Assembly: GCF_009908265.2 (NCBI RefSeq) | Contig: NZ_JAAATX020000004.1 | Location: 124,001-188,000, forward strand | Length of the DNA stretch: 64,000 nucleotides | Source: Paragemmobacter amnigenus | GTDB taxonomy: Bacteria; Pseudomonadota; Alphaproteobacteria; Rhodobacterales; Rhodobacteraceae | Reading direction: 5' to 3' | Shown: one piece after another, positions 1-64,000 of the stretch | Layout of the letters: each line of letters starts with the position of its first letter | Position numbering within the stretch: the stretch's first letter is position 1 | Notes under the pieces: model-generated | What the model was told of the DNA's origin: nothing | Seen by the model: only the letters and a program-made list of their open reading frames with translations | Databases searched by the model: none | Translations under genes and position numbers: made by a program

Positions 1-980
1 TCGAACGCCTCGCCCCCGCGCACCTCGCCCACCACGATCCTGTCCGGCCGCATCCGCAGACAGTTGCGGACCAGATCGCGCATCTTCACCTCGCCCTCGC
101 CCTCCAGATTGGGCGGCCGCGTCTCCAGCGGTACGACATGGGGCTGCTGCAACTGCAACTCAGCCGAATCCTCGCAGGTCACGACCCGCTCGGACTTGTC
201 GATGAAGCCCGCAAGACAGTTCAGCAGCGTCGTCTTGCCCGACCCCGTCCCTCCCGACACGATGGTGTTGCACCGCGTCCGCCCGATGATCCGCAAAAGC
301 TCCGCCCCGTCCGCGGTGATCGATCCGTAGCGGACAAGATCGTTCAGCGTCAGCTTTTCCTTGCGGAACTTCCGGATGGTCAGCGTCGGCCCCTTCAGCG
401 CGAGGGGCGGCACGATCACGTTGACGCGCGACCCGTCCGGCAGGCGGGCATCGCAGATGGGCGAGGATTCATCCACCCGCCGCCCGACCAGCGACACGAT
501 GCGCTGGCAGATGTTCAGCAGATGCGCATTGTCGCGGAACTGCACATCCACCCTGTGGATCTTCCCGCCCCGCTCGACATAGATTTCCTTCGGACCATTG
601 ACCATGATGTCGCTCAGGTCGTCCTGCGCCAGCAAGGGCTCCAGCGGCCCGAAGCCCAGCACGTCATCCACCAGCTCGTCCACGATCCGGTCGGCCACGA
701 AGGTCGGCACCGGCGTCTGCCGCCGCGCAAGGATGCGCCGGATCGCCCCCGCAATCTCGGCCCGCGCATCCTGCGGGTTCAACTGGTTCAGGCGCGTCGC
801 GTCGAAGATCTCGACCAGCGACTGCCGCACCTCGTCCATGATGGGGTAGAATTCGTCGTTTTCCGCGCTCAGCGCGGCCGCCTGCGCCTCCGGCTCCGTG
901 ACCGCCGCCGCCGCCGCCGTCACCGTACGCAGCGGAACCGCCTGCGGTGTGCCCGTGCGCTGCGCCCTGCCGAAAGCCAT
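1..980 (-). CDS. cpaF: CpaF/TadA-type secretion ATPase (3' end outside window)
   Basis: This is the cytoplasmic ATPase that powers assembly of Flp/Tad pili. About 326 residues are visible, starting at the ATG at 980. The N-terminal helical region is followed by a GPLEPLL segment, the Walker A motif [13 protein letters not shown] near residues 244-256, and then the [10 protein letters not shown] and [17 protein letters not shown] stretches typical of GspE/VirB11-like ATPases (Asp box, Walker B, His box region). The family is usually 450-490 residues, so the C-terminal third lies before position 1. No other tad/cpa gene is inside the window; neighbours should lie to the left. The assignment rests on the motif order and is secure at family level. 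Confidence 0.93.
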
Positions 981-1212
981 TCCGTGATCCCCCGGGAAAT
1001 TGCCGCGTAAAACAGAACCGGACGGTAGGTAAAAATCATGGATGCGTAAAGTCGAGGCCGGTCCGGCTTTTGGATGCAATTTGCACCCAAGGGGGAAATC
1101 AATCCGATGGTTTTGCAATTAGGATAAACACACATACCAATAGACCATCCGGAGTGAATTCTACGTCCGTCCCGCTGCTGTTAAGCTGCGTGCACACCAT
1201 CGGAGTTCCGGA

Positions 1213-1500
1213 ATGCATTTCGAGCGCAGCAAAGTGATCAAGAAGCCGGGCGTCCCCGTCCGCATCCATTTCACCAATGGCGGATCTCTCAAGGGACTGG
1301 TCTTCATCAGCAATGACGGCCGCGTGCTGGATGCGATCGAACGGCGCGAATACTTCCCCCTGCGGACGCTGTCCGGCACGCGTCTGGTCCGCAGCAGCAG
1401 CATCGTCTGGATCGAGATCCTGTCCTACGAGGATTATCTGGCCGACCGCGAAGCCTATCCCCCCGTGGACGAGAATTACCTGCGCTCCAACCGCTGGTGA
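1213..1500 (+). CDS. Small uncharacterised protein, 95 aa
   Basis: I do not recognise this protein. It is 95 residues, soluble, with no signal peptide or membrane segment. Residues 15-70 alternate in a way that suggests a small beta-barrel (VRIHFTNGGSLKGLVFI, then VLDAIERREYFPLR and SIVWIEIL), followed by an acidic, tyrosine-rich tail. It is divergent from cpaF, with about 230 bp between the two start codons, and runs tail-to-tail toward the HD-GYP gene 3 bp away. It has codon use like its neighbours and a plausible reading frame, so it is probably a real gene. A role in pilus regulation would be guesswork. Confidence 0.6.
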   Translation: MHFERSKVIKKPGVPVRIHFTNGGSLKGLVFISNDGRVLDAIERREYFPLRTLSGTRLVRSSSIVWIEILSYEDYLADREAYPPVDENYLRSNRW

Positions 1501-1503
1501 CTG

Positions 1504-2721
1504 TCAGCTTGCGGGATGGTCCTGCTCGTATTGCTCGAAGATCCGCGCGAATTCCACGCTGACCTTGTCGAAGGCGGCGAAGAGATCGGGGTCGAACTTC
1601 GTGCCGACCAGCTGCGACATGTTCTGCAAGGCTTCCCTGTGGCTCAGCGCCGCCTTGTAGGGGCGCTGTGACCGCAACGCGTCATAGACATCGATCAGCG
1701 CCATGATCCGCGCCGCCAGCGGAATATCGTCGCGGCTCAGCCCCTCGGGATAGCCGGTGCCGTCCCAGTTCTCATGGTGATAGCGCGCCACATCCTCCGA
1801 AATGGTCAGCACCGGCTCGTCGTCCAACCCGCTCTTTTCGGTGAAATCGCGGATCATCTGGCCGCCCATGCTGGCATGGACCGACATCGCGTCGAACTCT
1901 TCCTTCGACAGCCGTCCGGGCTTCAGAAGGATGCTGTCGGGCACCGCGACCTTGCCGATGTCATGCAGGCGGACGGCCTCGGCCAGATCCGTCTCGTTCA
2001 TCTCCGCCGCCCCCCGGATGCCCGCCTCCCGTGCCGCACCCAGCAGCGCGCGCGCATATTGCGAACACCGCTCGAGATGCGCGCCCGTCTCGTTGTCGCG
2101 ATGGCGCGTGATGGCGACCATGGCATTGATCAGCCCGCGGCGTAGCGTGTCCTGATAGTCCACCATGACCCTGCGCGTCTCGCCCGACACAAGGTACAGC
2201 AACATCCCCGTCATCAGCTGCAGGCACCCCATCAGCAACCAGTTGCTGGGCGAGGACAGGTGCACCCCGATATCCGGCGGCAGCGGGATATAAAGCCCCG
2301 CCACGGCCAGCGCAAAGACCGCGGCCAGCGGAATCGCCAGCAGCAGCAGCGATGCGAACCGCGCGCGCCGCGTGTCCAGGATACCGGCCAGCAGAAGCGC
2401 CACGAAGAAAAGATAGGGCCCGCCCGAGGCCAGCCCGTTCACGGCAAACCCCGTCAGAGCGGCCGATCCGAACAGCGTCAGCAGGAACAGGATGATCTGT
2501 CGCCCGCTCAGCCGCGACCGTATGGCGTAGATGCCGCACCCCACGCAGTAAAGCGCCACGAAGACCGGAAAGCTCTCCGTCTCTCCCACCACCACACGGC
2601 GATAGAGCAGGACCGTGATCAGAAAGCTGAAGAACAGCATGACAACCTTCAGAAGCCGCAGCCCCAGAAGGTGCGAGAAATCATCGTAACGGTGCGCCGA
2701 CGCACCCGCGAGACGGTTCAT
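1504..2721 (-). CDS. Membrane-bound HD-GYP domain phosphodiesterase
   Basis: This is a 405-residue protein with about six hydrophobic segments between residues 20 and 180 and a C-terminal HD-GYP domain from about residue 195. The diagnostic motifs are present: HDIGKVAVPD with the metal-binding HD at 253-254, and the GYP motif at 323-325 inside HHENWDGTGYPEGL. HD-GYP proteins hydrolyse cyclic-di-GMP (or related dinucleotides). The membrane part has no domain I can name and may sense a signal. It lies 204 bp downstream of a hybrid kinase on the same strand and so may belong to the same signalling group. Intact motifs argue for an active enzyme. Confidence 0.88.
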   Translation of the reverse strand: MNRLAGASAHRYDDFSHLLGLRLLKVVMLFFSFLITVLLYRRVVVGETESFPVFVALYCVGCGIYAIRSRLSGRQIILFLLTLFGSAALTGFAVNGLASGGPYLFFVALLLAGILDTRRARFASLLLLAIPLAAVFALAVAGLYIPLPPDIGVHLSSPSNWLLMGCLQLMTGMLLYLVSGETRRVMVDYQDTLRRGLINAMVAITRHRDNETGAHLERCSQYARALLGAAREAGIRGAAEMNETDLAEAVRLHDIGKVAVPDSILLKPGRLSKEEFDAMSVHASMGGQMIRDFTEKSGLDDEPVLTISEDVARYHHENWDGTGYPEGLSRDDIPLAARIMALIDVYDALRSQRPYKAALSHREALQNMSQLVGTKFDPDLFAAFDKVSVEFARIFEQYEQDHPAS

Positions 2722-2925
2722 TCTTTATGGTCCTGCCCGTTTGGCCGTCCGGTTCGCGACGCACTGTCCCACCGGAATTGGCCGCCCCTAGGTTGTGCAA
2801 ATTCGCGTCACAGTCCAGCCATCCCGCCAGTGGCAAAGGTCTGCAAGGTAGATGGGCAGCGCATCGCCCCAACCATCCGAATGGCCCGCAAATCTTTCGC
2901 GCAGCCCATGCATCCCCCGCCGCCT

Positions 2926-5250
2926 TCAGGCCGCCGCCGCCAGCACCGCCTTCTCGGCCCGCGCGCGCAAAAGATCGCAGGCCTCGGCGATCACCGGACC
3001 AAGCCGGACCAGCGCCTCTTCCACCGCCTGCGGGTCGCCCGCCTCGCACAACTGCTCGACCTCCAGCAGTTGCAGACCCAGCCGCTTCATCCCGATGGTC
3101 AGCGTCACCCCCGACAGCCGGTGACAGATCGCGCCGATCCGCTGCAACTCCCGCGTTTGGCGGCATTCCTCATAGCCCGACGTCACACTGTCGCAAACCT
3201 CCTGCGCCAGGGTACCCGCCCGCGCGCCATAGGCCCGCAACAGCGCCTCCATCTGCGGTAGGTCATGCGCGATGACCTCCTCCTCCGCCTCGTGCATCTC
3301 GCCCAGCAGCGCGACGAAGTTCCGCACCGTAAAGGGCTTGGGCAGCACCCCGTCGAACAACCCCTCGCCATCCTGTGCAAAGGGCGAGGCGGCGTAATGC
3401 GCGCTGATCGCAAAGACAGGCGGCACCGCATCGTGCAGCGTCGACCTGATGCGGGAAATCGCGTCATAGCCCGACACCCGCGGCATCCGCAGATCGGTCA
3501 GGATGACATCAAAGCTCTCGGCCAGACAGATATCGACCAGCTCCTGCCCGTCCGACACCAGCGTCACCTGCGCCCCGCAGGCCGACAGATCGTCCACGAT
3601 CACGCGCCCGATGATGGGGTCATCCTCGGCCACCACGATCCGCATCCCCCGCAGGCAGGCATCCGACAGGGTCGCGCCCTTCGGCTGCCCGGGTGCCACG
3701 CGCTGGTCCAGCCGCAGCCAGAACATGCTGCCGCTGCCCTGCCTGCTGTCCGCCCCGACCGTGCCGCCCATCGCCTCGGCCAGCAGCCGCGCCGTCACCA
3801 GACCCAGCCCGTTGCCCTTGGGATTGCGCTCCACCCCGCCCTCCAGCACGCCGGCGCGCTGGAACAGGTGCGACAGCGTACGCTCGTCCATCCCCTCGCC
3901 CGTATCGCTCACCACGATCACGACCTCTGCCAGACCCGGCGCCTTCTCGCGCACCCCGACCTTCAGGGCGATGGTCCCCTGCATCGTGAACTTCGCGGCA
4001 TTGGTCAGGAAATTCAGCAGGATCTGCCGGATCTTCGACCGGTCCCCGACCAGCGGCTCCGCCAGCCCCTCGACCGTCACCTCCAGTTGCACACCGGGAT
4101 AGATCGTCGGCTGCACCGTCTCGATGCAGGCGCGGGCCAACTCCTCGGGGCTATAGGGTTCCTCGTGCACAAGGATATCCGACTGGCTCAGCTTGGCGCA
4201 GTCCAGCACGTCGTCGATCAGCCGTAACAGCCCGTGCGCCTCGCGCGTGGCGTGATCCAGAAACGCCTCGGCCCCGCGGTCCGGCTTGCGCTTCACCGCA
4301 TCGATGGCCGAAAGCAGCGAGAGGAGCGGCGAGCGCAACTCATGCCCCAGCGTCAGGACAAAGGCCAGCCGGTCCCGCAACGGCTGGGTCGCATCCACCG
4401 GCTGCGGGCGGGGCGCACGGCGCAGCAGGACATGCGCCAAGAGGCTCATGACAACCGCGAACAGCACGGGAATGGCCAGTGTCGATGGCCGCAACCAGTG
4501 CCGGTGGACAGAGACTGTCCAGCCGAAGGGCAATTCATGGACTGCATGTTTCGTGAAGAACACCGAAACCAGCCACGAGTCATGGATGCTCAGATTGTCG
4601 ATCCACCGTTCGGCGTGCTGCACCCGCGCACCGTTCGCGTCGCGCAGGTCGACATGCATCCCGACCGGTGCATCCACGTCCAGAAGCGGGCCGAAACTGT
4701 CCACGGAATGGGACAGATAGACATAGCGTAACTGCTGCCCGAAACTGACCTCCCGCACCAGCGACACGGTGGGCACAGCACTCTTGAGTCCGATAAACAC
4801 ATCGGTCAGCACCGCCGCCTTGGTGACCGACGCCCGCTTTTCCGCCTTGAGCGGCACGGCATAGCGCTGGTCCGTCCGTGCGATCGACGGCGGGATGGCC
4901 CCATCTCCCAGCGTCATCATTTCGTAGACCGCCTCTTGTCCGGGGCGGACGATGACGAACCACGCGCCCACCGGTTCGGCAAGATCCGTGGCAAGCTGCC
5001 GCACCTGCGGATCGGGAACGTCATACTGACCAACGGCATTGGCAAACCCGTCCAGAACGGCCTTGCGACGGTCGATCTCGGCCGCGAAACGCGCCTCGAA
5101 GGACCGTGCAAAGGACGTCACCGCCGCCTTTTCGCTGGCACCCGCCCAGAAAAGACCGAAAAGCAGCGCCAGCGCGAATACCAGCGCCGCGCCGCGCGCG
5201 GGCGTCACCTCTGGCCTGCCACGGAACGTGGCGCCGTTCCTGTGGGTCAT
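2926..5250 (-). CDS. Hybrid sensor histidine kinase with REC and HPt domains
   Basis: This 774-residue protein has two membrane segments (about 20-37 and 254-276) enclosing a periplasmic sensor of about 215 residues, possibly CHASE-like at its start. Then come HisKA with phospho-acceptor H303 (GHELRSP), a HATPase domain with N box around 414-418 (FLTNAAKF), G1 DTGEGMD and G2 GNGLGL, a REC domain with Asp586 (TDLRMP), and a C-terminal HPt domain with His710 (CHRLSGV). All phosphorelay residues are present. It starts 4 bp after the LuxR-type regulator gene, so the two are probably one operon and cognate partners: H to D to H within this protein, then the separate regulator. Confidence 0.9.
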   Translation of the reverse strand: MTHRNGATFRGRPEVTPARGAALVFALALLFGLFWAGASEKAAVTSFARSFEARFAAEIDRRKAVLDGFANAVGQYDVPDPQVRQLATDLAEPVGAWFVIVRPGQEAVYEMMTLGDGAIPPSIARTDQRYAVPLKAEKRASVTKAAVLTDVFIGLKSAVPTVSLVREVSFGQQLRYVYLSHSVDSFGPLLDVDAPVGMHVDLRDANGARVQHAERWIDNLSIHDSWLVSVFFTKHAVHELPFGWTVSVHRHWLRPSTLAIPVLFAVVMSLLAHVLLRRAPRPQPVDATQPLRDRLAFVLTLGHELRSPLLSLLSAIDAVKRKPDRGAEAFLDHATREAHGLLRLIDDVLDCAKLSQSDILVHEEPYSPEELARACIETVQPTIYPGVQLEVTVEGLAEPLVGDRSKIRQILLNFLTNAAKFTMQGTIALKVGVREKAPGLAEVVIVVSDTGEGMDERTLSHLFQRAGVLEGGVERNPKGNGLGLVTARLLAEAMGGTVGADSRQGSGSMFWLRLDQRVAPGQPKGATLSDACLRGMRIVVAEDDPIIGRVIVDDLSACGAQVTLVSDGQELVDICLAESFDVILTDLRMPRVSGYDAISRIRSTLHDAVPPVFAISAHYAASPFAQDGEGLFDGVLPKPFTVRNFVALLGEMHEAEEEVIAHDLPQMEALLRAYGARAGTLAQEVCDSVTSGYEECRQTRELQRIGAICHRLSGVTLTIGMKRLGLQLLEVEQLCEAGDPQAVEEALVRLGPVIAEACDLLRARAEKAVLAAAA

Positions 5251-5254
5251 GGCC

Positions 5255-5887
5255 TCAGCCGATGCCCTGCATGACCGCCGTCAGGGCGATCTGCGTCCGG
5301 TTGGCGGCATTCAGCTTGGCGCAGATCGACCGCACATGCGCCTTCACCATGATCTCCGACAGGCCCAGCTCGTTCGCGATGGCCTTGTTGGTCATGCCGC
5401 GCGTGATCCCCTTGACCACATCCATCTCGGCCGGGCTCAGCGCGTCGGACTGCGCCTTGCGCCGCGTCGGCCTGCGCTGCGACACGGCAAAGGAATGCGG
5501 CAGGAACGTCTCGCCAAGGGCCACGAAGCGCACAGCATTGGCCAGAGATTTGAGAGGCAGCGTCTTGGGAATGAACCCCCGCGCGCCCATCTCGATCGCC
5601 CGCAGCGCCCCCTCGGCGCGCACCTGCCCCGAAAACAGCACGACCGATCCCGGAGCATTGGCCGCAACCATCCGCTCCACCCCCTCCACACCGTTCATCC
5701 CGGGCATGTCGAGGTCCAGCAGCAGCACGCTATAGGCCCCGTCCTCGCGGATCACCTTCAACGCCGAATCCACGGATTCGGCATGAGCCGTGCGGAACCC
5801 CGCCTCGTTGTGCAACCATGCACTGGTCATTTCCGCAGTAAGGGTGTGGTCGTCCACCACAAGCACACTGATCGTCTCGCCCTGCAC
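5255..5887 (-). CDS. NarL/FixJ (LuxR-type) response regulator
   Basis: This 210-residue two-domain regulator has an N-terminal receiver with acidic residues near the start (VVDDH), the phospho-acceptor in LLLDLDMPG and a conserved Lys in FIPKTLPL. A C-terminal LuxR helix-turn-helix follows (LSPAEMDVVKGITRG to VKAHVRSICAKLNAANR). I chose the GTG at 5887 because AGGAAAGG lies 7 bp upstream; a TTG 36 bp further upstream has no such site. It heads an operon with the hybrid kinase and faces the stressosome genes across a divergent intergenic region, so it could autoregulate or control both arms. Confidence 0.88.
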   Translation of the reverse strand: MQGETISVLVVDDHTLTAEMTSAWLHNEAGFRTAHAESVDSALKVIREDGAYSVLLLDLDMPGMNGVEGVERMVAANAPGSVVLFSGQVRAEGALRAIEMGARGFIPKTLPLKSLANAVRFVALGETFLPHSFAVSQRRPTRRKAQSDALSPAEMDVVKGITRGMTNKAIANELGLSEIMVKAHVRSICAKLNAANRTQIALTAVMQGIG

Positions 5888-6325
5888 GGTAGCGCCTTTC
5901 CTGTATCTTCCCCCGGATCGCAAATGCGTCTTATCGTTTACTGAACCGCCACATAGACCGCGAAAAATCGTGCAATCTGCCTAAAAACGTGCCGAACATT
6001 ATCGTTATAATAATTCGGTCAAAGCCGTGCACAAACAAGACCCCCCTACGTCATTCATTGACGCTTGGTCTGATTTTTCAGGCCAAAGGTCAGAATTTTT
6101 ATATACTAAAGTGGTAGTCGTAACTAAAGTTTTACTCTGATCTGCTTGCCATAAATGGACTTTCTTGCCATTTTTTACTTTAAAAAATATAAAAGATAAA
6201 AATTAACTAAAGATAAATAAAACCCCGACCCTCGTGGATCAAACCGGCCCCGGAAGCCCATCCCTTATATTGCGGATCGGGAATGCGGCTGATAACGTTC
6301 ACATAGATTAATTCAGGGACAGGCA
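5888..6325. other. AT-rich divergent intergenic region
   Basis: This 438-bp gap separates the two arms of the signalling island. I see no gene in it. Its base composition contrasts strongly with the GC-rich surroundings: positions 6181-6220 contain only 3 G or C in 40. It carries an 8-bp inverted repeat, ATTTTTTA and TAAAAAAT, at 6170-6188, a TATACT at 6102-6107 that could be a -10 element, and a better promoter candidate close to the stressosome genes. Such regions often bind nucleoid proteins; that is inference. Confidence 0.6.
6270..6298 (+). promoter_or_regulatory. Candidate promoter of the stressosome operon
   Basis: TTGCGG at 6270-6275 and TAACGT at 6293-6298 are separated by 17 bp, which fits a housekeeping-type promoter reading toward the RsbR gene at 6326. 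The match is by eye only. Confidence 0.35.
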
Positions 6326-7237
6326 ATGCCAAACCGAGAGTCAGTGAACGATGTGATGCACAAGTTCCGGATCGGTCCGGAGGACCTCGCCCTTGTCAGG
6401 GCAGCGGGCTCCGTCATCCTTCCCGAAATCGACGACCATATCGAGGAATTCTATCACTGGCTCGCCGTCCACGACGAATACCAGACCTTCTTCAGTCATA
6501 ACGAAGGCCGCCTTGCCCGCGTCAAGTCGATGCAGGTCCTGCACTGGAAAACCTTTTTCGAGGCGCAGATCGACGCCGAGTGGATGGCCTCGCGCCGCCA
6601 TGTCGGGGCGGTCCATGCCCATATCAACCTGCCCAACGACATTTATTTCGCTGGCGTCTGCCGCAGCTCGGAATCCATCATCCGCCGCCTGCGCCACATG
6701 GACGACCGCCTTGAACAGATCGAGGCGACGATCGACTCCGTCGGCAAGCTGATGTTCTTCGACGCCTTCGTGGTGATCGAGGAAATCGCCCGCAGCCAGC
6801 GCGAGAAGATCGAGGCCGGCAGCAAGGCCCTGCTCGAGATGTCCACCCCCGTCACCCCGATCTGGGAAGGCATCCTGCTCCTGCCGCTCGTGGGGGTCAT
6901 CGACTCCGAACGCACGCAGGACATCATGACCAAGACTCTCAACAAGATAGCCGAGACGCGCGCCCGCGTCTTCGTGCTCGACATTTCGGGCGTGGGCGCG
7001 ATGGATACGGCCGTCGCCAACCAGCTGATCAAGATCACCCGCGCGACCCAGCTCATGGGATGCGAAACGATCATTTCCGGCGTCTCGCCCACCATCGCCC
7101 GCACTCTTGTCGAACTGGGCGTCAATGTGGGCGATGTCCGCACCACCGCGACCCTGCGCGATTCCTTCGAACTTGCCCTGCGTTCGGTCGGCGCGGGGCG
7201 CGAGCTCTTCGGGTCCGAACGGCCGGTCGCGGGATAG
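6326..7237 (+). CDS. rsbR: RsbR-type stressosome protein (globin-like sensor plus STAS)
   Basis: RsbR proteins form the stressosome shell and present a sensor domain outward. Residues 12-160 look like a protoglobin/globin-coupled sensor; the segment RRHVGAVHAHINLPNDIYF places His97 where globin-coupled sensors carry the proximal haem ligand. Residues 172-290 form a STAS domain. Two threonines, T228 (GAMDTAV) and T260 (IARTLVELG), align with the two RsbT-phosphorylated threonines of Bacillus RsbRA. The ATG at 6326 follows AGGGA. It is the first gene of a tight operon with RsbS-, RsbT/X-, kinase and HD-GYP genes. Family call is firm; haem binding is inference. Confidence 0.9.
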   Translation: MPNRESVNDVMHKFRIGPEDLALVRAAGSVILPEIDDHIEEFYHWLAVHDEYQTFFSHNEGRLARVKSMQVLHWKTFFEAQIDAEWMASRRHVGAVHAHINLPNDIYFAGVCRSSESIIRRLRHMDDRLEQIEATIDSVGKLMFFDAFVVIEEIARSQREKIEAGSKALLEMSTPVTPIWEGILLLPLVGVIDSERTQDIMTKTLNKIAETRARVFVLDISGVGAMDTAVANQLIKITRATQLMGCETIISGVSPTIARTLVELGVNVGDVRTTATLRDSFELALRSVGAGRELFGSERPVAG

Positions 7238-7244
7238 GCGCGCC

Positions 7245-7628
7245 GTGTCCGGCAGGCAGGACCACCGGCAGATGCAGGGCGACCGCTCGGTCGTGCGGAC
7301 ACGCGTGAACGACTGCCTCGTCATCACCGCCCCGCCCGATCTGGGGCAGGGCCGGCTTCAGGAACTCGAACGCCTGACCATCGACGCCCTGTGCGAACAG
7401 AAGGCCACCGCGGTCATCTTCGAACTGACGGGCGTCAACTACATGGACGTGCAGGAATTCCACGACCTGCGGACGGTGGCGACGCTGGTGCGCCACCTTG
7501 GCGCGCGCACGGTCTTCGTCGGGCTCCGCCCGGGGATCATCAGCCATCTGGTCAAATCCGACGCCGACATCTCGGGCATACAGGGCGCGCTCGGGCTGGA
7601 CGACGCGCTTGCCCTCTTCGCGGTCTAG
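7245..7628 (+). CDS. rsbS: RsbS-like STAS protein lacking the usual phospho-serine
   Basis: This single STAS domain protein is the counterpart of RsbS, which builds the stressosome core with RsbR and holds the RsbT kinase. The segments NDCLVITAPPDL, FELTGVNYMD and FVGLRPGIISHLV follow the RsbS pattern. At the place of the phospho-acceptor Ser59 of Bacillus RsbS (MIDSF) this protein reads YMDVQEF, with Val69, so the normal switch residue seems absent. The start is uncertain: GTG at 7245, with GGATAGG 6 bp upstream, gives 127 residues; ATG at 7272 gives 118, closer to the usual length of about 120. It is 7 bp from rsbR and 3 bp from the next gene. Confidence 0.82.
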   Translation: MSGRQDHRQMQGDRSVVRTRVNDCLVITAPPDLGQGRLQELERLTIDALCEQKATAVIFELTGVNYMDVQEFHDLRTVATLVRHLGARTVFVGLRPGIISHLVKSDADISGIQGALGLDDALALFAV

Positions 7629-7631
7629 GCC

Positions 7632-8705
7632 ATGCAGCAACGCCCGGTCCCCGACGGCTCCGTCACCTTCCCCATCGCCGACACGCTCGACCTGCGGATC
7701 GCGATCAGCCGCATGGCAAAACTGCCATGGATGGACCTTGCCGACGATATGGAACGCGGCCTTCTGGCAACCATCGTCTCGGAACTGGGCACCAACATCC
7801 TGAAATACGCAGGCCGCGGCAAGATCACCCTCGCCTTCACCTCGGGCCGCGATGGCCAGTCGGTGGAAATCTCGGCGCGCGACTACGGCCCCGGCATCGA
7901 CGACATCGCCCTTGCGATGAAGGACCATTTCACCACCGGCCACACGCTCGGTCTGGGGCTGCCGGGGGTGCGGCGGATGGCGGACGGGTTCAGCATCTCG
8001 TCCAAACCGGGGCAGGGCACGCTCGTCATCGCGCAAAAGACCATCGGCGGGCGCGGCAGAGGCAGACCCGCGCGCCCCGCCCTGCCCGACGGCCCGCCGC
8101 CGCCCCCGCGCCCGACCCTCGCCGCCACAGGGTGGGAGGCCGGCGCCTTCGTCCGCCCCATGCCCGGCACGATCCGCGGCGGCGACCTCGCCCTGATCCG
8201 GCCCGTGGGCGACTGCATCCTTCTGGCCATCGCCGATGTCACCGGCCATGGCGAACGGGCCCACAGCCTGCGCGGCCGGATCGAATCCCTTGTCCAGACA
8301 TGGGCGGGGCAGGACCCCGCCCTGCTCATGCGCGACATCCACGCCACCCTCATCGGCACCATCGGGGCCGCCGTGGGCCTTCTGCTGATCGACACCGCCG
8401 CCGCGCGCTTTTCCTATGTCGGGGTCGGCAATACCGGCGTGGCACGGGTGGTGGGCGACCGCTGGCGCGGCGTGTCCAAGGACGGGCTGCTCGGCTCGCG
8501 CCTGCCGGGCCTGCTGGCGCAGGACGGCGCGCTGGACCGCGGCGACACCTTCCTGATGTGGACCGACGGCATCTCGGAACTGCAAGGCCCGCGCTACGCA
8601 CAGGAAAACCGCAGCGTCCCCGCCCAGACCCTTGCCCGCAACCTCGCCACCACGCTGGGCAAGCCGCATGACGACGCGGGCTGCGTCCTGTTCCGGTGGC
8701 TGTGA
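7632..8705 (+). CDS. RsbT-type kinase fused to an RsbX-type PP2C phosphatase
   Basis: Residues 1-137 are a GHKL serine kinase of the RsbT/RsbW type: N box [10 protein letters not shown] with Asn55, G1 box DYGPGID at 84-90, G2 box [10 protein letters not shown] at 103-112. A proline-rich linker (about 140-165) leads to an RsbX-like PP2C domain with GGDLALI near 183, DVTGHGE near 202, WTDGISEL near 310 and HDDAG at 346-350. In Bacillus, RsbT and RsbX are separate proteins with opposite actions, phosphorylating and dephosphorylating stressosome proteins. Here both are on one chain. The stop codon overlaps the start of the next gene (TGATG), implying translational coupling to the hybrid kinase. 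Confidence 0.88.
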
Positions 8706-11368
8706 TGGCAGACCTCGCCACGCTCCGCGTCGAAACCGAAGATGACCTGCACGAGGCGCGCGCGCGCTACTTCGCCTTCGTCTCGGAACTGACCGGCACC
8801 CGCGACATCGCGGCGGAACTCACCGGCACCTTCTCGCAGGACCTGCGCCACTGCCTGAACGCGGGCCATGCCGCCCTCGCCCATGTGCAGCTTGCCGAAG
8901 GGCAGGGACAGGCCAACCTCAGGCTCAGCATCCGGCAGACCCCGCCCGATACGCCCGCCGCTGCCCCCCTCGACACGCCCGGCTTCCCCCCCGGCCCGCC
9001 CGTCACGCGCAGCTTCCCCCTTCCCGCCCGCATGCCGTCACCGGACCGGCTGCAACGGCTCTCGGCCATCCTGAACGAGAAATCGCGCAACGAACTCTTC
9101 CGCGAACTCAACGACAAGAACCTCCAGCTACAGGCCGCCACGCAAGAGGCGCTCTCGGCCGCGCAGGCCAAATCCGAATTCCTCGCCAATATGAGCCACG
9201 AGATCCGCACCCCCATGAACGCGATCATGGGCATGGCGAACCTCGTTCTGGACACCGACCTCAACCCGCGCCAGCGCAACCATGTCGAACGCATCCAGCA
9301 ATCGGCGCGCAACCTTCTGTCGATCATCAACGACCTTCTCGATTTCTCCAAGATCGAGGCCGGCCGCATGACCATCGAACAGACCGATTTCCCCAGCGAA
9401 ACCCTGTTCCGCGACCTCGTCTCGGTCGTGTCGGACAGGGCGGAGTCCAAGGGGCTGGAACTCGTCTTCCGCATCGCCCCCGACGTGCCCGCCACCCTGC
9501 ACGGCGATCCGCTGCGGATCGGCCAGATCCTCATCAATCTGGTCAACAACGCCATCAAATTCACCGAAAAGGGCGAGGTGGTGGTCGACGCCTCGGTTCT
9601 GGAACAGCACGACACCCACCTCGTCCTGCATTTCGGGGTCAGGGACACGGGCATCGGCATCCACCCCCGCCATATCGGCCAGCTCTTCCGCAGCTTCGAA
9701 CAGGGCGATGCCTCGACCACGCGGCGCTTCGGCGGCACGGGTCTGGGCCTCGTGATCTGCAAGCAACTGGCCGAGATGATGGGCGGCACCGTCGGTGTGG
9801 AAAGCGAATTCGGGCAGGGCTCGCAGTTCTGGTTCACCCTGCGCCTGCCCCATGCCGAACGCCAGCCGCCCCTGCCCGATACCTCGCCCCTGCACGGGCG
9901 CATCGTGGCGGTGGTCGACGACAACGACTCCGCCCGCGACGCCATCGCCGATCTCCTGCGCTCGCTCGGGGCGGTTCCGGTCCCCCTCGGCTCGGGCGAG
10001 GCGCTGCGCGCGCTCCTGCAGGCCGACCCTGCCGGCAGCGGGATCGACGTCGCCCTGATCGACAGCACGCTGGACGGCGAAAGCGGCCCCGACCTTGCCG
10101 CCACCGTCCGCAGGCTCGACCTGCCGCGCCTGCCGAAACTCGTCCTCCTCTCCACACTGGGGTTCGAGATCGTCCACGCCGCCCGCATCCACGACACCTT
10201 TGACGACACGCTCTGCAAACCCGCGCTGCGCTCGTCCCTGATGCACACCCTCCACAACGCCATCTTCCCCGCCCCCTCCGGCACCGCCGATGCGCCCGAC
10301 ACCCGACGCGGGCCCAGACGCGACAGCGTGGCGCGCGACTATTCCCGCCTGCGCGTGCTGGTGGTCGAGGATAACGAGATCAACCGCGAGGTCGCCGTCG
10401 GCCTCTTCGGCCAGCGCGGCCTGACCATCGAGACGGCGGTGAACGGTCAGGACGGCGTGACCCGCGCCTCGGCGGAACCGTGGGACATCATCTTCATGGA
10501 CATGCACATGCCCGTGATGGACGGCATCAGTGCTACGCAGGCCATCCGCAGGCTGCCCGACCGGCAGGACCTGCCGATCATCGCCCTCACCGCCAATGCC
10601 ATGGCCGAGGACCGCGACCGCTGCCTGCACGCAGGCATGAACGACTTTGTCAGCAAACCCATAGACCCCCGCGAATTGTGGCGCATCCTCGACCGCTGGG
10701 TGCCCGACACGGGCCCCGCCTTGCCCGACATGGCGCAGACCGCCCCCGCCCCCGCGCACGATGCCCCGTCACCGGCGGCACTCCCGTCCTCCGACCTGAT
10801 CGACCCCGCCGCCCTCCTGCACAACACGGGCGGCGACGTGACGCTGGCCCTGTCGATCCTGCGCGGATTTGCCCAACGCAATCCCGACTTCCTGCCCGCC
10901 TGCCGGACCGCGCTCGCCGCAGGCAACCTGACCGAACTGGAACGCGCCGCCCATACGATGAAGGGCGTCGCCGCCAATATCGGCGCGCCCCTCCTCTCGG
11001 CCGCCGCCGGCGCGCTCGAAACCGCAACGCGGGCGGGCGCAGCGCAGGACGAGCTTTCCGCCCTCCTCGACGCCCTCTCCCGCCCGCTCGACCGCCTTCT
11101 TGCCGACCTGACCGCCGTCTTCGACGCGCCCCCCGCCGCCCCGCCGCCGCCGCCCGCGGCGGACGACGCCGACGGCGCGGCGCGGGAACTGCGCGGCTTC
11201 ACCGCCCTTCTCGCGGCCGACGACTTCCAGGTCCCCGCCGCCTTCCAGCGCCTCTCGCCCGCCGCCCGCGCCCATCTGGGCCCCGACCTCGACCGGCTGC
11301 AGCGCGCCATCACCGGATATGACTACGAAACGGCCCTGTCGATCCTCGCCCTGCGCGGCTTCGACTAG
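8705..11368 (+). CDS. Cytoplasmic hybrid histidine kinase with two REC domains and HPt
   Basis: This is an 887-residue protein without membrane segments. After an unassigned N-terminal region (1-110) and a coiled-coil (110-155) it has HisKA with His165 ([15 protein letters not shown]), HATPase with G boxes DTGIGI and GGTGLGL, a first REC with Asp453 (LIDSTLDG), a second REC with Asp599 ([10 protein letters not shown]), and an HPt domain with His750 ([12 protein letters not shown]). The last 85 residues are proline- and alanine-rich, ending in a small helical piece. The start is the ATG overlapping the RsbT/X stop; an in-frame GTG 9 bp upstream is less likely. Its unassigned N-terminus may be the link to the stressosome output; that is inference. 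Confidence 0.88.
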
Positions 11369-11382
11369 CAAGGACATCCCCC

Positions 11383-12474
11383 ATGGCGACCGGCTTCAAA
11401 CACACCGTGCTCCTCGTCGACGACGCGCCAGAAAACATCGAACTGATCGGTGGCCTCCTCAGCCTGCATTACAGGGTCAAGGTCGCCTCCAGCGGCGAAC
11501 GCGCGCTCAAGATGCTCTCCTCCGGCGACCCGCCGGACCTCATCCTGCTCGACGTGGTCATGCCCGGCATCTCGGGCTGGGACGTCTGCCGCGCGATCAA
11601 GGCCCAGCCCCACCTCCAGCACATCCCCGTGATCTTCCTCACCGCCCGCGCCGACATGAAGGACGAACGCGAAGGTCTGGAACTCGGCGCGGTCGACTAC
11701 ATCACCAAACCGATCAGCCCGCCCATCCTCATGGCCCGCGTCGCCACCCATGTGCAGCTCAAACAGGCCCGCGACCTGCTGCGCGACAACAACGCCTACC
11801 TCACGGCCGAGGTGAAGCGCCGCACGGCCGAGATTTCCGCGCTTCAGGATGTCACCGTCGTCGCCCTCGCCTCGCTGGCCGAAACCCGCGACAACGAAAC
11901 GGGCAACCACATCCGCCGCACCCAGCTCTATATCGAGGCACTGGTCACCGCCCTCCGGCCCCACCCGAAATTCGCGGATTTCCTGACCGAGGACGAGGCC
12001 GCGATCATCGTCCGCGCCGCCCCCCTGCATGACATCGGCAAGGTCGGCATCCCCGACCGCATCCTGCTCAAACCCGGACGGCTCGACCCCGACGAATTCG
12101 AGATCATGAAGACCCACACCCGCCTTGGCCATGACGCGCTGGTGCGCGCCGAACAGGCCATGCCCTTCAAAAGCCGCTTCCTGCGCGAGGCGCGCGACAT
12201 CGCCCTCTCGCATCACGAACGCTGGGACGGCAAGGGCTATCCCGACGGCCTCGCAGGCGACCGTATCCCCGTCTCGGCACGGCTGATGGCGGTGGCCGAT
12301 GTCTACGACGCCCTCATCAGCAAACGCTGCTACAAAGAGGCCATGCCCCAATCCACCGCGCTCGAGATCATCGCGCAGGGCGCGGGCACCCATTTCGACC
12401 CCGACATCGCCGCCGCCTTCCTGTCCATCTCGGACAAGGCGGCCCGCATCGCCGCCACCTTCGTCGACCCCTGA
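11383..12474 (+). CDS. Response regulator with HD-GYP phosphodiesterase output
   Basis: This 363-residue protein has an N-terminal REC domain with Asp57 (LILLDVVMPG) and conserved Lys in YITKPI. A helical linker (125-155) leads to an HD-GYP domain: HDIGKVGIPD with HD at 216-217 and GYP at 285-287 in HHERWDGKGYPDGL. The arrangement is that of RpfG, whose phosphorylation controls cyclic-di-GMP hydrolysis. It starts 14 bp after the hybrid kinase gene and is most simply its target. It closes the stressosome operon, which would make cyclic-di-GMP level an output of the module. Confidence 0.9.
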   Translation: MATGFKHTVLLVDDAPENIELIGGLLSLHYRVKVASSGERALKMLSSGDPPDLILLDVVMPGISGWDVCRAIKAQPHLQHIPVIFLTARADMKDEREGLELGAVDYITKPISPPILMARVATHVQLKQARDLLRDNNAYLTAEVKRRTAEISALQDVTVVALASLAETRDNETGNHIRRTQLYIEALVTALRPHPKFADFLTEDEAAIIVRAAPLHDIGKVGIPDRILLKPGRLDPDEFEIMKTHTRLGHDALVRAEQAMPFKSRFLREARDIALSHHERWDGKGYPDGLAGDRIPVSARLMAVADVYDALISKRCYKEAMPQSTALEIIAQGAGTHFDPDIAAAFLSISDKAARIAATFVDP

Positions 12475-12490
12475 CCAGCCGCCCGAAATG

Positions 12491-12513
12491 CAAAAACCCG
12501 CCGGACAGGCGGG
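12491..12513 (-). terminator. Intrinsic terminator of the tRNA-Ala transcript
   Basis: On the minus strand a CCCGCC/GGCGGG stem with a 5-nt loop is followed directly by TTTTTG. It lies about 35 bp past the CCA end of the tRNA gene and fits termination of that transcript. Confidence 0.7.
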
Positions 12514-12547
12514 CAAGGGATCGTCAGTCATCTGTCGGGGAAGGATC

Positions 12548-12623
12548 TGGTGGAGCAGAGGGGGATCGAACCCCTGACCTTATCATTGCGAACGATACGC
12601 TCTCCCAACTGAGCTACTGCCCC
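12548..12623 (-). tRNA. tRNA-Ala, anticodon CGC
   Basis: The minus strand folds into a full cloverleaf of 76 nt including an encoded CCA end. The acceptor stem GGGGCAG pairs with CTGCTCC and contains the G3-U70 pair that marks alanine tRNAs. The anticodon loop TTCGCAA gives CGC, reading the alanine codon GCG. The T arm AGGGGTTCGATCCCCCT is standard. Confidence 0.92.
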
Positions 12624-12683
12624 ATCCGCGCGGGCGTTCTCGCGCAAAGCCCGCGCCTTGTCAAGCGACCGGAGGCGCGGTTT

Positions 12684-13133
12684 TCACCCCGTCCCCGCCG
12701 CGACATGCGACCGCACGAAGGCCGCGATATCCGCCGCCGGCCGCGCCCCGGCCAGCCGCGCCACCTCGCGCCCGCGATGATACAGGACCAGCGCGGGAAT
12801 CCCCCGGATCGCCGCCCGCTGCGCCACCGCCGGATGCGCCTCGGTATCCAGCTTGGCAAAGCGCACCGCAGGGGCCATCGCCTTGGCCGCCTTGGCGAAT
12901 TCCGGTGCCATCATCCGGCAGGGCCCGCACCATGCCGCCCAGTAATCGACCAGCAGCGGCAGGTCATCCCCCCGCACCGCCCTGTCATGCGCCGCCGCGT
13001 CCAGCTCGAACACCCGCCCGTCCGCCAGCGCCGCCCCGCAGACCCCGCATTTCGGCCCCGCCGCCAGCTTCGCCGCAGGCACGCGGTTCATCTGCCCGCA
13101 GGCCACACAGCACAGTTTCACCGCCTCGGCCAT
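12684..13133 (-). CDS. trxC: Thioredoxin 2 with N-terminal zinc-binding motif
   Basis: This 149-residue protein has two CxxC pairs near the N-terminus (CVACGQ and CGVCGA), which bind zinc in TrxC, and then a thioredoxin domain with the redox motif WAAWCGPCRMM near residue 80 and the cis-proline segment RGIPALVLYHRG. It reduces disulfides in the cytoplasm, often under oxidative stress. The ATG at 13133 is preceded by GGAGGG 4-5 bp away; upstream TTG/ATG codons in frame lack such a site. It lies downstream of, and is probably transcribed separately from, the genes to its right. Confidence 0.9.
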   Translation of the reverse strand: MAEAVKLCCVACGQMNRVPAAKLAAGPKCGVCGAALADGRVFELDAAAHDRAVRGDDLPLLVDYWAAWCGPCRMMAPEFAKAAKAMAPAVRFAKLDTEAHPAVAQRAAIRGIPALVLYHRGREVARLAGARPAADIAAFVRSHVAAGTG

Positions 13134-13195
13134 CCGGCCCTCCATCACATGCAATTTTCATGATATGTGGAGAGGGCGGCCCCCCTTTCAAGCCC

Positions 13196-13226
13196 CTTCA
13201 TCTTGGTCCAAATACCCTCAAGGGGT
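13196..13226. repeat. Degenerate copy of the 51-bp intergenic repeat
   Basis: The segment CCCCTTCATCTTGGTCCAAA and what follows resembles the repeats at 25520-25570 and 46864-46914 but has lost the second half. It sits between two minus-strand genes. Confidence 0.5.
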
Positions 13227-13329
13227 GAATTGGCCGCCCTGCGGCCAAGAGGGGACGGAACGTCCCCTGCCGCGGAGGCCGCACGCAGACGCCGACGACC
13301 GGACCGCCGCTCCATCCGGCACCCGACGA

Positions 13330-13647
13330 TCAGAGGAAATCGCTCTCCACTTCCGTCACGTCGATGCCCATCGCCTCCAGCCCCGCCTCCAGATTCTCGG
13401 CCAGATGCGGCATCCCCATCAGATACTGGTCCGTCGGGATCGTCGCCTCGGCATAGGCGGTTTCGACCGCGGTCTGGTAGTCCTCGGGCTCGAAAGCGCC
13501 GCGCCCGACCCATGCGATGGCGGTCAGATGCGCCTTCTCGTCATCGTTCAGACCCTCGATGAAGGCGTGCAACTCGCCATCCGCCGCGTCGCCCTCCCGC
13601 GACTGGAAGATCACATGCACCACCTTTTCCGGACTGATCTCCAACAT
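13330..13647 (-). CDS. DUF3775-type protein of unknown function
   Basis: This is a 105-residue acidic protein (MLEISPEKVVHVIFQSREG and onward) with a segment NDDEKAHLTAIAWVGRGAF that I associate with the DUF3775 family of alphaproteobacteria. No enzyme motif, signal peptide or membrane segment is visible. The ATG at 13647 is chosen because GAGGGAG lies 8 bp upstream; the open frame continues further without a better start. Function is unknown, and the neighbours (trxC, azlCD) do not suggest one. Confidence 0.75.
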   Translation of the reverse strand: MLEISPEKVVHVIFQSREGDAADGELHAFIEGLNDDEKAHLTAIAWVGRGAFEPEDYQTAVETAYAEATIPTDQYLMGMPHLAENLEAGLEAMGIDVTEVESDFL

Positions 13648-13706
13648 GGCGCGACTCCCTCTTGTCCCTGTCCGATGGTCGCGCCGCGCGCCCCGCTGTG
13701 CAAGCC

Positions 13707-14036
13707 CTAACCTGCCAGCGCGAAGCCCGCCGCATAGGCCACGGCCCCCGCCAGCGTGGCCAGCACGACCGACCGCCGCCAGACCCAGACCGCCACCACC
13801 CCCGCCGTCCCCGCCAGCGGCGCGGCCACCGCGCCCGCCTGCACGAAAGGCAGGCTCGATGCCACGAACAGCGTGGCAATCGCCGCAGGCCCCACGGCGG
13901 CCAGAAACCGCGCCAGAACCCCGTCGCCCCCGCCAGCGCCCCCGCCACTGCCAAGGCCAAAGCGGATCGGCAGATAGCGGAAGGCCCAGTTCGCCGCCCC
14001 CACGACCAGCGCCAGCACCAGCACCTCGCCACTCAT
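13707..14036 (-). CDS. azlD: AzlD family small subunit of branched-chain amino acid exporter
   Basis: This 109-residue protein has four hydrophobic segments and begins MSGEVLVLALVVGAANWAF. AzlD proteins are the small partner of AzlC, and together they export branched-chain amino acids or similar compounds. Its ATG overlaps the azlC stop codon (ATGA at 14033-14036), which is the usual coupled arrangement. The segment NWAFRYLPIRFG near residue 16 fits the AzlD N-terminal signature. Confidence 0.87.
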   Translation of the reverse strand: MSGEVLVLALVVGAANWAFRYLPIRFGLGSGGGAGGGDGVLARFLAAVGPAAIATLFVASSLPFVQAGAVAAPLAGTAGVVAVWVWRRSVVLATLAGAVAYAAGFALAG

Positions 14037-14728
14037 CCCCGCGCCCTCCGCAGCACGCCTGCCAGCGCGCCCGCCACCATCCCGCCAAGGATGCCGCCGG
14101 TCGAGGACACCGCCAGCGTCCCCGCCACGCAGGCCAGCCCCGCCACCGTGATCACCGGCACCTGCGGCCGCGTCAGGATGGACAAGAGCAGCGCAAGGAA
14201 CAGCGCGGGCAGCAAAAACCCCAGCCCCGCCTGCAGCACCGGCCAGCCCTCCAGCGCCCCGCCCCCCGCCAGCGCCCCCGCCACCGTGCCGGAAATCCAC
14301 GCCGCATAGGGCAGAAGGCCCAGCCCGAACATCCCCGCTTCGGAAAACCGCTTGCCCCGCGCGATCTCGCCCAGCGCCGCGCCGAACACCTCGTCCGTCA
14401 GTCCCCAGGCCCAGAGCCACGCATGCCGCTTGCCCGCCCCGCCCCCCGCCGCCTTCATCAGCGCAGGGCCATAAAGGACATGCCGCAAATTCATCGCGAT
14501 CAGCGTGAACGCCGCCACCGGCAGCGCCGCCCCCGATGTCAGCAGCGCCAGCGCAAGGAATTGCGACGCCCCGGCATAGATGATCACCGACAGCGCCGCC
14601 GCCTCCCACCCGCTCAGCCCCGCCCCCGTCGCCGCCACACCAAAGGCGAAGGCGATGGGAAAATAGCCCAACCCGATGGGCAGCGCCGTCACCAGTCCGG
14701 CTGTGAATGTCTCCTGCCGCGCGTCCAT
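14033..14728 (-). CDS. azlC: AzlC family permease, large subunit
   Basis: This 231-residue membrane protein has about seven hydrophobic segments and the AzlC signature region GLGYFPIAFAFGV and SVIIYAGASQFLALALL, followed by MNLRHVLYG. It forms an exporter for branched-chain amino acids with AzlD, whose gene overlaps its 3' end. The ATG at 14728 has GGAGGG upstream. A promoter candidate and several inverted repeats lie directly upstream, suggesting specific control. Confidence 0.9.
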   Translation of the reverse strand: MDARQETFTAGLVTALPIGLGYFPIAFAFGVAATGAGLSGWEAAALSVIIYAGASQFLALALLTSGAALPVAAFTLIAMNLRHVLYGPALMKAAGGGAGKRHAWLWAWGLTDEVFGAALGEIARGKRFSEAGMFGLGLLPYAAWISGTVAGALAGGGALEGWPVLQAGLGFLLPALFLALLLSILTRPQVPVITVAGLACVAGTLAVSSTGGILGGMVAGALAGVLRRARG

Positions 14729-14749
14729 GATCCCTCCACGCCGGACGCA

Positions 14750-14778
14750 GGGCTAACCGTGCCGTCGGACGGCGTCAA
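14750..14778 (-). promoter_or_regulatory. Candidate azlCD promoter with internal operator-like palindrome
   Basis: On the minus strand TTGACG (14778-14773) is followed 17 bp later by TAGCCC (14755-14750), about 20 bp before the azlC start region. The spacer contains the inverted repeat GCCGTCGGACGGC (14761-14773). The -10 match is weak. Confidence 0.3.
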
Positions 14779-14784
14779 CTCTGG

Positions 14785-14910
14785 GGGCCAATCCGAGCAA
14801 CGGTCAGGATTGGCCCGTGCTACAGGCACGGGCCGCGCACGACCCGCCCCGGCGGATCATGCGCGCCCCTACCACCGGTCACGCGAAACGTGCCACTGGC
14901 ACCTTTCGCG
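14785..14910. repeat. Overlapping inverted repeats upstream of azlC
   Basis: The gap between azlC and the gcvP terminator (14729-14963) holds no gene but three inverted repeats. GGGCCAATCC pairs with GGATTGGCCC (14785-14816). GGCCCGTGC pairs with GCACGGGCC (14812-14834), sharing bases with the first, so the two hairpins exclude each other. A third, 14882-14910, has arms CGCGAAA and TTTCGCG plus an inner GTGCC/GGCAC stem. They lie upstream of the predicted promoter. Confidence 0.5.
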
Positions 14911-14965
14911 CGCCCTCGCACTTGCAGCCACCAGATCACCCCCTGCGCACCCACGCACAGAAACC

Positions 14966-14990
14966 AAAAAGGCGCACCCGAAGGTGCGCC
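14966..14990 (-). terminator. Intrinsic terminator of the gcv operon
   Basis: On the minus strand, GGCGCACC and GGTGCGCC form a perfect 8-bp stem closed by a TTCG tetraloop, followed by TTTTT. It lies 58 bp past the gcvP stop codon. Confidence 0.85.
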
Positions 14991-15047
14991 AATTTGTATG
15001 TACACTTTGCGGTACTGTTTGCGGCACGAAAGCCGGACAACCCCGCC

Positions 15048-17888
15048 CTACTCCGCCGCCTGGGCATAGCTCTCCACCGGCGGGCAGATGCAGATCAGGT
15101 TGCGGTCGCCATGGACATTGTCCACGCGGCCCACGGGCGGCCAGTACTTGTCCACCCGGAACGCCCCGGGCGGGAAGCAGCCCTGCTCGCGCGGGTATTT
15201 CCGCGTCCAGTCCGCCACCAGATCCTCCACCGTGTGCGGCGCATGGCGCAAGGGCGAATCCTCGGCAGAAATCTCCCCCTTTTCAACGGCTTCGATCTCG
15301 GCCCTGATCGCCATCAGCGCGGTGATGAACCGGTCGATCTCGGCCTTCGTCTCGCTCTCCGTCGGCTCCACCATCAGCGTGCCCGCCACCGGCCAGCTCA
15401 TCGTCGGCGCGTGGAAGCCGTTGTCGATCAACCGCTTGGCGATGTCATCCACCGTCACGCCCACCTCCGCAAAGGGCCGCGTGTCCAGAATGCACTCATG
15501 CGCCACCCGCCCCTTGTTCCCCATGAACAGGATCGGATAAGCCCCCTTCAGCCGCGCCGCGATATAGTTCGCATTCAGGATCGCCACCCGCGTCGCCTGC
15601 GTCAGCCCCTCGCCCCCCATCATCAGGCAATAGGCCCAAGAAATCAGCAGGATGGAGGCAGACCCGTAAGGCGCCGCAGATACCGGCCCTTCCGAGCCAC
15701 CCGTCTCCGGATGCCCCGGCAGATAGGGCGCCAGATGTGCCTTGACGCCAATCGGCCCCATGCCGGGACCACCGCCGCCATGCGGAATGGCAAAGGTCTT
15801 GTGCAGGTTCAGGTGGCTCACATCGCTGCCGATCTCGCCGGGTTTCACGAGCCCCACCAGCGCGTTCATGTTCGCGCCATCCAGATAGACCTGCCCCCCG
15901 AACTCATGCGTGATCTTGCAGATCTCCCGCACCGTTTCCTCGAACACGCCATGCGTGGACGGATAGGTGATCATGCAGGCCGCCAGATTTTCCCCAGCCT
16001 CTTCAGCCCTTTGCCGGAAATCCTCCAGATCCACATCGCCATTCGGCGCCGACTTCACCACGACCACCTGCATCCCCGCCATCTGCGCGCTGGCAGGGTT
16101 CGTCCCATGCGCCGACACGGGGATCAGGCAGATGTTCCGGTGCCCCTGCCCCCGCGCACGGTGATAGGCCTGAATGGTAAGAAGTCCCGCATATTCCCCC
16201 TGCGCACCGCTGTTGGGCTGCATGGAGAAGGCATCATACCCCGTCACCTCGCACAGCTTGGCCGTCAGGTCCTCGATCGCCTCGCGGTATCCCGCCGCCT
16301 GATCCGCCGGCGCAAAGGGGTGCAGCGTGCCGAATTCCGGCCAGGTGATCGGCATCATCTCTGCCGCCGCGTTCAGCTTCATCGTGCAAGAGCCCAGCGG
16401 GATCATCGCCCGATCCAGCGCAAGGTCGCGATCCGACAGACGGCGCATGTAGCGCATCATCTCGGATTCCGCGCGGTTCATGTGGAAAACGGGATGGGTC
16501 AGGTACTCCGTCGTCCGCACCATCTCCTCGGGGAAGCCCAGCGTCGCGCGGTGGGGCGGCACGCCCTCGATGCCAAAGGCCCGCAGCACGCGGATCAGCA
16601 CCTTTTCATCCGTCGTCTCGTCCAGCGAGATGCCGACGCGGTCGCTGCCGATCTTGCGGAAGTTCAACCCCTCATGCCGTGCGGCGGCCAGAATACCGGC
16701 CTGCCCGACACCCACCTCCACCGTGATCGTGTCGAAGAACGCCTTGGGGCTGACCTTCGCCCCCGCCGCCTTCAGGGCGCGGGCCAGACGGTTGGTCAGG
16801 AAATGCACCCGTTCCGCAATGGCGCGCAGCCCCTTCGGCCCGTGGAACACCGCATAGAAGGACGCCATCACCGCCAGCAGCGCCTGCGCCGTGCAGACGT
16901 TGCTCGTCGCCTTCTCACGCCGGATATGCTGTTCGCGTGTCTGCAGCGACAGCCGGTAGGCCTTGTTCCCCCGCGCATCGATGGACACGCCGACGATCCG
17001 CCCCGGCATAGCGCGCTTGTAATCATCCTTGCAGGACATGAAGGCCGCATGGGGGCCACCGTACCCCATCGGCACGCCAAACCGCTGGCTGGACCCGATG
17101 GCAATATCCGCCCCCATCGCGCCCGGTTCTTTCAAAATGGTTAACGCCAGCAGATCGGTGGCGACGACAGCCACCGCCTTGGCCGCATGCAGCGCCGCGA
17201 TTTCCTTTGTGAAATCCGTGACATGCCCATAGGTGCCCGGATACTGGAAGATCGCCCCGAACACCTTTTCCGGCTCCATCTTGGCCGGATCGCCCACGAT
17301 CACCTCGATCCCCAGCGGCACCGCACGGGTCCGGATGACCTCGATCGTCTGCGGATGGCAGCCCTGATCGACGAAGAACCCCTTGGCCTTCGACTTCGCC
17401 ACCCGCTCGGCCATCGCCATGGCCTCGGCCGCCGCCGTCGCCTCGTCAAGCAGCGACGCATTGGCCACCGGCAGGCCCGTCAGGTCGGCAATCATCGTCT
17501 GATAGTTCAGCAGCGCCTCGAGCCGACCTTGCGCGATCTCCGGCTGATAGGGCGTATAGGCCGTATACCACGCGGGGTTCTCAAGGATGTTCCGCTGGAT
17601 CGCAGGCGGCGTCACCGTGCCGTAATAGCCCTGCCCGATCAGGCTGGTCATCACCTTGTTCCGCGCCCCCACAGCCCGCATCCGCGCCAGCAGCTCATGC
17701 TCCGACAGCGGCGCCCAGCCCAAGGGGATGCTCTGCCGGATGGATGCCGGAACCGTCTGGTCGATCAGCTCGTCCAGCGTCTTGACGCCCACGACCTTCA
17801 GCATCTCCTCCATCTCGGACGGCGAAGGCCCGATATGGCGGCGGTTGGCGAAGTCATAGGGGTTGTAGTCGACAGGTGTGTAAGACAT
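15048..17888 (-). CDS. gcvP: Glycine dehydrogenase (decarboxylating), P-protein
   Basis: GcvP decarboxylates glycine and transfers the aminomethyl group to the lipoamide of GcvH. The protein is 946 residues, the normal length for the fused homodimeric type. The pyridoxal phosphate lysine is K697 in [18 protein letters not shown]; the N-terminal half carries RHIGPS near residue 17 and IGQGYYGT near 84, both family signatures. It is the last gene of gcvT-gcvH-gcvP, 119 bp after gcvH, with two hairpins in that gap and a strong terminator after the stop. Control by glycine is expected from the riboswitch ahead of gcvT. Confidence 0.97.
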
Positions 17889-17942
17889 GGCGCGGCCTCA
17901 CCGGATGCGGGTTTGGGCATGACGGCCGCCGCACGCGCCCGC

Positions 17943-17987
17943 CAAATTCCTTCGAAGGAATTTGCAAAAGTTTTGGAAAACTTTTGC
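17943..17987. repeat. Two adjacent palindromes between gcvH and gcvP
   Basis: A perfect 22-bp palindrome with centre TTCGAA (17943-17964) abuts an inverted repeat GCAAAAGTTTT, gg, AAAACTTTTGC (17964-17987). They fall inside the gcv operon and may tune expression of gcvP relative to gcvTH, which is inference. Confidence 0.6.
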
Positions 17988-18007
17988 CTATCAACGGCTT
18001 GCCGGGA

Positions 18008-18367
18008 TCACCCGATCAGGTCGTTATACTCGTCCTCGTCCATGAACTGGTCCAGAACCGACAGGTCATCCAGCTTCATCTTGAAGAACCACGCGGCCCC
18101 CGTCGGGTCCTCGTTCACCAGACCGGGGTTGTCGGTCAGCTTGGAATTGACCGCGACGATCTCGCCATCCACGGGGGCAAGGATGTCGGACGCCGCCTTG
18201 ACGCTCTCGATCACCACGACCTCGTCGCCTGCCGCGACCATCGTCTCGGTCTCGGGCAGCTCGACAAAGACCACGTCGCCCAGTTGTGTCGCGGCATGTT
18301 CCGTGATGCCGACGACGACATAGTCACCCTCGACCCGCAGCCATTCATGTTCTTCGGTATACTTCAT
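18008..18367 (-). CDS. gcvH: Glycine cleavage system H protein
   Basis: This 119-residue lipoyl carrier shuttles the aminomethyl group between GcvP, GcvT and the lipoamide dehydrogenase. The lipoylation site is the Lys in VVVIESVKAASDI (about residue 57). The N-terminal EEHEWLRVEGDYVVVGIT is the standard GcvH opening. It begins 9 bp after gcvT, well inside the operon. Confidence 0.97.
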   Translation of the reverse strand: MKYTEEHEWLRVEGDYVVVGITEHAATQLGDVVFVELPETETMVAAGDEVVVIESVKAASDILAPVDGEIVAVNSKLTDNPGLVNEDPTGAAWFFKMKLDDLSVLDQFMDEDEYNDLIG

Positions 18368-18376
18368 CGCACGTCC

Positions 18377-19501
18377 TCAACGCTTGTAGGTGGTGGGGTT
18401 GAAAGGCATATCGACCAGCGTCACGGGCAGGCGCTTGCCGCGCACCTCGCCCTCGACGGCCTGACCGGATTTCGCGAATGCCGCAGGCACATAGCCCATG
18501 GCGACAGGGGCCTCGACACTCGGCCCGAACCCGCCGGATGTCACGCGGCCAAGGGACGTGCCATCCGTCGCGAACAGCTCCACCCCCTCGCGCATCGGCG
18601 CGCGGCCCTCGGGGCGCAGGCCCACGCGGCACCGCTCCGGCCCCTCGGCCAGTTCCCGCAGGATGCGCGCGGCACCGGGAAAGCCGCCCTCGCGCGCGCC
18701 ACCCGCACGGCGGGCCTTCTGGATCGCCCATGTCAGACCGGCCTCGACGGGGCTGGTCGTGGTGTCGATGTCATGGCCATAGAGGCACAGCCCCGCCTCC
18801 AGCCGCAGGGAATCCCGCGCGCCCAGACCGATGGGCATCACGCCGTCGCAGGCCAGCAAGGCCCGCACGAACGCCTCCGCTGCCGCATCGGGCACCGAAA
18901 CCTCATAGCCATCCTCGCCGGTATAGCCCGACCGCGACACCCACAGCTCGGCCCCCTGCCACGCGCAGATCGCCACATCCATGAACCGCATCGCCGCAAC
19001 CTGCGGCACAAGGGACGCCAAAGCCTCCTCCGCCCCCGGCCCCTGCAACGCGATCAGGGCGCGGTCGGACAGGAACTCCACCTCCGCCACGTCGCCCAGA
19101 TGGGCGCGCATATGGGCCACATCGGCCTCCTTGCAGGCCGCATTGACGACCACAAACAGATGGTCGCCGCGATTGGCGAACATCAGGTCATCCAGAATCC
19201 CGCCCGTCTCGTCGGTGAACAGCCCGTATCGCTGCCGCCCCTGCGCCAGCCCGGCCACATCGACCGGCATCAGCGCCTCGAAGCCCAGACACAGCGCCTC
19301 CATCCCCTTCTTCGGACGCAGGATCACCTGCCCCATATGGCTGACATCGAACAGCCCCGCAGCCGCGCGCGTGTGAAGATGCTCTTTCATCACCCCCGCG
19401 GGATACTGCACCGGCATCTCGTATCCGGCAAACGGGACCATCTTGCCCCCCAGTTCCACATGCAGGTCATGCAGACCCAATCGCTTCAGGTCGGACACCA
19501 C
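18377..19501 (-). CDS. gcvT: Glycine cleavage system aminomethyltransferase
   Basis: GcvT transfers the one-carbon unit from lipoamide-bound aminomethyl to tetrahydrofolate, releasing ammonia. The 374-residue length is normal, and segments MVPFAGYEMPVQYPAG, LFDVSHMGQ and SRSGYTGEDGYEVSV are family signatures. Two consecutive GTG codons (19501 and 19498) follow GGGGGAGGGAC; the second has the better spacing, so the protein may be one residue shorter. First gene of the gcv operon, with a riboswitch in its leader. Confidence 0.96.
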   Translation of the reverse strand: MVSDLKRLGLHDLHVELGGKMVPFAGYEMPVQYPAGVMKEHLHTRAAAGLFDVSHMGQVILRPKKGMEALCLGFEALMPVDVAGLAQGRQRYGLFTDETGGILDDLMFANRGDHLFVVVNAACKEADVAHMRAHLGDVAEVEFLSDRALIALQGPGAEEALASLVPQVAAMRFMDVAICAWQGAELWVSRSGYTGEDGYEVSVPDAAAEAFVRALLACDGVMPIGLGARDSLRLEAGLCLYGHDIDTTTSPVEAGLTWAIQKARRAGGAREGGFPGAARILRELAEGPERCRVGLRPEGRAPMREGVELFATDGTSLGRVTSGGFGPSVEAPVAMGYVPAAFAKSGQAVEGEVRGKRLPVTLVDMPFNPTTYKR

Positions 19502-19576
19502 GTCCCTCCCCCGTCATCAGCGCCGGTCTTGCAAACGCGGCACCGTCCGGACAGGCCAATCCCTGTCCCACGATGC

Positions 19577-19757
19577 CCCCTCTGTCCTTGCCCGATCCTC
19601 GGGCGCCTGAGATCGTTATCCCTTCGGCGGGCGCGTCCGCGCCACTCTCCAGAGTTCTTCGCCAGCAACGGTCCTGTTGCCTGAGAGTTTACCGGGGCGG
19701 TTGCTCCTTCGGCACCGGCTCACAAGGGGCACGCCCCGAGCGCCGGATTCTCCCGAT
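19577..19757 (-). promoter_or_regulatory. Tandem glycine riboswitch in the gcvT leader
   Basis: The 355-bp gap upstream of gcvT contains on the minus strand two successive glycine aptamers. The first runs from GGGAGAATC through GCCGAAGGAGCAACC and AACTCTCAGGC to AGGACC. The second runs from CTCTGGAGAG through GCCGAAGGGATAACG and ATCTCAGGC to AAGGACAGAGG. These are the conserved core elements of the class, and tandem aptamers are known to switch on gcv operons when glycine is abundant. The expression platform must lie between 19576 and the gcvT start. Confidence 0.93.
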
Positions 19758-19856
19758 GCTGACCCCCATGCAATACCCCGAGGCCGCGTCACCGGGCAAG
19801 CAAAATTTTGGATGCCACGGTATACAACGGGGCAAAACACCCCGTCGCAAAAGGCA

Positions 19857-21215
19857 TCAAACCCGCGCGCCCGCCTCGACGCGGTCGATCACCCGCAGCG
19901 CCAGCCAGACCGCCAGCAGCCCGAAGAGGATGCCCCCCACCGCCTGCCCGACCAGCACGCCCTCCGCCCCCCACCACAGGCCCAGCGCCCATGCAAAGGG
20001 CACGGTCCCGATCGTATGCCGCCCCCAGTTCACCATGGTCGACTGCATCGCAGCCCCCAGATTGTTGCAGGCGGCATTGGCGACAAAGATCAGGCCGTTG
20101 AAAAAGAACAGCAAACTCAGCGGCCCGCAGAACAGGTAGATCAGGTCGCGCGTCTGCCCCGTCGCATGGAAAGCATCCGCGATGGCACCCCGCGCAAGGA
20201 ACAGGATCGCCGACATCCCCACGATCACCAGCCCCGCAAAGACGATGGACTCGCGGAATGCCCGCCGCACGCGGTCCATCCGGCCTGCGCCAAGGTTCTG
20301 CCCGATGATCGGCCCCACCGCCCCCGACAGCGCGAAGATGATGCCAAAGGCCACGGGCGTCAGCCGCCCCGCGATGGCCATCCCCGCCACCGCCGCCTCG
20401 CCATGTCCCGCCACCATGCGCGTGACGACCGCCTGCCCCACCGGCGTGGCAAGCTGCGTCAGGATCGCCGGCCCCGAAATCGCGAAGATCGGCGCCGCCG
20501 CCAGCCAGACCGACCGCACTGACGGCCGCCCGAACCCGCCGTAATGCCGCCAGACCGGCCACAGCGCCATGCCCGAAATCGCCGCCCGCGACCCCCACCC
20601 CGCCAGCGCCGCCCCCGTCAGCCCCAGATCCGCCCAGAGGATCAGCACAGGGTCCAGCACCGCCAGCACCACCGCCCCCCAGACCGTCACCATCATCCCC
20701 CGCCGCGCATCCCCATGCGCCCGCAGCACCCCCGCCCCGATCATGCCCACCATCAGCAAAGGCTGCGACGGGACCAGCACCCGCAGAAAATGCAGCGCCT
20801 CCTCCGCCGTGCCGCCCGTGGCCCCCAGCAGGGCCACGATCCACGGCAGCGCCAGCCAGACCAGCGCCGCAAAGGCCCCGCCGAACCCCACGCCCAGCAA
20901 CAGCCCCTCCGTCGTCCGCTGCCGCGCCAGCGCCACGTCCCGCGCCCCCACCGCCCGCGACACAAGCGCCGACACCCCCACCGACAGCCCGATCCCGAAG
21001 GCCGTGGTGAAGAAGAGCACCGCCCCCGCATAGCCGATCGCCGCCGTCTTTTCGGGGTCTTTCAGCCAGCTGATGTACAGCATGTTGATCAGGTCCACGA
21101 CGAAGATCGCCATCAACCCGACCGAGGATGTCAGCGACATCACCGCGATATGCCGGAACAGGTTGCCCGACACGAACTTCGCCTGTTCAGGCCCCGCCAT
21201 CCCCGCCGCCGTCAC
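19857..21215 (-). CDS. MATE family efflux transporter
   Basis: This protein of about 452 residues has twelve hydrophobic segments and the MATE pattern of two homologous halves, with PLLMVGMIGAGVLRAHGDAR in the first and ALSGAVGPIIGQNLGAGRMD in the second. MATE proteins expel drugs or metabolites in exchange for sodium or protons. The start is uncertain: GTG at 21215 has an AAGGGGGG tract 5-6 bp upstream, while the ATG at 21200 lacks one. An upstream TTG at 21287 is unlikely because it would run through an intergenic repeat. The substrate cannot be read from sequence. Confidence 0.85.
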   Translation of the reverse strand: MTAAGMAGPEQAKFVSGNLFRHIAVMSLTSSVGLMAIFVVDLINMLYISWLKDPEKTAAIGYAGAVLFFTTAFGIGLSVGVSALVSRAVGARDVALARQRTTEGLLLGVGFGGAFAALVWLALPWIVALLGATGGTAEEALHFLRVLVPSQPLLMVGMIGAGVLRAHGDARRGMMVTVWGAVVLAVLDPVLILWADLGLTGAALAGWGSRAAISGMALWPVWRHYGGFGRPSVRSVWLAAAPIFAISGPAILTQLATPVGQAVVTRMVAGHGEAAVAGMAIAGRLTPVAFGIIFALSGAVGPIIGQNLGAGRMDRVRRAFRESIVFAGLVIVGMSAILFLARGAIADAFHATGQTRDLIYLFCGPLSLLFFFNGLIFVANAACNNLGAAMQSTMVNWGRHTIGTVPFAWALGLWWGAEGVLVGQAVGGILFGLLAVWLALRVIDRVEAGARV

Positions 21216-21238
21216 GCCAGTCCCCCCTTCGAAAGGCC

Positions 21239-21297
21239 CCTGCCCTTCATCCGTTCTCAAATATCCTGCGGGGGTCCGGGGGTGCAAAACCCCCGGT
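21239..21297. repeat. Divergent copy of the intergenic repeat, with hairpin
   Basis: CCCTTCATCC followed by CAAATATCC and a G-rich half matches the layout of the 51-bp repeat. The second half here forms CCGGGGGT, gcaaa, ACCCCCGG. It sits upstream of the MATE gene. Confidence 0.5.
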
Positions 21298-21336
21298 CCG
21301 ACGTTTCAACCGTCACGACGTCGGGACCGAAGCGCC

Positions 21337-21358
21337 CGAATTTTCGCCAGAAAATTCG
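21337..21358. repeat. TTC-GAA core hairpin after gltX
   Basis: CGAATTTTC, gcca, GAAAATTCG forms a perfect 9-bp stem 4 bp past the gltX stop codon. It belongs to the hairpin family seen in arrays at 37862, 55773, 61580 and 63819. Confidence 0.6.
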
Positions 21359-21361
21359 CCC

Positions 21362-22699
21362 TCAGCCCGCCTTAACCACCTTCAACAGCGGCATCACATC
21401 CGCCATCTCCGGCCCGTTCGCCCGCCCCGTCAGCGCCTTGCGCAGCGGCATGTAAAGCTGCTTGCCCTTCCGCCCCGTCGCGGCCTTCACCGCCTCCGTC
21501 CACTCGCCCCAGGTCGCCTGCGTCCAGGGCCGCGCGGGCAGCATCGCCACCGCCTGCGCCACGAATTCCTCGTCGCCCGCCTCGACCATGGGCTCCGCCC
21601 CGTCGCGGAACAGGGTCCACCACTCGCCCAGATCGTCCAGCACCGTGATATTGCCCTTGGCCACGTTCCAGAACGCCTCCGCCTCGCCCGCCGGCACGCC
21701 CAGCGCGGCGATCCGGTCAGCCACCGCCGCATAGGGCAGCCCCTGCACATGCGCCCGCGTCAGCGGGAACAGGTCCTCGGCATCGAACTTCGTCGGCGCC
21801 GCGCCGAAGGATCCCACATCGAACCCGTCGATCAGGTCCTGCATGCTTGACGCCAGTTCCACCGGCTTCGACGACCCCAGCCGCGCCATGAGCGACATCA
21901 GCGCCAAGGGCGCCACCCCCCGCGCCCGCAAGTCGCGCAGGCTCAGCACGCCCAGACGCTTGGACAATTCCTCGCCCTGCGGGCCGGTCAGCAGGCTGTG
22001 ATGGGCAAACTGCGGCGGCGTGCCGCCCAGCGCCTTCATGATCTGGATCTGCGTCGCGGTATTCGTCACATGGTCCGCGCCCCGCACGATATGCGTGACG
22101 CCCATGTCCACGTCATCCACCGACGAGGCGAAGGTATAAAGAACCTGCCCGTCCGCCTTGATCAGCACGGGGTCCGACACCGACGCCGCATCGATGGAAA
22201 TGTCCCCGATGATCCCGTCGCGCCACTCGATCCGCTCCTGATCCAGACGAAAGCGCCAATAGCCCTGCCGCCCCTCGGCGCGATAGGCCGCCTTCTGCTC
22301 TTCGGTCAGGTGCAGCGATGCGCGGTCATAAACCGGCGGCTTGCCCATGTTCAGCAGTTTCTTCCGCTTCAGGTCCAGTTCGGTCGGCGTCTCGAAACAC
22401 TCGTAGAACCGCCCCGCCGCCTTCAACTGCTCGGCCGCCTCGGCATAGCGCGCCAGCCGCTTGGACTGCTGTTCCACGCGGTCATAGCGGATGCCCAGCC
22501 AGTCCAGATCCTCCATCAGCCCGTCGATATATTCCTGCTTGGAGCGCTCCTGATCCGTGTCATCCAGCCGCAGGATGAAGGTCCCCCCCGCCTTGCGGGT
22601 GATCAGGTAATTCATCAGCGCGGTGCGCAGGTTGCCCACATGGATGTAACCGGTGGGCGAGGGCGCGAAACGGGTGGTGACGGCAGAAGCGGTGGACAT
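21362..22699 (-). CDS. gltX: Glutamate-tRNA ligase
   Basis: The enzyme charges tRNA-Glu (and in many alphaproteobacteria tRNA-Gln, later amidated). The class I signature appears as FAPSPTGYIHVGNLRTA near residue 11, and the KMSKS loop as ELSKRLG near residue 243. At 445 residues it is of the short bacterial type; alphaproteobacteria often hold two gltX paralogues, and which one this is cannot be told here. The ATG at 22699 begins MSTASAVTTRFAPSPTG with normal spacing to the active-site motif. Confidence 0.94.
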   Translation of the reverse strand: MSTASAVTTRFAPSPTGYIHVGNLRTALMNYLITRKAGGTFILRLDDTDQERSKQEYIDGLMEDLDWLGIRYDRVEQQSKRLARYAEAAEQLKAAGRFYECFETPTELDLKRKKLLNMGKPPVYDRASLHLTEEQKAAYRAEGRQGYWRFRLDQERIEWRDGIIGDISIDAASVSDPVLIKADGQVLYTFASSVDDVDMGVTHIVRGADHVTNTATQIQIMKALGGTPPQFAHHSLLTGPQGEELSKRLGVLSLRDLRARGVAPLALMSLMARLGSSKPVELASSMQDLIDGFDVGSFGAAPTKFDAEDLFPLTRAHVQGLPYAAVADRIAALGVPAGEAEAFWNVAKGNITVLDDLGEWWTLFRDGAEPMVEAGDEEFVAQAVAMLPARPWTQATWGEWTEAVKAATGRKGKQLYMPLRKALTGRANGPEMADVMPLLKVVKAG

Positions 22700-22779
22700 G
22701 GGGGAACGGCTCCGTTGGAACCCCGTTCCTCTTTCACAGGCGGGCGCTTTTGTCCATATCTGGGGGATGGAGGGCCCGC

Positions 22780-23217
22780 ATGACCACAGCCGACAACCCC
22801 GACGAGGATGCGCCCGGATGGGACGGCTTCACCGCCCCCGACCTTGCGCTGTTCGAACAGCTTGCCCATGACGCCGTGGTCAACCTGCCCCAGCCGTGGC
22901 GCGACGCGGCAACGCGCGTCGCCCTGCGGATCACCGACTTCCCGCCCGACGAGGTGCTGGAGGCGATGGGTCTGGAAGACCCCTACGAACTCACCGGCCT
23001 TTACGAAGGCACCCCCCTGACCGAGAAATCGGTGATGGACCAGCCCCAGCATCCCGACGTGGTCTGGCTTTTCCGCCGCCCGATCCTTGAAGAATGGATC
23101 GACCGCGGAGATGTGGGTCTGGGCGATCTGGTGTCGCATGTGGTGGTGCATGAACTGGCGCACCATTTCGGCTGGTCGGATGACGACATCGCCGCCATCG
23201 ACCCGTGGTGGGAATAG
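22780..23217 (+). CDS. Zincin-like metallopeptidase family protein
   Basis: This 145-residue cytoplasmic protein has the zinc-binding motif HELAHHFG at residues 124-131 near its C-terminus, typical of the small metallopeptidase family PF06262 (formerly DUF1025). Preceding residues LVSHVVVHELAHH form the helix. Its substrate is unknown. The ATG at 22780 follows GGAGGG at good spacing; a TTG 30 bp upstream is less likely. It is divergent from gltX, with about 80 bp between the start codons. Confidence 0.8.
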   Translation: MTTADNPDEDAPGWDGFTAPDLALFEQLAHDAVVNLPQPWRDAATRVALRITDFPPDEVLEAMGLEDPYELTGLYEGTPLTEKSVMDQPQHPDVVWLFRRPILEEWIDRGDVGLGDLVSHVVVHELAHHFGWSDDDIAAIDPWWE

Positions 23218-23238
23218 CCCCGATCCGGCGCAACGGCA

Positions 23239-23331
23239 GGGCGGCGGCCGCACCGCGGGGTGGTCGCACGTATACGTGCGGCCGCCCCGTGGGGGCGGTG
23301 CGGCCGCCGCCCGGGGCTTTGGCCCCGGGCG
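23239..23331. repeat. Large palindrome in an intergenic gap
   Basis: An 18-bp arm at 23239-23256 has its exact inverted copy at 23295-23312. Inside lies a perfect 16-bp palindrome CGCACGTATACGTGCG (23265-23280), and nearly all of the space between pairs as well. It is followed at once by a second hairpin GCCCGGGGC, tttg, GCCCCGGGC (about 23310-23331). Neither has a T tract, so these are not standard terminators. Confidence 0.75.
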
Positions 23332-23483
23332 AAACCCAGACCTGCCCGACGCTCCCATGCCCCCACCCCGCACAACCGCACAGCGACTGTGCGCCCGTTC
23401 GCACCCGTTAACGTCACCGTGACTGGCCCGCCCCCGCCCCGACCCTATCCTTCCGGATAGTACTTCAAACCGGAGGATGCCAC

Positions 23484-24419
23484 ATGACGACCCCGACCCT
23501 GTCGCGCCGCTCGGCGCTGTTTGCCGGTGCCGCCCTTCCGCTTGCCGCCCCCGCGCTGCTTTCCGCCCGCCCCGCCCTTGCCGCCGCGCCCCAGCAGGGC
23601 GCAGGCCACGCCCCCTTCCACCGCGTGAAACTGGGCGCCTTCGAGGTCACGACCATCCTCGCCGGCACCCGCGCGGGCGACAAGCCGCAGGAAACCTTCG
23701 GCATGAACGTCCCGGCCGAGGAATTCGCCGCCGTCTCCGCCGCGAATTTCATCCCCGCCGACCGGACCTTCAACTTCTTCACCCCCGTCGTGGTGAACAC
23801 CGGCGCGGAGCTTGTCCTCTTCGACACGGGCCTTGACGCCACCGCCACCACCGCCGCCCTTTCCGGCGCGGGCATCACCCCCGACCAGATCGACATCGTC
23901 ATCATCACCCACATGCACGGCGACCATATCGGCGGCCTCTCGGGCGAGGATGGCAGCCCGACCTACACCAATGCCCGCTACGTCACCGGCGCGACCGAAC
24001 ACAACACCTGGTCCGCCGCCGGGAACGAGACGTTCGACGCCAAGGTCAAACCGCTGAACGAGAAGTTCAGCTTCCTCGATGACGGCGGCGCGGTCGTCTC
24101 GGGCATCACCGCCATGGCCGCCCCCGGCCACACCCCCGGCCATTTCACCTATATGCTGGAAAGCGGCAACGCCCGCATGGCGATCCTTGCCGACACCACC
24201 AACCACTATGTCTGGTCCCTCGCCCATCCCGACTGGGAGGTCCGCTTCGATCAGGACAAGGCACAGGCCGCCGCCACCCGCCGCCAGATCCTCGGGATGC
24301 TCGCCACCGACCGCATCCCCTTTGCGGGCTACCACATGCCTTTCCCCGCCATCGGCTATGTCGAGGCGAATGGCGACGGCTTCCGCTACGTTCCGGCCAG
24401 CTACCAGCTCATGCTCTAA
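23484..24419 (+). CDS. Tat-exported metallo-beta-lactamase-fold hydrolase
   Basis: This 311-residue protein starts with a twin-arginine signal (LSRRSALFAGAALPLAAPAL, cleavage near residue 33). The MBL fold is marked by THMHGDHIGG with His143, His145, Asp147 and His148, then GHTPGHF and a late His in FAGYHMPF. Tat export implies folding, probably with metals, before transport to the periplasm. MBL-fold proteins of this sort include lactonases and other esterases; the substrate cannot be told. It stands alone between an intergenic palindrome and a sugar kinase gene. Confidence 0.85.
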   Translation: MTTPTLSRRSALFAGAALPLAAPALLSARPALAAAPQQGAGHAPFHRVKLGAFEVTTILAGTRAGDKPQETFGMNVPAEEFAAVSAANFIPADRTFNFFTPVVVNTGAELVLFDTGLDATATTAALSGAGITPDQIDIVIITHMHGDHIGGLSGEDGSPTYTNARYVTGATEHNTWSAAGNETFDAKVKPLNEKFSFLDDGGAVVSGITAMAAPGHTPGHFTYMLESGNARMAILADTTNHYVWSLAHPDWEVRFDQDKAQAAATRRQILGMLATDRIPFAGYHMPFPAIGYVEANGDGFRYVPASYQLML

Positions 24420-24528
24420 GGCAGGGGCGGGGCAAGGCCACCGCTTGCCCCGCACCACCTTGCCCCATACCATCCGTTAGCGCTATCATGCGCCCCGACC
24501 GGAACGACCGACCGAAAGGGGCCGCGAA

Positions 24529-25497
24529 ATGCCTGACCAAGCCAAGATTTCGCAGCCCGCCTCGATCCTGACGCTGACGCTGAACCCGGCGCTCGACATG
24601 GCCTCCTCGGTGCCGCGGATGGTGCCGGACGAAAAACTGCGCTGCTCCGACCCGCAACTCGACCCCGGCGGCGGCGGTCTGAACGTCAGCCGCGCCATCC
24701 ACGCGCTGGGGGGCGAATCCCTTGCCCTCGTGGCACTCGGCGGGCTGACCGGCGACCGTCTGGCCGAACTCATCCGGCGCGAGGGGGTCATGTTCCTCGG
24801 CATCACCGGCCCGGGCGAAACGCGGCAGAGCCTGACGGTGAACGAAGCTTCCACCGGCCGGCAATACCGCTTCATGCTCCCCGGCCCCGTCTGGCAGGAA
24901 CAGGATCAGGCCCGCGTCTTCATGCTGCTGCGCGCCGCCGGAAAACCGGGCGGTTTCGCCGTGATCTCGGGCAGCCAGCCGCCCGGCGTACCGATGGATT
25001 TCCCCGCCCGCCTTGCCGCCGCCATGGCCGGAATGCGCGTGGTGGTGGATACATCGGGGGCGGCCCTGACGCAGGCGGTCACGCATCCCATCCCCGATCT
25101 CGAAGTCCTCCGCATGGACGGCGAAGAGGCCGAGACGCTGGCAGGCCGCACCCTCGACACCCGCGCCGACACCGCCGATTTCGCCCAGTCGCTGGTCCGC
25201 CGCGGCGTGGCGCGCAAGGTGATCGTGGCGCGCGGGGCGGACGGGTCGGTCCTTGCCGATGCCACCCGCCGCATCTTCGCCAAGGCCCCGAAGGTGAAGG
25301 TCACCTCCAAGGTCGGCGCAGGCGACAGCTTCGTAGGGGGCTACGTCCTCGCCCTCGCCCGCGGGCAGTCCGAGGATGCGGCGCTCTCGCAGGGCGTCGC
25401 CGCCGCCGCCGCCGCCGTCATGTCCGCCGCGACCGAACTGTGCAACGCCGGCGACGTGGCCCGCCTCCTGCCCGAGGCGGTGGTCTCCGAAGTCTGA
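24529..25497 (+). CDS. PfkB family hexose-phosphate kinase (phosphofructokinase type)
   Basis: This 322-residue kinase has the PfkB opening LTLTLNPALDMA, the substrate segment DPGGGGLNVSRAIHALGG near residue 45 and the catalytic C-terminal motif VGAGDSFVGGYVLAL with the catalytic Asp near residue 263. Closest families are 1-phosphofructokinase and 6-phosphofructokinase isozyme II; I cannot separate them by eye. It is a single gene followed by a dispersed repeat at its 3' end. Confidence 0.85.
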   Translation: MPDQAKISQPASILTLTLNPALDMASSVPRMVPDEKLRCSDPQLDPGGGGLNVSRAIHALGGESLALVALGGLTGDRLAELIRREGVMFLGITGPGETRQSLTVNEASTGRQYRFMLPGPVWQEQDQARVFMLLRAAGKPGGFAVISGSQPPGVPMDFPARLAAAMAGMRVVVDTSGAALTQAVTHPIPDLEVLRMDGEEAETLAGRTLDTRADTADFAQSLVRRGVARKVIVARGADGSVLADATRRIFAKAPKVKVTSKVGAGDSFVGGYVLALARGQSEDAALSQGVAAAAAAVMSAATELCNAGDVARLLPEAVVSEV

Positions 25498-25519
25498 CCC
25501 CGCCTCCCCCGCCGCATAT

Positions 25520-25570
25520 CGGGGGCCAGCCCCCGAACCCCCGGAGTATTTGGGCCGAGATGAAGGGGCG
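25520..25570. repeat. 51-bp intergenic repeat, copy near pfkB
   Basis: This element matches the reverse complement of 46864-46914 at 50 of 51 positions. It contains the hairpin CGGGGGCCAGCCCCCG and the conserved stretch GGAGTATTTGGGCCGAGATG. It lies between the converging ends of the pfkB and MORN genes. Confidence 0.85.
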
Positions 25571-25572
25571 GG

Positions 25573-27045
25573 TCAGTTGCCCCCCTCTGCCGGAACGGAA
25601 GGTTCGGCAGGCGCCGCCGCCTCGCCCGTCTCTGCGGGTGCCTCCGGCGGCGCGACGAGGATGCCGTTCAGCCACACCCCCTCGGCCACCTGACCCGAGG
25701 CATAGGTCAGCTTGCCCTGCCCCTGACGCCGCCCCTTCTCGAAGGCCCCGACATAGACATCGCCGCTGGCATAGGTCGCCGTGCCCTGCCCGTGGATCTC
25801 GCCGCCAAGCCAGTCGCCCACATAGGCAAAGCCGTCGGGCATGGTCAGCTGCCCCTTGCCCTCGCGCAGCCCCGCGCGGAATTCGCCCGCATAGACCGTG
25901 CCATCGGGCCAGACCGCGCGCCCGAACCCCTCGCGCTGGCCCGCCTTGAACTGGCCCTTGTAGACATAGCCGTCGGGCATGGTCATCGTCCCGATCCCGT
26001 CGGGCCGCGCATCCTTGAAAGGCCCCTCGTAGACCGACCCGTCGGCATAGGTCGCCCGCCCCGTCCCGCCGATCACCCCCGCGCTCCAGTCGCCCTCGTA
26101 ACTCGCGCCGCCGGGATAGGTGATCCTGCCCCGCCCGTCCGGCCGGTCCGCCTTCAGCGTGCCCTGGTAGACAGACCCGTCGGGATAGGTCAGCTTCCCC
26201 TGCCCCTCCAGCACCCCGGCGCGCCAGTTCCCCTCCAGCACATAGCCGTCGGCCGCGCGGAACACCCCCTGCCCGCTGCGCCGGTCGGCGGCGAAGGTGC
26301 CCTCGTAGACATCGCCATTGGCATAGGCGAGCCGCCCCTTGCCGGTCTTCTGCCCCTCGGCAAAGCCGCCCTCGTAGACGTCGCCCGCCGGATAGGTCAG
26401 CTTGCCCTGCCCGTTCATCTGGCCCTTCGACCAGTTGCCCACATAGACCATCCCGTCCGGCAGGGTCAGCGTCCCCGCCCCCTCGCGCTGGCCCGCCACC
26501 AGAGCGCCCTGATAGACCGCGCCATCGGGATAGGTGACGCGGCCCTCGCCCTGCAGGGCACCGTCGGACCAGTTGCCCTCGTAACGGAACCCGCCCTTTG
26601 CCTCCAGCACGCCCTCGCCCTCGTGCCGCCCGTCGCGGAAACTGCCGGTATAGACCGACCCGTCGGCATAGCGTGCGACGCCCTTGCCGGTGATCGCGCC
26701 CGCGACCCAGTCACCCTCGTAGCTGCCGCCGTCGGAATAGGTGATCCGCCCCGTCCCGTCGGGCTGGCCGTCCCTGAACGCCCCCTCGTAGACCGACCCG
26801 TTGGGATAGCGCGCCCGCCCCGGTCCGGTGATCTTGCCGTCCACCCATTCGCCGGAATACTCGAACCCGTTGGGCAGGCGGTATGTGCCGGTCCCGTGCT
26901 GCAATCCGTTGCGGAAGGTGCCCTCGTAGACGGACCCGTCGTCATATTGCTTGGTGACGACCTCGCCCCCGTCCTGCGCCACCGCCGCCACAGGCAGCGC
27001 CAACGCCAGCCACACCGCAAGAACCGCCCGTCCCGTCACCCGCAT
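25573..27045 (-). CDS. Exported MORN-repeat protein with about 19 repeats
   Basis: After a signal peptide (MRVTGRAVLAVWLALALPVA, cleaved after AVAQ) this 490-residue protein is almost wholly made of MORN units of exactly 23 residues, such as YPDGSVYQGTLKADRPDGRG. I count 18 full units and a terminal partial one with no insertions. The tail is short, proline- and glutamate-rich. MORN repeats form elongated beta-hairpin rods and mediate binding to membranes or proteins; no enzyme domain is attached here. The ATG at 27045 is chosen because the signal peptide begins there; the open frame extends 246 bp further. Role unknown; probably periplasmic or cell-surface. Confidence 0.85.
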   Translation of the reverse strand: MRVTGRAVLAVWLALALPVAAVAQDGGEVVTKQYDDGSVYEGTFRNGLQHGTGTYRLPNGFEYSGEWVDGKITGPGRARYPNGSVYEGAFRDGQPDGTGRITYSDGGSYEGDWVAGAITGKGVARYADGSVYTGSFRDGRHEGEGVLEAKGGFRYEGNWSDGALQGEGRVTYPDGAVYQGALVAGQREGAGTLTLPDGMVYVGNWSKGQMNGQGKLTYPAGDVYEGGFAEGQKTGKGRLAYANGDVYEGTFAADRRSGQGVFRAADGYVLEGNWRAGVLEGQGKLTYPDGSVYQGTLKADRPDGRGRITYPGGASYEGDWSAGVIGGTGRATYADGSVYEGPFKDARPDGIGTMTMPDGYVYKGQFKAGQREGFGRAVWPDGTVYAGEFRAGLREGKGQLTMPDGFAYVGDWLGGEIHGQGTATYASGDVYVGAFEKGRRQGQGKLTYASGQVAEGVWLNGILVAPPEAPAETGEAAAPAEPSVPAEGGN

Positions 27046-27172
27046 CCGCGCCGCGCCCCGCCCATGATCCTGCGCGAACCCTAGCCGCCGCCCCGCCCTG
27101 CCGCAAGGCGCGCACCTTTCCCTCGGCGGGGGTTCTGCTAGAACGGACCAAAGACGCAACGGATGTCCTCGC

Positions 27173-28843
27173 ATGGCCGATACCTTCCGCCTCACGCTGG
27201 CGCAACTGAACCCCGTGGTGGGCGACATCGCGGGCAACATCGCCAAGGCCCGCGCCGCATGGGACGAGGGGCGCGCGGCAGGCGCCGACATGGTCGCCCT
27301 GACCGAGATGTTCGTGACCGGCTACCAGACGCAGGACCTGATCCTGAAACCCGCCTTCGTCCGCGATGCCATGGCGGCGGTCGAGTCGCTGGCGGCGGCC
27401 TGCGCCGATGGCCCAGCCCTCGGCATCGGGGGGCCGTGGTCCGACGGCGGGGCGCTCTACAACGCCTGGTACGTTCTCCAGCACGGCAAGGTGTCGGCGC
27501 GCGTGCTGAAACACCACCTGCCCAATGACGGCGTCTTCGACGAAAAGCGCCTCTTCACCCCTGCCGATGTGCACGGCCCCTATGTGGTGAACGGCCTCCG
27601 CATCGGCACCCCGATCTGCGAGGACAGCTGGCACCCCGACGTGGCCGAAACGCTGGCCGAGACGGGGGCCGAGATCCTGCTCGTCCCCAACGGCTCGCCC
27701 TATCACCGCGGCAAGCCGGACCTGCGGCTGAACCTGATGGTGGCGCGGGTGGTCGAAACGGGCCTGCCGCTGGTCTATCTGAACATGACCGGCGGGCAGG
27801 ACGATCAGGTGTTCGACGGCTGCTCCATGGTGCTGAACGCGGGCGGACACCTTGCCGTGCAGATGCCCCAGTTCGAGGACTGCATCACCCATGTCGACTT
27901 CACCCGCACCCCCGACGGCTGGCAGGCCGCGCGCGGCCTGATGGCCGACATCCCCCCCGTGGCCGAGGCCGACTATCGCGCCATGACCATCGGCCTGCGC
28001 GATTATCTGGGCAAATCGGGGTTTTCCAAGGTCGTCCTTGGCCTCTCGGGCGGGATCGATTCCGCGCTCGTCGCCACCATCGCCGCCGATGCGCTGGGGC
28101 CGGAGAACGTGCATTGCGTCATGCTGCCCTCGCGCTTCACCTCGCAAGGCTCGCTCGACGATGCCGCCGATTGCGCGCGGCGTCTGGGCTGCCGGCTCGA
28201 CACCCTGCCCATCACCGGCCCGCAGGATGCCGTGGGTACCGCACTCGCCCCCCTCTTTGCCGGAACTCAGCCGGGCATCACCGAGGAAAACATTCAGTCC
28301 CGCCTGCGCGGCCTCCTGCTCATGGCGCTGTCCAACAAGTTCGGCGCGATGCTCCTGACCACCGGCAACAAGTCCGAGGTGGCGGTGGGCTATTGCACGA
28401 TCTACGGCGACATGAACGGCGGCTTCAACCCGATCAAGGACCTGTGGAAGACCCGCGTCTTCGACACCTGCCGCTGGCGCAACGCCCATCATCGCCCGTG
28501 GATGAAGGCCCCGCGCGGCGAGGTGATCCCCCCCGCCATCATCGACAAGCCCCCCAGCGCGGAACTGCGCGACAACCAGAAGGACGAGGATTCGCTGCCG
28601 CCCTATCCGGTGCTTGACGCCATCCTCGAAGGACTGGTGGAAAAGGAGCTGTCGGTGGCCGAGATCGTGGCACAGGGCCACGACCTTGCCACGGTGAAAC
28701 GGGTGGAAGGGCTGCTCTATACCAGCGAATGGAAGCGCTTCCAGTCCGCCCCCGGCGTGCGGCTCACGCAAAAGGCGTTCTGGCTCGACCGCCGCTATCC
28801 CATGGTCATGCGCTGGCGCGACGGCAGCGGCGCGCAGGGCTGA
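27173..28843 (+). CDS. nadE: Glutamine-dependent NAD+ synthetase
   Basis: The 556-residue enzyme makes NAD from deamido-NAD, using ammonia from glutamine. The N-terminal nitrilase-like amidase domain has the Glu45-Lys113-Cys149 triad (ALTEMF, VLKHHLPN, PICEDSW). The C-terminal synthetase domain has the ATP-binding P loop LGLSGGIDSALV near residue 290 and TTGNKSEVAVGY near 397. Length and motif order are normal. It is divergent from the MORN gene, with about 130 bp between start codons. Confidence 0.96.
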   Translation: MADTFRLTLAQLNPVVGDIAGNIAKARAAWDEGRAAGADMVALTEMFVTGYQTQDLILKPAFVRDAMAAVESLAAACADGPALGIGGPWSDGGALYNAWYVLQHGKVSARVLKHHLPNDGVFDEKRLFTPADVHGPYVVNGLRIGTPICEDSWHPDVAETLAETGAEILLVPNGSPYHRGKPDLRLNLMVARVVETGLPLVYLNMTGGQDDQVFDGCSMVLNAGGHLAVQMPQFEDCITHVDFTRTPDGWQAARGLMADIPPVAEADYRAMTIGLRDYLGKSGFSKVVLGLSGGIDSALVATIAADALGPENVHCVMLPSRFTSQGSLDDAADCARRLGCRLDTLPITGPQDAVGTALAPLFAGTQPGITEENIQSRLRGLLLMALSNKFGAMLLTTGNKSEVAVGYCTIYGDMNGGFNPIKDLWKTRVFDTCRWRNAHHRPWMKAPRGEVIPPAIIDKPPSAELRDNQKDEDSLPPYPVLDAILEGLVEKELSVAEIVAQGHDLATVKRVEGLLYTSEWKRFQSAPGVRLTQKAFWLDRRYPMVMRWRDGSGAQG

Positions 28844-28942
28844 TCCGCGGCCCCTGCGGAAAAGGCGGCACGCAAGTCGGGATTGGAACAGACGCCACCC
28901 CGCGCCCCGTGCTCCTGATGTCGGTCAAGGGCGGAGGGACGG

Positions 28943-29815
28943 ATGCGCTACGGAACGGGCATGGTGCTGGTGGTCGCGGCAGGCGTGACATGGTCGTTGC
29001 AGGGGCTGATCTTCCGCCAGATCCATGACGCGGGCACATGGGCCACGCTGTTCTGGCGCTCGGTCGGGATGATCCCCGTGCTTCTGGGCTTCCTGATGTG
29101 GCGCGCGGGCGGCTCGCCCCTCCCCGCCATCCGCTCGGTCGGGCTTGCGGGCGCGCTGGGCGGGCTGGGGCTGGTGGGGGCCTTCGGCGGCGCGATCTAT
29201 TCTATCCAGTCCACCACCATCGCCAATGCCGTTTTCCTCTTTTCCGCCTCGCCCTTCCTGACCGCACTGATCGGCTGGATGGCGCTGGGCGAACGCGTCC
29301 GGACCGAGACATGGGCCGCCATGGGCGTGGCGCTGGCGGGCATCTTCATCATGGTCCGCAGCGACCTGTCGGGCGGCGCGCTGGCGGGAAATGCCGCAGC
29401 ACTCCTCTCGGCGCTGGGCTTTGCCGTATTCACCGTCACCCTGCGCTGGGGCAAGGTGTCGGACAGCCTGCCCTCGGTCCTGCTGGGCGGGCTCTTCTCG
29501 ATCATCGCAGGCGCCACCGTCGCCGCGCAGATGGGCCAGACGCTGGCCGTCCCCCTGCCCGACGCGCTCTGGGCCATGGCGATGGGGGCGGTGACGCTGT
29601 CGGGGGGGATGGTGCTCTACGAACTGGGCAGCCGCGTGGTCCCCGCCGCCGAATCCGCGCTCCTGTCGAATATCGAGGTGATGCTCGCCCCCCTCTGGGT
29701 CTGGCTGTTCCTGGGCGAGACGGCCTCTGCCGCCACCTTCCTCGGCGGGGCGGTCCTGCTGGTCGCGGTCACCATGAACGGCATCTCCGGCGCAAGGCGG
29801 GCCGCGGCCGCCTGA
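28943..29815 (+). CDS. DMT superfamily (EamA) transporter
   Basis: This 290-residue membrane protein has ten predicted hydrophobic segments in two EamA halves: GVTWSLQGLIFRQI opens the first and SVLLGGLFSIIAG lies in the second. Such proteins usually export metabolites or amino acids. It begins with the ATG at 28943, 100 bp after nadE, and is followed by the toxin-antitoxin locus. Substrate unknown. Confidence 0.87.
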   Translation: MRYGTGMVLVVAAGVTWSLQGLIFRQIHDAGTWATLFWRSVGMIPVLLGFLMWRAGGSPLPAIRSVGLAGALGGLGLVGAFGGAIYSIQSTTIANAVFLFSASPFLTALIGWMALGERVRTETWAAMGVALAGIFIMVRSDLSGGALAGNAAALLSALGFAVFTVTLRWGKVSDSLPSVLLGGLFSIIAGATVAAQMGQTLAVPLPDALWAMAMGAVTLSGGMVLYELGSRVVPAAESALLSNIEVMLAPLWVWLFLGETASAATFLGGAVLLVAVTMNGISGARRAAAA

Positions 29816-29842
29816 CCCCGCCCCCACGCCCCGCAGACCCCC

Positions 29843-29871
29843 TTGACTGTATCTCAATCGAGATACACCCT
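29843..29871 (+). promoter_or_regulatory. Promoter/operator of the toxin-antitoxin locus
   Basis: TTGACT at 29843-29848 is a likely -35 element. It runs directly into the inverted repeat TGTATCTCAATCGAGATACA (29848-29867), with 8-bp arms, covering the spacer. RelB-type antitoxins repress their own promoters at such palindromes, so this is the probable operator. Confidence 0.6.
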
Positions 29872-29898
29872 TGCCCGCAGGTCCAAGGGAAAGCCCGC

Positions 29899-30207
29899 AT
29901 GCCCGCCAACACCACCATGCTCCACATCCGCATCGACGAAGACGTCAAGACCCGCGCCGCCGCCGCGCTCGAAGGGGTGGGGCTCACCCTCTCGGACGCC
30001 GTCCGCATCCTGCTGACCCGCGTCGCGCGCGAGGGCGGCCTTCCCCCCGGCCTGACCGTGTCCGAGGAAACCCACGACGAATGGTTCCGCCGCAAGGTGC
30101 AAGAGGCGCTTGACGACCCGGGGCCGCTCCTGTCCCATGAAGAAGCGATCCGTGAAATTGACGAGTTGATCCGTATCCGTGTCCGAGACAGAAGTCCGCT
30201 GGAGTAG
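29899..30207 (+). CDS. RelB/DinJ family antitoxin
   Basis: This 102-residue protein has an N-terminal ribbon-helix-helix region (TTMLHIRIDEDVKTRAAAAL, then GLTLSDAVRILLTRVA), typical of RelB/DinJ antitoxins that bind DNA and neutralise the toxin with their C-terminal part. The ATG at 29899 has AAGGGA upstream, and a palindromic operator precedes it. Its 3' end overlaps the start of the toxin frame by 29 bp, the usual coupling. It appears intact although the toxin is frameshifted. Confidence 0.85.
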   Translation: MPANTTMLHIRIDEDVKTRAAAALEGVGLTLSDAVRILLTRVAREGGLPPGLTVSEETHDEWFRRKVQEALDDPGPLLSHEEAIREIDELIRIRVRDRSPLE

Positions 30208-30458
30208 ACGCGCCCGTCTCGACGTGGCCTCGATCCATGCCTATCGCAGACCACAATCCGGTCGCAGCGGCGGCCCTTCGCGCCACGATCTTCGAGCGCG
30301 TTGCCCGCCTTCCCGCCAACCCCCGCGCCCATCGCACCGGCCGCCTTGCCGGCACGCGCGAGATGGTGGTGCACCCGAACTATATCCTCGTCTACGCCCT
30401 CGCCGAAGACACCGTCACCATCCTGCGCGTCCTGCACAGCGCGCGGAACTGGCCATAG
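30179..30458 (+). pseudogene. RelE/ParE family toxin, frameshifted
   Basis: The first part, from GTG at 30179, reads SETEVRWSRRARLDVASIHAY, the normal N-terminus of RelE/ParE toxins. The rest, starting IADHNPVAAAALR and ending TVTILRVLHSARNWP, is in a different frame and stops at 30458. The break lies at about 30240-30246 in GCCTATCGC. Restoring two bases (TATATC in place of TATC) would join both parts into a normal protein of about 93 residues, so a dinucleotide loss is the simplest explanation. Either the toxin is dead, or there is a sequencing error or recoding. Confidence 0.75.
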
Positions 30459-30477
30459 GATGGGCACTATTGCCCAC

Positions 30478-31347
30478 CTACCGGTGCCGCCGGAAGAACC
30501 GCGCCTTGGCATAAAGCTCCTCCAGCCGCTTCAGCCGCCCTTCCGTCACCTCCCACGTCCGGTCCTGCACCGACGCCAGCAGCGTCTCCACCAGAACCAG
30601 CAGGGACACGGTGGAATCCCACGCGCTCGGCGCCTCGATATGGCAGGCCAGCACATGCCGCGCATGGGCGGCGGCGGGCGACAGCCAGCGGTCGGTGACA
30701 AGGATCACCTCCGCCCCCTGCTCCAGCGCCAGCTCGGTCAGTTGCAGCACCGAATTCTCGTAGCGGCGGATGTCGAACACGACCAGCACATCCCCCCGCC
30801 GCATGTCCAGAAGAGCGGGCGGCCACGTATTCGACATCCCCGACAGCAGCGTCACATCCGACCGAACATTCCGCATCAGCGTGACAAGGTAATCCGCCAT
30901 CGCATGGGTGATCCGCCCGCCCATCGCAAAGACCCGCCGCGCCGGATCGGCCAGCAGCGCCGCCGCCGCGTCGAATTCCGCATGGTCGATCTGCCCCAGC
31001 GTCGCCTGCAGATTGCCCACCACCGCATCGGCAAAACGGTTGAGGATATGCGTATCCGGTACCCCCCCCGCCCAGCGGTCATGCTTGACCAGCGGCGAGA
31101 CGAGCATCGCCTCTACCTCTCCCCGCAGCGCCTGCTGGTAATCGGGATAGCCCTTGTAGCCCAGCTTCTGGCACAGCCGCACCACCGTCGGATTCGACAC
31201 CCCCGCCGCCTTGGCCAGTTCGGTGATCGATCCCAGCGCCGCCACGGGATAATGCGTCAGGATATGCCCCGCCAACTGCCGTTCGGCCCGCGTCAGGTCA
31301 CCCATCGCGCCGCGCATCCGGTCCTCGATCGTCAGCGCAGCGTCCAT
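30478..31347 (-). CDS. MurR/RpiR family transcriptional regulator
   Basis: This 289-residue regulator has an N-terminal helix-turn-helix of the RpiR type (LGSITELAKAAGVSNPTVVR near residue 40) and a C-terminal SIS domain (VFAMGGRITHAMADYLV near 135; VLVVFDIRRYENSVLQL near 190). SIS domains bind phosphosugars, though RpiR-like proteins also control other catabolic operons. The ATG at 31347 follows GAGGAGG. It is divergent from the amine-catabolism-like operon and is its most likely regulator. Confidence 0.88.
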   Translation of the reverse strand: MDAALTIEDRMRGAMGDLTRAERQLAGHILTHYPVAALGSITELAKAAGVSNPTVVRLCQKLGYKGYPDYQQALRGEVEAMLVSPLVKHDRWAGGVPDTHILNRFADAVVGNLQATLGQIDHAEFDAAAALLADPARRVFAMGGRITHAMADYLVTLMRNVRSDVTLLSGMSNTWPPALLDMRRGDVLVVFDIRRYENSVLQLTELALEQGAEVILVTDRWLSPAAAHARHVLACHIEAPSAWDSTVSLLVLVETLLASVQDRTWEVTEGRLKRLEELYAKARFFRRHR

Positions 31348-31377
31348 GCGGCCTCCTCTTTCCCCCGCCCGGGGCAC

Positions 31378-31485
31378 ATTCGGCCAGCGTGGCCGAATTC
31401 CCGCAACCGTCCAAGTCAGAAAAGTTTGTAACAGAAATGCGCGGGCCGAAAAATTCTTGACAGTCCCACGCCGCGGCGGAACTCT
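31378..31485 (+). promoter_or_regulatory. Divergent control region with palindrome and promoter
   Basis: The perfect inverted repeat ATTCGGCCA, gcg, TGGCCGAAT (31378-31398) lies 31 bp upstream of the RpiR-type gene and is a candidate operator. TTGACA at 31457-31462, 17 bp, then AACTCT at 31480-31485 forms a candidate promoter for the rightward operon. Confidence 0.45.
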
Positions 31486-31517
31486 TGGCCCCATCAGCGG
31501 CGAAGGGGACTCGCGCC

Positions 31518-32300
31518 ATGAACGCGGGCGGAACGGGGAATACGGCGGTCTTTCCGCCCGTGGTCGAGAATGGCACGGCCCGTGGGCGTCTGGTGCTGGT
31601 CTGCGAACATGCCTCGAACCATATCCCCGCGCGCTGGGGCGATCTGGGCCTGACGGCGGAACAGCGCATGGCCCATATCGCCTGGGACCCCGGCGCGCTG
31701 GGCGTGGCGCGCGGGCTTGCGCGCCTGCTCGACGCCGTGCTGGTCCATGCGCCCGTCTCGCGGCTTGTCTACGATCTCAACCGCGCGCCGCATATGGCGG
31801 GCGCCATGCCCGCACGATCCGAGGTGCATGACATCCCCGGCAATGCCGCCCTCACCCCCGACCAGCGCGCCACGCGCACGGCGGCGGTCTATACTCCCTT
31901 CCACCATGGCCTGCATTCCCTGCTGATGGACCGCCTCGCCCGCGGCCTTGCCCCGGTGATGGTGACCATCCACAGCTTCACGCCGGTCTATTTCGGCACG
32001 CCCCGCGCGGTGGAATTCGGCGTCATCCACGATGCCGACGAAACCCTGCCCCGCACCATCCTGTCCGAAGCCCGCGCCCGCACGCCGCTCCGCGCCGAAT
32101 GGAACGAACCCTATTCCGCGCTGGACGATGTGACCCACACCCTGCGCCTGCAGGCCACGCCCTATGGCCTGCCCAATGCCATGCTGGAAATCCGCAACGA
32201 CCTGATCGCCACCCCCGCGGCCGAACAGGCCATGGCCGGCACCCTTGCCCCCGTCCTGTCGGCCGCCATCGCCGCCCTTCCCGCCGGGGTGACGGCATGA
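31518..32300 (+). CDS. N-formylglutamate amidohydrolase family protein
   Basis: This 260-residue hydrolase has the family segments LVLVCEHASNHIPARWGDLG near residue 25, IAWDPGALGVARGLA near 55, and VTIHSFTPVYFG near 155, plus MLEIRNDLI near the C-terminus. Family members release formate from N-formylglutamate in histidine breakdown. No other hut gene is nearby; instead it leads an operon with a glutamine-synthetase-like ligase, so it may act on another N-acylated glutamate or a gamma-glutamyl compound. The ATG at 31518 follows AAGGGG. Confidence 0.85.
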   Translation: MNAGGTGNTAVFPPVVENGTARGRLVLVCEHASNHIPARWGDLGLTAEQRMAHIAWDPGALGVARGLARLLDAVLVHAPVSRLVYDLNRAPHMAGAMPARSEVHDIPGNAALTPDQRATRTAAVYTPFHHGLHSLLMDRLARGLAPVMVTIHSFTPVYFGTPRAVEFGVIHDADETLPRTILSEARARTPLRAEWNEPYSALDDVTHTLRLQATPYGLPNAMLEIRNDLIATPAAEQAMAGTLAPVLSAAIAALPAGVTA

Positions 32301-32533
32301 CGCGGCCCGCCCCGCCGCGCAGGCCCCTTGCCTTCCGCGACGCGGCCCGCAAAGATATGATCAAATTCCCCGTCCAACCCACGGACCCCGCCATGCCGCC
32401 CTCCGACCCCCTTCTGCGCGACTGCTGGCCCCGCAAGCCCGAATTCGGCGGTGCCCGTTCCGTCTGAGCGACCCAGCCCGTTCCCCGGCCCGGCCAAGGG
32501 CCAGACGCACCGCACAACAGATGAGAGCAAGAC

Positions 32534-33901
32534 ATGCCCGGCAACATGACCCTCGACGCCCTGAAAGAAGCCGTGGACCGCGGCGAGATCGACACCGTCC
32601 TCGTCGCCTCGGTCGACATGCAGGGGCGGCTGATGGGCAAACGCTTCCACGCCGCCTTCTTCGTGAATGGCGGCTGGAAGGAAACCCATTGCTGCAACTA
32701 CCTCCTCGCCGTGGACATGGAGATGAACACCGTCCCCGGCTACAAGACCGCCGGCTGGGAAAAGGGCTATGGCGACTACGTCATGAAACCCGACCTCGCC
32801 ACCCTGCGCCGTATCCCGTGGCTGCCCGCCACCGCGCTCTGCCTTGCCGACCTGCTCGACCACCACACGCATGAGGAGGTGGCCGTCAGCCCCCGCGCCA
32901 TCCTGAAAAGACAGGTCGCCCGCGCCCGCGCCATGGGCTTTGACGCGATGATGGCGACGGAACTCGAATTCTACATCTTCGAGAACGCCTACGAAGACCT
33001 GCGCGACACCGGCTTCGGCGGCCTCAAGCCCATCAGCGCCTATAACGAGGATTACCACATCTTCCAGACGACCAAGGAAGAAAGCCTCATGCGCGACGTC
33101 AGGAACCACCTCTACGCGGCAGGCATCCCCATCGAAAACACCAAGGGAGAGGCCGACAGCGGCCAGCACGAGGTGAACTACCGCTATTCCGACGCGCTGG
33201 ACACCGCCGACAACCACGTCATCGTCAAGCAGGGCGTGAAGGAGATCGCGCATCTGAAGGGCAAGTCGGTGACCTTCATGGCGAAATACGACCACCGCAA
33301 GGCGGGGTCGTCGTCACACGTGCACCAGTCGCTCTGGACGCTGGACGGCAAACCCGCCTTCTACGACCATGATGACGAACACGGCATGTCCGCCACGATG
33401 AAGCACTTCCTCGCGGGCCAGCTTGCCCATGCACAGGAAATCACCGCCTTCCTCGCGCCTTACGTCAACAGCTACAAACGCTTCTGCATCGGCCTCTTCG
33501 CGCCGACCAAGGCGGTGTGGAGCGCGGACAACCGCACCGCAGGCTTCCGCATCTGCGGCGAGCATACCAAGGCCGTGCGCGTGGAATGCCGCATCCCCGG
33601 CTCCGACGTGAACCCCTACCTCTGCTGCGCCGCCCTTCTGGCCGCAGGACTTGCAGGCATCGAAGGCAAGATGGAGCTGGAGCCCGAGATGAAGGGCGAC
33701 ATGTACAACACCGCCGGTATCCGCGAAATTCCGAAAACCCTGCGCGAGGCCGCAGACCGCCTGCATGGCTCGTCCATGCTGCGCGCGGCCTTCGGCGACG
33801 ATGTGGTGGACCACTACCACCACGCCGCGCAGTGGGAGATTTCGGAAACGGACCGCGTGGTGACCGATTTCGAACTCCAGCGACTGCTGGAACGCGCATA
33901 A
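32534..33901 (+). CDS. Glutamine synthetase family ligase (amine-glutamylating type)
   Basis: This 455-residue protein has the glutamine synthetase catalytic domain with ATELEFYIF near residue 137, the ATP/glutamate segment GSSSHVHQSLW near 257 and KRFCIGLFAPTKAVWSADNR near 315. It lacks the adenylylation-type C-terminus of GlnA. Relatives include GlnT and gamma-glutamylpolyamine or ethanolamine ligases, which activate amines by glutamylation. The position beside aldehyde and alcohol dehydrogenases supports an amine-catabolic role over ammonia assimilation. TGATCAAATTCC occurs 165 bp upstream (32358-32369). Confidence 0.83.
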   Translation: MPGNMTLDALKEAVDRGEIDTVLVASVDMQGRLMGKRFHAAFFVNGGWKETHCCNYLLAVDMEMNTVPGYKTAGWEKGYGDYVMKPDLATLRRIPWLPATALCLADLLDHHTHEEVAVSPRAILKRQVARARAMGFDAMMATELEFYIFENAYEDLRDTGFGGLKPISAYNEDYHIFQTTKEESLMRDVRNHLYAAGIPIENTKGEADSGQHEVNYRYSDALDTADNHVIVKQGVKEIAHLKGKSVTFMAKYDHRKAGSSSHVHQSLWTLDGKPAFYDHDDEHGMSATMKHFLAGQLAHAQEITAFLAPYVNSYKRFCIGLFAPTKAVWSADNRTAGFRICGEHTKAVRVECRIPGSDVNPYLCCAALLAAGLAGIEGKMELEPEMKGDMYNTAGIREIPKTLREAADRLHGSSMLRAAFGDDVVDHYHHAAQWEISETDRVVTDFELQRLLERA

Positions 33902-33957
33902 GTAGGGCGGGGTTCACCCCGCCCTGGGACGGATCGGCGGGGTGAACCCCGCCCTAC
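33902..33957. repeat. 22-bp inverted repeat between ligase and dehydrogenase genes
   Basis: The arm beginning GTAGGGCGGGGTTCACCCCG (33902-33923) is repeated exactly in inverted orientation at 33936-33957. Each arm itself is nearly palindromic (GGCGGGG and CCCCGCC). It lies inside the operon, starting at the stop codon of the ligase gene. Confidence 0.75.
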
Positions 33958-33970
33958 AAGGACGCCGAAC

Positions 33971-35350
33971 ATGAAACCCATCCAACTCATCTCGCCGGTC
34001 GACGGATCGGTCTATCTGGAACGCATGCCCCTGACGCCCGAGGCCGCACAGGCCGCCGTCGCCCGCGCCAAGGGCGCGCAAAAGGCATGGGCCGCCCGCC
34101 CGCTGGAGGACCGCATCGCGCTGGTCAAGGCGGGCGTGAAGAAGCTGAACGAAATGTCGGCCGTGATCGTCGAGGAACTGGCCTGGCAGATGGGCCGCCC
34201 CACCCGCTTCGGCGGCGAATTCGGCGGGGTGAATGCCCGCACGGAATACATGTCCGACATCGCCGCCGCGACCCTCGCCCCGCAGATGATCGAGGACAGC
34301 GACAAATTCCGCCGCTACCTCGCCCGCGATCCGGTGGGCGTGGTCTTCATCGTGGCCCCGTGGAACTATCCCTACCTGACCACCATCAACACGCTGGTCC
34401 CCGCCCTGATCGCGGGCAACACCGTGATCCTGAAACACGCCAGCCAGACCATGAAGGTCGGCGAGCGTCTGGCAGAGGCCTTCCACGCCGCAGGCGTGCC
34501 GGAAGACGTGTTCCAGAACGTCGTCCTCGACCATGCCACGACGGAATCGCTCATCGCCGCGCGCTCCTTCGGCTTCGTCAACTTCACCGGCTCGGTCGCG
34601 GGCGGGGTCGCGATGGAAAAGGCCGCCGCAGGAACCTTCACCCCCCTCGGCCTCGAACTGGGCGGGAAAGACCCGGGCTATGTCCGCCACGACGCGAACC
34701 TCGACGCCGCCGTCGATACACTCATGGACGGCGCGATGTACAATGCGGGCCAGTGCTGCTGCGGGATCGAACGCATCTACGTGCATGAATCGCTCTACGA
34801 CGCCTTCGTCGAAAAGGCCGTGGCATGGGTGAAAACCCTGAAACTCGGCAACCCCTTCGACGCGGACAGCACCCTCGGGCCGATGGCGAACAAGCGCTTC
34901 GCCGCCGTGGTCCGCTCCCAGATCGCCGAGGCCGTGGCCGCAGGCGCCAAACCCCTGATCGACCCCGCCCTCTTCCCCGCCGATGACGGCGGCGCCTATC
35001 TCGCGCCGCAAATCCTCGTCAATGTCGACCACTCCATGCGCGTGATGACCGAGGAATCCTTCGGTCCCGTCGTCGGCATCATGAAGGTCAAGGACGATGA
35101 AGAAGCCGTGCGCCTGATGAACGACTCGCCCTATGGCCTGACCGCCTCGGTCTGGACGCAGGATTACGAGACGGCACAGGCCATCGGCCAGCGCATCGAA
35201 ACCGGCACGGTCTTCATGAACCGCGCCGACTACCTCGACCCCGCGCTCTGCTGGACAGGGTGCAAGGATACGGGTCGCGGCGGCAGCCTGTCCTATCTCG
35301 GGTTCCATTCGGTGACCCGTCCGAAATCCTATCACCTCAAGAAGGTCTGA
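33971..35350 (+). CDS. NAD(P)-dependent aldehyde dehydrogenase
   Basis: This 459-residue enzyme oxidises an aldehyde to the acid. The nucleotide-binding segment is VAPWNYPYLTTINTLVPALI near residue 129, the general base Glu229 lies in GLELGGKDPGY, and the catalytic cysteine is within NAGQCCCGIER (about residue 263). The three consecutive Cys residues are unusual. It sits between a glutamylating ligase and an iron alcohol dehydrogenase, as expected if the operon takes a glutamylated or free amino-alcohol/aldehyde to the acid. Confidence 0.92.
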   Translation: MKPIQLISPVDGSVYLERMPLTPEAAQAAVARAKGAQKAWAARPLEDRIALVKAGVKKLNEMSAVIVEELAWQMGRPTRFGGEFGGVNARTEYMSDIAAATLAPQMIEDSDKFRRYLARDPVGVVFIVAPWNYPYLTTINTLVPALIAGNTVILKHASQTMKVGERLAEAFHAAGVPEDVFQNVVLDHATTESLIAARSFGFVNFTGSVAGGVAMEKAAAGTFTPLGLELGGKDPGYVRHDANLDAAVDTLMDGAMYNAGQCCCGIERIYVHESLYDAFVEKAVAWVKTLKLGNPFDADSTLGPMANKRFAAVVRSQIAEAVAAGAKPLIDPALFPADDGGAYLAPQILVNVDHSMRVMTEESFGPVVGIMKVKDDEEAVRLMNDSPYGLTASVWTQDYETAQAIGQRIETGTVFMNRADYLDPALCWTGCKDTGRGGSLSYLGFHSVTRPKSYHLKKV

Positions 35351-35354
35351 CCCC

Positions 35355-36515
35355 ATGACCCACAACGTTCCCAACCGGAACTGGTCCTATCCCACCGCCA
35401 TCAAATTCGGCGTGGGCCGCATCGCGGAACTGGCCGATCACTGCAAGGGCGCAGGGATCACCAAGCCGCTCTTCGTCACCGACAAGGCGCTCGCCTCGCT
35501 GCCCATTACGGCCGAAGCCGTAGCGGTCTTGTCCAAGGCGGGGCTGGGATCGGCAGTGTTCTCCGAAGTCGACCCCAACCCGAACGAAGGCAACATGGCC
35601 GCAGGGATCGCCGCCTACAAGGCGGGCGGCCATGACGGCGTGATCTGCTTCGGCGGCGGCTCGGCGCTCGACCTCGGCAAGATGATCGCGCTGATGGCGC
35701 ATCAGCGGGCCGACCTGTCGGTCTGGGATCTGGAAGATATCGACGACTGGTACACCCGCGCCGATGGCGACAAGATCGCCCCCATCGTCGCCGTCCCCAC
35801 CACCGCAGGCACCGGCTCGGAAGTGGGCCGCGCGGGCGTGCTGACGAATTCCGTCACGCACAAGAAGAAGATCATCTTCCACCCCAAACTGATGCCCGCC
35901 GTCACGATCTGCGACCCTGCGCTGACCGTGGGGATGCCCAAATTCATCACCGCAGGCACCGGCATGGACGCGCTGGCCCATTGCCTCGAGGCGTTCTGCT
36001 CCCCCTTCTACCACCCGATGTCGCAGGGCATCGCGCTCGAAGGGATGCGGCTGGTGTTCGAAAACCTGCCCACCGCCTATAGCGACCCCGCCAACCTCGA
36101 GGCGCGGGCGCATATGATGTCCGCCGCCGCCATGGGCGCGGTCGCCTTCCAGAAGGGTCTGGGCGCGATCCACTCGCTCTCGCATCCCGTGGGCGCGGTC
36201 TACAACACCCATCACGGCACCACCAATGCCGTGGTCATGCCCATGGTGCTCGACTTCAACCGCCCCGCGATCGAGGCGCGTCTCGAAAAGGCAGCCGCCT
36301 ATATCGGCATCGCGGGCGGCTTCGACGGCTTCCGCAAGGCGGTGATGGACCTGCGCGCCACGCTGAACATCCCCGCCAACCTGACAGCCATGGGGGTCGA
36401 GGCCGCGCGTCTGGACGAACTCACCGACATGGCGCTGGAAGACCCGTCCTGCGGCGGCAACCCGATCGAGATGACGCGCGAGAATACCCGCGCCCTCTAC
36501 GCCGCCTGCATGTAA
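35355..36515 (+). CDS. Iron-containing alcohol dehydrogenase
   Basis: This 386-residue enzyme belongs to the group III (iron) alcohol dehydrogenases: GGGSALDLGKMIAL near residue 96 binds NAD, TTAGTGSEVGRAGV near 150 follows, and iron ligands lie in GMDALAHCLEAF and HSLSHPVGAVYNTHHG. It interconverts an alcohol and an aldehyde and is 4 bp downstream of the aldehyde dehydrogenase gene, so the two probably act in succession. Confidence 0.93.
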   Translation: MTHNVPNRNWSYPTAIKFGVGRIAELADHCKGAGITKPLFVTDKALASLPITAEAVAVLSKAGLGSAVFSEVDPNPNEGNMAAGIAAYKAGGHDGVICFGGGSALDLGKMIALMAHQRADLSVWDLEDIDDWYTRADGDKIAPIVAVPTTAGTGSEVGRAGVLTNSVTHKKKIIFHPKLMPAVTICDPALTVGMPKFITAGTGMDALAHCLEAFCSPFYHPMSQGIALEGMRLVFENLPTAYSDPANLEARAHMMSAAAMGAVAFQKGLGAIHSLSHPVGAVYNTHHGTTNAVVMPMVLDFNRPAIEARLEKAAAYIGIAGGFDGFRKAVMDLRATLNIPANLTAMGVEAARLDELTDMALEDPSCGGNPIEMTRENTRALYAACM

Positions 36516-36571
36516 GGCACCCGCAGGATGGGCTATAGCGCCCATCCTGCGCCCCACCGGACCGCACCGCC

Positions 36572-37828
36572 ATGACCCGCCACGTTACCACCGAAATCGC
36601 CGTCATCGGCGCGGGCGTCGTTGGTCTGGCCGTGGCCGAACGCCTGCTGGCACAGGGGCACGCGGTGACGCTCCTCGACCCCCACCCGCCCGCCGCAACC
36701 GTGGCCGAGACGGCGGCCAGCTACGGCAATGCCGGCACCATCGCCGATTACGCCGTCCTGCCCGTCGGCACGCCGGACGTGCTGAAAAACCTCCCCTCCC
36801 TCCTCTTCGACCGCAATTCCCCCCTCGCCATCCGCCGCGCCGCGCTGCCCGCGCTCCTGCCCTGGCTCGCCCGCTTCGCCCTGCAATCCCTGCCCCGCAG
36901 GGCCGAGGCCAACGCCCGCACCATCGCCGCCCTCCTCTCCACCGCCACCGCCGACTGGCTTGACCTCGGCGACCGTCTCGGCGGCGGCGACATCCTGAAA
37001 AAGCGTGGCTGCCTCTATGTCTACGAAAAGGCCGCCGCCTTCCGCGCCGCCGCCACCGACATGGCCTTCCGCCGCAGCCTCGGCGTCACGGTGGACCTGA
37101 TCGACCCCGCCACCCTGCGCCAGATGGAACCCGCCCTGCCCGAGGTCGAGGGCGGCGCCGCCTTCTTCCCGCAGGCCGTCTTCCTCGACGATCCCGGCCG
37201 GATGGTCGCCCTACTCGCCGCCGAAGTCACCCGCCGCGCCGAGATCATCGCCACCCGCGCCGACCGCCTCGACCGGCAGGTCGACGGCGTCACCCTCACC
37301 GGCCCCGGCCTGCACCTGCACGCCCGCCGCGTGGTGATCGCCGCAGGGGCCCATTCCCGCCGCCTCGCCGCCATGGCAGGCGACCGCGTGCCCCTCGACA
37401 CCGAACGCGGCTACCATGTCGAATGGGACATGGACTGCCCCCCCGTCACCCGACCCACCTGCCCGACCACGCGGGGCTTCTACCTCTGCCCGATGCAGGG
37501 ACGGCTGCGGGTGGCAGGCACGGTGGAACTGGGCGGGCTGACCGCGCCCCCCTCGCCGCACCGCATCGCGCGCCTTGTCGAAGGGGCCCGCGCCATCTTC
37601 CCCGACCTGCCCGAACCCTCGCGCCAGTGGATGGGCTTCCGCCCGTCGATGCCCGATTCCGTCCCCGTCATCGGCCCCTCCCGCGCAGGGGCCGAGGTGA
37701 TCCATGCCTATGGCCACGGCCATATCGGCCTGACGCTCGCCCCCGTGACCGCCCGCCTCGTGGCCGACATCATCGCGGGCCGCCCGACCGAGATGGACCT
37801 GCGCCCCCTGCTGCCCCACCGCTTCTGA
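36572..37828 (+). CDS. DadA-like FAD-dependent amino acid/amine oxidoreductase
   Basis: This 418-residue flavoprotein opens with the Rossmann motif IAVIGAGVVGLAVAERLL (GxGxxG) and then has the DadA-like SYGNAGTIADYAVLP segment, RGYHVEWD in the middle and a C-terminal FRPSMPDSVPVIGPS with GHGHIGLTLAPVTARL. Such enzymes oxidise D-amino acids, sarcosine-like N-substituted amino acids or gamma-glutamylamines. As the last gene of the operon it may perform the deamination step. Exact substrate unknown. Confidence 0.86.
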   Translation: MTRHVTTEIAVIGAGVVGLAVAERLLAQGHAVTLLDPHPPAATVAETAASYGNAGTIADYAVLPVGTPDVLKNLPSLLFDRNSPLAIRRAALPALLPWLARFALQSLPRRAEANARTIAALLSTATADWLDLGDRLGGGDILKKRGCLYVYEKAAAFRAAATDMAFRRSLGVTVDLIDPATLRQMEPALPEVEGGAAFFPQAVFLDDPGRMVALLAAEVTRRAEIIATRADRLDRQVDGVTLTGPGLHLHARRVVIAAGAHSRRLAAMAGDRVPLDTERGYHVEWDMDCPPVTRPTCPTTRGFYLCPMQGRLRVAGTVELGGLTAPPSPHRIARLVEGARAIFPDLPEPSRQWMGFRPSMPDSVPVIGPSRAGAEVIHAYGHGHIGLTLAPVTARLVADIIAGRPTEMDLRPLLPHRF

Positions 37829-37861
37829 CCGCAAAATCCGCCCCGCGAAGAGGTTTCACGC

Positions 37862-37944
37862 GATCCTTCTGCGAAGGATCCCCCCATCCCCCCCAAATCT
37901 TCGCAGAAGATTTGCCCCGCATGATTTTCGCCAGAAAATCATGC
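37862..37944. repeat. Array of three TTC-GAA core hairpins
   Basis: Three perfect hairpins follow the DadA-like gene: GATCCTTC-tgc-GAAGGATC (37862-37880), CAAATCTTC-gca-GAAGATTTG (37894-37914) and GCATGATTTTC-gcca-GAAAATCATGC (37919-37944). Stem sequences differ, while the central TTC and GAA are constant. They occupy most of the gap to the epimerase gene. Confidence 0.75.
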
Positions 37945-38030
37945 GCCCCCGTCACCCCCCGACGCGCGGGCTTGATTTTTCCCCCGCCCCTGCGACAGGT
38001 GGCGGGTGACGTGACAAAAGGGGTGTGATC

Positions 38031-39026
38031 ATGGCGAAACGGGCGCTGGTGACGGGATCGGCGGGCTTCATCGGCTACCACCTCTGCCACCGCCTTCTGG
38101 CCGCGGGCTGGCAGGTCACGGGCCTTGACGCCATGACCCCCTATTACGACGTCACGCTCAAACAGCGCCGCCACGCCCTGCTGGCGCAGCACCCCGCCTT
38201 CCGCCCCGTCGAAGGCCGGATCGAGGACGAGGGCCGCGTCGCCGCCCTCGCCCAAGGCGCCGACGCCATCCTCCACCTTGCCGCACAGGCCGGCGTGCGC
38301 CACTCCATCGACGCGCCGCGCAGCTATGTCGACGCCAACCTCACCGGCACCTTCCAGGTGCTCGAGGCCGCCCGCGCCACCCGCCCCGCGCATCTGCTGA
38401 TCGCCTCCACTTCCTCGGTCTACGGTGCCAATACCGCCATGCCCTATGCCGAGACGGACAAGGCCGACCTTCCCATGTCCTTCTACGCCGCCACCAAAAA
38501 GGCGGCCGAGGCGATGGCGCATTCCTACGCCCACCTCTACGCCATCCCCACCACGATGTTCCGCTTCTTCACCGTCTACGGGCCATGGGGCCGCCCCGAC
38601 ATGGCGCTGTTCAAATTCACCCGCGCGATCCTCGCAGGCGAACCCATCGACATCTACAACCACGGCGACATGCGCCGCGACTTCACCTATGTCGACGATC
38701 TGGTCGAAGGGATCATCCGCCTCATCGCCGTCCCGCCACGGCACAGCGCAGGCGACCGCGACAGCCTCTCGCCCGTCGCCCCCTTCCGCATCGTCAACAT
38801 CGGCAACGGCGCGCCCGTGGGGCTGATGGATTTCGTGCAGGCGATCGAAGAGGCGCTGGGCACGACCGCGAAAAAGAACCTCCTGCCCATGCAACCTGGC
38901 GACGTGCCCGCCACATGGGCCGATGCGACGCTGATCGAGGCGCTGACCGGCCCCCTGCCCCGCACCGCCATCCGCGACGGCGTCCGCCGCTTCGTCGACT
39001 GGTATCGCGACTACTACCGCGTCTGA
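38031..39026 (+). CDS. NAD-dependent epimerase (UDP-glucuronate 4-epimerase type)
   Basis: This 331-residue extended short-chain dehydrogenase has the NAD motif [13 protein letters not shown], the catalytic [14 protein letters not shown] and [11 protein letters not shown] (YxxxK), and the [20 protein letters not shown] segment typical of UDP-glucuronate epimerases. It would supply UDP-galacturonate or a related sugar nucleotide for surface polysaccharide. I chose the ATG at 38031, with AAGGGG 7 bp upstream, over the GTG 6 bp earlier. No other polysaccharide genes are near. Confidence 0.88.
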
Positions 39027-39173
39027 AGGGCCACCCCGCCCCGCGCGGATCGGATGCCCGCCCCTGCCGCGCAGAAAACGCCTGCCCTGTCGCGAGACGA
39101 ATTGCATTCCCCGACAGGCGGCGAAATGCTGCTCCGCGCCGCACCGGCGGCCCTGACCCGAGCGGAGCCTTGA

Positions 39174-40373
39174 ATGACCCCCGTCTATATCTGCGACTAC
39201 ATCCGCACCCCCATCGGCCGCTTCGGCGGGGCCCTCGCCCATGTCCGCACCGACGACCTCGGCGCGATCCCGCTGCGCGCGCTGATGCAGCGCAATGCAG
39301 GCACCGACTGGGACGCCGTGGATGACGTGATCCTCGGCTGCGCCAATCAGGCGGGCGAGGACAACCGCAACGTCGCGCGCATGGCGCTCCTGCTCGCAGG
39401 GCTGCCCGTCGGCGTCACCGGCACCACGATCAACCGCCTCTGCGGGTCGGGCATGGATGCCGTCCTCATGGCCGCGCGGCAGATCGCCTCGGGCGAGGCA
39501 GAGCTGATGGTCGCAGGCGGCGTCGAATCCATGTCCCGCGCGCCCTTCGTCATGCCCAAGGCCGACACCGCCTTTTCCCGCCATGCCGAAATCCACGACA
39601 CCACCATCGGCTGGCGCTTCGTCAACCCCGCCATGCAGGCCGCCTACGGCACCGACTCCATGCCGCAGACGGGGCAGAACGTGGCCGATGACTACGGCAT
39701 CGACCGTCAGGCGCAGGATACCATGGCGCTGGCCTCGCAGACCAAGGCCGCCGCCGCGCAGGCCAATGGCAGGCTCTCGCGCGAGATCACGCCCGTCATC
39801 CTCCCGCAACGCAAGGGCGACCCCCTTCGCGTGGCGCAAGACGAACATCCCCGTGCCACCACGGCCGGATCCCTCGCGAAACTCGCGCCGCTCTTCCCCG
39901 GCGGCTCCGTCACCGCAGGCAACGCCTCGGGCGTGAACGATGGCGCGGCGGCGCTCCTGCTGGCCTCGGAACCTGCCATGGCGCGCCACGGGCTGCGCCC
40001 GCTTGCCCGTATCCTCGGCGGCGCCACGGCGGGCGTGCCCCCCCGCATCATGGGCATCGGCCCCGCACCGGCCAGCACGAAACTCATGGCCCGCCTCGGA
40101 CTGCGGCAGGACGATTTCGACGTGATCGAACTGAACGAGGCCTTCGCGGCACAGGGCATCGCCACCCTGCGCCAGCTCGGCATCGCCGATGACGACCCGC
40201 GCGTGAACCGCAACGGAGGGGCGATCGCGCTGGGCCATCCCCTCGGAATGACGGGCGCGCGCATCACGGGCACCGCCGCGCTGGACTTGCAGGAAACCGG
40301 CGGCCGACGCGCGCTTTCAACCATGTGCATCGGCGTGGGGCAGGGCATCGCCATCGCGCTGGAACGGGTCTGA
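39174..40373 (+). CDS. pcaF: Thiolase, 3-oxoadipyl-CoA thiolase type
   Basis: This 399-residue thiolase has the nucleophile Cys90 in NRLCGSGMDAV, the second motif NGGAIALGHPLGMTGAR and the third Cys in MCIGVGQGIAI. The opening YICDYIRTPIGRFGGALAHV and GCANQAGEDNRNVARMA are characteristic of PcaF/PaaJ, which cleave 3-oxoadipyl-CoA to succinyl-CoA and acetyl-CoA at the end of aromatic catabolism. It stands alone, without other pca or paa genes in the window, so a general beta-ketothiolase role cannot be ruled out. Confidence 0.85.
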   Translation: MTPVYICDYIRTPIGRFGGALAHVRTDDLGAIPLRALMQRNAGTDWDAVDDVILGCANQAGEDNRNVARMALLLAGLPVGVTGTTINRLCGSGMDAVLMAARQIASGEAELMVAGGVESMSRAPFVMPKADTAFSRHAEIHDTTIGWRFVNPAMQAAYGTDSMPQTGQNVADDYGIDRQAQDTMALASQTKAAAAQANGRLSREITPVILPQRKGDPLRVAQDEHPRATTAGSLAKLAPLFPGGSVTAGNASGVNDGAAALLLASEPAMARHGLRPLARILGGATAGVPPRIMGIGPAPASTKLMARLGLRQDDFDVIELNEAFAAQGIATLRQLGIADDDPRVNRNGGAIALGHPLGMTGARITGTAALDLQETGGRRALSTMCIGVGQGIAIALERV

Positions 40374-40405
40374 CCCCCTCCCGCCGTCACCCCCGCCTTG
40401 CGCCC

Positions 40406-41392
40406 CTACAGCATCCCGGGCACGACCTGATCCGGCGGACGGTGCCCGTCGGCAAAGGTCTTGATGTTGATGATCACCTTCTCGCCCATCTCGATCCGGC
40501 CCTCCAGCGTGGCCGATCCCATATGCGGCAATAGCACCACATTGGGCAGCTCGCGCAGGCGCGGGTTGATCTCGGCCCCGCGCTCGTAGACGTCCAGCCC
40601 CGCCCCCGCGATCTCTCCGGCGCGGATCATGCGGGTCAGGGCATTCTCGTCGATCACCTCGCCGCGGCTCGTGTTCACGATCACCGCCGAGGGCTTCATC
40701 AGCTTCAGCCGCCGCGCGTTCATCAGGTGATAGGTCGACGGCGTATGCGGGCAGTTGATCGAGATGACATCCATCCGGCTCACCATCTGGTCAAGGCTTT
40801 CCCACCATGTCGCCTCGACCTCCGCCTCCACCTCGGGGCGCAGGCGGCGGCGGTTGTGGTAATGGATCTGCATCCCGAAGGCCCGCGCCCGCCGCGCCAC
40901 CGCCTGCCCGATGCGCCCCATGCCAAGGATGCCCAGCCGCTTGCCCCCGATCCGCCCGCCCAGCATCGCCATGGGCGACCAGCCGGACCAGCCCTCGGCC
41001 TGCATCATGGCGATCCCCTCGGGGATGCGCCGCGTCACGCCAAGGATCAGCGCCATGGTCATGTCCGCCGTATCCTCGGTCACCACACCGGGGGTGTTTG
41101 ACACAAGAATCCCGCGGCTGCGGGCGGTCGCCACGTCGATATGGTCCACCCCCGCCCCGTAATTCGCGATCAGCTTCAGCTTCTCGCCCGCCTGCGCCAG
41201 CAGGCCCGCGTCGATCTGGTCGGTGATCGTCGGCACCAGCACATCCGCCCGCCGCATCGCCGCCGCCAGCTCGTCGCGCGACATCGGCGTGTCGGGATCG
41301 CGCAGATCGACGTCGAACAGCTCCTTCATCCGCGTTTCCACCGGTTCCGGCAACCGTCGCGTCACGACAACACTCAGCCGTCCTGCGGGCAT
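40406..41392 (-). CDS. D-2-hydroxyacid dehydrogenase (glyoxylate/hydroxypyruvate reductase type)
   Basis: This 328-residue enzyme has NAD-binding GKRLGILGMGRIGQAVARRA near residue 150, and catalytic Arg/Glu/His in NTSRGEVID, GAGLDVYE and LLPHMGSAT. These features place it with glyoxylate or hydroxypyruvate reductases. The ATG at 41392 has GGGAGA upstream and begins MPAGRLSVVVTRRLPEP. The open frame runs on far upstream in GC-rich DNA, but that extension looks non-coding. Converges with the thiolase gene. Confidence 0.9.
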   Translation of the reverse strand: MPAGRLSVVVTRRLPEPVETRMKELFDVDLRDPDTPMSRDELAAAMRRADVLVPTITDQIDAGLLAQAGEKLKLIANYGAGVDHIDVATARSRGILVSNTPGVVTEDTADMTMALILGVTRRIPEGIAMMQAEGWSGWSPMAMLGGRIGGKRLGILGMGRIGQAVARRARAFGMQIHYHNRRRLRPEVEAEVEATWWESLDQMVSRMDVISINCPHTPSTYHLMNARRLKLMKPSAVIVNTSRGEVIDENALTRMIRAGEIAGAGLDVYERGAEINPRLRELPNVVLLPHMGSATLEGRIEMGEKVIINIKTFADGHRPPDQVVPGML

Positions 41393-41552
41393 TGGCGTCT
41401 CCCTGCACTTCCAAATCCGTCCTCGGAATGGCAAAGTGGCGGGAAGCGGGGCAAGGTACAAGCCCCCGCAAAGGTCCGCGCAACGACGCGGACCCCAGAG
41501 GCGGCAACAGCGGCCCCCGCAGGGGGAACCGCGGCAAGGACGGGCGGACGCG

Positions 41553-42260
41553 ATGGCGATCATTCTCAGGGCGGCGCTTGCGGGCGCGCTCATCCTGTCG
41601 GCGACGGGACTGGCGGCGGAAACCCTCCGCCCCATGCCGCGACCGGCAGATCTGGTGACAGGTGCCGCCGCACCCGCCCCCGCCAGCGCCGAAACCCAAA
41701 GCGCCGGAACCCAGAGTGGCCAAGCCCCGCCCCCCGCTGCGGCGGCGGCCACCGAAACCCCCGCCCTCGCCGCTCCGGCCCAGCCCGCCCCCGCGCAGGC
41801 CACCGCCGCCCGCCCGCCTGCCCGCGACATGTCCAAGGGCTCGGTCACCAACCTGCCCCTGCCCCGCTTCGTCAGCCTCAAGGGCAATGGCGGCAACGCC
41901 CGCCGCGGCCCGGGCCTGACGCACCGGATCGACTGGGTCTTCACCCGCTCGGGCATGCCGCTCAAGATAACCGCCGAATACGAACACTGGCGCCGGGTCG
42001 AGGATGCCGAAGGCTTCGGCGGCTGGGTCAACTACGCGCTGCTCTCCGGCGTCCGCTCGGCCCTTGTCGCCGTCGACATGGCCGAATTCCGCGCCCGCCC
42101 GCAGGATGACGCCACCGTCACCTTCAAGGCCGAACGCAACGTCATCGGCTGGATCGAGGAATGCCTGCCCGACTGGTGCCGCCTGTCGGTGCAGGGCGAA
42201 GAGGGCTGGATCCGCAAGACCGCGCTCTGGGGCGTGAAACCCGACGAAACCATCGAATGA
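41553..42260 (+). CDS. Exported SH3-domain protein
   Basis: This 235-residue protein has a signal peptide (MAIILRAALAGALILSATGLAA), a low-complexity Ala/Pro/Thr linker (about 30-90) and a C-terminal bacterial SH3 region: SLKGNGGNARRGPGLTHRI, then WRRVEDAEGFGGWVNYALL and a closing GEEGWIRKTALWGV. Two SH3-like repeats probably bind cell-wall material. Similar proteins are common in Rhodobacterales next to hydroxyacid dehydrogenase genes. No enzyme domain is present. Confidence 0.82.
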   Translation: MAIILRAALAGALILSATGLAAETLRPMPRPADLVTGAAAPAPASAETQSAGTQSGQAPPPAAAAATETPALAAPAQPAPAQATAARPPARDMSKGSVTNLPLPRFVSLKGNGGNARRGPGLTHRIDWVFTRSGMPLKITAEYEHWRRVEDAEGFGGWVNYALLSGVRSALVAVDMAEFRARPQDDATVTFKAERNVIGWIEECLPDWCRLSVQGEEGWIRKTALWGVKPDETIE

Positions 42261-42350
42261 CAAAGCTGCGAGTCGCTTTCGCTTGATCGGCAAGGCATAC
42301 CTTTGCTAGCGCGCCGCCAGACACCACGCGGCGCGTGACCGGAGCCTGCC

Positions 42351-43313
42351 ATGACCCGACCTTCCACCGTCCGCATGAACCTCTCCGCAGGTCTGGCCTC
42401 GGTCCTCGTGGCCGGCAGCCTTGTCGGGCTGAAACTCTGGGCCTTCGGCCAGACCGGCGCGCTCTCTGTCGCGGCCTCGCTGGCCGACAGCGCGATGGAC
42501 CTCATGGTCAGTCTCGGCGCGATGGCCGCCATCCTCTACGCCGCCAAGCCCGCCGACGAGGATCACGCCTTCGGCCATACCTCCGCCGAGGACCTCGCCG
42601 CGCTGGGCCAGTCCGTCTTTATCGCCATCGCCGCAGGCACCATCGCATGGAGCGCGGCCGGACGCCTGCTCGCGCCCGAACCCGTGGCGCTGACGGATGA
42701 ACGGCTGGGCATCGCCATCATGGGCGTCTCGATCGTGCTGACGCTCGGCCTCGTCTGGTGGCAGGGCCGCGTCGCCCGCCGCACCGGCAGCCGCGTCGTC
42801 GCGGCGGACCGGCTGCACTATCTGGGCGACCTTCTGCCCAATATCGGCTCCATCCTGTCGCTCTGGGCCTCCAGCCGCTTCGGCCTTGGCAGCATCGACT
42901 CGGTCGTGGCGCTTGGCGCCGCCGCCATGCTGGGCCTTGGTGCCGCCCGCATCGGCAAGGGTGCGTGGGACGCGCTCATGGACCGCCGCGCCGATCCCGA
43001 AATCGTCGAAGGCATCGGCCGCATCGCGCATGACTGGCCGGGCGTGCACGGCTTCCACGACCTCAAGACCCGCACGGCAGGCAGCCGCGTCTTCGTCAAC
43101 ATCCACATCGAACTCGACGGCGACCAGTCCCTGCGCGACGCCCATGCCATCGGCGCGGGCCTGCGCCGCGCCATCCTGACGGCCTATCCCCAGACCGATG
43201 TCATCGTGCACAAGGATGTCGCGGACGGGGATGTCGCGGACGGGGATGTCGCGGACGGGGATGTCGCGGGCGGGGACGCCCCCCACGCCACGCCCCCCCG
43301 ACAGCGGCACTGA
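42351..43313 (+). CDS. Cation diffusion facilitator family metal transporter
   Basis: This 320-residue membrane protein has six hydrophobic segments and a C-terminal cytoplasmic domain. Metal-binding residues occur in SLADSAMDLMVS and in the second site DRLHYLGDLLPN; DEDHAFGHTSAEDLA near residue 68 is the FieF-type interdomain motif. It likely exports zinc, iron or a related divalent cation. Its C-terminus carries an unusual run of VADGD repeats encoded by a 15-bp tandem repeat, followed by a His-containing tail, beyond the usual end of the family. Confidence 0.9.
   Translation: MTRPSTVRMNLSAGLASVLVAGSLVGLKLWAFGQTGALSVAASLADSAMDLMVSLGAMAAILYAAKPADEDHAFGHTSAEDLAALGQSVFIAIAAGTIAWSAAGRLLAPEPVALTDERLGIAIMGVSIVLTLGLVWWQGRVARRTGSRVVAADRLHYLGDLLPNIGSILSLWASSRFGLGSIDSVVALGAAAMLGLGAARIGKGAWDALMDRRADPEIVEGIGRIAHDWPGVHGFHDLKTRTAGSRVFVNIHIELDGDQSLRDAHAIGAGLRRAILTAYPQTDVIVHKDVADGDVADGDVADGDVAGGDAPHATPPRQRH
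43214..43273 (+). repeat. Four tandem 15-bp repeats in the CDF gene
   Basis: GGATGTCGCGGACGG occurs three times exactly and once with one change, head to tail. It encodes acidic pentapeptide units D-V-A-D-G near the C-terminus of the metal transporter. Such perfect units expand and shrink by slippage. Confidence 0.9.
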
Positions 43314-43433
43314 TCCCGCCCCCATTCCTTTTCCCGTCCGTCGCCTTTGGCTTTGGCTTTGTCCTGTGGCACGATCTGTGGCAACAGGCTTGCCACCACT
43401 CCGCCTGCCCGCTATTATTCAAATGTATAATTC

Positions 43434-44105
43434 ATGGACCCGATGACCGAACGCCCCGAACGCCGCCCCTATCGCCGCGCCGGCGAGGAGAAACGCCGCG
43501 AAGACCTCATCGCGGCGGCCATGGAACTCGTCTCCGAAGGCGGCCCCGAGGCTGCGACCGTGCGCGCCATCGCGGCGCGGGCCGGCGTGACGGCGGGTCT
43601 GATCCGGCACTACTTCTCGTCCAAGGAAGACCTGACCAACGCCGCCTACCGTCAGGTGATGGACCAGATGACCGCCCACGCCCTGCGCGCGATCGAGACC
43701 ATCCCCGCCGCCGATCCCGTCGCCCGCCTTGCCGCCTTCATCGCGGCCAACTTCCGCCCGCCAGTCATGACCCCCGTCAGTGTCGGCGTCTGGGCGGGCT
43801 ACATGCATCTCGGCCGCAGCGACCCGTCCCTGCACGAAACGCACGAGGCGACCTATCTGGGCTACCGCGACCGCCTGCAAGAATTGATCGCCGCCCTTCC
43901 CCGCCCCGCCGACCCCGCCCGCGACCGCCGCGAGGCCATCGCCTGCAACGCCCTGATTGACGGCTTGTGGATCGAAGGCGGCTCCCTCCCCGACAGCTTC
44001 GCCGAAGGCGAGGTGCTGCGGATCGCGCTCGACGGGATCGCGGCCATCCTCGGGATCACCTTTCCCGCCTCCGCCTACCACTCCGACCAGCGAAAGACAG
44101 GTTGA
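43434..44105 (+). CDS. TetR family transcriptional regulator (BetI-like)
   Basis: This 223-residue regulator has an N-terminal TetR helix-turn-helix (REDLIAAAMELVSEGG, then TVRAIAARAGVTAGLIRHYF) and a ligand-binding domain with the BetI-like GVWAGYMHLGRSDPSLHETH stretch. It directly precedes the AruH-like gene (stop and start codons adjacent, TGAATG), so it probably belongs to and controls the operon. Two in-frame ATG codons (43434 and 43443) are possible starts. Confidence 0.87.
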   Translation: MDPMTERPERRPYRRAGEEKRREDLIAAAMELVSEGGPEAATVRAIAARAGVTAGLIRHYFSSKEDLTNAAYRQVMDQMTAHALRAIETIPAADPVARLAAFIAANFRPPVMTPVSVGVWAGYMHLGRSDPSLHETHEATYLGYRDRLQELIAALPRPADPARDRREAIACNALIDGLWIEGGSLPDSFAEGEVLRIALDGIAAILGITFPASAYHSDQRKTG

Positions 44106-45290
44106 ATGCGCTACGCCCCCGTAACCGAACGCCTTGCCGGACTCGGCGGTGACAAATGGCACATCCACATGCTCGCCCGCCGCATGGCCGCGGCGGGGGA
44201 AGCGGTGATCGAACTCACCATCGGCGAACCGGACGTCCCCACGCCCCCCGCGCTGATGGACACCGCCGCCGCCGCCATGCGCGCGGGCCGCACCGGCTAT
44301 AGCAACGGGCGGGGCGAGCCGAACCTGACCGCCGCCCTCGCCGCCCGCTACACCGCCCGCCGCGGCCGGCCCGTCACCCGCGATCAGGTGATGTGCTTCC
44401 CCGGCACGCAGACCACGCTCTACGCCGTGCTTCAGGCCATCGTCACCACGGGGGACGAGGTGCTGGTGGGCGATCCCATGTATGCCACCTACGAAGGGCT
44501 GATCCGCGCCACCGGCGCCGATGTCGTCCCCGTCCCCCTCCGCCCCGGGGCAGGCTTCCGGATGCAACCCGCCGATGTCGCCGCCCGCATCACCCCGCGC
44601 ACGCGCCTCCTCTTCCTCAACAGCCCGCACAACCCCACCGGCGCGGTGCTGTCGCGCGACGACCTCGCCGCCCTCTGCGCGCTGGCCCGCGACCACGACC
44701 TCTGGGTCCTCTGCGACGAGGTCTACGAGGATCTCTGCTTCCCCGGCACCACCTTCGCCTCCCCCCTCGACCTGCCCGACTTTGCCGATCGCGTGATCGT
44801 CGCCTCCTCCATCTCGAAATCCCATGCCGCGCCGGGCTTCCGCTCGGGCTGGTGCGTGGGCCCCGCGGAATTCTGCGCCCGCCTCCTGCCGCTGTCGGAA
44901 ACCATGCTCTTCGGCAGCCAGCCCTTCATCGCCGACATGACAGCCGAAGCCGTCTCCGCCCCCTCGCCCGTTGCCGCCGACATGATGGCCCGCTTCCAGC
45001 GCCGCGCCGCCCTGATCCGCGACCGCCTGCACGGCGTGGCGGGCCTGTGCGTTCACATGCCGCAGGCGGGCATGTTCGCCCTGCTCGACATCCGCTGCAC
45101 CGGCCTGTCGGGCGATGATTTCGCCCGCCTCCTGCTCGAACGGGAAAAGGTCGCGACCATGCCCGGCGAAAGCTTCGGCTCCGCGCTTGCCGGCTGGCTC
45201 CGCCTCTCGCTCACCCAGCCCGACGACCGCATCGCCACCGCCTGCGACCGCATCGCCACCTTCACCGAAACGCAAAGGAAAGCGGCATGA
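44106..45290 (+). CDS. aruH: Class I aminotransferase, AruH-like (arginine:pyruvate transaminase)
   Basis: This 394-residue PLP enzyme has the Schiff-base lysine K238 in SSISKSHAAPGFRSGW, the NSPHNPTGAVL loop and CDEVYEDLCFPG. Its length and whole layout resemble Pseudomonas AruH, which transaminates L-arginine to 2-ketoarginine. The next gene, overlapping by ATGA, is AruI-like, which acts on that product, so the pair supports this call more than sequence alone. Other basic amino acids could be the natural substrate. Confidence 0.75.
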   Translation: MRYAPVTERLAGLGGDKWHIHMLARRMAAAGEAVIELTIGEPDVPTPPALMDTAAAAMRAGRTGYSNGRGEPNLTAALAARYTARRGRPVTRDQVMCFPGTQTTLYAVLQAIVTTGDEVLVGDPMYATYEGLIRATGADVVPVPLRPGAGFRMQPADVAARITPRTRLLFLNSPHNPTGAVLSRDDLAALCALARDHDLWVLCDEVYEDLCFPGTTFASPLDLPDFADRVIVASSISKSHAAPGFRSGWCVGPAEFCARLLPLSETMLFGSQPFIADMTAEAVSAPSPVAADMMARFQRRAALIRDRLHGVAGLCVHMPQAGMFALLDIRCTGLSGDDFARLLLEREKVATMPGESFGSALAGWLRLSLTQPDDRIATACDRIATFTETQRKAA

Positions 45291-46861
45291 GGACGGTAGG
45301 ACAGGCCCTCGTCGCAGGACTCCGCGCCCGCGGGGTCGACGTGGTCTTCGGCATCCCGGGCGTGCACACGATCGAACTCTACCGCGGCCTCGCAGGCGGC
45401 GGCATCCGCCACGTCACCCCCCGCCACGAACAGGGCGCGGCCTTCATGGCCGACGGCTATGCCCGCGCCTCGGGCAAGCCCGGCGTCGCCTTCGTCATCA
45501 CCGGCCCCGGCCTGACCAACGCGCTCACCGCCATGGCACAGGCCAAGGCCGACAGCGTCCCCGTCCTCGTCATCTCCGGCGTGAACCGCCGCGCCTCGCT
45601 GGGCCGCGGCTTGGGTCTCCTGCACGAACTCCCCGATCAGGCCGCGATGGTCCGCGCCCTCTGCCCCACCGAACGGCTCGAAGATCCCGCCGATCTCGAA
45701 CCCCTCCTCGACCGCGCCTTCGCCCGCCTGCTGACGGGCCGCCCCGGCCCCGTCCATATCGAAATCCCCACCGACGTCATGCCCCTTGCGGCAGCCGAAG
45801 CCCCCCGCGCCCCCCTGCCCGCCCGCCCCGCCCCCGACCCCGGACAGATTGCCCAAGCCGCCCACCTCCTGAACGCCGCCACGCGCCCCGTCATCCTCGC
45901 CGGCGGCGGCGCGCGCGGCTGCGACGCGGCTCTGCGCCAACTGGCCGAACGCCTCGACGCGCCCGTCATCCTCACCGTCAACGCGCGCGGGATGCTCCAC
46001 GCCCACCCCCTCGCCGTCCCCGCCTCGCCCTCGCTCGACGCCCCCCGCGACCTGATCCGGCAGGCCGACCGCATCCTTGCGCTGGGCACCGAACTCGGCC
46101 CCACCGACTACGACATGTATGTCCGCGGCGGATTCCCCGACCTCTCCTCCATGATCCGCGTCGATGTCTGCGCCGACCAGCTCGCCCGCCACCCCGCCGC
46201 CCTGACCATCCGCGCGGAAACCGCCGCCACCCTCGCCGCCCTCCTCCCCCACCTCGCCTCGAGACAGGCCGACGGCCCCGCCCGCGCCGCCACCACACGG
46301 CAACAGGCCCGCGCCGAACTCGCCCCCCTCCACCCCCGCATGCCGCACCAGCTCGCCATGGTCGAAGCCATCCGCGACGCCATCCCGGACGCCCAGATCG
46401 TGGGTGACAGCACCCAACCCGTCTACGCCGCCAACCTTTACTACGACCACGACCGCCCGGGCGGCTGGTTCAACGCCGCCACCGGCTTCGGCGCGCTCGG
46501 CTTCGGCCCGGGTGCCGCCATCGGCGCGGCCATCGCCAACCCCGCCACCCCCACCCTCTGCCTCATCGGCGATGGCGGTCTGCAATTCGACCCCGCCGAA
46601 CTCCGCGTCGCGGTGGACGAACACCTCCCCCTCACCTTCCTCGTCTGGAACAACGCCAGCTACCGCGAGATTGCCGAGGCGATGCGCGACGCCCAGACCG
46701 AAATCATCGGCTGCACCCCCTCCCCCCTCAACCTCGCCCCCTTCGCCGCCGCCTGCGACCTGCCCTTCGCCTCTGTCCCCGAAGACCCCCAAGCCCTCCA
46801 CGACGCCCTGCGCCAACCGCACCAGGGCCCCCGCCTGATCGAGATCCGCGTCACCTCCTGA
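45287..46861 (+). CDS. aruI: ThDP-dependent decarboxylase, AruI-like (2-ketoarginine decarboxylase)
   Basis: This 524-residue enzyme of the acetolactate synthase superfamily has the catalytic Glu48 in TPRHEQGAAFMADGYA and the ThDP-binding GDGGLQFDPAEL to LVWNN motif near residue 428. The segment RRASLGRGLGLLHELPDQ is characteristic of 5-guanidino-2-oxopentanoate decarboxylases. The expected product is 4-guanidinobutyraldehyde and CO2. The overlap with the aminotransferase gene supports successive steps. Confidence 0.78.
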   Translation: MRTVGQALVAGLRARGVDVVFGIPGVHTIELYRGLAGGGIRHVTPRHEQGAAFMADGYARASGKPGVAFVITGPGLTNALTAMAQAKADSVPVLVISGVNRRASLGRGLGLLHELPDQAAMVRALCPTERLEDPADLEPLLDRAFARLLTGRPGPVHIEIPTDVMPLAAAEAPRAPLPARPAPDPGQIAQAAHLLNAATRPVILAGGGARGCDAALRQLAERLDAPVILTVNARGMLHAHPLAVPASPSLDAPRDLIRQADRILALGTELGPTDYDMYVRGGFPDLSSMIRVDVCADQLARHPAALTIRAETAATLAALLPHLASRQADGPARAATTRQQARAELAPLHPRMPHQLAMVEAIRDAIPDAQIVGDSTQPVYAANLYYDHDRPGGWFNAATGFGALGFGPGAAIGAAIANPATPTLCLIGDGGLQFDPAELRVAVDEHLPLTFLVWNNASYREIAEAMRDAQTEIIGCTPSPLNLAPFAAACDLPFASVPEDPQALHDALRQPHQGPRLIEIRVTS

Positions 46862-46863
46862 CT

Positions 46864-46914
46864 CGCCCCTTCATCTCGGCCCAAATACTCCGGGGGTGCG
46901 GGGGCTGGCCCCCG
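46864..46914. repeat. 51-bp intergenic repeat, copy after aruI
   Basis: The inverted counterpart of 25520-25570, differing at one position, starts 2 bp past the aruI stop codon. Its hairpin arms are GCGGGGGC and GCCCCCGC. It splits the TetR-aruHI genes from the two genes that follow. Confidence 0.85.
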
Positions 46915-46938
46915 CTGCACCACCGCCAGCATTTGCAT

Positions 46939-46974
46939 TTGATCAAATTCCGCGCCATAAGCGGAACAGATCAA
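46939..46974 (+). promoter_or_regulatory. Composite palindrome upstream of aminotransferase-ligase genes
   Basis: Two nested inverted repeats share one centre: TTGATC (46939) with GATCAA (46974), and TTCCGC with GCGGAA, spaced symmetrically around GCCATAA. The left arm TGATCAAATTCC is identical to 32358-32369 upstream of the other ligase gene. A regulator site is likely; which protein binds is unknown. Confidence 0.55.
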
Positions 46975-46988
46975 GCGGACCACGACCC

Positions 46989-48365
46989 ATGACCACCGAC
47001 ACCATCGCCGGCATCCCCCGCCCCCGCCTCGCCGCCATCGCCACGCGCGAGGCGGAACGCTACGCCGCCTCCCGCCCCAAGGCGGCCGAGGCTCTGGCAA
47101 AAGGCGCAGGAAACTACCTTGGCGGCGTGCCCATGCACTGGATGGCCGACTGGCCCATGCCCCACCTGCCGCTGGTGGCCAAGGCGCAGGGCGCGAAACT
47201 GACCGATATCGACGGCCACCGCATCGACGACTTCTGCCTTGGCGATACAGGCTCCATGTTCGGCCACTCCCCCGCGCCCGTGGCAAAGGCGATCAAGGCG
47301 CAGGCAGGCCGCGGCCTTACCTACATGCTCCCCACCGAAGCCGCGATGGAGGCGGGTCGTCTGCTGACCCAACGCTTCGGCGCCTTCCGCTGGCAGATCG
47401 CCACCACCGCCACCGACGCCAACCGCTTCTCGCTGCGCGTCGCCCGCGCGGTGACGGGGCGGCCCAAGGTGCTGGTGTTCAACGGCTGCTATCACGGCAC
47501 GCTGGATGACACGATGGTGGAACTGGTGAACGGCACCCCCGCCAACCGCGCAGGGCTGGTCGGACAGGTGCAGGACCTCACCCGCGCCGCCACCGTGGCC
47601 GAATTCAACGACCTCGCAGGGGTCGAGGCGCTGCTGAAACAGGGCGACGTCGCCGCCATCCTGACCGAACCCGTGATGACCAATTCCTGCATGGTCCTGC
47701 CCGCCGAAGGCTTCCACGCGGGCCTCCGGGCGCTGGCCACGCAATACGGCGCGCTCCTCATCATCGACGAAACCCATACCATCTCCTCCGGCCTCGGCGG
47801 CTATACCGCCGTCCATGGCCTCGACCCCGACATGTTCGTCGTCGGCAAATGCGTCGCGGGCGGGATGCCCACCGCCGTCTGGGGGATGCGCCAATCCGTG
47901 GCCGACCGCTTCGCCGCCTATGACGAAACGCGCGAATCCGGCCATTCGGGCATGGGCACCACGCTGTCGGCCAACCCGATGCAATTCGCCTGCCTCACCG
48001 CCACCCTGCGCGACGTGATGACGCCCGAAAACTACGCCCATATGGAGGCGGGCGCGAACCGCCTCGCCACCGGCCTCGCCGCCGCGATCACCCGCCACGG
48101 CGCGCCATGGCACGTCGTCCGCGTCGGCGCGCGGGTGGAATTCATCTGCGCCCCCGGCCCCCTGAAGAACGGCACAGAGGCCCACGCCGCCCACCAGCCG
48201 CAGGTCGAGGCCGCGGTCCACACCGCCCTTCTCAACCGCGGCTGCCTCATCGCGCCCTTCCACAACATGATGCTGATCAGCCCCGCCACCACCGACCGCC
48301 AGATCGACCGCCTGATCGGCGCCTTCGACGCGATCCTCACCGACCTGTTCCCGAGCGACCAATGA
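46989..48365 (+). CDS. Class III aminotransferase (GSA aminomutase-like)
   Basis: This 458-residue PLP enzyme resembles glutamate-1-semialdehyde aminomutase-type class III aminotransferases. The lysine is K287 in MFVVGKCVAGGMP, preceded by LLIIDETHTISSG; GDTGSMFGHSP lies near residue 86. It is not the haem-pathway enzyme: its context is an amine/arginine catabolic cluster, and its last bases overlap the start of a PuuA-like ligase gene. It may convert an aldehyde such as 4-guanidinobutyraldehyde to an amine or the reverse. The ATG at 46989 gives normal length. Confidence 0.8.
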   Translation: MTTDTIAGIPRPRLAAIATREAERYAASRPKAAEALAKGAGNYLGGVPMHWMADWPMPHLPLVAKAQGAKLTDIDGHRIDDFCLGDTGSMFGHSPAPVAKAIKAQAGRGLTYMLPTEAAMEAGRLLTQRFGAFRWQIATTATDANRFSLRVARAVTGRPKVLVFNGCYHGTLDDTMVELVNGTPANRAGLVGQVQDLTRAATVAEFNDLAGVEALLKQGDVAAILTEPVMTNSCMVLPAEGFHAGLRALATQYGALLIIDETHTISSGLGGYTAVHGLDPDMFVVGKCVAGGMPTAVWGMRQSVADRFAAYDETRESGHSGMGTTLSANPMQFACLTATLRDVMTPENYAHMEAGANRLATGLAAAITRHGAPWHVVRVGARVEFICAPGPLKNGTEAHAAHQPQVEAAVHTALLNRGCLIAPFHNMMLISPATTDRQIDRLIGAFDAILTDLFPSDQ

Positions 48366-49753
48366 CCCAACGCAGCCCCTCCGGCTCCACCCGCGCCGAG
48401 GCCGAAGCCTTCCTCGCCGCCCATCCCGAAATCGAAGCCTTCGACATCGTCCTGCACGATTCGAACGGGATCGGGCGCGGCAAGATCATCCGCCGCCATG
48501 AACTCCTGTCGATCTACGACAATGGCCGCCACCTGCCCATCTCCATCCTCGGTCTGGATATCTGCGGCGAGGATGTGCACGAAACCGGCCTCATCTGGGA
48601 TCAGGGCGACGGCGACCTGCGCGCATGGCCCATCCCCGGCAGCCTCATCCCGCTCCACGCCACCCGCCCCGCGCGGGGGGAACTCCTGCTGTCGATGTAC
48701 GACCTCGACGGCAACCCCATGACGTCAGACCCCCGCCACGCCCTGCAACGGCAGGTTGACGCGCTGGCTGCCGAAGGCCTCTACCCCGCAGGCGCGTTCG
48801 AGCTGGAATTCTTCCTTCTCTCCAACGACCGCGGCCCCGACGGCAAGGTGCAACCCGCCCGCGACGTGCTCGACGGCCGCGGCTCCCACAAGACCGAGGT
48901 CTATTCCGTCGACCACCTGCACGGAATGCTGCCGCTCTTCAGCGACATCTACGCCGCCGCCGACAAGGCCGGGATCAAAGCCGAGACGATGATCTCGGAA
49001 TACGCCCCCGGCCAATATGAACTGACCCTGCACTACCGCACCGACGTGATGCAGGCCGCCGATGACCTGATGCGCCTGAAACGCATCGTCCGCCTGCAGG
49101 CCCGCCAGCACGGCGTCACCGCCTGCTTCATGGCCAAACCGGTGGAGGATTACGCCGGATCGGGGATGCATTTCCACGTCTCCCTGATGGACAGCGCGGG
49201 AAAGAACGTCTTTGTCGAGGAAACCGAAGGCAACTGGAACCCCACCCTCCTGCATGCCCTTGGCGGATTGCGGGCGACGATGGGGGAATCCATGCTCGTC
49301 TTCGCCCCGCATGCCAATTCATGGCGGCGCTTTGCGGCGCAAAGCTATGCCCCCGTCAGCCCGACATGGGGCGTCAACAACCGCTCCGTCGCCCTCCGCA
49401 TCCCTGCGGGCGACATCCGCGCGCGCCGCATCGAACACCGCCCCGCCGGCGTGGATGCCAACCCCTACCTCGTGGCGACCACCGTCCTTGCGGGCATCCG
49501 TCACGGGCTGCGCCACCGCATCGACCCCGGCCCGGAAACCACCGGCAACGGCTACGCCGAGGCACAGGATGCCCCCCCGATCCCCGTCGACTGGCGCTCT
49601 GCCATCGCGGCAGCCCAAGCCTCGGCTTTCCTCAAGGATGCGCTGGGCGCGGACATGCACCGCACCTTCACCGCCATCAAGGCCGCCGAATATGCCCGCG
49701 TCGCCCGCACGGTCAGCGAGGTCGACTACGACCTCTACCTCCACACCGTCTGA
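48362..49753 (+). CDS. Glutamine synthetase family ligase, PuuA-like
   Basis: This 463-residue protein has the N-terminal domain of PuuA-type enzymes (FDIVLHDSNGIGRGKIIRRH) and the catalytic domain with GAFELEFFLLS near residue 143, GSGMHFHVSLMD near 264 and RRFAAQSYAPVSPTWGVNNRS near 322. PuuA glutamylates putrescine; family members act on various amines. It overlaps the preceding aminotransferase by ATGA, suggesting that the amine made there is glutamylated here. The C-terminal region lacks a GlnA-type adenylylation site. Confidence 0.84.
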   Translation: MTQRSPSGSTRAEAEAFLAAHPEIEAFDIVLHDSNGIGRGKIIRRHELLSIYDNGRHLPISILGLDICGEDVHETGLIWDQGDGDLRAWPIPGSLIPLHATRPARGELLLSMYDLDGNPMTSDPRHALQRQVDALAAEGLYPAGAFELEFFLLSNDRGPDGKVQPARDVLDGRGSHKTEVYSVDHLHGMLPLFSDIYAAADKAGIKAETMISEYAPGQYELTLHYRTDVMQAADDLMRLKRIVRLQARQHGVTACFMAKPVEDYAGSGMHFHVSLMDSAGKNVFVEETEGNWNPTLLHALGGLRATMGESMLVFAPHANSWRRFAAQSYAPVSPTWGVNNRSVALRIPAGDIRARRIEHRPAGVDANPYLVATTVLAGIRHGLRHRIDPGPETTGNGYAEAQDAPPIPVDWRSAIAAAQASAFLKDALGADMHRTFTAIKAAEYARVARTVSEVDYDLYLHTV

Positions 49754-49756
49754 CGC

Positions 49757-50299
49757 CTATCGCGCACGGCCCCTGATCATCCGCGTCAGGGTGCCGTCGC
49801 CCTCCATCTCGCGCTTCAGCGCCGCCGCCATGTGCAGAGCGATCACCGCCATCAGCACCTTGCCCAGCACGTCATGCAGCGCGAATCCCCGCTCCTCCCA
49901 CAGGGCAGAGACTGGCGCGATCGCGGGCACGACCCAGCGGTCGAAGACCATCACCTCGATCCCCGTGGCCGAACTCGCCCCCCAGCCAGACAGCGGTATG
50001 GCGAACATCAGCGCATAGATGCCCCGATGCACCCACCGCGCCAGCACCGCCTGCCACCCGCCCCCCATCGGCCGCGGCGGGGGCGAGATCACATGCCACA
50101 CCACCCGCACCACCATCAGCCCCAGCGTCACCAGACCCAGCGACTTGTGCAGCGAATAAAGCCACAGATTGGCCAGCCCCGGCTCCATGCTGGAAATCCG
50201 CAACCCCAGCGACAGCATCACCAGCACCATCAGCGCGACCGCCCAATGCAGCGCCCGCGACACGATGCCGAAACTCTCCGCCCCGTTGTGCCACATCAT
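49757..50299 (-). CDS. Cytochrome b561 family protein
   Basis: This 180-residue membrane protein has four hydrophobic segments and haem-ligating histidines in SRALHWAVALMV, LYSLHKSLGLV, FALHDVLGKV and VIALHMAAALK. Such di-haem b-type cytochromes pass electrons from quinol to partners in the membrane. Its ATG overlaps the YceI gene stop codon (ATGA at 50296-50299). Pairing of cytochrome b561 with YceI is common. The open frame extends upstream, but the overlap start fits the family N-terminus. Confidence 0.88.
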   Translation of the reverse strand: MMWHNGAESFGIVSRALHWAVALMVLVMLSLGLRISSMEPGLANLWLYSLHKSLGLVTLGLMVVRVVWHVISPPPRPMGGGWQAVLARWVHRGIYALMFAIPLSGWGASSATGIEVMVFDRWVVPAIAPVSALWEERGFALHDVLGKVLMAVIALHMAAALKREMEGDGTLTRMIRGRAR

Positions 50300-50868
50300 T
50301 CCGACTGCGCGATCCGCGCGAGGATCACCAGCCTCACCTCGTCGCCCACCATGTCGCTCCACCCCGTCGCCCCGTAATCCGACCGCTGCACCGCCCCCGT
50401 CAGCCGCACCGTCAACTGCCGCAGATCACCCGCGACCGTGCCCTTCTGCCGGTAGATTTCCGCCTTCAACACCACGGGCCGCGTCACACCGCGGATGGTC
50501 AACTCCCCCTCCACCCGCGCGGCATCGCCTTCCGTCCGCACAGAGGTAGAGCGGAAGGACATCTCGGGAAAGGCCACCGCATCCAGAACCTTCGGCCCCT
50601 TCATCGCCTGCGCGGCAAAGGGAAAGGACGCCTGCGCCCCCGCCACATCCAGCGCGACGGCGATGCGGCAATTCTCCACGCGGTCGAAATCGATCACCAG
50701 ATCGGCCGATTTCACCGGCATGGCACCGGTGATCAGATCGGGTCCGAAATCCGTCTCGAACCCCACGACGGATTCCGCGGGTTCAAGCACATAGGGAACG
50801 GGCTTTGCCGCCACCGGCAGCGCGGACCACAGGCTCAGGATCAGAACAGGCAGCAGGACGCGACGCAT
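50296..50868 (-). CDS. Periplasmic YceI family protein
   Basis: This 190-residue protein has a signal peptide (MRRVLLPVLILSLWSALPVAA) and a YceI beta-barrel: YVLEPAESVVGFET, FPEMSFRSTSV, ELTIRGVTRPVVLKAEI and VRLTGAVQRSDYGAT. YceI proteins bind a long isoprenoid such as a quinone precursor in the periplasm. The gene heads a two-gene operon with cytochrome b561, which hints at a redox partner role. Confidence 0.9.
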   Translation of the reverse strand: MRRVLLPVLILSLWSALPVAAKPVPYVLEPAESVVGFETDFGPDLITGAMPVKSADLVIDFDRVENCRIAVALDVAGAQASFPFAAQAMKGPKVLDAVAFPEMSFRSTSVRTEGDAARVEGELTIRGVTRPVVLKAEIYRQKGTVAGDLRQLTVRLTGAVQRSDYGATGWSDMVGDEVRLVILARIAQSE

Positions 50869-50954
50869 GGCTGGACCTCCGCTTTCGCAGACAGCCTAGC
50901 AGAAAGACGCGCATCGCGCGTGCAGCTTTGCGTGAACGGACGGGGCAGCTGCCC

Positions 50955-51887
50955 CTAGACCGCTGCCCCCTGCCCCGCGACCCCCGCCTCCTCCTCGCGC
51001 GGGCCGGGCATCAGCGGATGGGGAACAGGGTCCTTGGCGCGGAACAGATGCGCGCGGAAGATGTCGAGGTATGAGCGGTAGACATACCCCTCGTTCCGGC
51101 GCAGGTAATGGTCGCGGTTTGCGGCATAAAGCGCGGGCAGGCGGTACCACGGCACGGCGGGATGCATGTGATGGACCACATGCAGGTTGTTGTTCAGAAA
51201 CAGCAGTGCCAGCGGGCCCCGATCCTCGATCACCACCGTCCGCGCCCGCGCCGCCTCATGCGCGCGATGCTCCAGATAGGTGCGTATCTTCAACAGACCG
51301 TGCCCGATCCACGCCGCCAGCAGATAGGCCCACCACGGCATCGCCGCCACCCACAGCCACGCCACCACCGGCACCAGCCCCGCCAGATGCAGCGCCCAAT
51401 CCCGCCGCACCCCCGCCGCTCCGGCGCGCAGAAGCTTGGCCTCCGTCAGCAGCCACAGGATGTTGCCCAGCACCGGCCCCAGCGTGACCCGCCCGAACAG
51501 CGTGTTGTTGAACCGGTAGAACGGCTTGATCCAGACCGGCACCCGCGCCCAGACCACGGGGTCCAGATAGTTGGATTCCGGATCGTCATAGGGATCGGTC
51601 AGGATCGGATCGTGATGATGCGCCAGATGCGTGTCGCGGAACCGCCCGTAAGGCACCGTCAGCGCCAGCGCCGGAAAGGCCAGCGCCTCGTTCAGCCGCC
51701 GCGACCGAAAGGGATGGCCATGCAGGATCTCGTGCTGCAAGGACGAGAACTGCGCCACGGCCACCCCCGCCGCCACGATCCCCAGCACGGGATGGACCGC
51801 ATAGCCCTGCGTCGTCGCCCATCCCCAGACCGCAAAGGTCGCCACCAGCAAAATCAGCGTGGGCCATTCCACGGCAGGGGTCGTCAT
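50955..51887 (-). CDS. Membrane fatty acid desaturase
   Basis: This 310-residue membrane protein has the three histidine boxes of di-iron desaturases: LQHEILHGHPF near residue 48, HLAHHHDP near 87 and HVVHHMHPAVPW near 235. It would introduce a double bond or hydroxyl into an acyl or carotenoid-like substrate at the inner membrane. The start chosen is the ATG at 51887 (MTTPAVEWPTLILL); a GTG further upstream is possible but adds a poorly matching tail. Divergent from an XRE-type regulator gene, which may control it. Confidence 0.83.
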   Translation of the reverse strand: MTTPAVEWPTLILLVATFAVWGWATTQGYAVHPVLGIVAAGVAVAQFSSLQHEILHGHPFRSRRLNEALAFPALALTVPYGRFRDTHLAHHHDPILTDPYDDPESNYLDPVVWARVPVWIKPFYRFNNTLFGRVTLGPVLGNILWLLTEAKLLRAGAAGVRRDWALHLAGLVPVVAWLWVAAMPWWAYLLAAWIGHGLLKIRTYLEHRAHEAARARTVVIEDRGPLALLFLNNNLHVVHHMHPAVPWYRLPALYAANRDHYLRRNEGYVYRSYLDIFRAHLFRAKDPVPHPLMPGPREEEAGVAGQGAAV

Positions 51888-52025
51888 GTCGGCTTGGCGC
51901 AAGATAGGTCCCGGATGTAGCTTTGTTTCGTTTTTCCAGATTACCATCTGAACGAAGCGGACAGAATTCGGAAGATACGAAACGAAAATTCACGTATGGT
52001 GTATAAAATCACCAAAGGTGACAAA

Positions 52026-52871
52026 ATGGACAAACGCGACCGCGCCGACCTCTTCCGCTCCCGCCTGGCCGAGGCGATGGCGACCCGCGCCATCACCCGC
52101 GCCGCCCTTGCCCGCGCCGTCGGGGTGGACCGCTCCACCCTCTCGCAACTCCTCGCGCCCGGCACGCGCCTGCCCAATGCCCAGCTTGCCGCCGATGTGG
52201 CGCAGGCGCTCGGCATCTCGGCCGACTGGCTTCTGGGCCTGACCGGTCGCCCCGAACCCGTGGCCGACCTCCTCGCCACCAGCCTGACCGTGACCGAAGC
52301 CCCCCGCGCCCTGATCGACGAGACGATCTTCGCATGGCACCGCGAGGCGGCGGGCTACAAGATCCGCCACGTCCCCGCGACCCTGCCCGACATGCTCAAG
52401 ACCCGCGCGGTCATGGAATGGGAATACCGCCCGCAACTGGGCCGCACCGCCGAACAGGCCATCGGCGCCTCCGAGGACCGGCTGCAATGGATGCGCCAGT
52501 CCCGCTCGGATTACGAAATCGCCCTGCCGCTCCATGAACTCGCCGCCTTCGCCGGCGGCACCGGCTATTACGACGGCCTCCCCCCCGACATCCGCGCCGA
52601 ACAGCTCGACCGCCTGATCCAGCTCACCGACCAGCTCTATCCCGCGCTGCGGCTTTACCTCTTCGACGCGCGGCGGGTCTTTTCCGCCCCCGTCACCATT
52701 TTCGGCCCGCTTCTGGCCGTCATCTACCTCGGCCGCCACTACCTCGCCTTCCGCGACTCGGTCAGGGTGCAACAGCTCAGCCAGCATTTCGACTGGCTGG
52801 TGAAAGAGGCGGCCTTTTCCGCCCGCGACGTGCCCGCCCACCTGCGCACCCTGCGCGCACGGGTGGCCTGA
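52026..52871 (+). CDS. XRE family transcriptional regulator
   Basis: This 281-residue protein has an N-terminal Cro/C1-type helix-turn-helix (ITRAALARAVGVDRSTLSQL near residue 20, and AQALGISADWLLGLTG). The long C-terminal half is an unassigned effector domain rich in Tyr and Trp (FAWHREAAGYKIRHVPATLP). The ATG at 52026 with AAGGTG 6 bp upstream is preferred; an ATG at 51996 would add ten residues. The gap to the desaturase gene (51888-52025) is AT-rich and likely holds both promoters. Confidence 0.83.
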   Translation: MDKRDRADLFRSRLAEAMATRAITRAALARAVGVDRSTLSQLLAPGTRLPNAQLAADVAQALGISADWLLGLTGRPEPVADLLATSLTVTEAPRALIDETIFAWHREAAGYKIRHVPATLPDMLKTRAVMEWEYRPQLGRTAEQAIGASEDRLQWMRQSRSDYEIALPLHELAAFAGGTGYYDGLPPDIRAEQLDRLIQLTDQLYPALRLYLFDARRVFSAPVTIFGPLLAVIYLGRHYLAFRDSVRVQQLSQHFDWLVKEAAFSARDVPAHLRTLRARVA

Positions 52872-52880
52872 CCCGACCGC

Positions 52881-53648
52881 TCACATCAGCCCGCGCCGCA
52901 ACAGGTTCAGCCCCATCACCACCAGCACCACCATGGTCCAGCGCCGGAACCGCGCCTGATCCAGCCGGTCCTGCGCCCGATAGCCCGCCACCATCCCCAT
53001 CTGCGCCGGCACGCACAGCGCCGCCGAAAAGGCCAGCGTGCCCGCATCCATCACCCCCGTCTCCAGATGCGACGCCAGCAGGACCACCGCCCCCAGCAGG
53101 AAGGCCACGCCCAGCGCGCGCACCATCTCGACCTTCCCCACCCCCGTGGATGCCAGATAGACCAGCATTGGCGGACCCCAGACCCCCGAAAACCCGCCGT
53201 AAAGCCCCCCCAGCGCGCCCAGCCCCCATTCCGCGCCCCGCCGGTGCTCCAGCCGCAGGACCAGCGGCACCCCCGCCAACTGGCTTGTCGCATAGGCCGT
53301 GATCGGCAGGCCCAGCGCCACGAACAGCACCGCCACCGGAACCTCCGCCATCATCTGCGCCGACAGTGCGATCCCCACGACCATCGCCGTCAGGAACCGC
53401 CAATAGGTCCGCGTCGTGCCGACCGCCTCGCCCCAGCCCTGCCGCAGCGCCTGACTGACATTGGTCACCAGCGTCGGCAGCACCAGCCCCGCCAGCGCCT
53501 GCTCGGGCGGCATGAAGGACGACAGGGCCGAAATCATGATCATCGGCATGGCGAACCCCACCGCCCCCTTCACGAAGCCCGCCACCGCCGCCACGACCAG
53601 CGCCACCGCGAACATTGCCGGATCAAGCCCCGCCATCATGCTGTCCAT
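52881..53648 (-). CDS. TauE/SafE family permease
   Basis: This 255-residue membrane protein has about eight hydrophobic segments and the family pattern AAVAGFVKGAVGFAMPMIMI near residue 20 and GLYGGFSGVWGPPMLVYLA near 150. TauE/SafE proteins export sulfite or organosulfonates, or import small acids. The ATG at 53648 has GGAGGG 5 bp upstream. It converges with the XRE-type gene 9 bp away. Confidence 0.87.
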   Translation of the reverse strand: MDSMMAGLDPAMFAVALVVAAVAGFVKGAVGFAMPMIMISALSSFMPPEQALAGLVLPTLVTNVSQALRQGWGEAVGTTRTYWRFLTAMVVGIALSAQMMAEVPVAVLFVALGLPITAYATSQLAGVPLVLRLEHRRGAEWGLGALGGLYGGFSGVWGPPMLVYLASTGVGKVEMVRALGVAFLLGAVVLLASHLETGVMDAGTLAFSAALCVPAQMGMVAGYRAQDRLDQARFRRWTMVVLVVMGLNLLRRGLM

Positions 53649-54000
53649 CGCCACCCTCCGTTCCGCCGCGACGATGCCGCCGCCACCACGCAAAGGAAAG
53701 GGGCGACTCGCCCCGACAAAGCTTGGTAAACGGTAAAGCCGCAGCCCGAAGCGTGCTGACAGCCTGCGGTACAACCGTCGGCACAACCGCCGGTACCACC
53801 CCGAACCGGCCCGTCCCGCCAATTAACACAGCGCACAAAGGCACTTGGCCCGCTTCCACCACCCCCGCACCCCGCATCCCGCAAATTCCGCTGCGACATT
53901 TTCCTTCACTTGATCTTTTCAGCGCGAAATTAAGTTGCTCTGCGACTGCAAACATCCTACCTATCTCGCAACCGCAGAATAAGCCCTGAAGGTGTCCACC
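53649..54000. other. Divergent intergenic region between permease gene and mcd
   Basis: This 352-bp gap holds no gene I can support. Near mcd, TTGCTC (53935-53940), 17 bp and TACCTA (53958-53963) make a candidate promoter. The segment from 53770 has a threefold motif CGGTACAACCG, CGGCACAACCG, CCGGTACC, a possible regulator site. Confidence 0.45.
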
Positions 54001-55668
54001 ATGCCCCATGACGGCCAGCCGATGACGACCTCGCCCCTCCTCGCAGATATCCTCGGCCTCACCGCCGCCGCCCTGCCCGAGGTGGAGGCGATCTTCACCC
54101 AAGCCCGCGAAAACCTTCGCGAAATGGTCACCGTCGCGGGCAAGGTCTCGGGTCAGGCGCTGGAAGAACACCAGTATGCCGCCCATGCGCTGGCATGGCT
54201 TGCGACCTACACCGAATCCCTGCGCCAGATGCAGGCATGGGCGCAACGCCTCGACACCGCGGGCCAGTTCTCGGAAATGGAGGCGCTGCTCCTCCAGATC
54301 GCCTATGGCGAATACCTCAACCAGATCCACGGCGGCATTCCCATGAGCCAGGGGGAGGTCGCGCGCTTGCAGGAACTCGACCTCTCTCCGGCCCAGCCCG
54401 GCGCGGCGGCGGTCACCCTCATGGCCCGAGGCAACACCGCCGCCGCCCGCACCCGCCTTGTGGCACTCATGCGCGATAACCACGGCCGCGCCACCTTCGG
54501 CGCGACGGGTCTGGACGAAGAGCTGGAAATGATCCGCGACCAGTTCCGCCGCTTTGCCGACGAAAAGGTCACGCCCCACGCGCATGAATGGCACCTGAAG
54601 GATGAACTCATCCCGATGGAGATCATCGACGCGCTGGCCGAAATGGGCGTCTTCGGCCTGACCATCCCCGAAGAGTTCGGCGGCTTCGGCCTGTCCAAGG
54701 CCTCCATGGTCGTGGTGTCCGAAGAACTCTCGCGCGGCTATATCGGCGTGGGCTCGCTCGGCACGCGCAGCGAAATCGCCGCCGAACTGATCCTCTGCGG
54801 CGGCACGCCCGAACAGAAGGCAAAGTGGCTGCCGAAACTCGCCTCTGGCGAGATCCTGCCCACCGCCGTCTTCACCGAACCGAATACCGGCTCCGACCTC
54901 GGCTCGCTTCGCACCCGCGCGCGGCGCGATGGCGACGATTGGGTCGTGAACGGCAACAAGACATGGATCACCCACGCCGCCCGCACCCATGTGATGACGG
55001 TCCTTGCCCGCACCGTCGACGGCACGACCGACTATCGCGGCCTGTCCATGTTCCTCGCCGAAAAGACCCCCGGCACGGATGAGACGCCCTTCGTCGACCC
55101 CGGCCTTTCGGGTGGCGAGATCGAAGTCCTCGGCTATCGCGGGATGAAGGAATACACCGTCAACTTCGACGATTTCCGCGTCAAAGGCGAAAACCTTCTG
55201 GGCGGCGTCGAAGGGCAGGGCTTCAAGCAACTGATGCAGACCTTCGAATCCGCCCGCATCCAGACCGCCGCCCGCGCCGTGGGCGTGGCGCAATCGGCGC
55301 TGGAAGTCGGCATGAAATACGCCGAAGACCGCAAGCAATTCGGCAAATCCCTGATCGAATTCCCCCGCGTCGCCGGCAAACTGGCGATGATGGCGGTGGA
55401 GATCATGGTCGCGCGCCAGCTCACCTATTTCTCGGCCTGGCAAAAGGACAATGACAAGCGCTGCGACCTCGAGGCCGGCATGGCCAAGCTTCTGGGCGCC
55501 CGCGTGGCATGGGCATCCGCCGACAACGCGCTGCAGATCCACGGCGGCAACGGCTTTGCGCTGGAATACCAGATCAGCCGCATCCTCTGCGACGCGCGTA
55601 TCCTGAACATCTTCGAAGGGGCGGCAGAGATTCAGGCGCAGGTCATCGCGCGGCGTCTGCTGGATTGA
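54001..55668 (+). CDS. mcd: Acyl-CoA dehydrogenase, probable methylsuccinyl-CoA dehydrogenase
   Basis: This 555-residue flavoprotein has an acyl-CoA dehydrogenase core from about residue 165, preceded by a helical N-terminal extension of about 150 residues. That extension distinguishes methylsuccinyl-CoA dehydrogenase of the ethylmalonyl-CoA pathway from ordinary family members. Core motifs are PTAVFTEPNTGSDLGSL, GNKTWITHAARTHVM, YAEDRKQFGKSLIEFP and LQIHGGNGFALEYQISRILC with the catalytic region after it. It would convert methylsuccinyl-CoA to mesaconyl-CoA during acetate assimilation. The ATG at 54001 is preferred over the GTG at 53992 because GAAGG is too near the latter. A terminator follows. 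Confidence 0.8.
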   Translation: MPHDGQPMTTSPLLADILGLTAAALPEVEAIFTQARENLREMVTVAGKVSGQALEEHQYAAHALAWLATYTESLRQMQAWAQRLDTAGQFSEMEALLLQIAYGEYLNQIHGGIPMSQGEVARLQELDLSPAQPGAAAVTLMARGNTAAARTRLVALMRDNHGRATFGATGLDEELEMIRDQFRRFADEKVTPHAHEWHLKDELIPMEIIDALAEMGVFGLTIPEEFGGFGLSKASMVVVSEELSRGYIGVGSLGTRSEIAAELILCGGTPEQKAKWLPKLASGEILPTAVFTEPNTGSDLGSLRTRARRDGDDWVVNGNKTWITHAARTHVMTVLARTVDGTTDYRGLSMFLAEKTPGTDETPFVDPGLSGGEIEVLGYRGMKEYTVNFDDFRVKGENLLGGVEGQGFKQLMQTFESARIQTAARAVGVAQSALEVGMKYAEDRKQFGKSLIEFPRVAGKLAMMAVEIMVARQLTYFSAWQKDNDKRCDLEAGMAKLLGARVAWASADNALQIHGGNGFALEYQISRILCDARILNIFEGAAEIQAQVIARRLLD

Positions 55669-55697
55669 TTAACCCCGCCCTGTCAGGGTGACGGATG

Positions 55698-55730
55698 AAA
55701 CGCGGACCGCGCAATCGGCCCGCGTTTTTT
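55698..55730 (+). terminator. Intrinsic terminator after mcd
   Basis: The arms CGCGGACCG and CGGCCCGCG pair around a short loop and run into TTTTTT at 55725-55730, 30 bp past the mcd stop codon. Confidence 0.8.
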
Positions 55731-55772
55731 CATGCCCCACAGCGCCCGCCGCTGTAACACTTTCCTAACAAA

Positions 55773-55889
55773 AGCGATTTCTGCCGCAGAAATCGCTCCG
55801 TTTTCTGCACGCAGAAAACGGCCCCTGACCATCGTCTCCCACCGATTTCTGCGTGCAGAAATCGCCGCGAAATCTGCGTCAGATTTCGC
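55773..55889. repeat. Array of four TTC-GAA core hairpins
   Basis: Perfect hairpins lie at 55773-55797, 55798-55821, 55843-55864 and 55867-55889. Their stems all differ, but each has the centre TCTG, two or three bases, CAGA. The last overlaps the end of the MFS gene. The array lies just past the mcd terminator. Confidence 0.75.
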
Positions 55890-57117
55890 CTGCGCCACGC
55901 CCCCCATGCGACGGCCTCACCGTCCCCAACCGCGGATGCAACCGCGACGCCACCCCGAACGCCCCCAGCATCCCCGCCCCCGTCACCGCGAAGAACGCCG
56001 CCAGCGGCGCCCCGAAGGGCACCAGCACGGCCCAGGCCGCAGCAGGGGTCACGATGCCGCTGACATCGCGGAAACTGGAATAGACCGCCGACATCTCGGT
56101 CCGCTCCGACGGCTTCACCGCCATCAGGAAGGGCAACCCCCCCACCACATCCAGCAGGACAAGGAACACCGACGCCGCCATCATCGCCAGCACCGCCAGC
56201 CAAGGCAGCGGCGCGAACAAGGCGCTGATCACAAAGCACAAACCGCACAGCCCAAAGGCCACCCGCACCGCCCGCCTGACCGATGTCCGCCGCGCGAAAC
56301 GCAGCATGACGGGCGAGATGAACAGCAGCGCATTGGAAACCGACAGCGCCACGCCCCCCACCTTGTTGCCCAAGCCCGCCTCGATGCAGAAGATCGGCAG
56401 ATAGACGACATAGACCCACCACCCGCTCGACCGCATCACGGCGAACATCCACCCCGCGATCAGCCGCGGCTGCCGGAAGAACCGCCCCAGATAGGCCAGC
56501 GGGTTCAGCGCCGGCCCCTTCGCCCGCTGGATCTGCTTGCCATTGCCCAGCCGCAGCACCCAGAACACCGCCAGCAACAGCACCGCGAATGCCCCCGCCA
56601 GCAGGAAGGGCGCAGGCTCCCACCAGTCATGCAGCCAGACCCCCGTCATCGGCCCCACCGCCCATGGCCCCGCCGCATAGACCATCTGCGTCGACTGGCT
56701 CCGCCCCAGATCGCTGCGGTCGATGTAATCCAGCACATAGGCGTTGAAGCAGACGAAGGTCGTCGCCGTCGCCGCCGACAGGCACATCAGCGCAAAAGGC
56801 ACCAGCACCGCACTGCCCGAAATCGCCAGCCCCATCCCCACCAGATAGAGCAGACAGCCCGCCGTATACATCCACCGCCGCGGCAGATGCCGCGTGAACC
56901 ACGGCACCATCAACCCCCAGCACAGAGCGACAATCCCCGCCCAGAAATAGGTGGACGACGTCGCCTCGGCGCTGCCCAGCGCGTCATAGACGACCAGAGG
57001 CATGGCCGAGATCAGCGTGCCCCGCACGCTCGCCTCGATCCCCGCCAGCAGGGCAAAGTTCTGCACCTTGGGCGTGGGCGAATGGCGCAGGAAAAGGGGA
57101 AGGTATCGCGTGGCCAT
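55879..57117 (-). CDS. MFS transporter
   Basis: This 412-residue membrane protein has about twelve hydrophobic segments. Family markers include a basic loop near residues 65-73 (FTRHLPRRWMY) and RSDLGRSQSTQMVYAAGPWAVGP in the middle. It is a single gene, oriented toward the hairpin array. The ATG at 57117 gives MATRYLPLFLRH. The substrate is not evident. Confidence 0.83.
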   Translation of the reverse strand: MATRYLPLFLRHSPTPKVQNFALLAGIEASVRGTLISAMPLVVYDALGSAEATSSTYFWAGIVALCWGLMVPWFTRHLPRRWMYTAGCLLYLVGMGLAISGSAVLVPFALMCLSAATATTFVCFNAYVLDYIDRSDLGRSQSTQMVYAAGPWAVGPMTGVWLHDWWEPAPFLLAGAFAVLLLAVFWVLRLGNGKQIQRAKGPALNPLAYLGRFFRQPRLIAGWMFAVMRSSGWWVYVVYLPIFCIEAGLGNKVGGVALSVSNALLFISPVMLRFARRTSVRRAVRVAFGLCGLCFVISALFAPLPWLAVLAMMAASVFLVLLDVVGGLPFLMAVKPSERTEMSAVYSSFRDVSGIVTPAAAWAVLVPFGAPLAAFFAVTGAGMLGAFGVASRLHPRLGTVRPSHGGRGAGEI

Positions 57118-57190
57118 TCCCCGATTGCACAACCCTTGGGCAACCGCGTCTGTGACAGCCGCGACAGCAGGGGTCGCGAACGGACTCCGC

Positions 57191-59131
57191 TCAGCCCCGC
57201 AATTCCCCCGTCACGTTCACGGGCCCCACCGACCCGCGCAGGATCGCGCGATAGATCACAAGGCTCTCGGTCACGCGCATCACATAGGTCCGCGTCTCGG
57301 TGAAGGGGATCATCTCGACCCAGTCCACCACATCCACCGCCGGATCGCGCGGATCGCCGAACAGCCCGATCCACCGCTTGGGCCGCCCCGGCCCGGCATT
57401 GTAGCCCGACGCGACCAGCGCGACCGAAGGCCCGAATTGTTCAACCAGTTGCGCCAGATAGCCCGTCCCGATCCGCACGTTATAGGCCGGATCGTTCAAC
57501 TTTCCGGCGTCATAGGACAGCCCCACACGCGGCGCCACCAGCTTGGCCGTGGACGGCAGCACCTGCATCAACCCCCGCGCATCCGCCGCCGACCGCGCCG
57601 CGGGGTCGAACTCCGACTCCCGCCGCGAAATCGCCAAGGCCAGCGCGCGGCTGACCGCCAGCCCCTCGCCCGGCACGAAACCCGGCACAGGGTAATAGGC
57701 GCGCGGCAGGATGATCCCCCGCTCCGCCGCCTGCTTGGCCACCAGAACCGCGATATGCGGCTCGTCCATCTGCAGGGCCAGATCGGCCAGCTGGTCCAGC
57801 TCCCGCCCGTCCAGACTTTCCGCCAGATGCAGGAAGAACCGCTTGGCCAGCGTCCGGTCCCCAGCCCGTGACAGCATCATCGCCGCCTCCAGCACGGAGG
57901 ACTGGGCAAACCGCGCCCCCCGCCAATCCGCAGGCCGCGCATCAGACAGAAGCGACGGGTCCAGCGATTGCCCCAAGGCCTCGGCCGCCAGCAGCCCGTA
58001 ATAGGCGGTGTGGTGCTTCGCCGCCTCCTGCAACTCGGCCGTGCCACCCGCACGGTCCCCCGCCGCCAGAAGCGCCCGCCCCGCCCAGTAATGCGCCCGC
58101 GCGACAGAGATGGGCGTCGCCACGCCCGCGCGCAGGTTGCGGAAATGGCGCAGCGCCGTCTCCGCATCGCCCAGTTTCCGCAGCGCGATGAAGCCTGCCA
58201 GAAACTCCAGATCGGCGTAGTCGCTGCCCTCGCTCAGGAAATGCGACGCCGCCACGCGATAGGCCACCTTGGGCTTCTCCGCCCGCAGAAGCGACCGCGC
58301 CAGCGCCGCCCGCCGGTCCGCCCACATCGCCGGATCGCCAAGGCTCGCCGCACTTTGCGACTGCGCGACCACCAGTTCCGCCGCATCGTCGTCGCGGTCC
58401 CGCCGGAACCGCCAGTCGAACCGCTCATAGGCCAGCCCGGGATCGCCCTGCAACGCCGCAGGCACCCGCTCGATCAGCGCATTCACCCCGTCCGCATCCG
58501 CCCGCAGCGCCATCCGCGCCTGCGCCAGCGCCTGCCACCCCGCCCCCACGCGCGGCAGCATCCGCTTGGCCTCGGCCACGCGGTTCTGCCACAAGAGACG
58601 GTCCAGCCGCACCTCATGCGCGACCTTCAACGCCTCGCCATAAAGGCCAAGTATTTCAGCCTCTTCCTCCGGCCCGAAGGGCAGTTCGGTCCAGGCCCGG
58701 AACGCCTCGGCCTCCGCCGCCTCGCCCCGCCCCAGCGCCCGCAGCGCGTTGATCAGCGCGAGCGACCCCTCCGCCGTCTCCGGCAAGCCGCCCCCGAAAT
58801 AGGCCACGACGCGGCTTGGATCGGTGGACCGCGCCACCGCCTCCTCGCCCTTCTCCTTCAACAGCGGCATCCCCGGCCAGTCGGCCCGCCGCGCCAGAAA
58901 ATCCTCGTATTCACCCAGCCGCCCGTCACCGGCCCGCAAGCGCTGCCATTCGATGATGTCGGCGGCCACCTGACCGCCGCCCTGCGCCGCAGCCGCAGCC
59001 CCGGCCCAGTCGCCCGCCGCCGCGCGATCCTGCGCCGCGCGCAGCGCGCCCGCCGCATCGGCCATGGCCCCCGCAGGAACCGCCACCAGAAATGCCGAAA
59101 AAAGCCACCCGAAGGTGCGCGTCCTTGCCAT
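57191..59131 (-). CDS. slt: Soluble lytic murein transglycosylase
   Basis: This 646-residue periplasmic enzyme cleaves peptidoglycan to anhydro-muropeptides. It has a signal peptide (LFSAFLVAVPAGAMA), a long helical superhelix domain with many Ala-rich repeats, and a C-terminal catalytic domain with Glu505 in ISRRESEFDPAARS, then GLMQVLP, and the substrate motif SGYNAGPGRPKRW. The layout is that of Slt70. It is divergent from dapA, about 180 bp between start codons. Confidence 0.93.
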   Translation of the reverse strand: MARTRTFGWLFSAFLVAVPAGAMADAAGALRAAQDRAAAGDWAGAAAAAQGGGQVAADIIEWQRLRAGDGRLGEYEDFLARRADWPGMPLLKEKGEEAVARSTDPSRVVAYFGGGLPETAEGSLALINALRALGRGEAAEAEAFRAWTELPFGPEEEAEILGLYGEALKVAHEVRLDRLLWQNRVAEAKRMLPRVGAGWQALAQARMALRADADGVNALIERVPAALQGDPGLAYERFDWRFRRDRDDDAAELVVAQSQSAASLGDPAMWADRRAALARSLLRAEKPKVAYRVAASHFLSEGSDYADLEFLAGFIALRKLGDAETALRHFRNLRAGVATPISVARAHYWAGRALLAAGDRAGGTAELQEAAKHHTAYYGLLAAEALGQSLDPSLLSDARPADWRGARFAQSSVLEAAMMLSRAGDRTLAKRFFLHLAESLDGRELDQLADLALQMDEPHIAVLVAKQAAERGIILPRAYYPVPGFVPGEGLAVSRALALAISRRESEFDPAARSAADARGLMQVLPSTAKLVAPRVGLSYDAGKLNDPAYNVRIGTGYLAQLVEQFGPSVALVASGYNAGPGRPKRWIGLFGDPRDPAVDVVDWVEMIPFTETRTYVMRVTESLVIYRAILRGSVGPVNVTGELRG

Positions 59132-59313
59132 CGCTCTGCCCGATCATCTTTTGATTTTTAGTGATCCTTGACGCCAATCCTGCCCCAGCCCGCCCCGCCC
59201 CGCAACCCACAAGCACGTCATCGCCTGCCCCACTTGGCAAGCCTTTGCCACAAGGCTAGGAAGGGCGCGTTTGCAACGGGGCGGTCCTCGCCCGAAACCA
59301 AAGGAAGCGTTCC

Positions 59314-60186
59314 ATGATCAAAGGGTCCATTCCCGCGCTGGTGACGCCGTTCAGGAACGGCGAAGTCGATCTGGATACGCTGAAGAAACTTGTCGACTGG
59401 CAGATCGAAAGCGGCTCCACCGGCCTTGTCCCCGTGGGCACGACGGGCGAAAGCCCCACGCTCAGCCACGAAGAACACGAGGCGGTCGTCGAGGCGGTCG
59501 TGAAATTCGCCGCCGGTCGCGTGCCGGTGATCGCGGGCGCGGGGTCGAACAACACCGTCGAAGGCATCCGCCTGATCCAGCACGCCGAACGCGTCGGCGC
59601 CGATGCCGCGCTGGTCGTCACGCCCTATTACAACAAGCCCACGCAGGCAGGGCTTATCGCCCATTACACCGCGCTGCACGACTGCTGCACGCTGCCCATC
59701 GTGATCTACAACATCCCCGGCCGGTCGGTCGTGGACATGACGCCCGAAACCATGGGCAAACTGGCGCAACTCCCCCGCATCATCGGGGTCAAGGACGCCA
59801 CCGGCAAGATCGAGCGTGTCTCGATGCAGCGCGCCTCCTGCGGGCCGGACTTCATCCAGCTGTCGGGCGAAGATGCCACCGCCTTGGGCTTCAACGCCCA
59901 TGGCGGGGTCGGCTGCATCTCGGTCACCGCCAACGTGGCGCCGAAGCTCTGCGCCGAATTCCAGGCCGCCACGCTGGCAGGCGACTACCGCAAGGCGCTG
60001 GAATACCAGGACCGCCTGATGCCCCTGCACGAGGCGATCTTCCTTGAACCCGGCCTTGCGGGCGCGAAATACGGCCTCTCGCTCCTTGGCCGCTGCACCG
60101 AGGACGTGCGCCTGCCGCTGGTGGGCCTGACCGACGCCACCAAAGCCCGCATCCAGGCCGCGATGGAACACGCAGGCATCCTGTGA
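59314..60186 (+). CDS. dapA: 4-hydroxy-tetrahydrodipicolinate synthase
   Basis: DapA condenses pyruvate and aspartate semialdehyde in lysine and diaminopimelate synthesis. The 290-residue protein has [10 protein letters not shown] near residue 41, the catalytic Tyr132 in IYNIPGRS and the Schiff-base Lys160 in [15 protein letters not shown] lies upstream of the ATG. The downstream DMT transporter gene overlaps its stop codon. Confidence 0.97.
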
Positions 60187-61058
60187 CGCCGAAGGCCCCG
60201 CGCAGCACCAACCTGCGCGGGTCGCTCTGGATGGTCGCCGCCATGGCGGGCTTCGCGGTCGAGGATATGTTCCTCAAGGCCGCAACCGCCCATATCCCCC
60301 TTGGTCAGGCCCTGCTGATCTTCGGCCTGACGGGCGCGGCCTTCTTCGCCCTCCTGACCAAACGCGCGGGCGAAACCCTCCTCCACCCCGCGCTCCTGTC
60401 CCGCCCCCTCCTCATCCGGTCCTCCTTCGAGGTGGCGGGTCGCCTCTTCTACTCCCTCGCCATCGCGCTGACGCCCCTTTCCACCGCCTCCGCCATCCTG
60501 CAGGCCACCCCCCTCGTCGTCGTCGCGGGCGCGGCGCTCCTGTTCGGGGAACGCGTCGGCTGGCGCCGCTGGACCGCCATCGCCACGGGCTTCGCGGGCG
60601 TCCTGCTGATCCTGCGGCCGGGCGTGGAAGGCTTCACCCTCCTCTCCCTCGTCACCGTGGCAGGGATGATCGGCTTTGCAGGCCGCGACCTTGCCACCCG
60701 CGCCGCGCCCCCCGCGCTGTCCAACCGCCAACTGGGCCTTATCGGCATGACCATGCTCGCCCTCGCCGGTGCCGTGATCCTGACCGTCACGGGCGGCGCG
60801 CGCCTTCCCGACGCCACCGCCACGGCCCAGATCGCCGCCATGACCGCCTGCGGCATCTTCGCCTACAACGCGCTCACCATCGCCATGCGGACGGGCGAGG
60901 TTTCCGTCGTCACCCCCTTCCGCTACACCCGCCTCGTCTTCGCGATGATCCTCGGCACCCTCGTCTTCCACGAACGCACCGACGCGCTGACGCTGGCCGG
61001 TTCCGCCCTCATCGTCGCCTCCGGCCTCTACACCCTCACCCGATCGCGCCGCCGCTGA
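60183..61058 (+). CDS. DMT superfamily (EamA) transporter
   Basis: This 291-residue membrane protein has ten hydrophobic segments in two EamA halves ([20 protein letters not shown] and [20 protein letters not shown]). It starts with a GTG that overlaps the dapA stop codon (GTGA), implying coupled translation. A link to lysine or precursor export is possible but not shown. An internal ATG would give a shorter product lacking the N-terminal tail. Confidence 0.85.
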
Positions 61059-61098
61059 ACTGGACTCCGCGCGCCCCATCGCCTATCTCGGGCGGACC

Positions 61099-61578
61099 AT
61101 GGCCCAGAAATCCGACCCCAACTCCAAACTCATCGCGGAAAACCGCCGCGCCCGCTTCGACTACCACATCGAAAGCGATCTGGAGGCAGGCATCATCCTG
61201 CAAGGGTCCGAGGTCAAAAGCCTGCGTCAGGGCGGGTCGAACATCGCCGAAAGCTATGCCTCGGTCGAAGGCGGGGAACTCTGGCTCATCAACGGCTACA
61301 TCGCCCCCTACCGCGAGGCGAAGACATGGGGCCACGAGGAACGCCGCCGCCGCAAATTGCTGGTGTCGAAAAAGGAACTCTCCCGCCTCTGGAACGCCAC
61401 CGCGCGCGAGGGGATGACGATCGTTCCCATCAAGATGTATTTCAACGACCGCGGCATCGTGAAGATCAAGCTCGGCATCGCCAAGGGCAAGAAACTGGCC
61501 GACAAGCGCGAGACATCCGCGAAACGCGACTGGGACCGCGAAAAGGCCCGCCTCCTGAAGATGTCCAAGCGCGACTGA
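61099..61578 (+). CDS. smpB: SsrA-binding protein SmpB
   Basis: SmpB delivers tmRNA to stalled ribosomes. The 159-residue protein has [32 protein letters not shown] and the C-terminal basic tail [20 protein letters not shown] that enters the mRNA channel. Length and order are normal. It lies 40 bp after the DMT transporter gene and before an array of hairpins. The tmRNA gene itself is not in the window. Confidence 0.97.
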
Positions 61579-61579
61579 A

Positions 61580-61698
61580 GCATTTTCTGACGCAGAAAAT
61601 GCACCGATTTCTGACGCAGAAATCGGTCCCCCCGCCGCAACGCCAGCCCCCCGTTTTCTGCGTGCAGAAAACGCCGCGATTTCTGCGTCAGAAATCGC
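61580..61698. repeat. Array of four TTC-GAA core hairpins after smpB
   Basis: Hairpins lie at 61580-61602, 61604-61626, 61652-61673 and 61676-61698, each with centre TTCTG, two or three bases, CAGAA. They start 2 bp past the smpB stop codon. Stems differ between copies while staying fully paired. Confidence 0.78.
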
Positions 61699-61776
61699 CC
61701 CCCTGACCCCGCCCCACCCTTGCCACAAAGGCCCGATCCGGCTACTTGCCCCCTGACCGCAAGGCCGGAGGCCCCC

Positions 61777-62625
61777 GTGACCGACGATCCCAAGACCCTC
61801 GTTTCCACCGACTGGCTCGGCGCGCATCTGCGCGACCCCGACCTGCGTATCCTCGACGCCTCGTGGTACCTGCCCGATGCAGGCCGCGACCCCCGCGCCG
61901 AATACAACGCCGCCCACATCCCCGGCGCGCGCTTCTTCGACATCGACGAAATCTCGGACCAGCGCAGCGCCCTGCCCCACATGGCCCCGCCGACCGAGAA
62001 ATTCATGTCCCGCATGCGCGCCATGGGCGTGGGCGACGGCCATCAGGTCGTGATCTACGACGGCGCGGGGCTCTTCTCCGCCGCCCGCGTCTGGTGGACC
62101 TTCCGCCTGATGGGCAAGACGGACGTGGCCGTCCTCGACGGCGGCTTTCCCAAATGGCGGGCCGAAGGGCGCGAGATCGAGGATCTCCCCCCCGTCGTCA
62201 AGGACCGCCACATGACCGTGTCGCGCCAGAACCATCTGGTGAAGGACGTCACCCAAGTGGCCCATTCCTCGAAACTGCGCGAGGCCGAAATCCTCGACGC
62301 CCGCTCCGCCGCCCGCTTCCGCGGCGAGGCGCCCGAACCCCGCGCCGGCCTGCGGTCAGGCCATATCCCGGGATCGAAGAACGTGCCCTTCGCCACGGTC
62401 CTGAACCCCGACGGCACGATGAAATCCGTCCCCGACCTGCGCGCCACATTCGAAGCCGCAGGCGTGGACCTGACAAAACCCGCCATCACCACCTGCGGCT
62501 CGGGCGTGACGGCGGCGGTGCTCTCGCTCGCACTGGAACGGATCGGCCACAGGAACCACAGCCTCTACGACGGCTCCTGGGCGGAATGGGGCATGTTCGA
62601 CGACCTGCCCGTGGAAAAGGGATAA
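61777..62625 (+). CDS. sseA: 3-mercaptopyruvate sulfurtransferase (tandem rhodanese)
   Basis: This 282-residue enzyme has two rhodanese domains. The first carries RILDASWYLPDAGRD and AHIPGARFFDID. The second carries EILDARSAARF, SGHIPGSKNVPF and the active-site loop TTCGSGVTA, whose CGSGVT sequence marks mercaptopyruvate sulfurtransferases. It moves sulfur from mercaptopyruvate to a thiol acceptor. The GTG at 61777 has GGAGG 6 bp upstream. The next gene, an aminotransferase, is 3 bp away; it could supply mercaptopyruvate by transaminating cysteine. Confidence 0.9.
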   Translation: MTDDPKTLVSTDWLGAHLRDPDLRILDASWYLPDAGRDPRAEYNAAHIPGARFFDIDEISDQRSALPHMAPPTEKFMSRMRAMGVGDGHQVVIYDGAGLFSAARVWWTFRLMGKTDVAVLDGGFPKWRAEGREIEDLPPVVKDRHMTVSRQNHLVKDVTQVAHSSKLREAEILDARSAARFRGEAPEPRAGLRSGHIPGSKNVPFATVLNPDGTMKSVPDLRATFEAAGVDLTKPAITTCGSGVTAAVLSLALERIGHRNHSLYDGSWAEWGMFDDLPVEKG

Positions 62626-62628
62626 ACC

Positions 62629-63810
62629 ATGTTCGACCAGCTGAAGGCGCAGCCGCAGGACAAGATCCTGCAACTCATCGCCATGTATCGCGACGACCCG
62701 CGCACGACCAAGATCGACCTTGGCGTCGGCGTCTACAAGGACGCCACCGGCCTGACCCCCGTCATGCGCGCCGTCAAGGCCGCGGAAAAGAAGCTGTGGG
62801 AAACCGAGACGACCAAGACCTACACGGGTCTTGCGGGCGAACCGGCCTGTAACGCGGCCCTCTCCTCCATGATCCTCTGTGATGCCGTGGCCGCCGACCG
62901 CATCGCCTCCATCGCCACGCCGGGCGGCACGGGCGCGATCCGGCAGGCGCTGGAACTGATCCGCCTTGCCACCCCCGATGCCACCGTCTGGATTTCCAAC
63001 CCGACATGGCCGAACCACCCGTCCATCATCAAATTCCTCGGGATGAAGATGGCCGAATACCGCTATTTCGACGCGGCCACGCGCGGCGTCGATTTCGCGG
63101 GGCTGATGGCCGACCTCGCCACGGTCAAGGCGGGCGATGTGGTGCTGCTGCATGGCTGCTGCCACAACCCCACCGGCGCGAACCTCGACGCCGCCCAGTG
63201 GGATCAGGTCATCGCGCTCCTCGCGCAGCGCGGCGCGATCCCGCTGGTGGACCTTGCCTATCAGGGCTTCGGTGACGGCCTCGACGCCGATGCCGCCGCC
63301 ACGCGCAAGATCGCGGCGGCCTTCCCCGAAGTGCTGATCGCCGCCTCCTGCTCCAAGAATTTCGGCATCTACCGCGAACGCACCGGCATCCTGATCGGCA
63401 TCGGCGCCGCTGCGGGCAAGGGCGTGCTGCAGGGCAACCTGAACTTCCTCAACCGCCAGAACTTCAGCTTCCCGCCCGACCACGGCGCGCGTCTGGTGAC
63501 CATGATCCTCGAGGATGCGGCGCTCAAGGCCGACTGGATGGCGGAACTGGAAGAGGTGCGGCTCAACATGCTCACCCTGCGCCAGTCGCTGGCGGACGAG
63601 TTGCGCCGCGCCACCAACTCCGACCGCTTCGACTTCGTCGCCACCCATCGCGGCATGTTCAGCCGCCTCGGCCTGACCGAGGCGCAGGTGAACACCCTGC
63701 GCGAAGATTACGCGATCTACATGGTGGGCGACAGCCGCATCAACATCGCGGGCCTGAACGCCCGCACCGTCCCGATCCTCGCCGCCGCCATCGCGCAGGT
63801 CGCGGGCTGA
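62629..63810 (+). CDS. Aromatic/aspartate amino acid aminotransferase
   Basis: This 393-residue class I PLP enzyme of the AspC/TyrB subgroup begins with MFDQLKAQPQDKIL and IDLGVGVYKD. It has the CHNPTGANLD loop and the Schiff-base lysine in SCSKNFGIYRERTG near residue 246; RINIAGLN near the end carries the carboxylate-binding Arg. It transaminates aspartate or aromatic amino acids. It forms an operon with sseA, and a terminator follows. Confidence 0.92.
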   Translation: MFDQLKAQPQDKILQLIAMYRDDPRTTKIDLGVGVYKDATGLTPVMRAVKAAEKKLWETETTKTYTGLAGEPACNAALSSMILCDAVAADRIASIATPGGTGAIRQALELIRLATPDATVWISNPTWPNHPSIIKFLGMKMAEYRYFDAATRGVDFAGLMADLATVKAGDVVLLHGCCHNPTGANLDAAQWDQVIALLAQRGAIPLVDLAYQGFGDGLDADAAATRKIAAAFPEVLIAASCSKNFGIYRERTGILIGIGAAAGKGVLQGNLNFLNRQNFSFPPDHGARLVTMILEDAALKADWMAELEEVRLNMLTLRQSLADELRRATNSDRFDFVATHRGMFSRLGLTEAQVNTLREDYAIYMVGDSRINIAGLNARTVPILAAAIAQVAG

Positions 63811-63818
63811 CAAGGCCC

Positions 63819-63869
63819 CGATCCTTCGCCAGAAGGATCGCCCCCAAGATTTTTCGCAGAAAAATCTTG
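63819..63869. repeat. Two TTC-GAA core hairpins at the window end
   Basis: CGATCCTTC-gcca-GAAGGATCG (63819-63840) and CAAGATTTTTC-gca-GAAAAATCTTG (63845-63869) lie between the aminotransferase gene and its terminator. Confidence 0.72.
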
Positions 63870-63881
63870 CCCCGAAACGGA

Positions 63882-63922
63882 AACGGCCCGCAGGGAGAGT
63901 ATCCTGCGGGCCGTTCTTCTTT
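63882..63922 (+). terminator. Intrinsic terminator of the sseA-aminotransferase operon
   Basis: AACGGCCCGCAGG and CCTGCGGGCCGTT form a perfect 13-bp stem with an 8-nt loop, followed by CTTCTTTG. I see no supportable gene in the remaining 63923-64000. Confidence 0.75.
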
Positions 63923-64000
63923 GCGCGGCAGGGGCGGGAGGAGGAAGCCCCGACGCGCCGGTGACGGGGGGCCGCCCGAAGGCAGCCCCGCCGCAGATCA

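Follow-up and report, generated by a model that had tools for sequence, protein, structure and literature searches.

Stressosomes linked to two-component genes are already known from Gram-negative bacteria, as the preliminary description of the locus had stated. In the published case of Vibrio vulnificus, rsbRSTX is accompanied by D1 and D2, two-component genes with predicted degradation of c-di-GMP, and the relevant parts of these reports list globin-containing RSTX modules whose downstream genes are of eleven kinds, phosphorelays in Ruegeria among them (PMC9237108, PMC10014275). In the passages that concern VvD1, no RsbU_N was found, an attempt to show an interaction between VvRsbT and VvD1 failed and the question of how the signal is transferred without RsbU was left open (PMC9237108). 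For Vibrio relatives the haem globin of RsbR has been shown to be an oxygen sensor. A stressosome with a diguanylate cyclase, MtG, has been described from Moorella thermoacetica (Quin et al. 2012, as cited in parts of PMC4976288 and PMC12143880).

The locus examined here lies in a window of 64,000 nucleotides from the genome of Paragemmobacter amnigenus (contig NZ_JAAATX020000004.1, positions 124,001 to 188,000) and is, judged by its sequence, a Gram-negative globin stressosome of the Vibrio type, a class that has already been published. As in V. vulnificus, at least in the published sections used here, a globin RsbR, RsbS, RsbT and RsbX are followed by a two-component kinase and a predicted c-di-GMP-degrading protein; the chain from stressosome to kinase to c-di-GMP removal that had been proposed from gene order thus finds the same inferred output in V. 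vulnificus and is not new. The differences are that RsbT and RsbX are fused in the window, that Pfam matched no PAS domain in the window's hybrid kinase, and that this kinase carries an N-terminal domain, here called HKN, whereas the accessible passages on V. vulnificus D1 do not mention an RsbT-like N-terminus. A Vibrio-type locus among those compared (L090), with an RsbR that scores 557 bits against the V. vulnificus chain, has a PAS-HisKA-HATPase-REC-REC-Hpt kinase followed by REC-HD-GYP; it matches HKN weakly (E 2.3e-4, over profile positions 111-142), with the Arg considered below in place.

The Moorella system resembles the window in linking a stressosome to c-di-GMP, but MtG, as described in those sources, couples through RsbU_N and makes c-di-GMP, whereas the window has a candidate RsbT-like coupling domain and predicted removal. 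The Bacillus subtilis pair RsbT-RsbU is similar in that, in the part of the account used here, an output enzyme is under the control of an RsbT-family protein by way of a helical linker (PMC12143880). B. subtilis RsbU has RsbU_N, whereas PF08673, the model for this domain, matched nothing anywhere in the window's genome at E 1, with controls including B. subtilis positive, and the earlier statement that RsbU is missing from the locus holds. SiaABCD of Pseudomonas aeruginosa has SiaB as a protein of its own and SiaD as the producer of c-di-GMP, but, unlike the window locus, no stressosome. Within the passages of open PubMed Central articles covered here, no RsbT-like or dead-kinase N-terminus was found described on stressosome outputs; what is new here is limited to the RsbT-RsbX fusion and the probable degenerate RsbT domain on the output, the general wiring being known.

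The stressosome genes and their products

The five tightly spaced genes of the preliminary description were borne out, all lying on the + strand at 6326-12474 with their coordinates right (Table 1). The intergenic gaps are, in order, 7, 3, -1 and 14 bases, the first preceding the GTG start codon of RsbS, for which a later start is possible, the second RsbT-RsbX, and the last the REC-HD-GYP gene, while the ATG of the kinase overlaps the RsbT-RsbX stop by one base (TGATG). Pfam matched Protoglobin (E 2.7e-23) and STAS (1.3e-14) in RsbR, STAS (4.2e-6) in RsbS, HATPase_c (8.2e-11) and SpoIIE (1.6e-9) in RsbT-RsbX, HisKA, HATPase_c, two REC stretches and Hpt in the hybrid kinase, and REC with HD_5 (1.6e-32) in the output protein. 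That the sensor of RsbR is a haem-type globin and that 'RsbT/X' is a kinase-phosphatase fusion were points absent from that description.

Table 1. Positions in the window of the operon's genes and domains and of the adjoining tRNA gene
Feature	Position	Strand	Basis or remark
RsbR: protoglobin sensor (res. 5-155) and STAS (res. 176-267)	6326..7237	+	Pfam; phmmer
RsbS: single STAS domain	7245..7628	+	Pfam STAS; 7o0i RsbS E 6.6e-11
RsbT-RsbX fusion: GHKL switch kinase (~res. 10-138) and PP2C phosphatase (~res. 165-357)	7632..8705	+	
Hybrid histidine kinase HKN-HisKA-HATPase-REC-REC-Hpt	8705..11368	+	ORF and Pfam
HKN, probable degenerate RsbT-family domain of the kinase	8705..9031	+	profile, alignment, model
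Invariant Arg codon of HKN	8759-8761	+	Arg20 if numbered from GTG at 8702
Helical linker with conserved K-S/T-R-x-E-L element, leading to HisKA	9032..9166	+	alignment; model
HisKA of the kinase	9167..9364	+	Pfam
HATPase_c of the hybrid kinase	9503..9850	+	Pfam
Second receiver domain of the kinase (better of two REC stretches)	10355..10687	+	Pfam
Hpt domain of the kinase	10856..11098	+	Pfam
REC-HD-GYP output protein	11383..12474	+	Pfam; HD and GYP motifs in translation
tRNA-Ala (CGC), adjoining the operon end	12548..12623	-	

The closest solved relative of RsbR, near full length, is RsbR of the V. vulnificus stressosome (7o0i, phmmer E 2.1e-84). Elsewhere 23 related loci were found, 20 of which match most of RsbR at 54-70% identity, and these together with the window are referred to as the close loci. 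Columns of RsbR were counted in 19 of the 24 close-locus rows; the rows of L039 and L046 extend one stop beyond the gene end, the counted columns all lying before that point. Tyr43, by the Vibrio and globin literature a haem-pocket residue, and His97, presumably the proximal histidine, are kept in 19/19 aligned rows, so that RsbR appears to consist of an N-terminal haem-type globin, predicted to bind haem, and a C-terminal STAS domain. The STAS phosphosites Ser194 and Thr228 are likewise kept in 19/19 rows and correspond to Ser199 and Thr233 in the V. vulnificus numbering given in the published text used here (PMC9237108).

As expected of a globin stressosome, RsbS is followed in the window by an RsbT with intact GHKL motifs. 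The canonical phosphoacceptor position of RsbS is Val69 (codon 7449-7451) and varies freely, with S/T in 10/21 close loci; the classical, Bacillus-type RsbS phosphoswitch was therefore dropped. Non-conservation of the RsbS sites has been published for V. brasiliensis (PMC4976288, in its section 7). Since the acceptor is not conserved, the switch in the close globin family, including that of the window, may run through phosphorylation of RsbR. The loci in which the kinase begins with an RsbT-like domain have Ser at this acceptor in all five of the RsbS sequences shown.

RsbX is not a separate single-domain PP2C protein in the window but is fused to RsbT, and the two lie in a single frame in 19/20 close loci; RsbX stands alone in several of the wider loci, among them L080, L081, L083 and L090. 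RsbT and RsbX are read in different frames in one draft genome (L046:6148-7325) but in the same frame in its close relative L048. A structure model of the fusion confirmed the phosphatase half, to which all the matches listed belong, and the closest structure to the X domain among them is 3zt9, the title of which concerns stressosomes and second-messenger signalling.

The N-terminal domain of the hybrid kinase

No family was assigned by Pfam to the 16 HKN members, PF08673 was not among their matches and the lone stronger match, to HisKA (E 4e-4), came from the segment end of one member; a profile search of the PDB with HKN returned unrelated chains only. Compared with the RsbT profile, HKN gave E values of 2.7e-4 and 8.6e-4, while 11 control profiles gave 0.09 or worse, but the hhalign probability of this match is low and support from it is hence moderate. 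The structure model of HKN is alpha/beta, and since PF08673 is unmatched as well, RsbU_N was ruled out as the coupling domain; the linker is modelled as helices at residues 114-125 and 129-160. Foldseek by itself was weak on the HKN fold, whereas VIA-align gave a moderate match to the anti-sigma-kinase fold. Profile and model together point, with moderate confidence, to HKN being a degenerate RsbT-family domain, a relative of the RsbT/SpoIIAB GHKL anti-sigma kinases, and by sequence it would not be a working kinase.

The two kinds of domain differ in the motifs that they retain. All readable rows were counted, 28 of HKN (9 found via the HKN search itself and 19 via RsbR) and 29 of RsbT from those loci: the alpha-1 Arg is present in 28/28 HKN rows but in 0/29 RsbT rows, whereas the N-box Asn is present in one of 28 and 29 of 29, respectively. 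The G1 glycines occur in 1/28 and 0/28 HKN rows, the alignment being uncertain in that region, and the motifs of RsbT are intact in 29/29. An earlier count that left out near-duplicates gave the Arg in 24/24 HKN and 0/22 RsbT rows. The RsbT of close loci has I, V, L or M where HKN has the Arg in 19 of 20 rows; in the six loci whose matched kinase N-terminus is RsbT-like (named below) the Arg is kept both in the separate RsbT (6/6) and in that N-terminus (6/6). The Arg of HKN presumably lies in the same column as R19 of RsbT. According to the parts of the literature used here, R19 is implicated in the binding of RsbU (PMC12143880), and in SpoIIAB Arg20 mediates sigma-F binding and forms with Ser45 part of a cluster at the SpoIIAA-binding site, while Glu46 and Asn50 are catalytic (PMC10345196). 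The Arg-Ser spacing in HKN is 25, as in SpoIIAB. HKN would thus have retained the partner face of the family and RsbT the catalysis.

Because the partner-binding Arg of the SpoIIAB/RsbT family is kept in HKN, it is proposed that HKN docks, and the reading that we favour, by a small measure, is that it serves as a docking arm which would couple the globin stressosome to exchangeable outputs. That HKN is a relative of RsbT is held more firmly than this reading as a whole, and the direction of the switch less firmly. RsbR and RsbS would form the STAS core, the haem globin of RsbR sensing oxygen by homology, and when oxygen is lost RsbR would be phosphorylated (Ser194/Thr228) by the RsbT half of the fusion, to be reset in cis by the RsbX half. 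HKN, with its ATP site lost and its alpha-1 Arg kept, would dock on the STAS core or pair with RsbT and would report the state of the core through the helical linker to the kinase, which would pass phosphate via its receivers and Hpt to REC-HD-GYP and so bring about the removal of c-di-GMP.

The same motif counts bear on two other ways in which RsbT and HKN might communicate. It is rather unlikely, in our estimation, that a pseudokinase-kinase heterodimer of HKN with the RsbT half, and not docking on the STAS domains, carries the signal, but RsbT-family proteins are dimers and the hydrophobic residue of RsbT at the position of the HKN Arg could be a trace of paired evolution. A distinctly unlikely course is that released RsbT phosphorylates the kinase, perhaps on HKN or the linker, HKN then being a substrate or transient target. 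Phosphorylation by RsbT of downstream kinases that lack RsbU_N has been suggested in print, in the section concerned with them (PMC9237108), and the intact motifs of RsbT, together with the Ser that 26/28 HKN rows have at the N-box site, agree with it; however, the same Ser stands in 28/29 catalytic RsbT rows, and so looks like a family feature and not an acceptor, and the HKN fold matches, in VIA-align, the kinase family and not the STAS substrates. The docking arm, if it is real, offers a concrete answer, one domain and one residue, to signal transfer without RsbU. It would also mean that a kinase and its dead copy divide one function, that HKN can serve as a marker domain for stressosome outputs in genomes and that oxygen sensing is tied to c-di-GMP removal in free-living bacteria.

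Distribution of HKN and of the HD-GYP output

When HKN alone was searched against 398 Pseudomonadota genomes (matches taken to E 0.001, no more than ten first-look candidates scored per genome), 16 of them had matches, and in all 16 the matched gene directly follows RsbT/RsbX, with RsbR and RsbS preceding. The suggestion that the kinase N-terminus is the likely point of contact is supported by this placement and by the RsbT-family affinity of the domain. Six of the 16 matches (L069, L070, L073, L074, L076 and L077) are to RsbT-like kinase N-termini, with ATP motifs intact in five and lost in L074. The domains joined to HKN vary and include phosphorelay kinases, GAF-HD-GYP and GGDEF. It is very unlikely that co-transcription is all that ties the kinase and HD-GYP genes to the stressosome, their signal coming from elsewhere, for HKN sits behind RsbT/RsbX in 16/16 and its place is constant while its partner domains change, although outputs do vary between loci and some downstream kinases have no detectable HKN.

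With RsbT-RsbX as the query instead, 23 of the 398 genomes matched at E 1e-30; three sub-threshold genomes already found by HKN bring this wider sample to 26 RsbTX loci. The next gene starts with HKN or an RsbT-like domain in 20/26, by a wider profile whose E values refer to a small set of frames; the match at L133 is doubtful (E 9e-3), and no such start was detected by this test at L129, L130, L134, L136 and L137. At L081:3028-3984 HKN is joined straight to GGDEF, and L078:2547-5033 reads HKN-PAS-PAS-GGDEF-EAL. At L084, L085, L088, L089, L091 and L092 three RsbT-like domains follow one another: the first stands alone as RsbT, the next belongs to the RsbT-RsbX protein and the last opens the kinase, this last one being unrecognised by the RsbT/X profile at L089.

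HD-GYP is present in 14/16 informative close loci: as a downstream REC-HD-GYP in the window, L039, L041 and L043, as an upstream REC-HD-GYP at L040 and L058, as an upstream DUF3369-HD protein at L047 and L049, and fused to HKN at L046, L050, L051, L052, L054 and L056. It is absent from the informative loci L044 and L045, and L042, L048, L053, L055, L057, L059, L060 and L061 are uninformative, with contig ends near or a partial RsbR. Among the wider RsbTX loci HD-GYP was found in only 2/26 (the window and L090), within the stretch examined, and 13/26 have GGDEF or HD-GYP inside the locus or close to it, several stretches ending at contig ends. The proposal of an HD-GYP output, and of a kinase and HD-GYP belonging with RsbRST, therefore survives for the close globin family and fails for RsbRST genomes at large. 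The window's output protein has HD_5 with HD and GYP motifs and is a predicted c-di-GMP phosphodiesterase, and the genome's 9 GGDEF and 3 HD_5 matches make it likely that c-di-GMP is in use in the host.

A more general account, to which we give slightly less than an even chance, is that an RsbT-family switch kinase was copied onto outputs and lost its catalysis, while the remaining RsbT lost its partner-binding Arg, leaving an exchangeable docking plug that in Pseudomonadota, Gemmatimonadota and Planctomycetota would suit histidine kinases as well as HD-GYP and GGDEF proteins; this would explain how stressosomes without RsbU_N, including the V. vulnificus type, act on their outputs. The related loci occur in Caulobacteraceae, Polynucleobacter and other Burkholderiaceae, a gammaproteobacterium, Crenothrix, Gemmatimonadota and Planctomycetota.

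Genomic surroundings

The operon counts among the accessory genes. Of the 19 genus genomes only that of the window gave an RsbR match at E 1e-10, and in a family sample of 149 genomes five others had an RsbR-like STAS at E 1e-33 or better, all far more distant. The thioredoxin gene adjoining the locus is present in 18/19 genus genomes and, in the seven of those 18 that were compared, stays together with tRNA-Ala (7/7), beyond which RsbR, RsbT-RsbX and REC-HD-GYP were not found at E 1e-15; two of the seven have another kinase there that matches the kinase core only. A conserved tRNA side beside an operon whose RsbR, RsbT-RsbX and REC-HD-GYP were not found there in 7/7 relatives fits a possible horizontal arrival at the tRNA site. 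The tRNA-Ala(CGC) divides the genus-conserved thioredoxin side from the variable side with the operon.

The - strand at 1504-5923, divergent from the operon, encodes a LuxR-type response regulator at 5255-5923, another hybrid kinase at 2926-5250 and, at 1504-2721, another protein with an HD domain (HD_5 E 4e-30), so that two of the genome's three HD_5 genes lie within 11 kb. This upstream kinase/LuxR/HD-GYP cluster was set aside as a part of the system: among the close loci its kinase and LuxR queries matched other kinases and receivers throughout, and no conserved divergent pair was evident. Two GGDEF genes lie some 11-14 kb ahead of the window (C4:110363-112893). A single further SpoIIE-type phosphatase is encoded elsewhere in the genome, its open frame also containing a REC domain, and nothing in the genome beats the window's own RsbT with the anti-sigma-F model TIGR01925. 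The stretch ahead of RsbR, at 6000-6300, is by eye conspicuously A+T-rich beside the G+C-rich genes.
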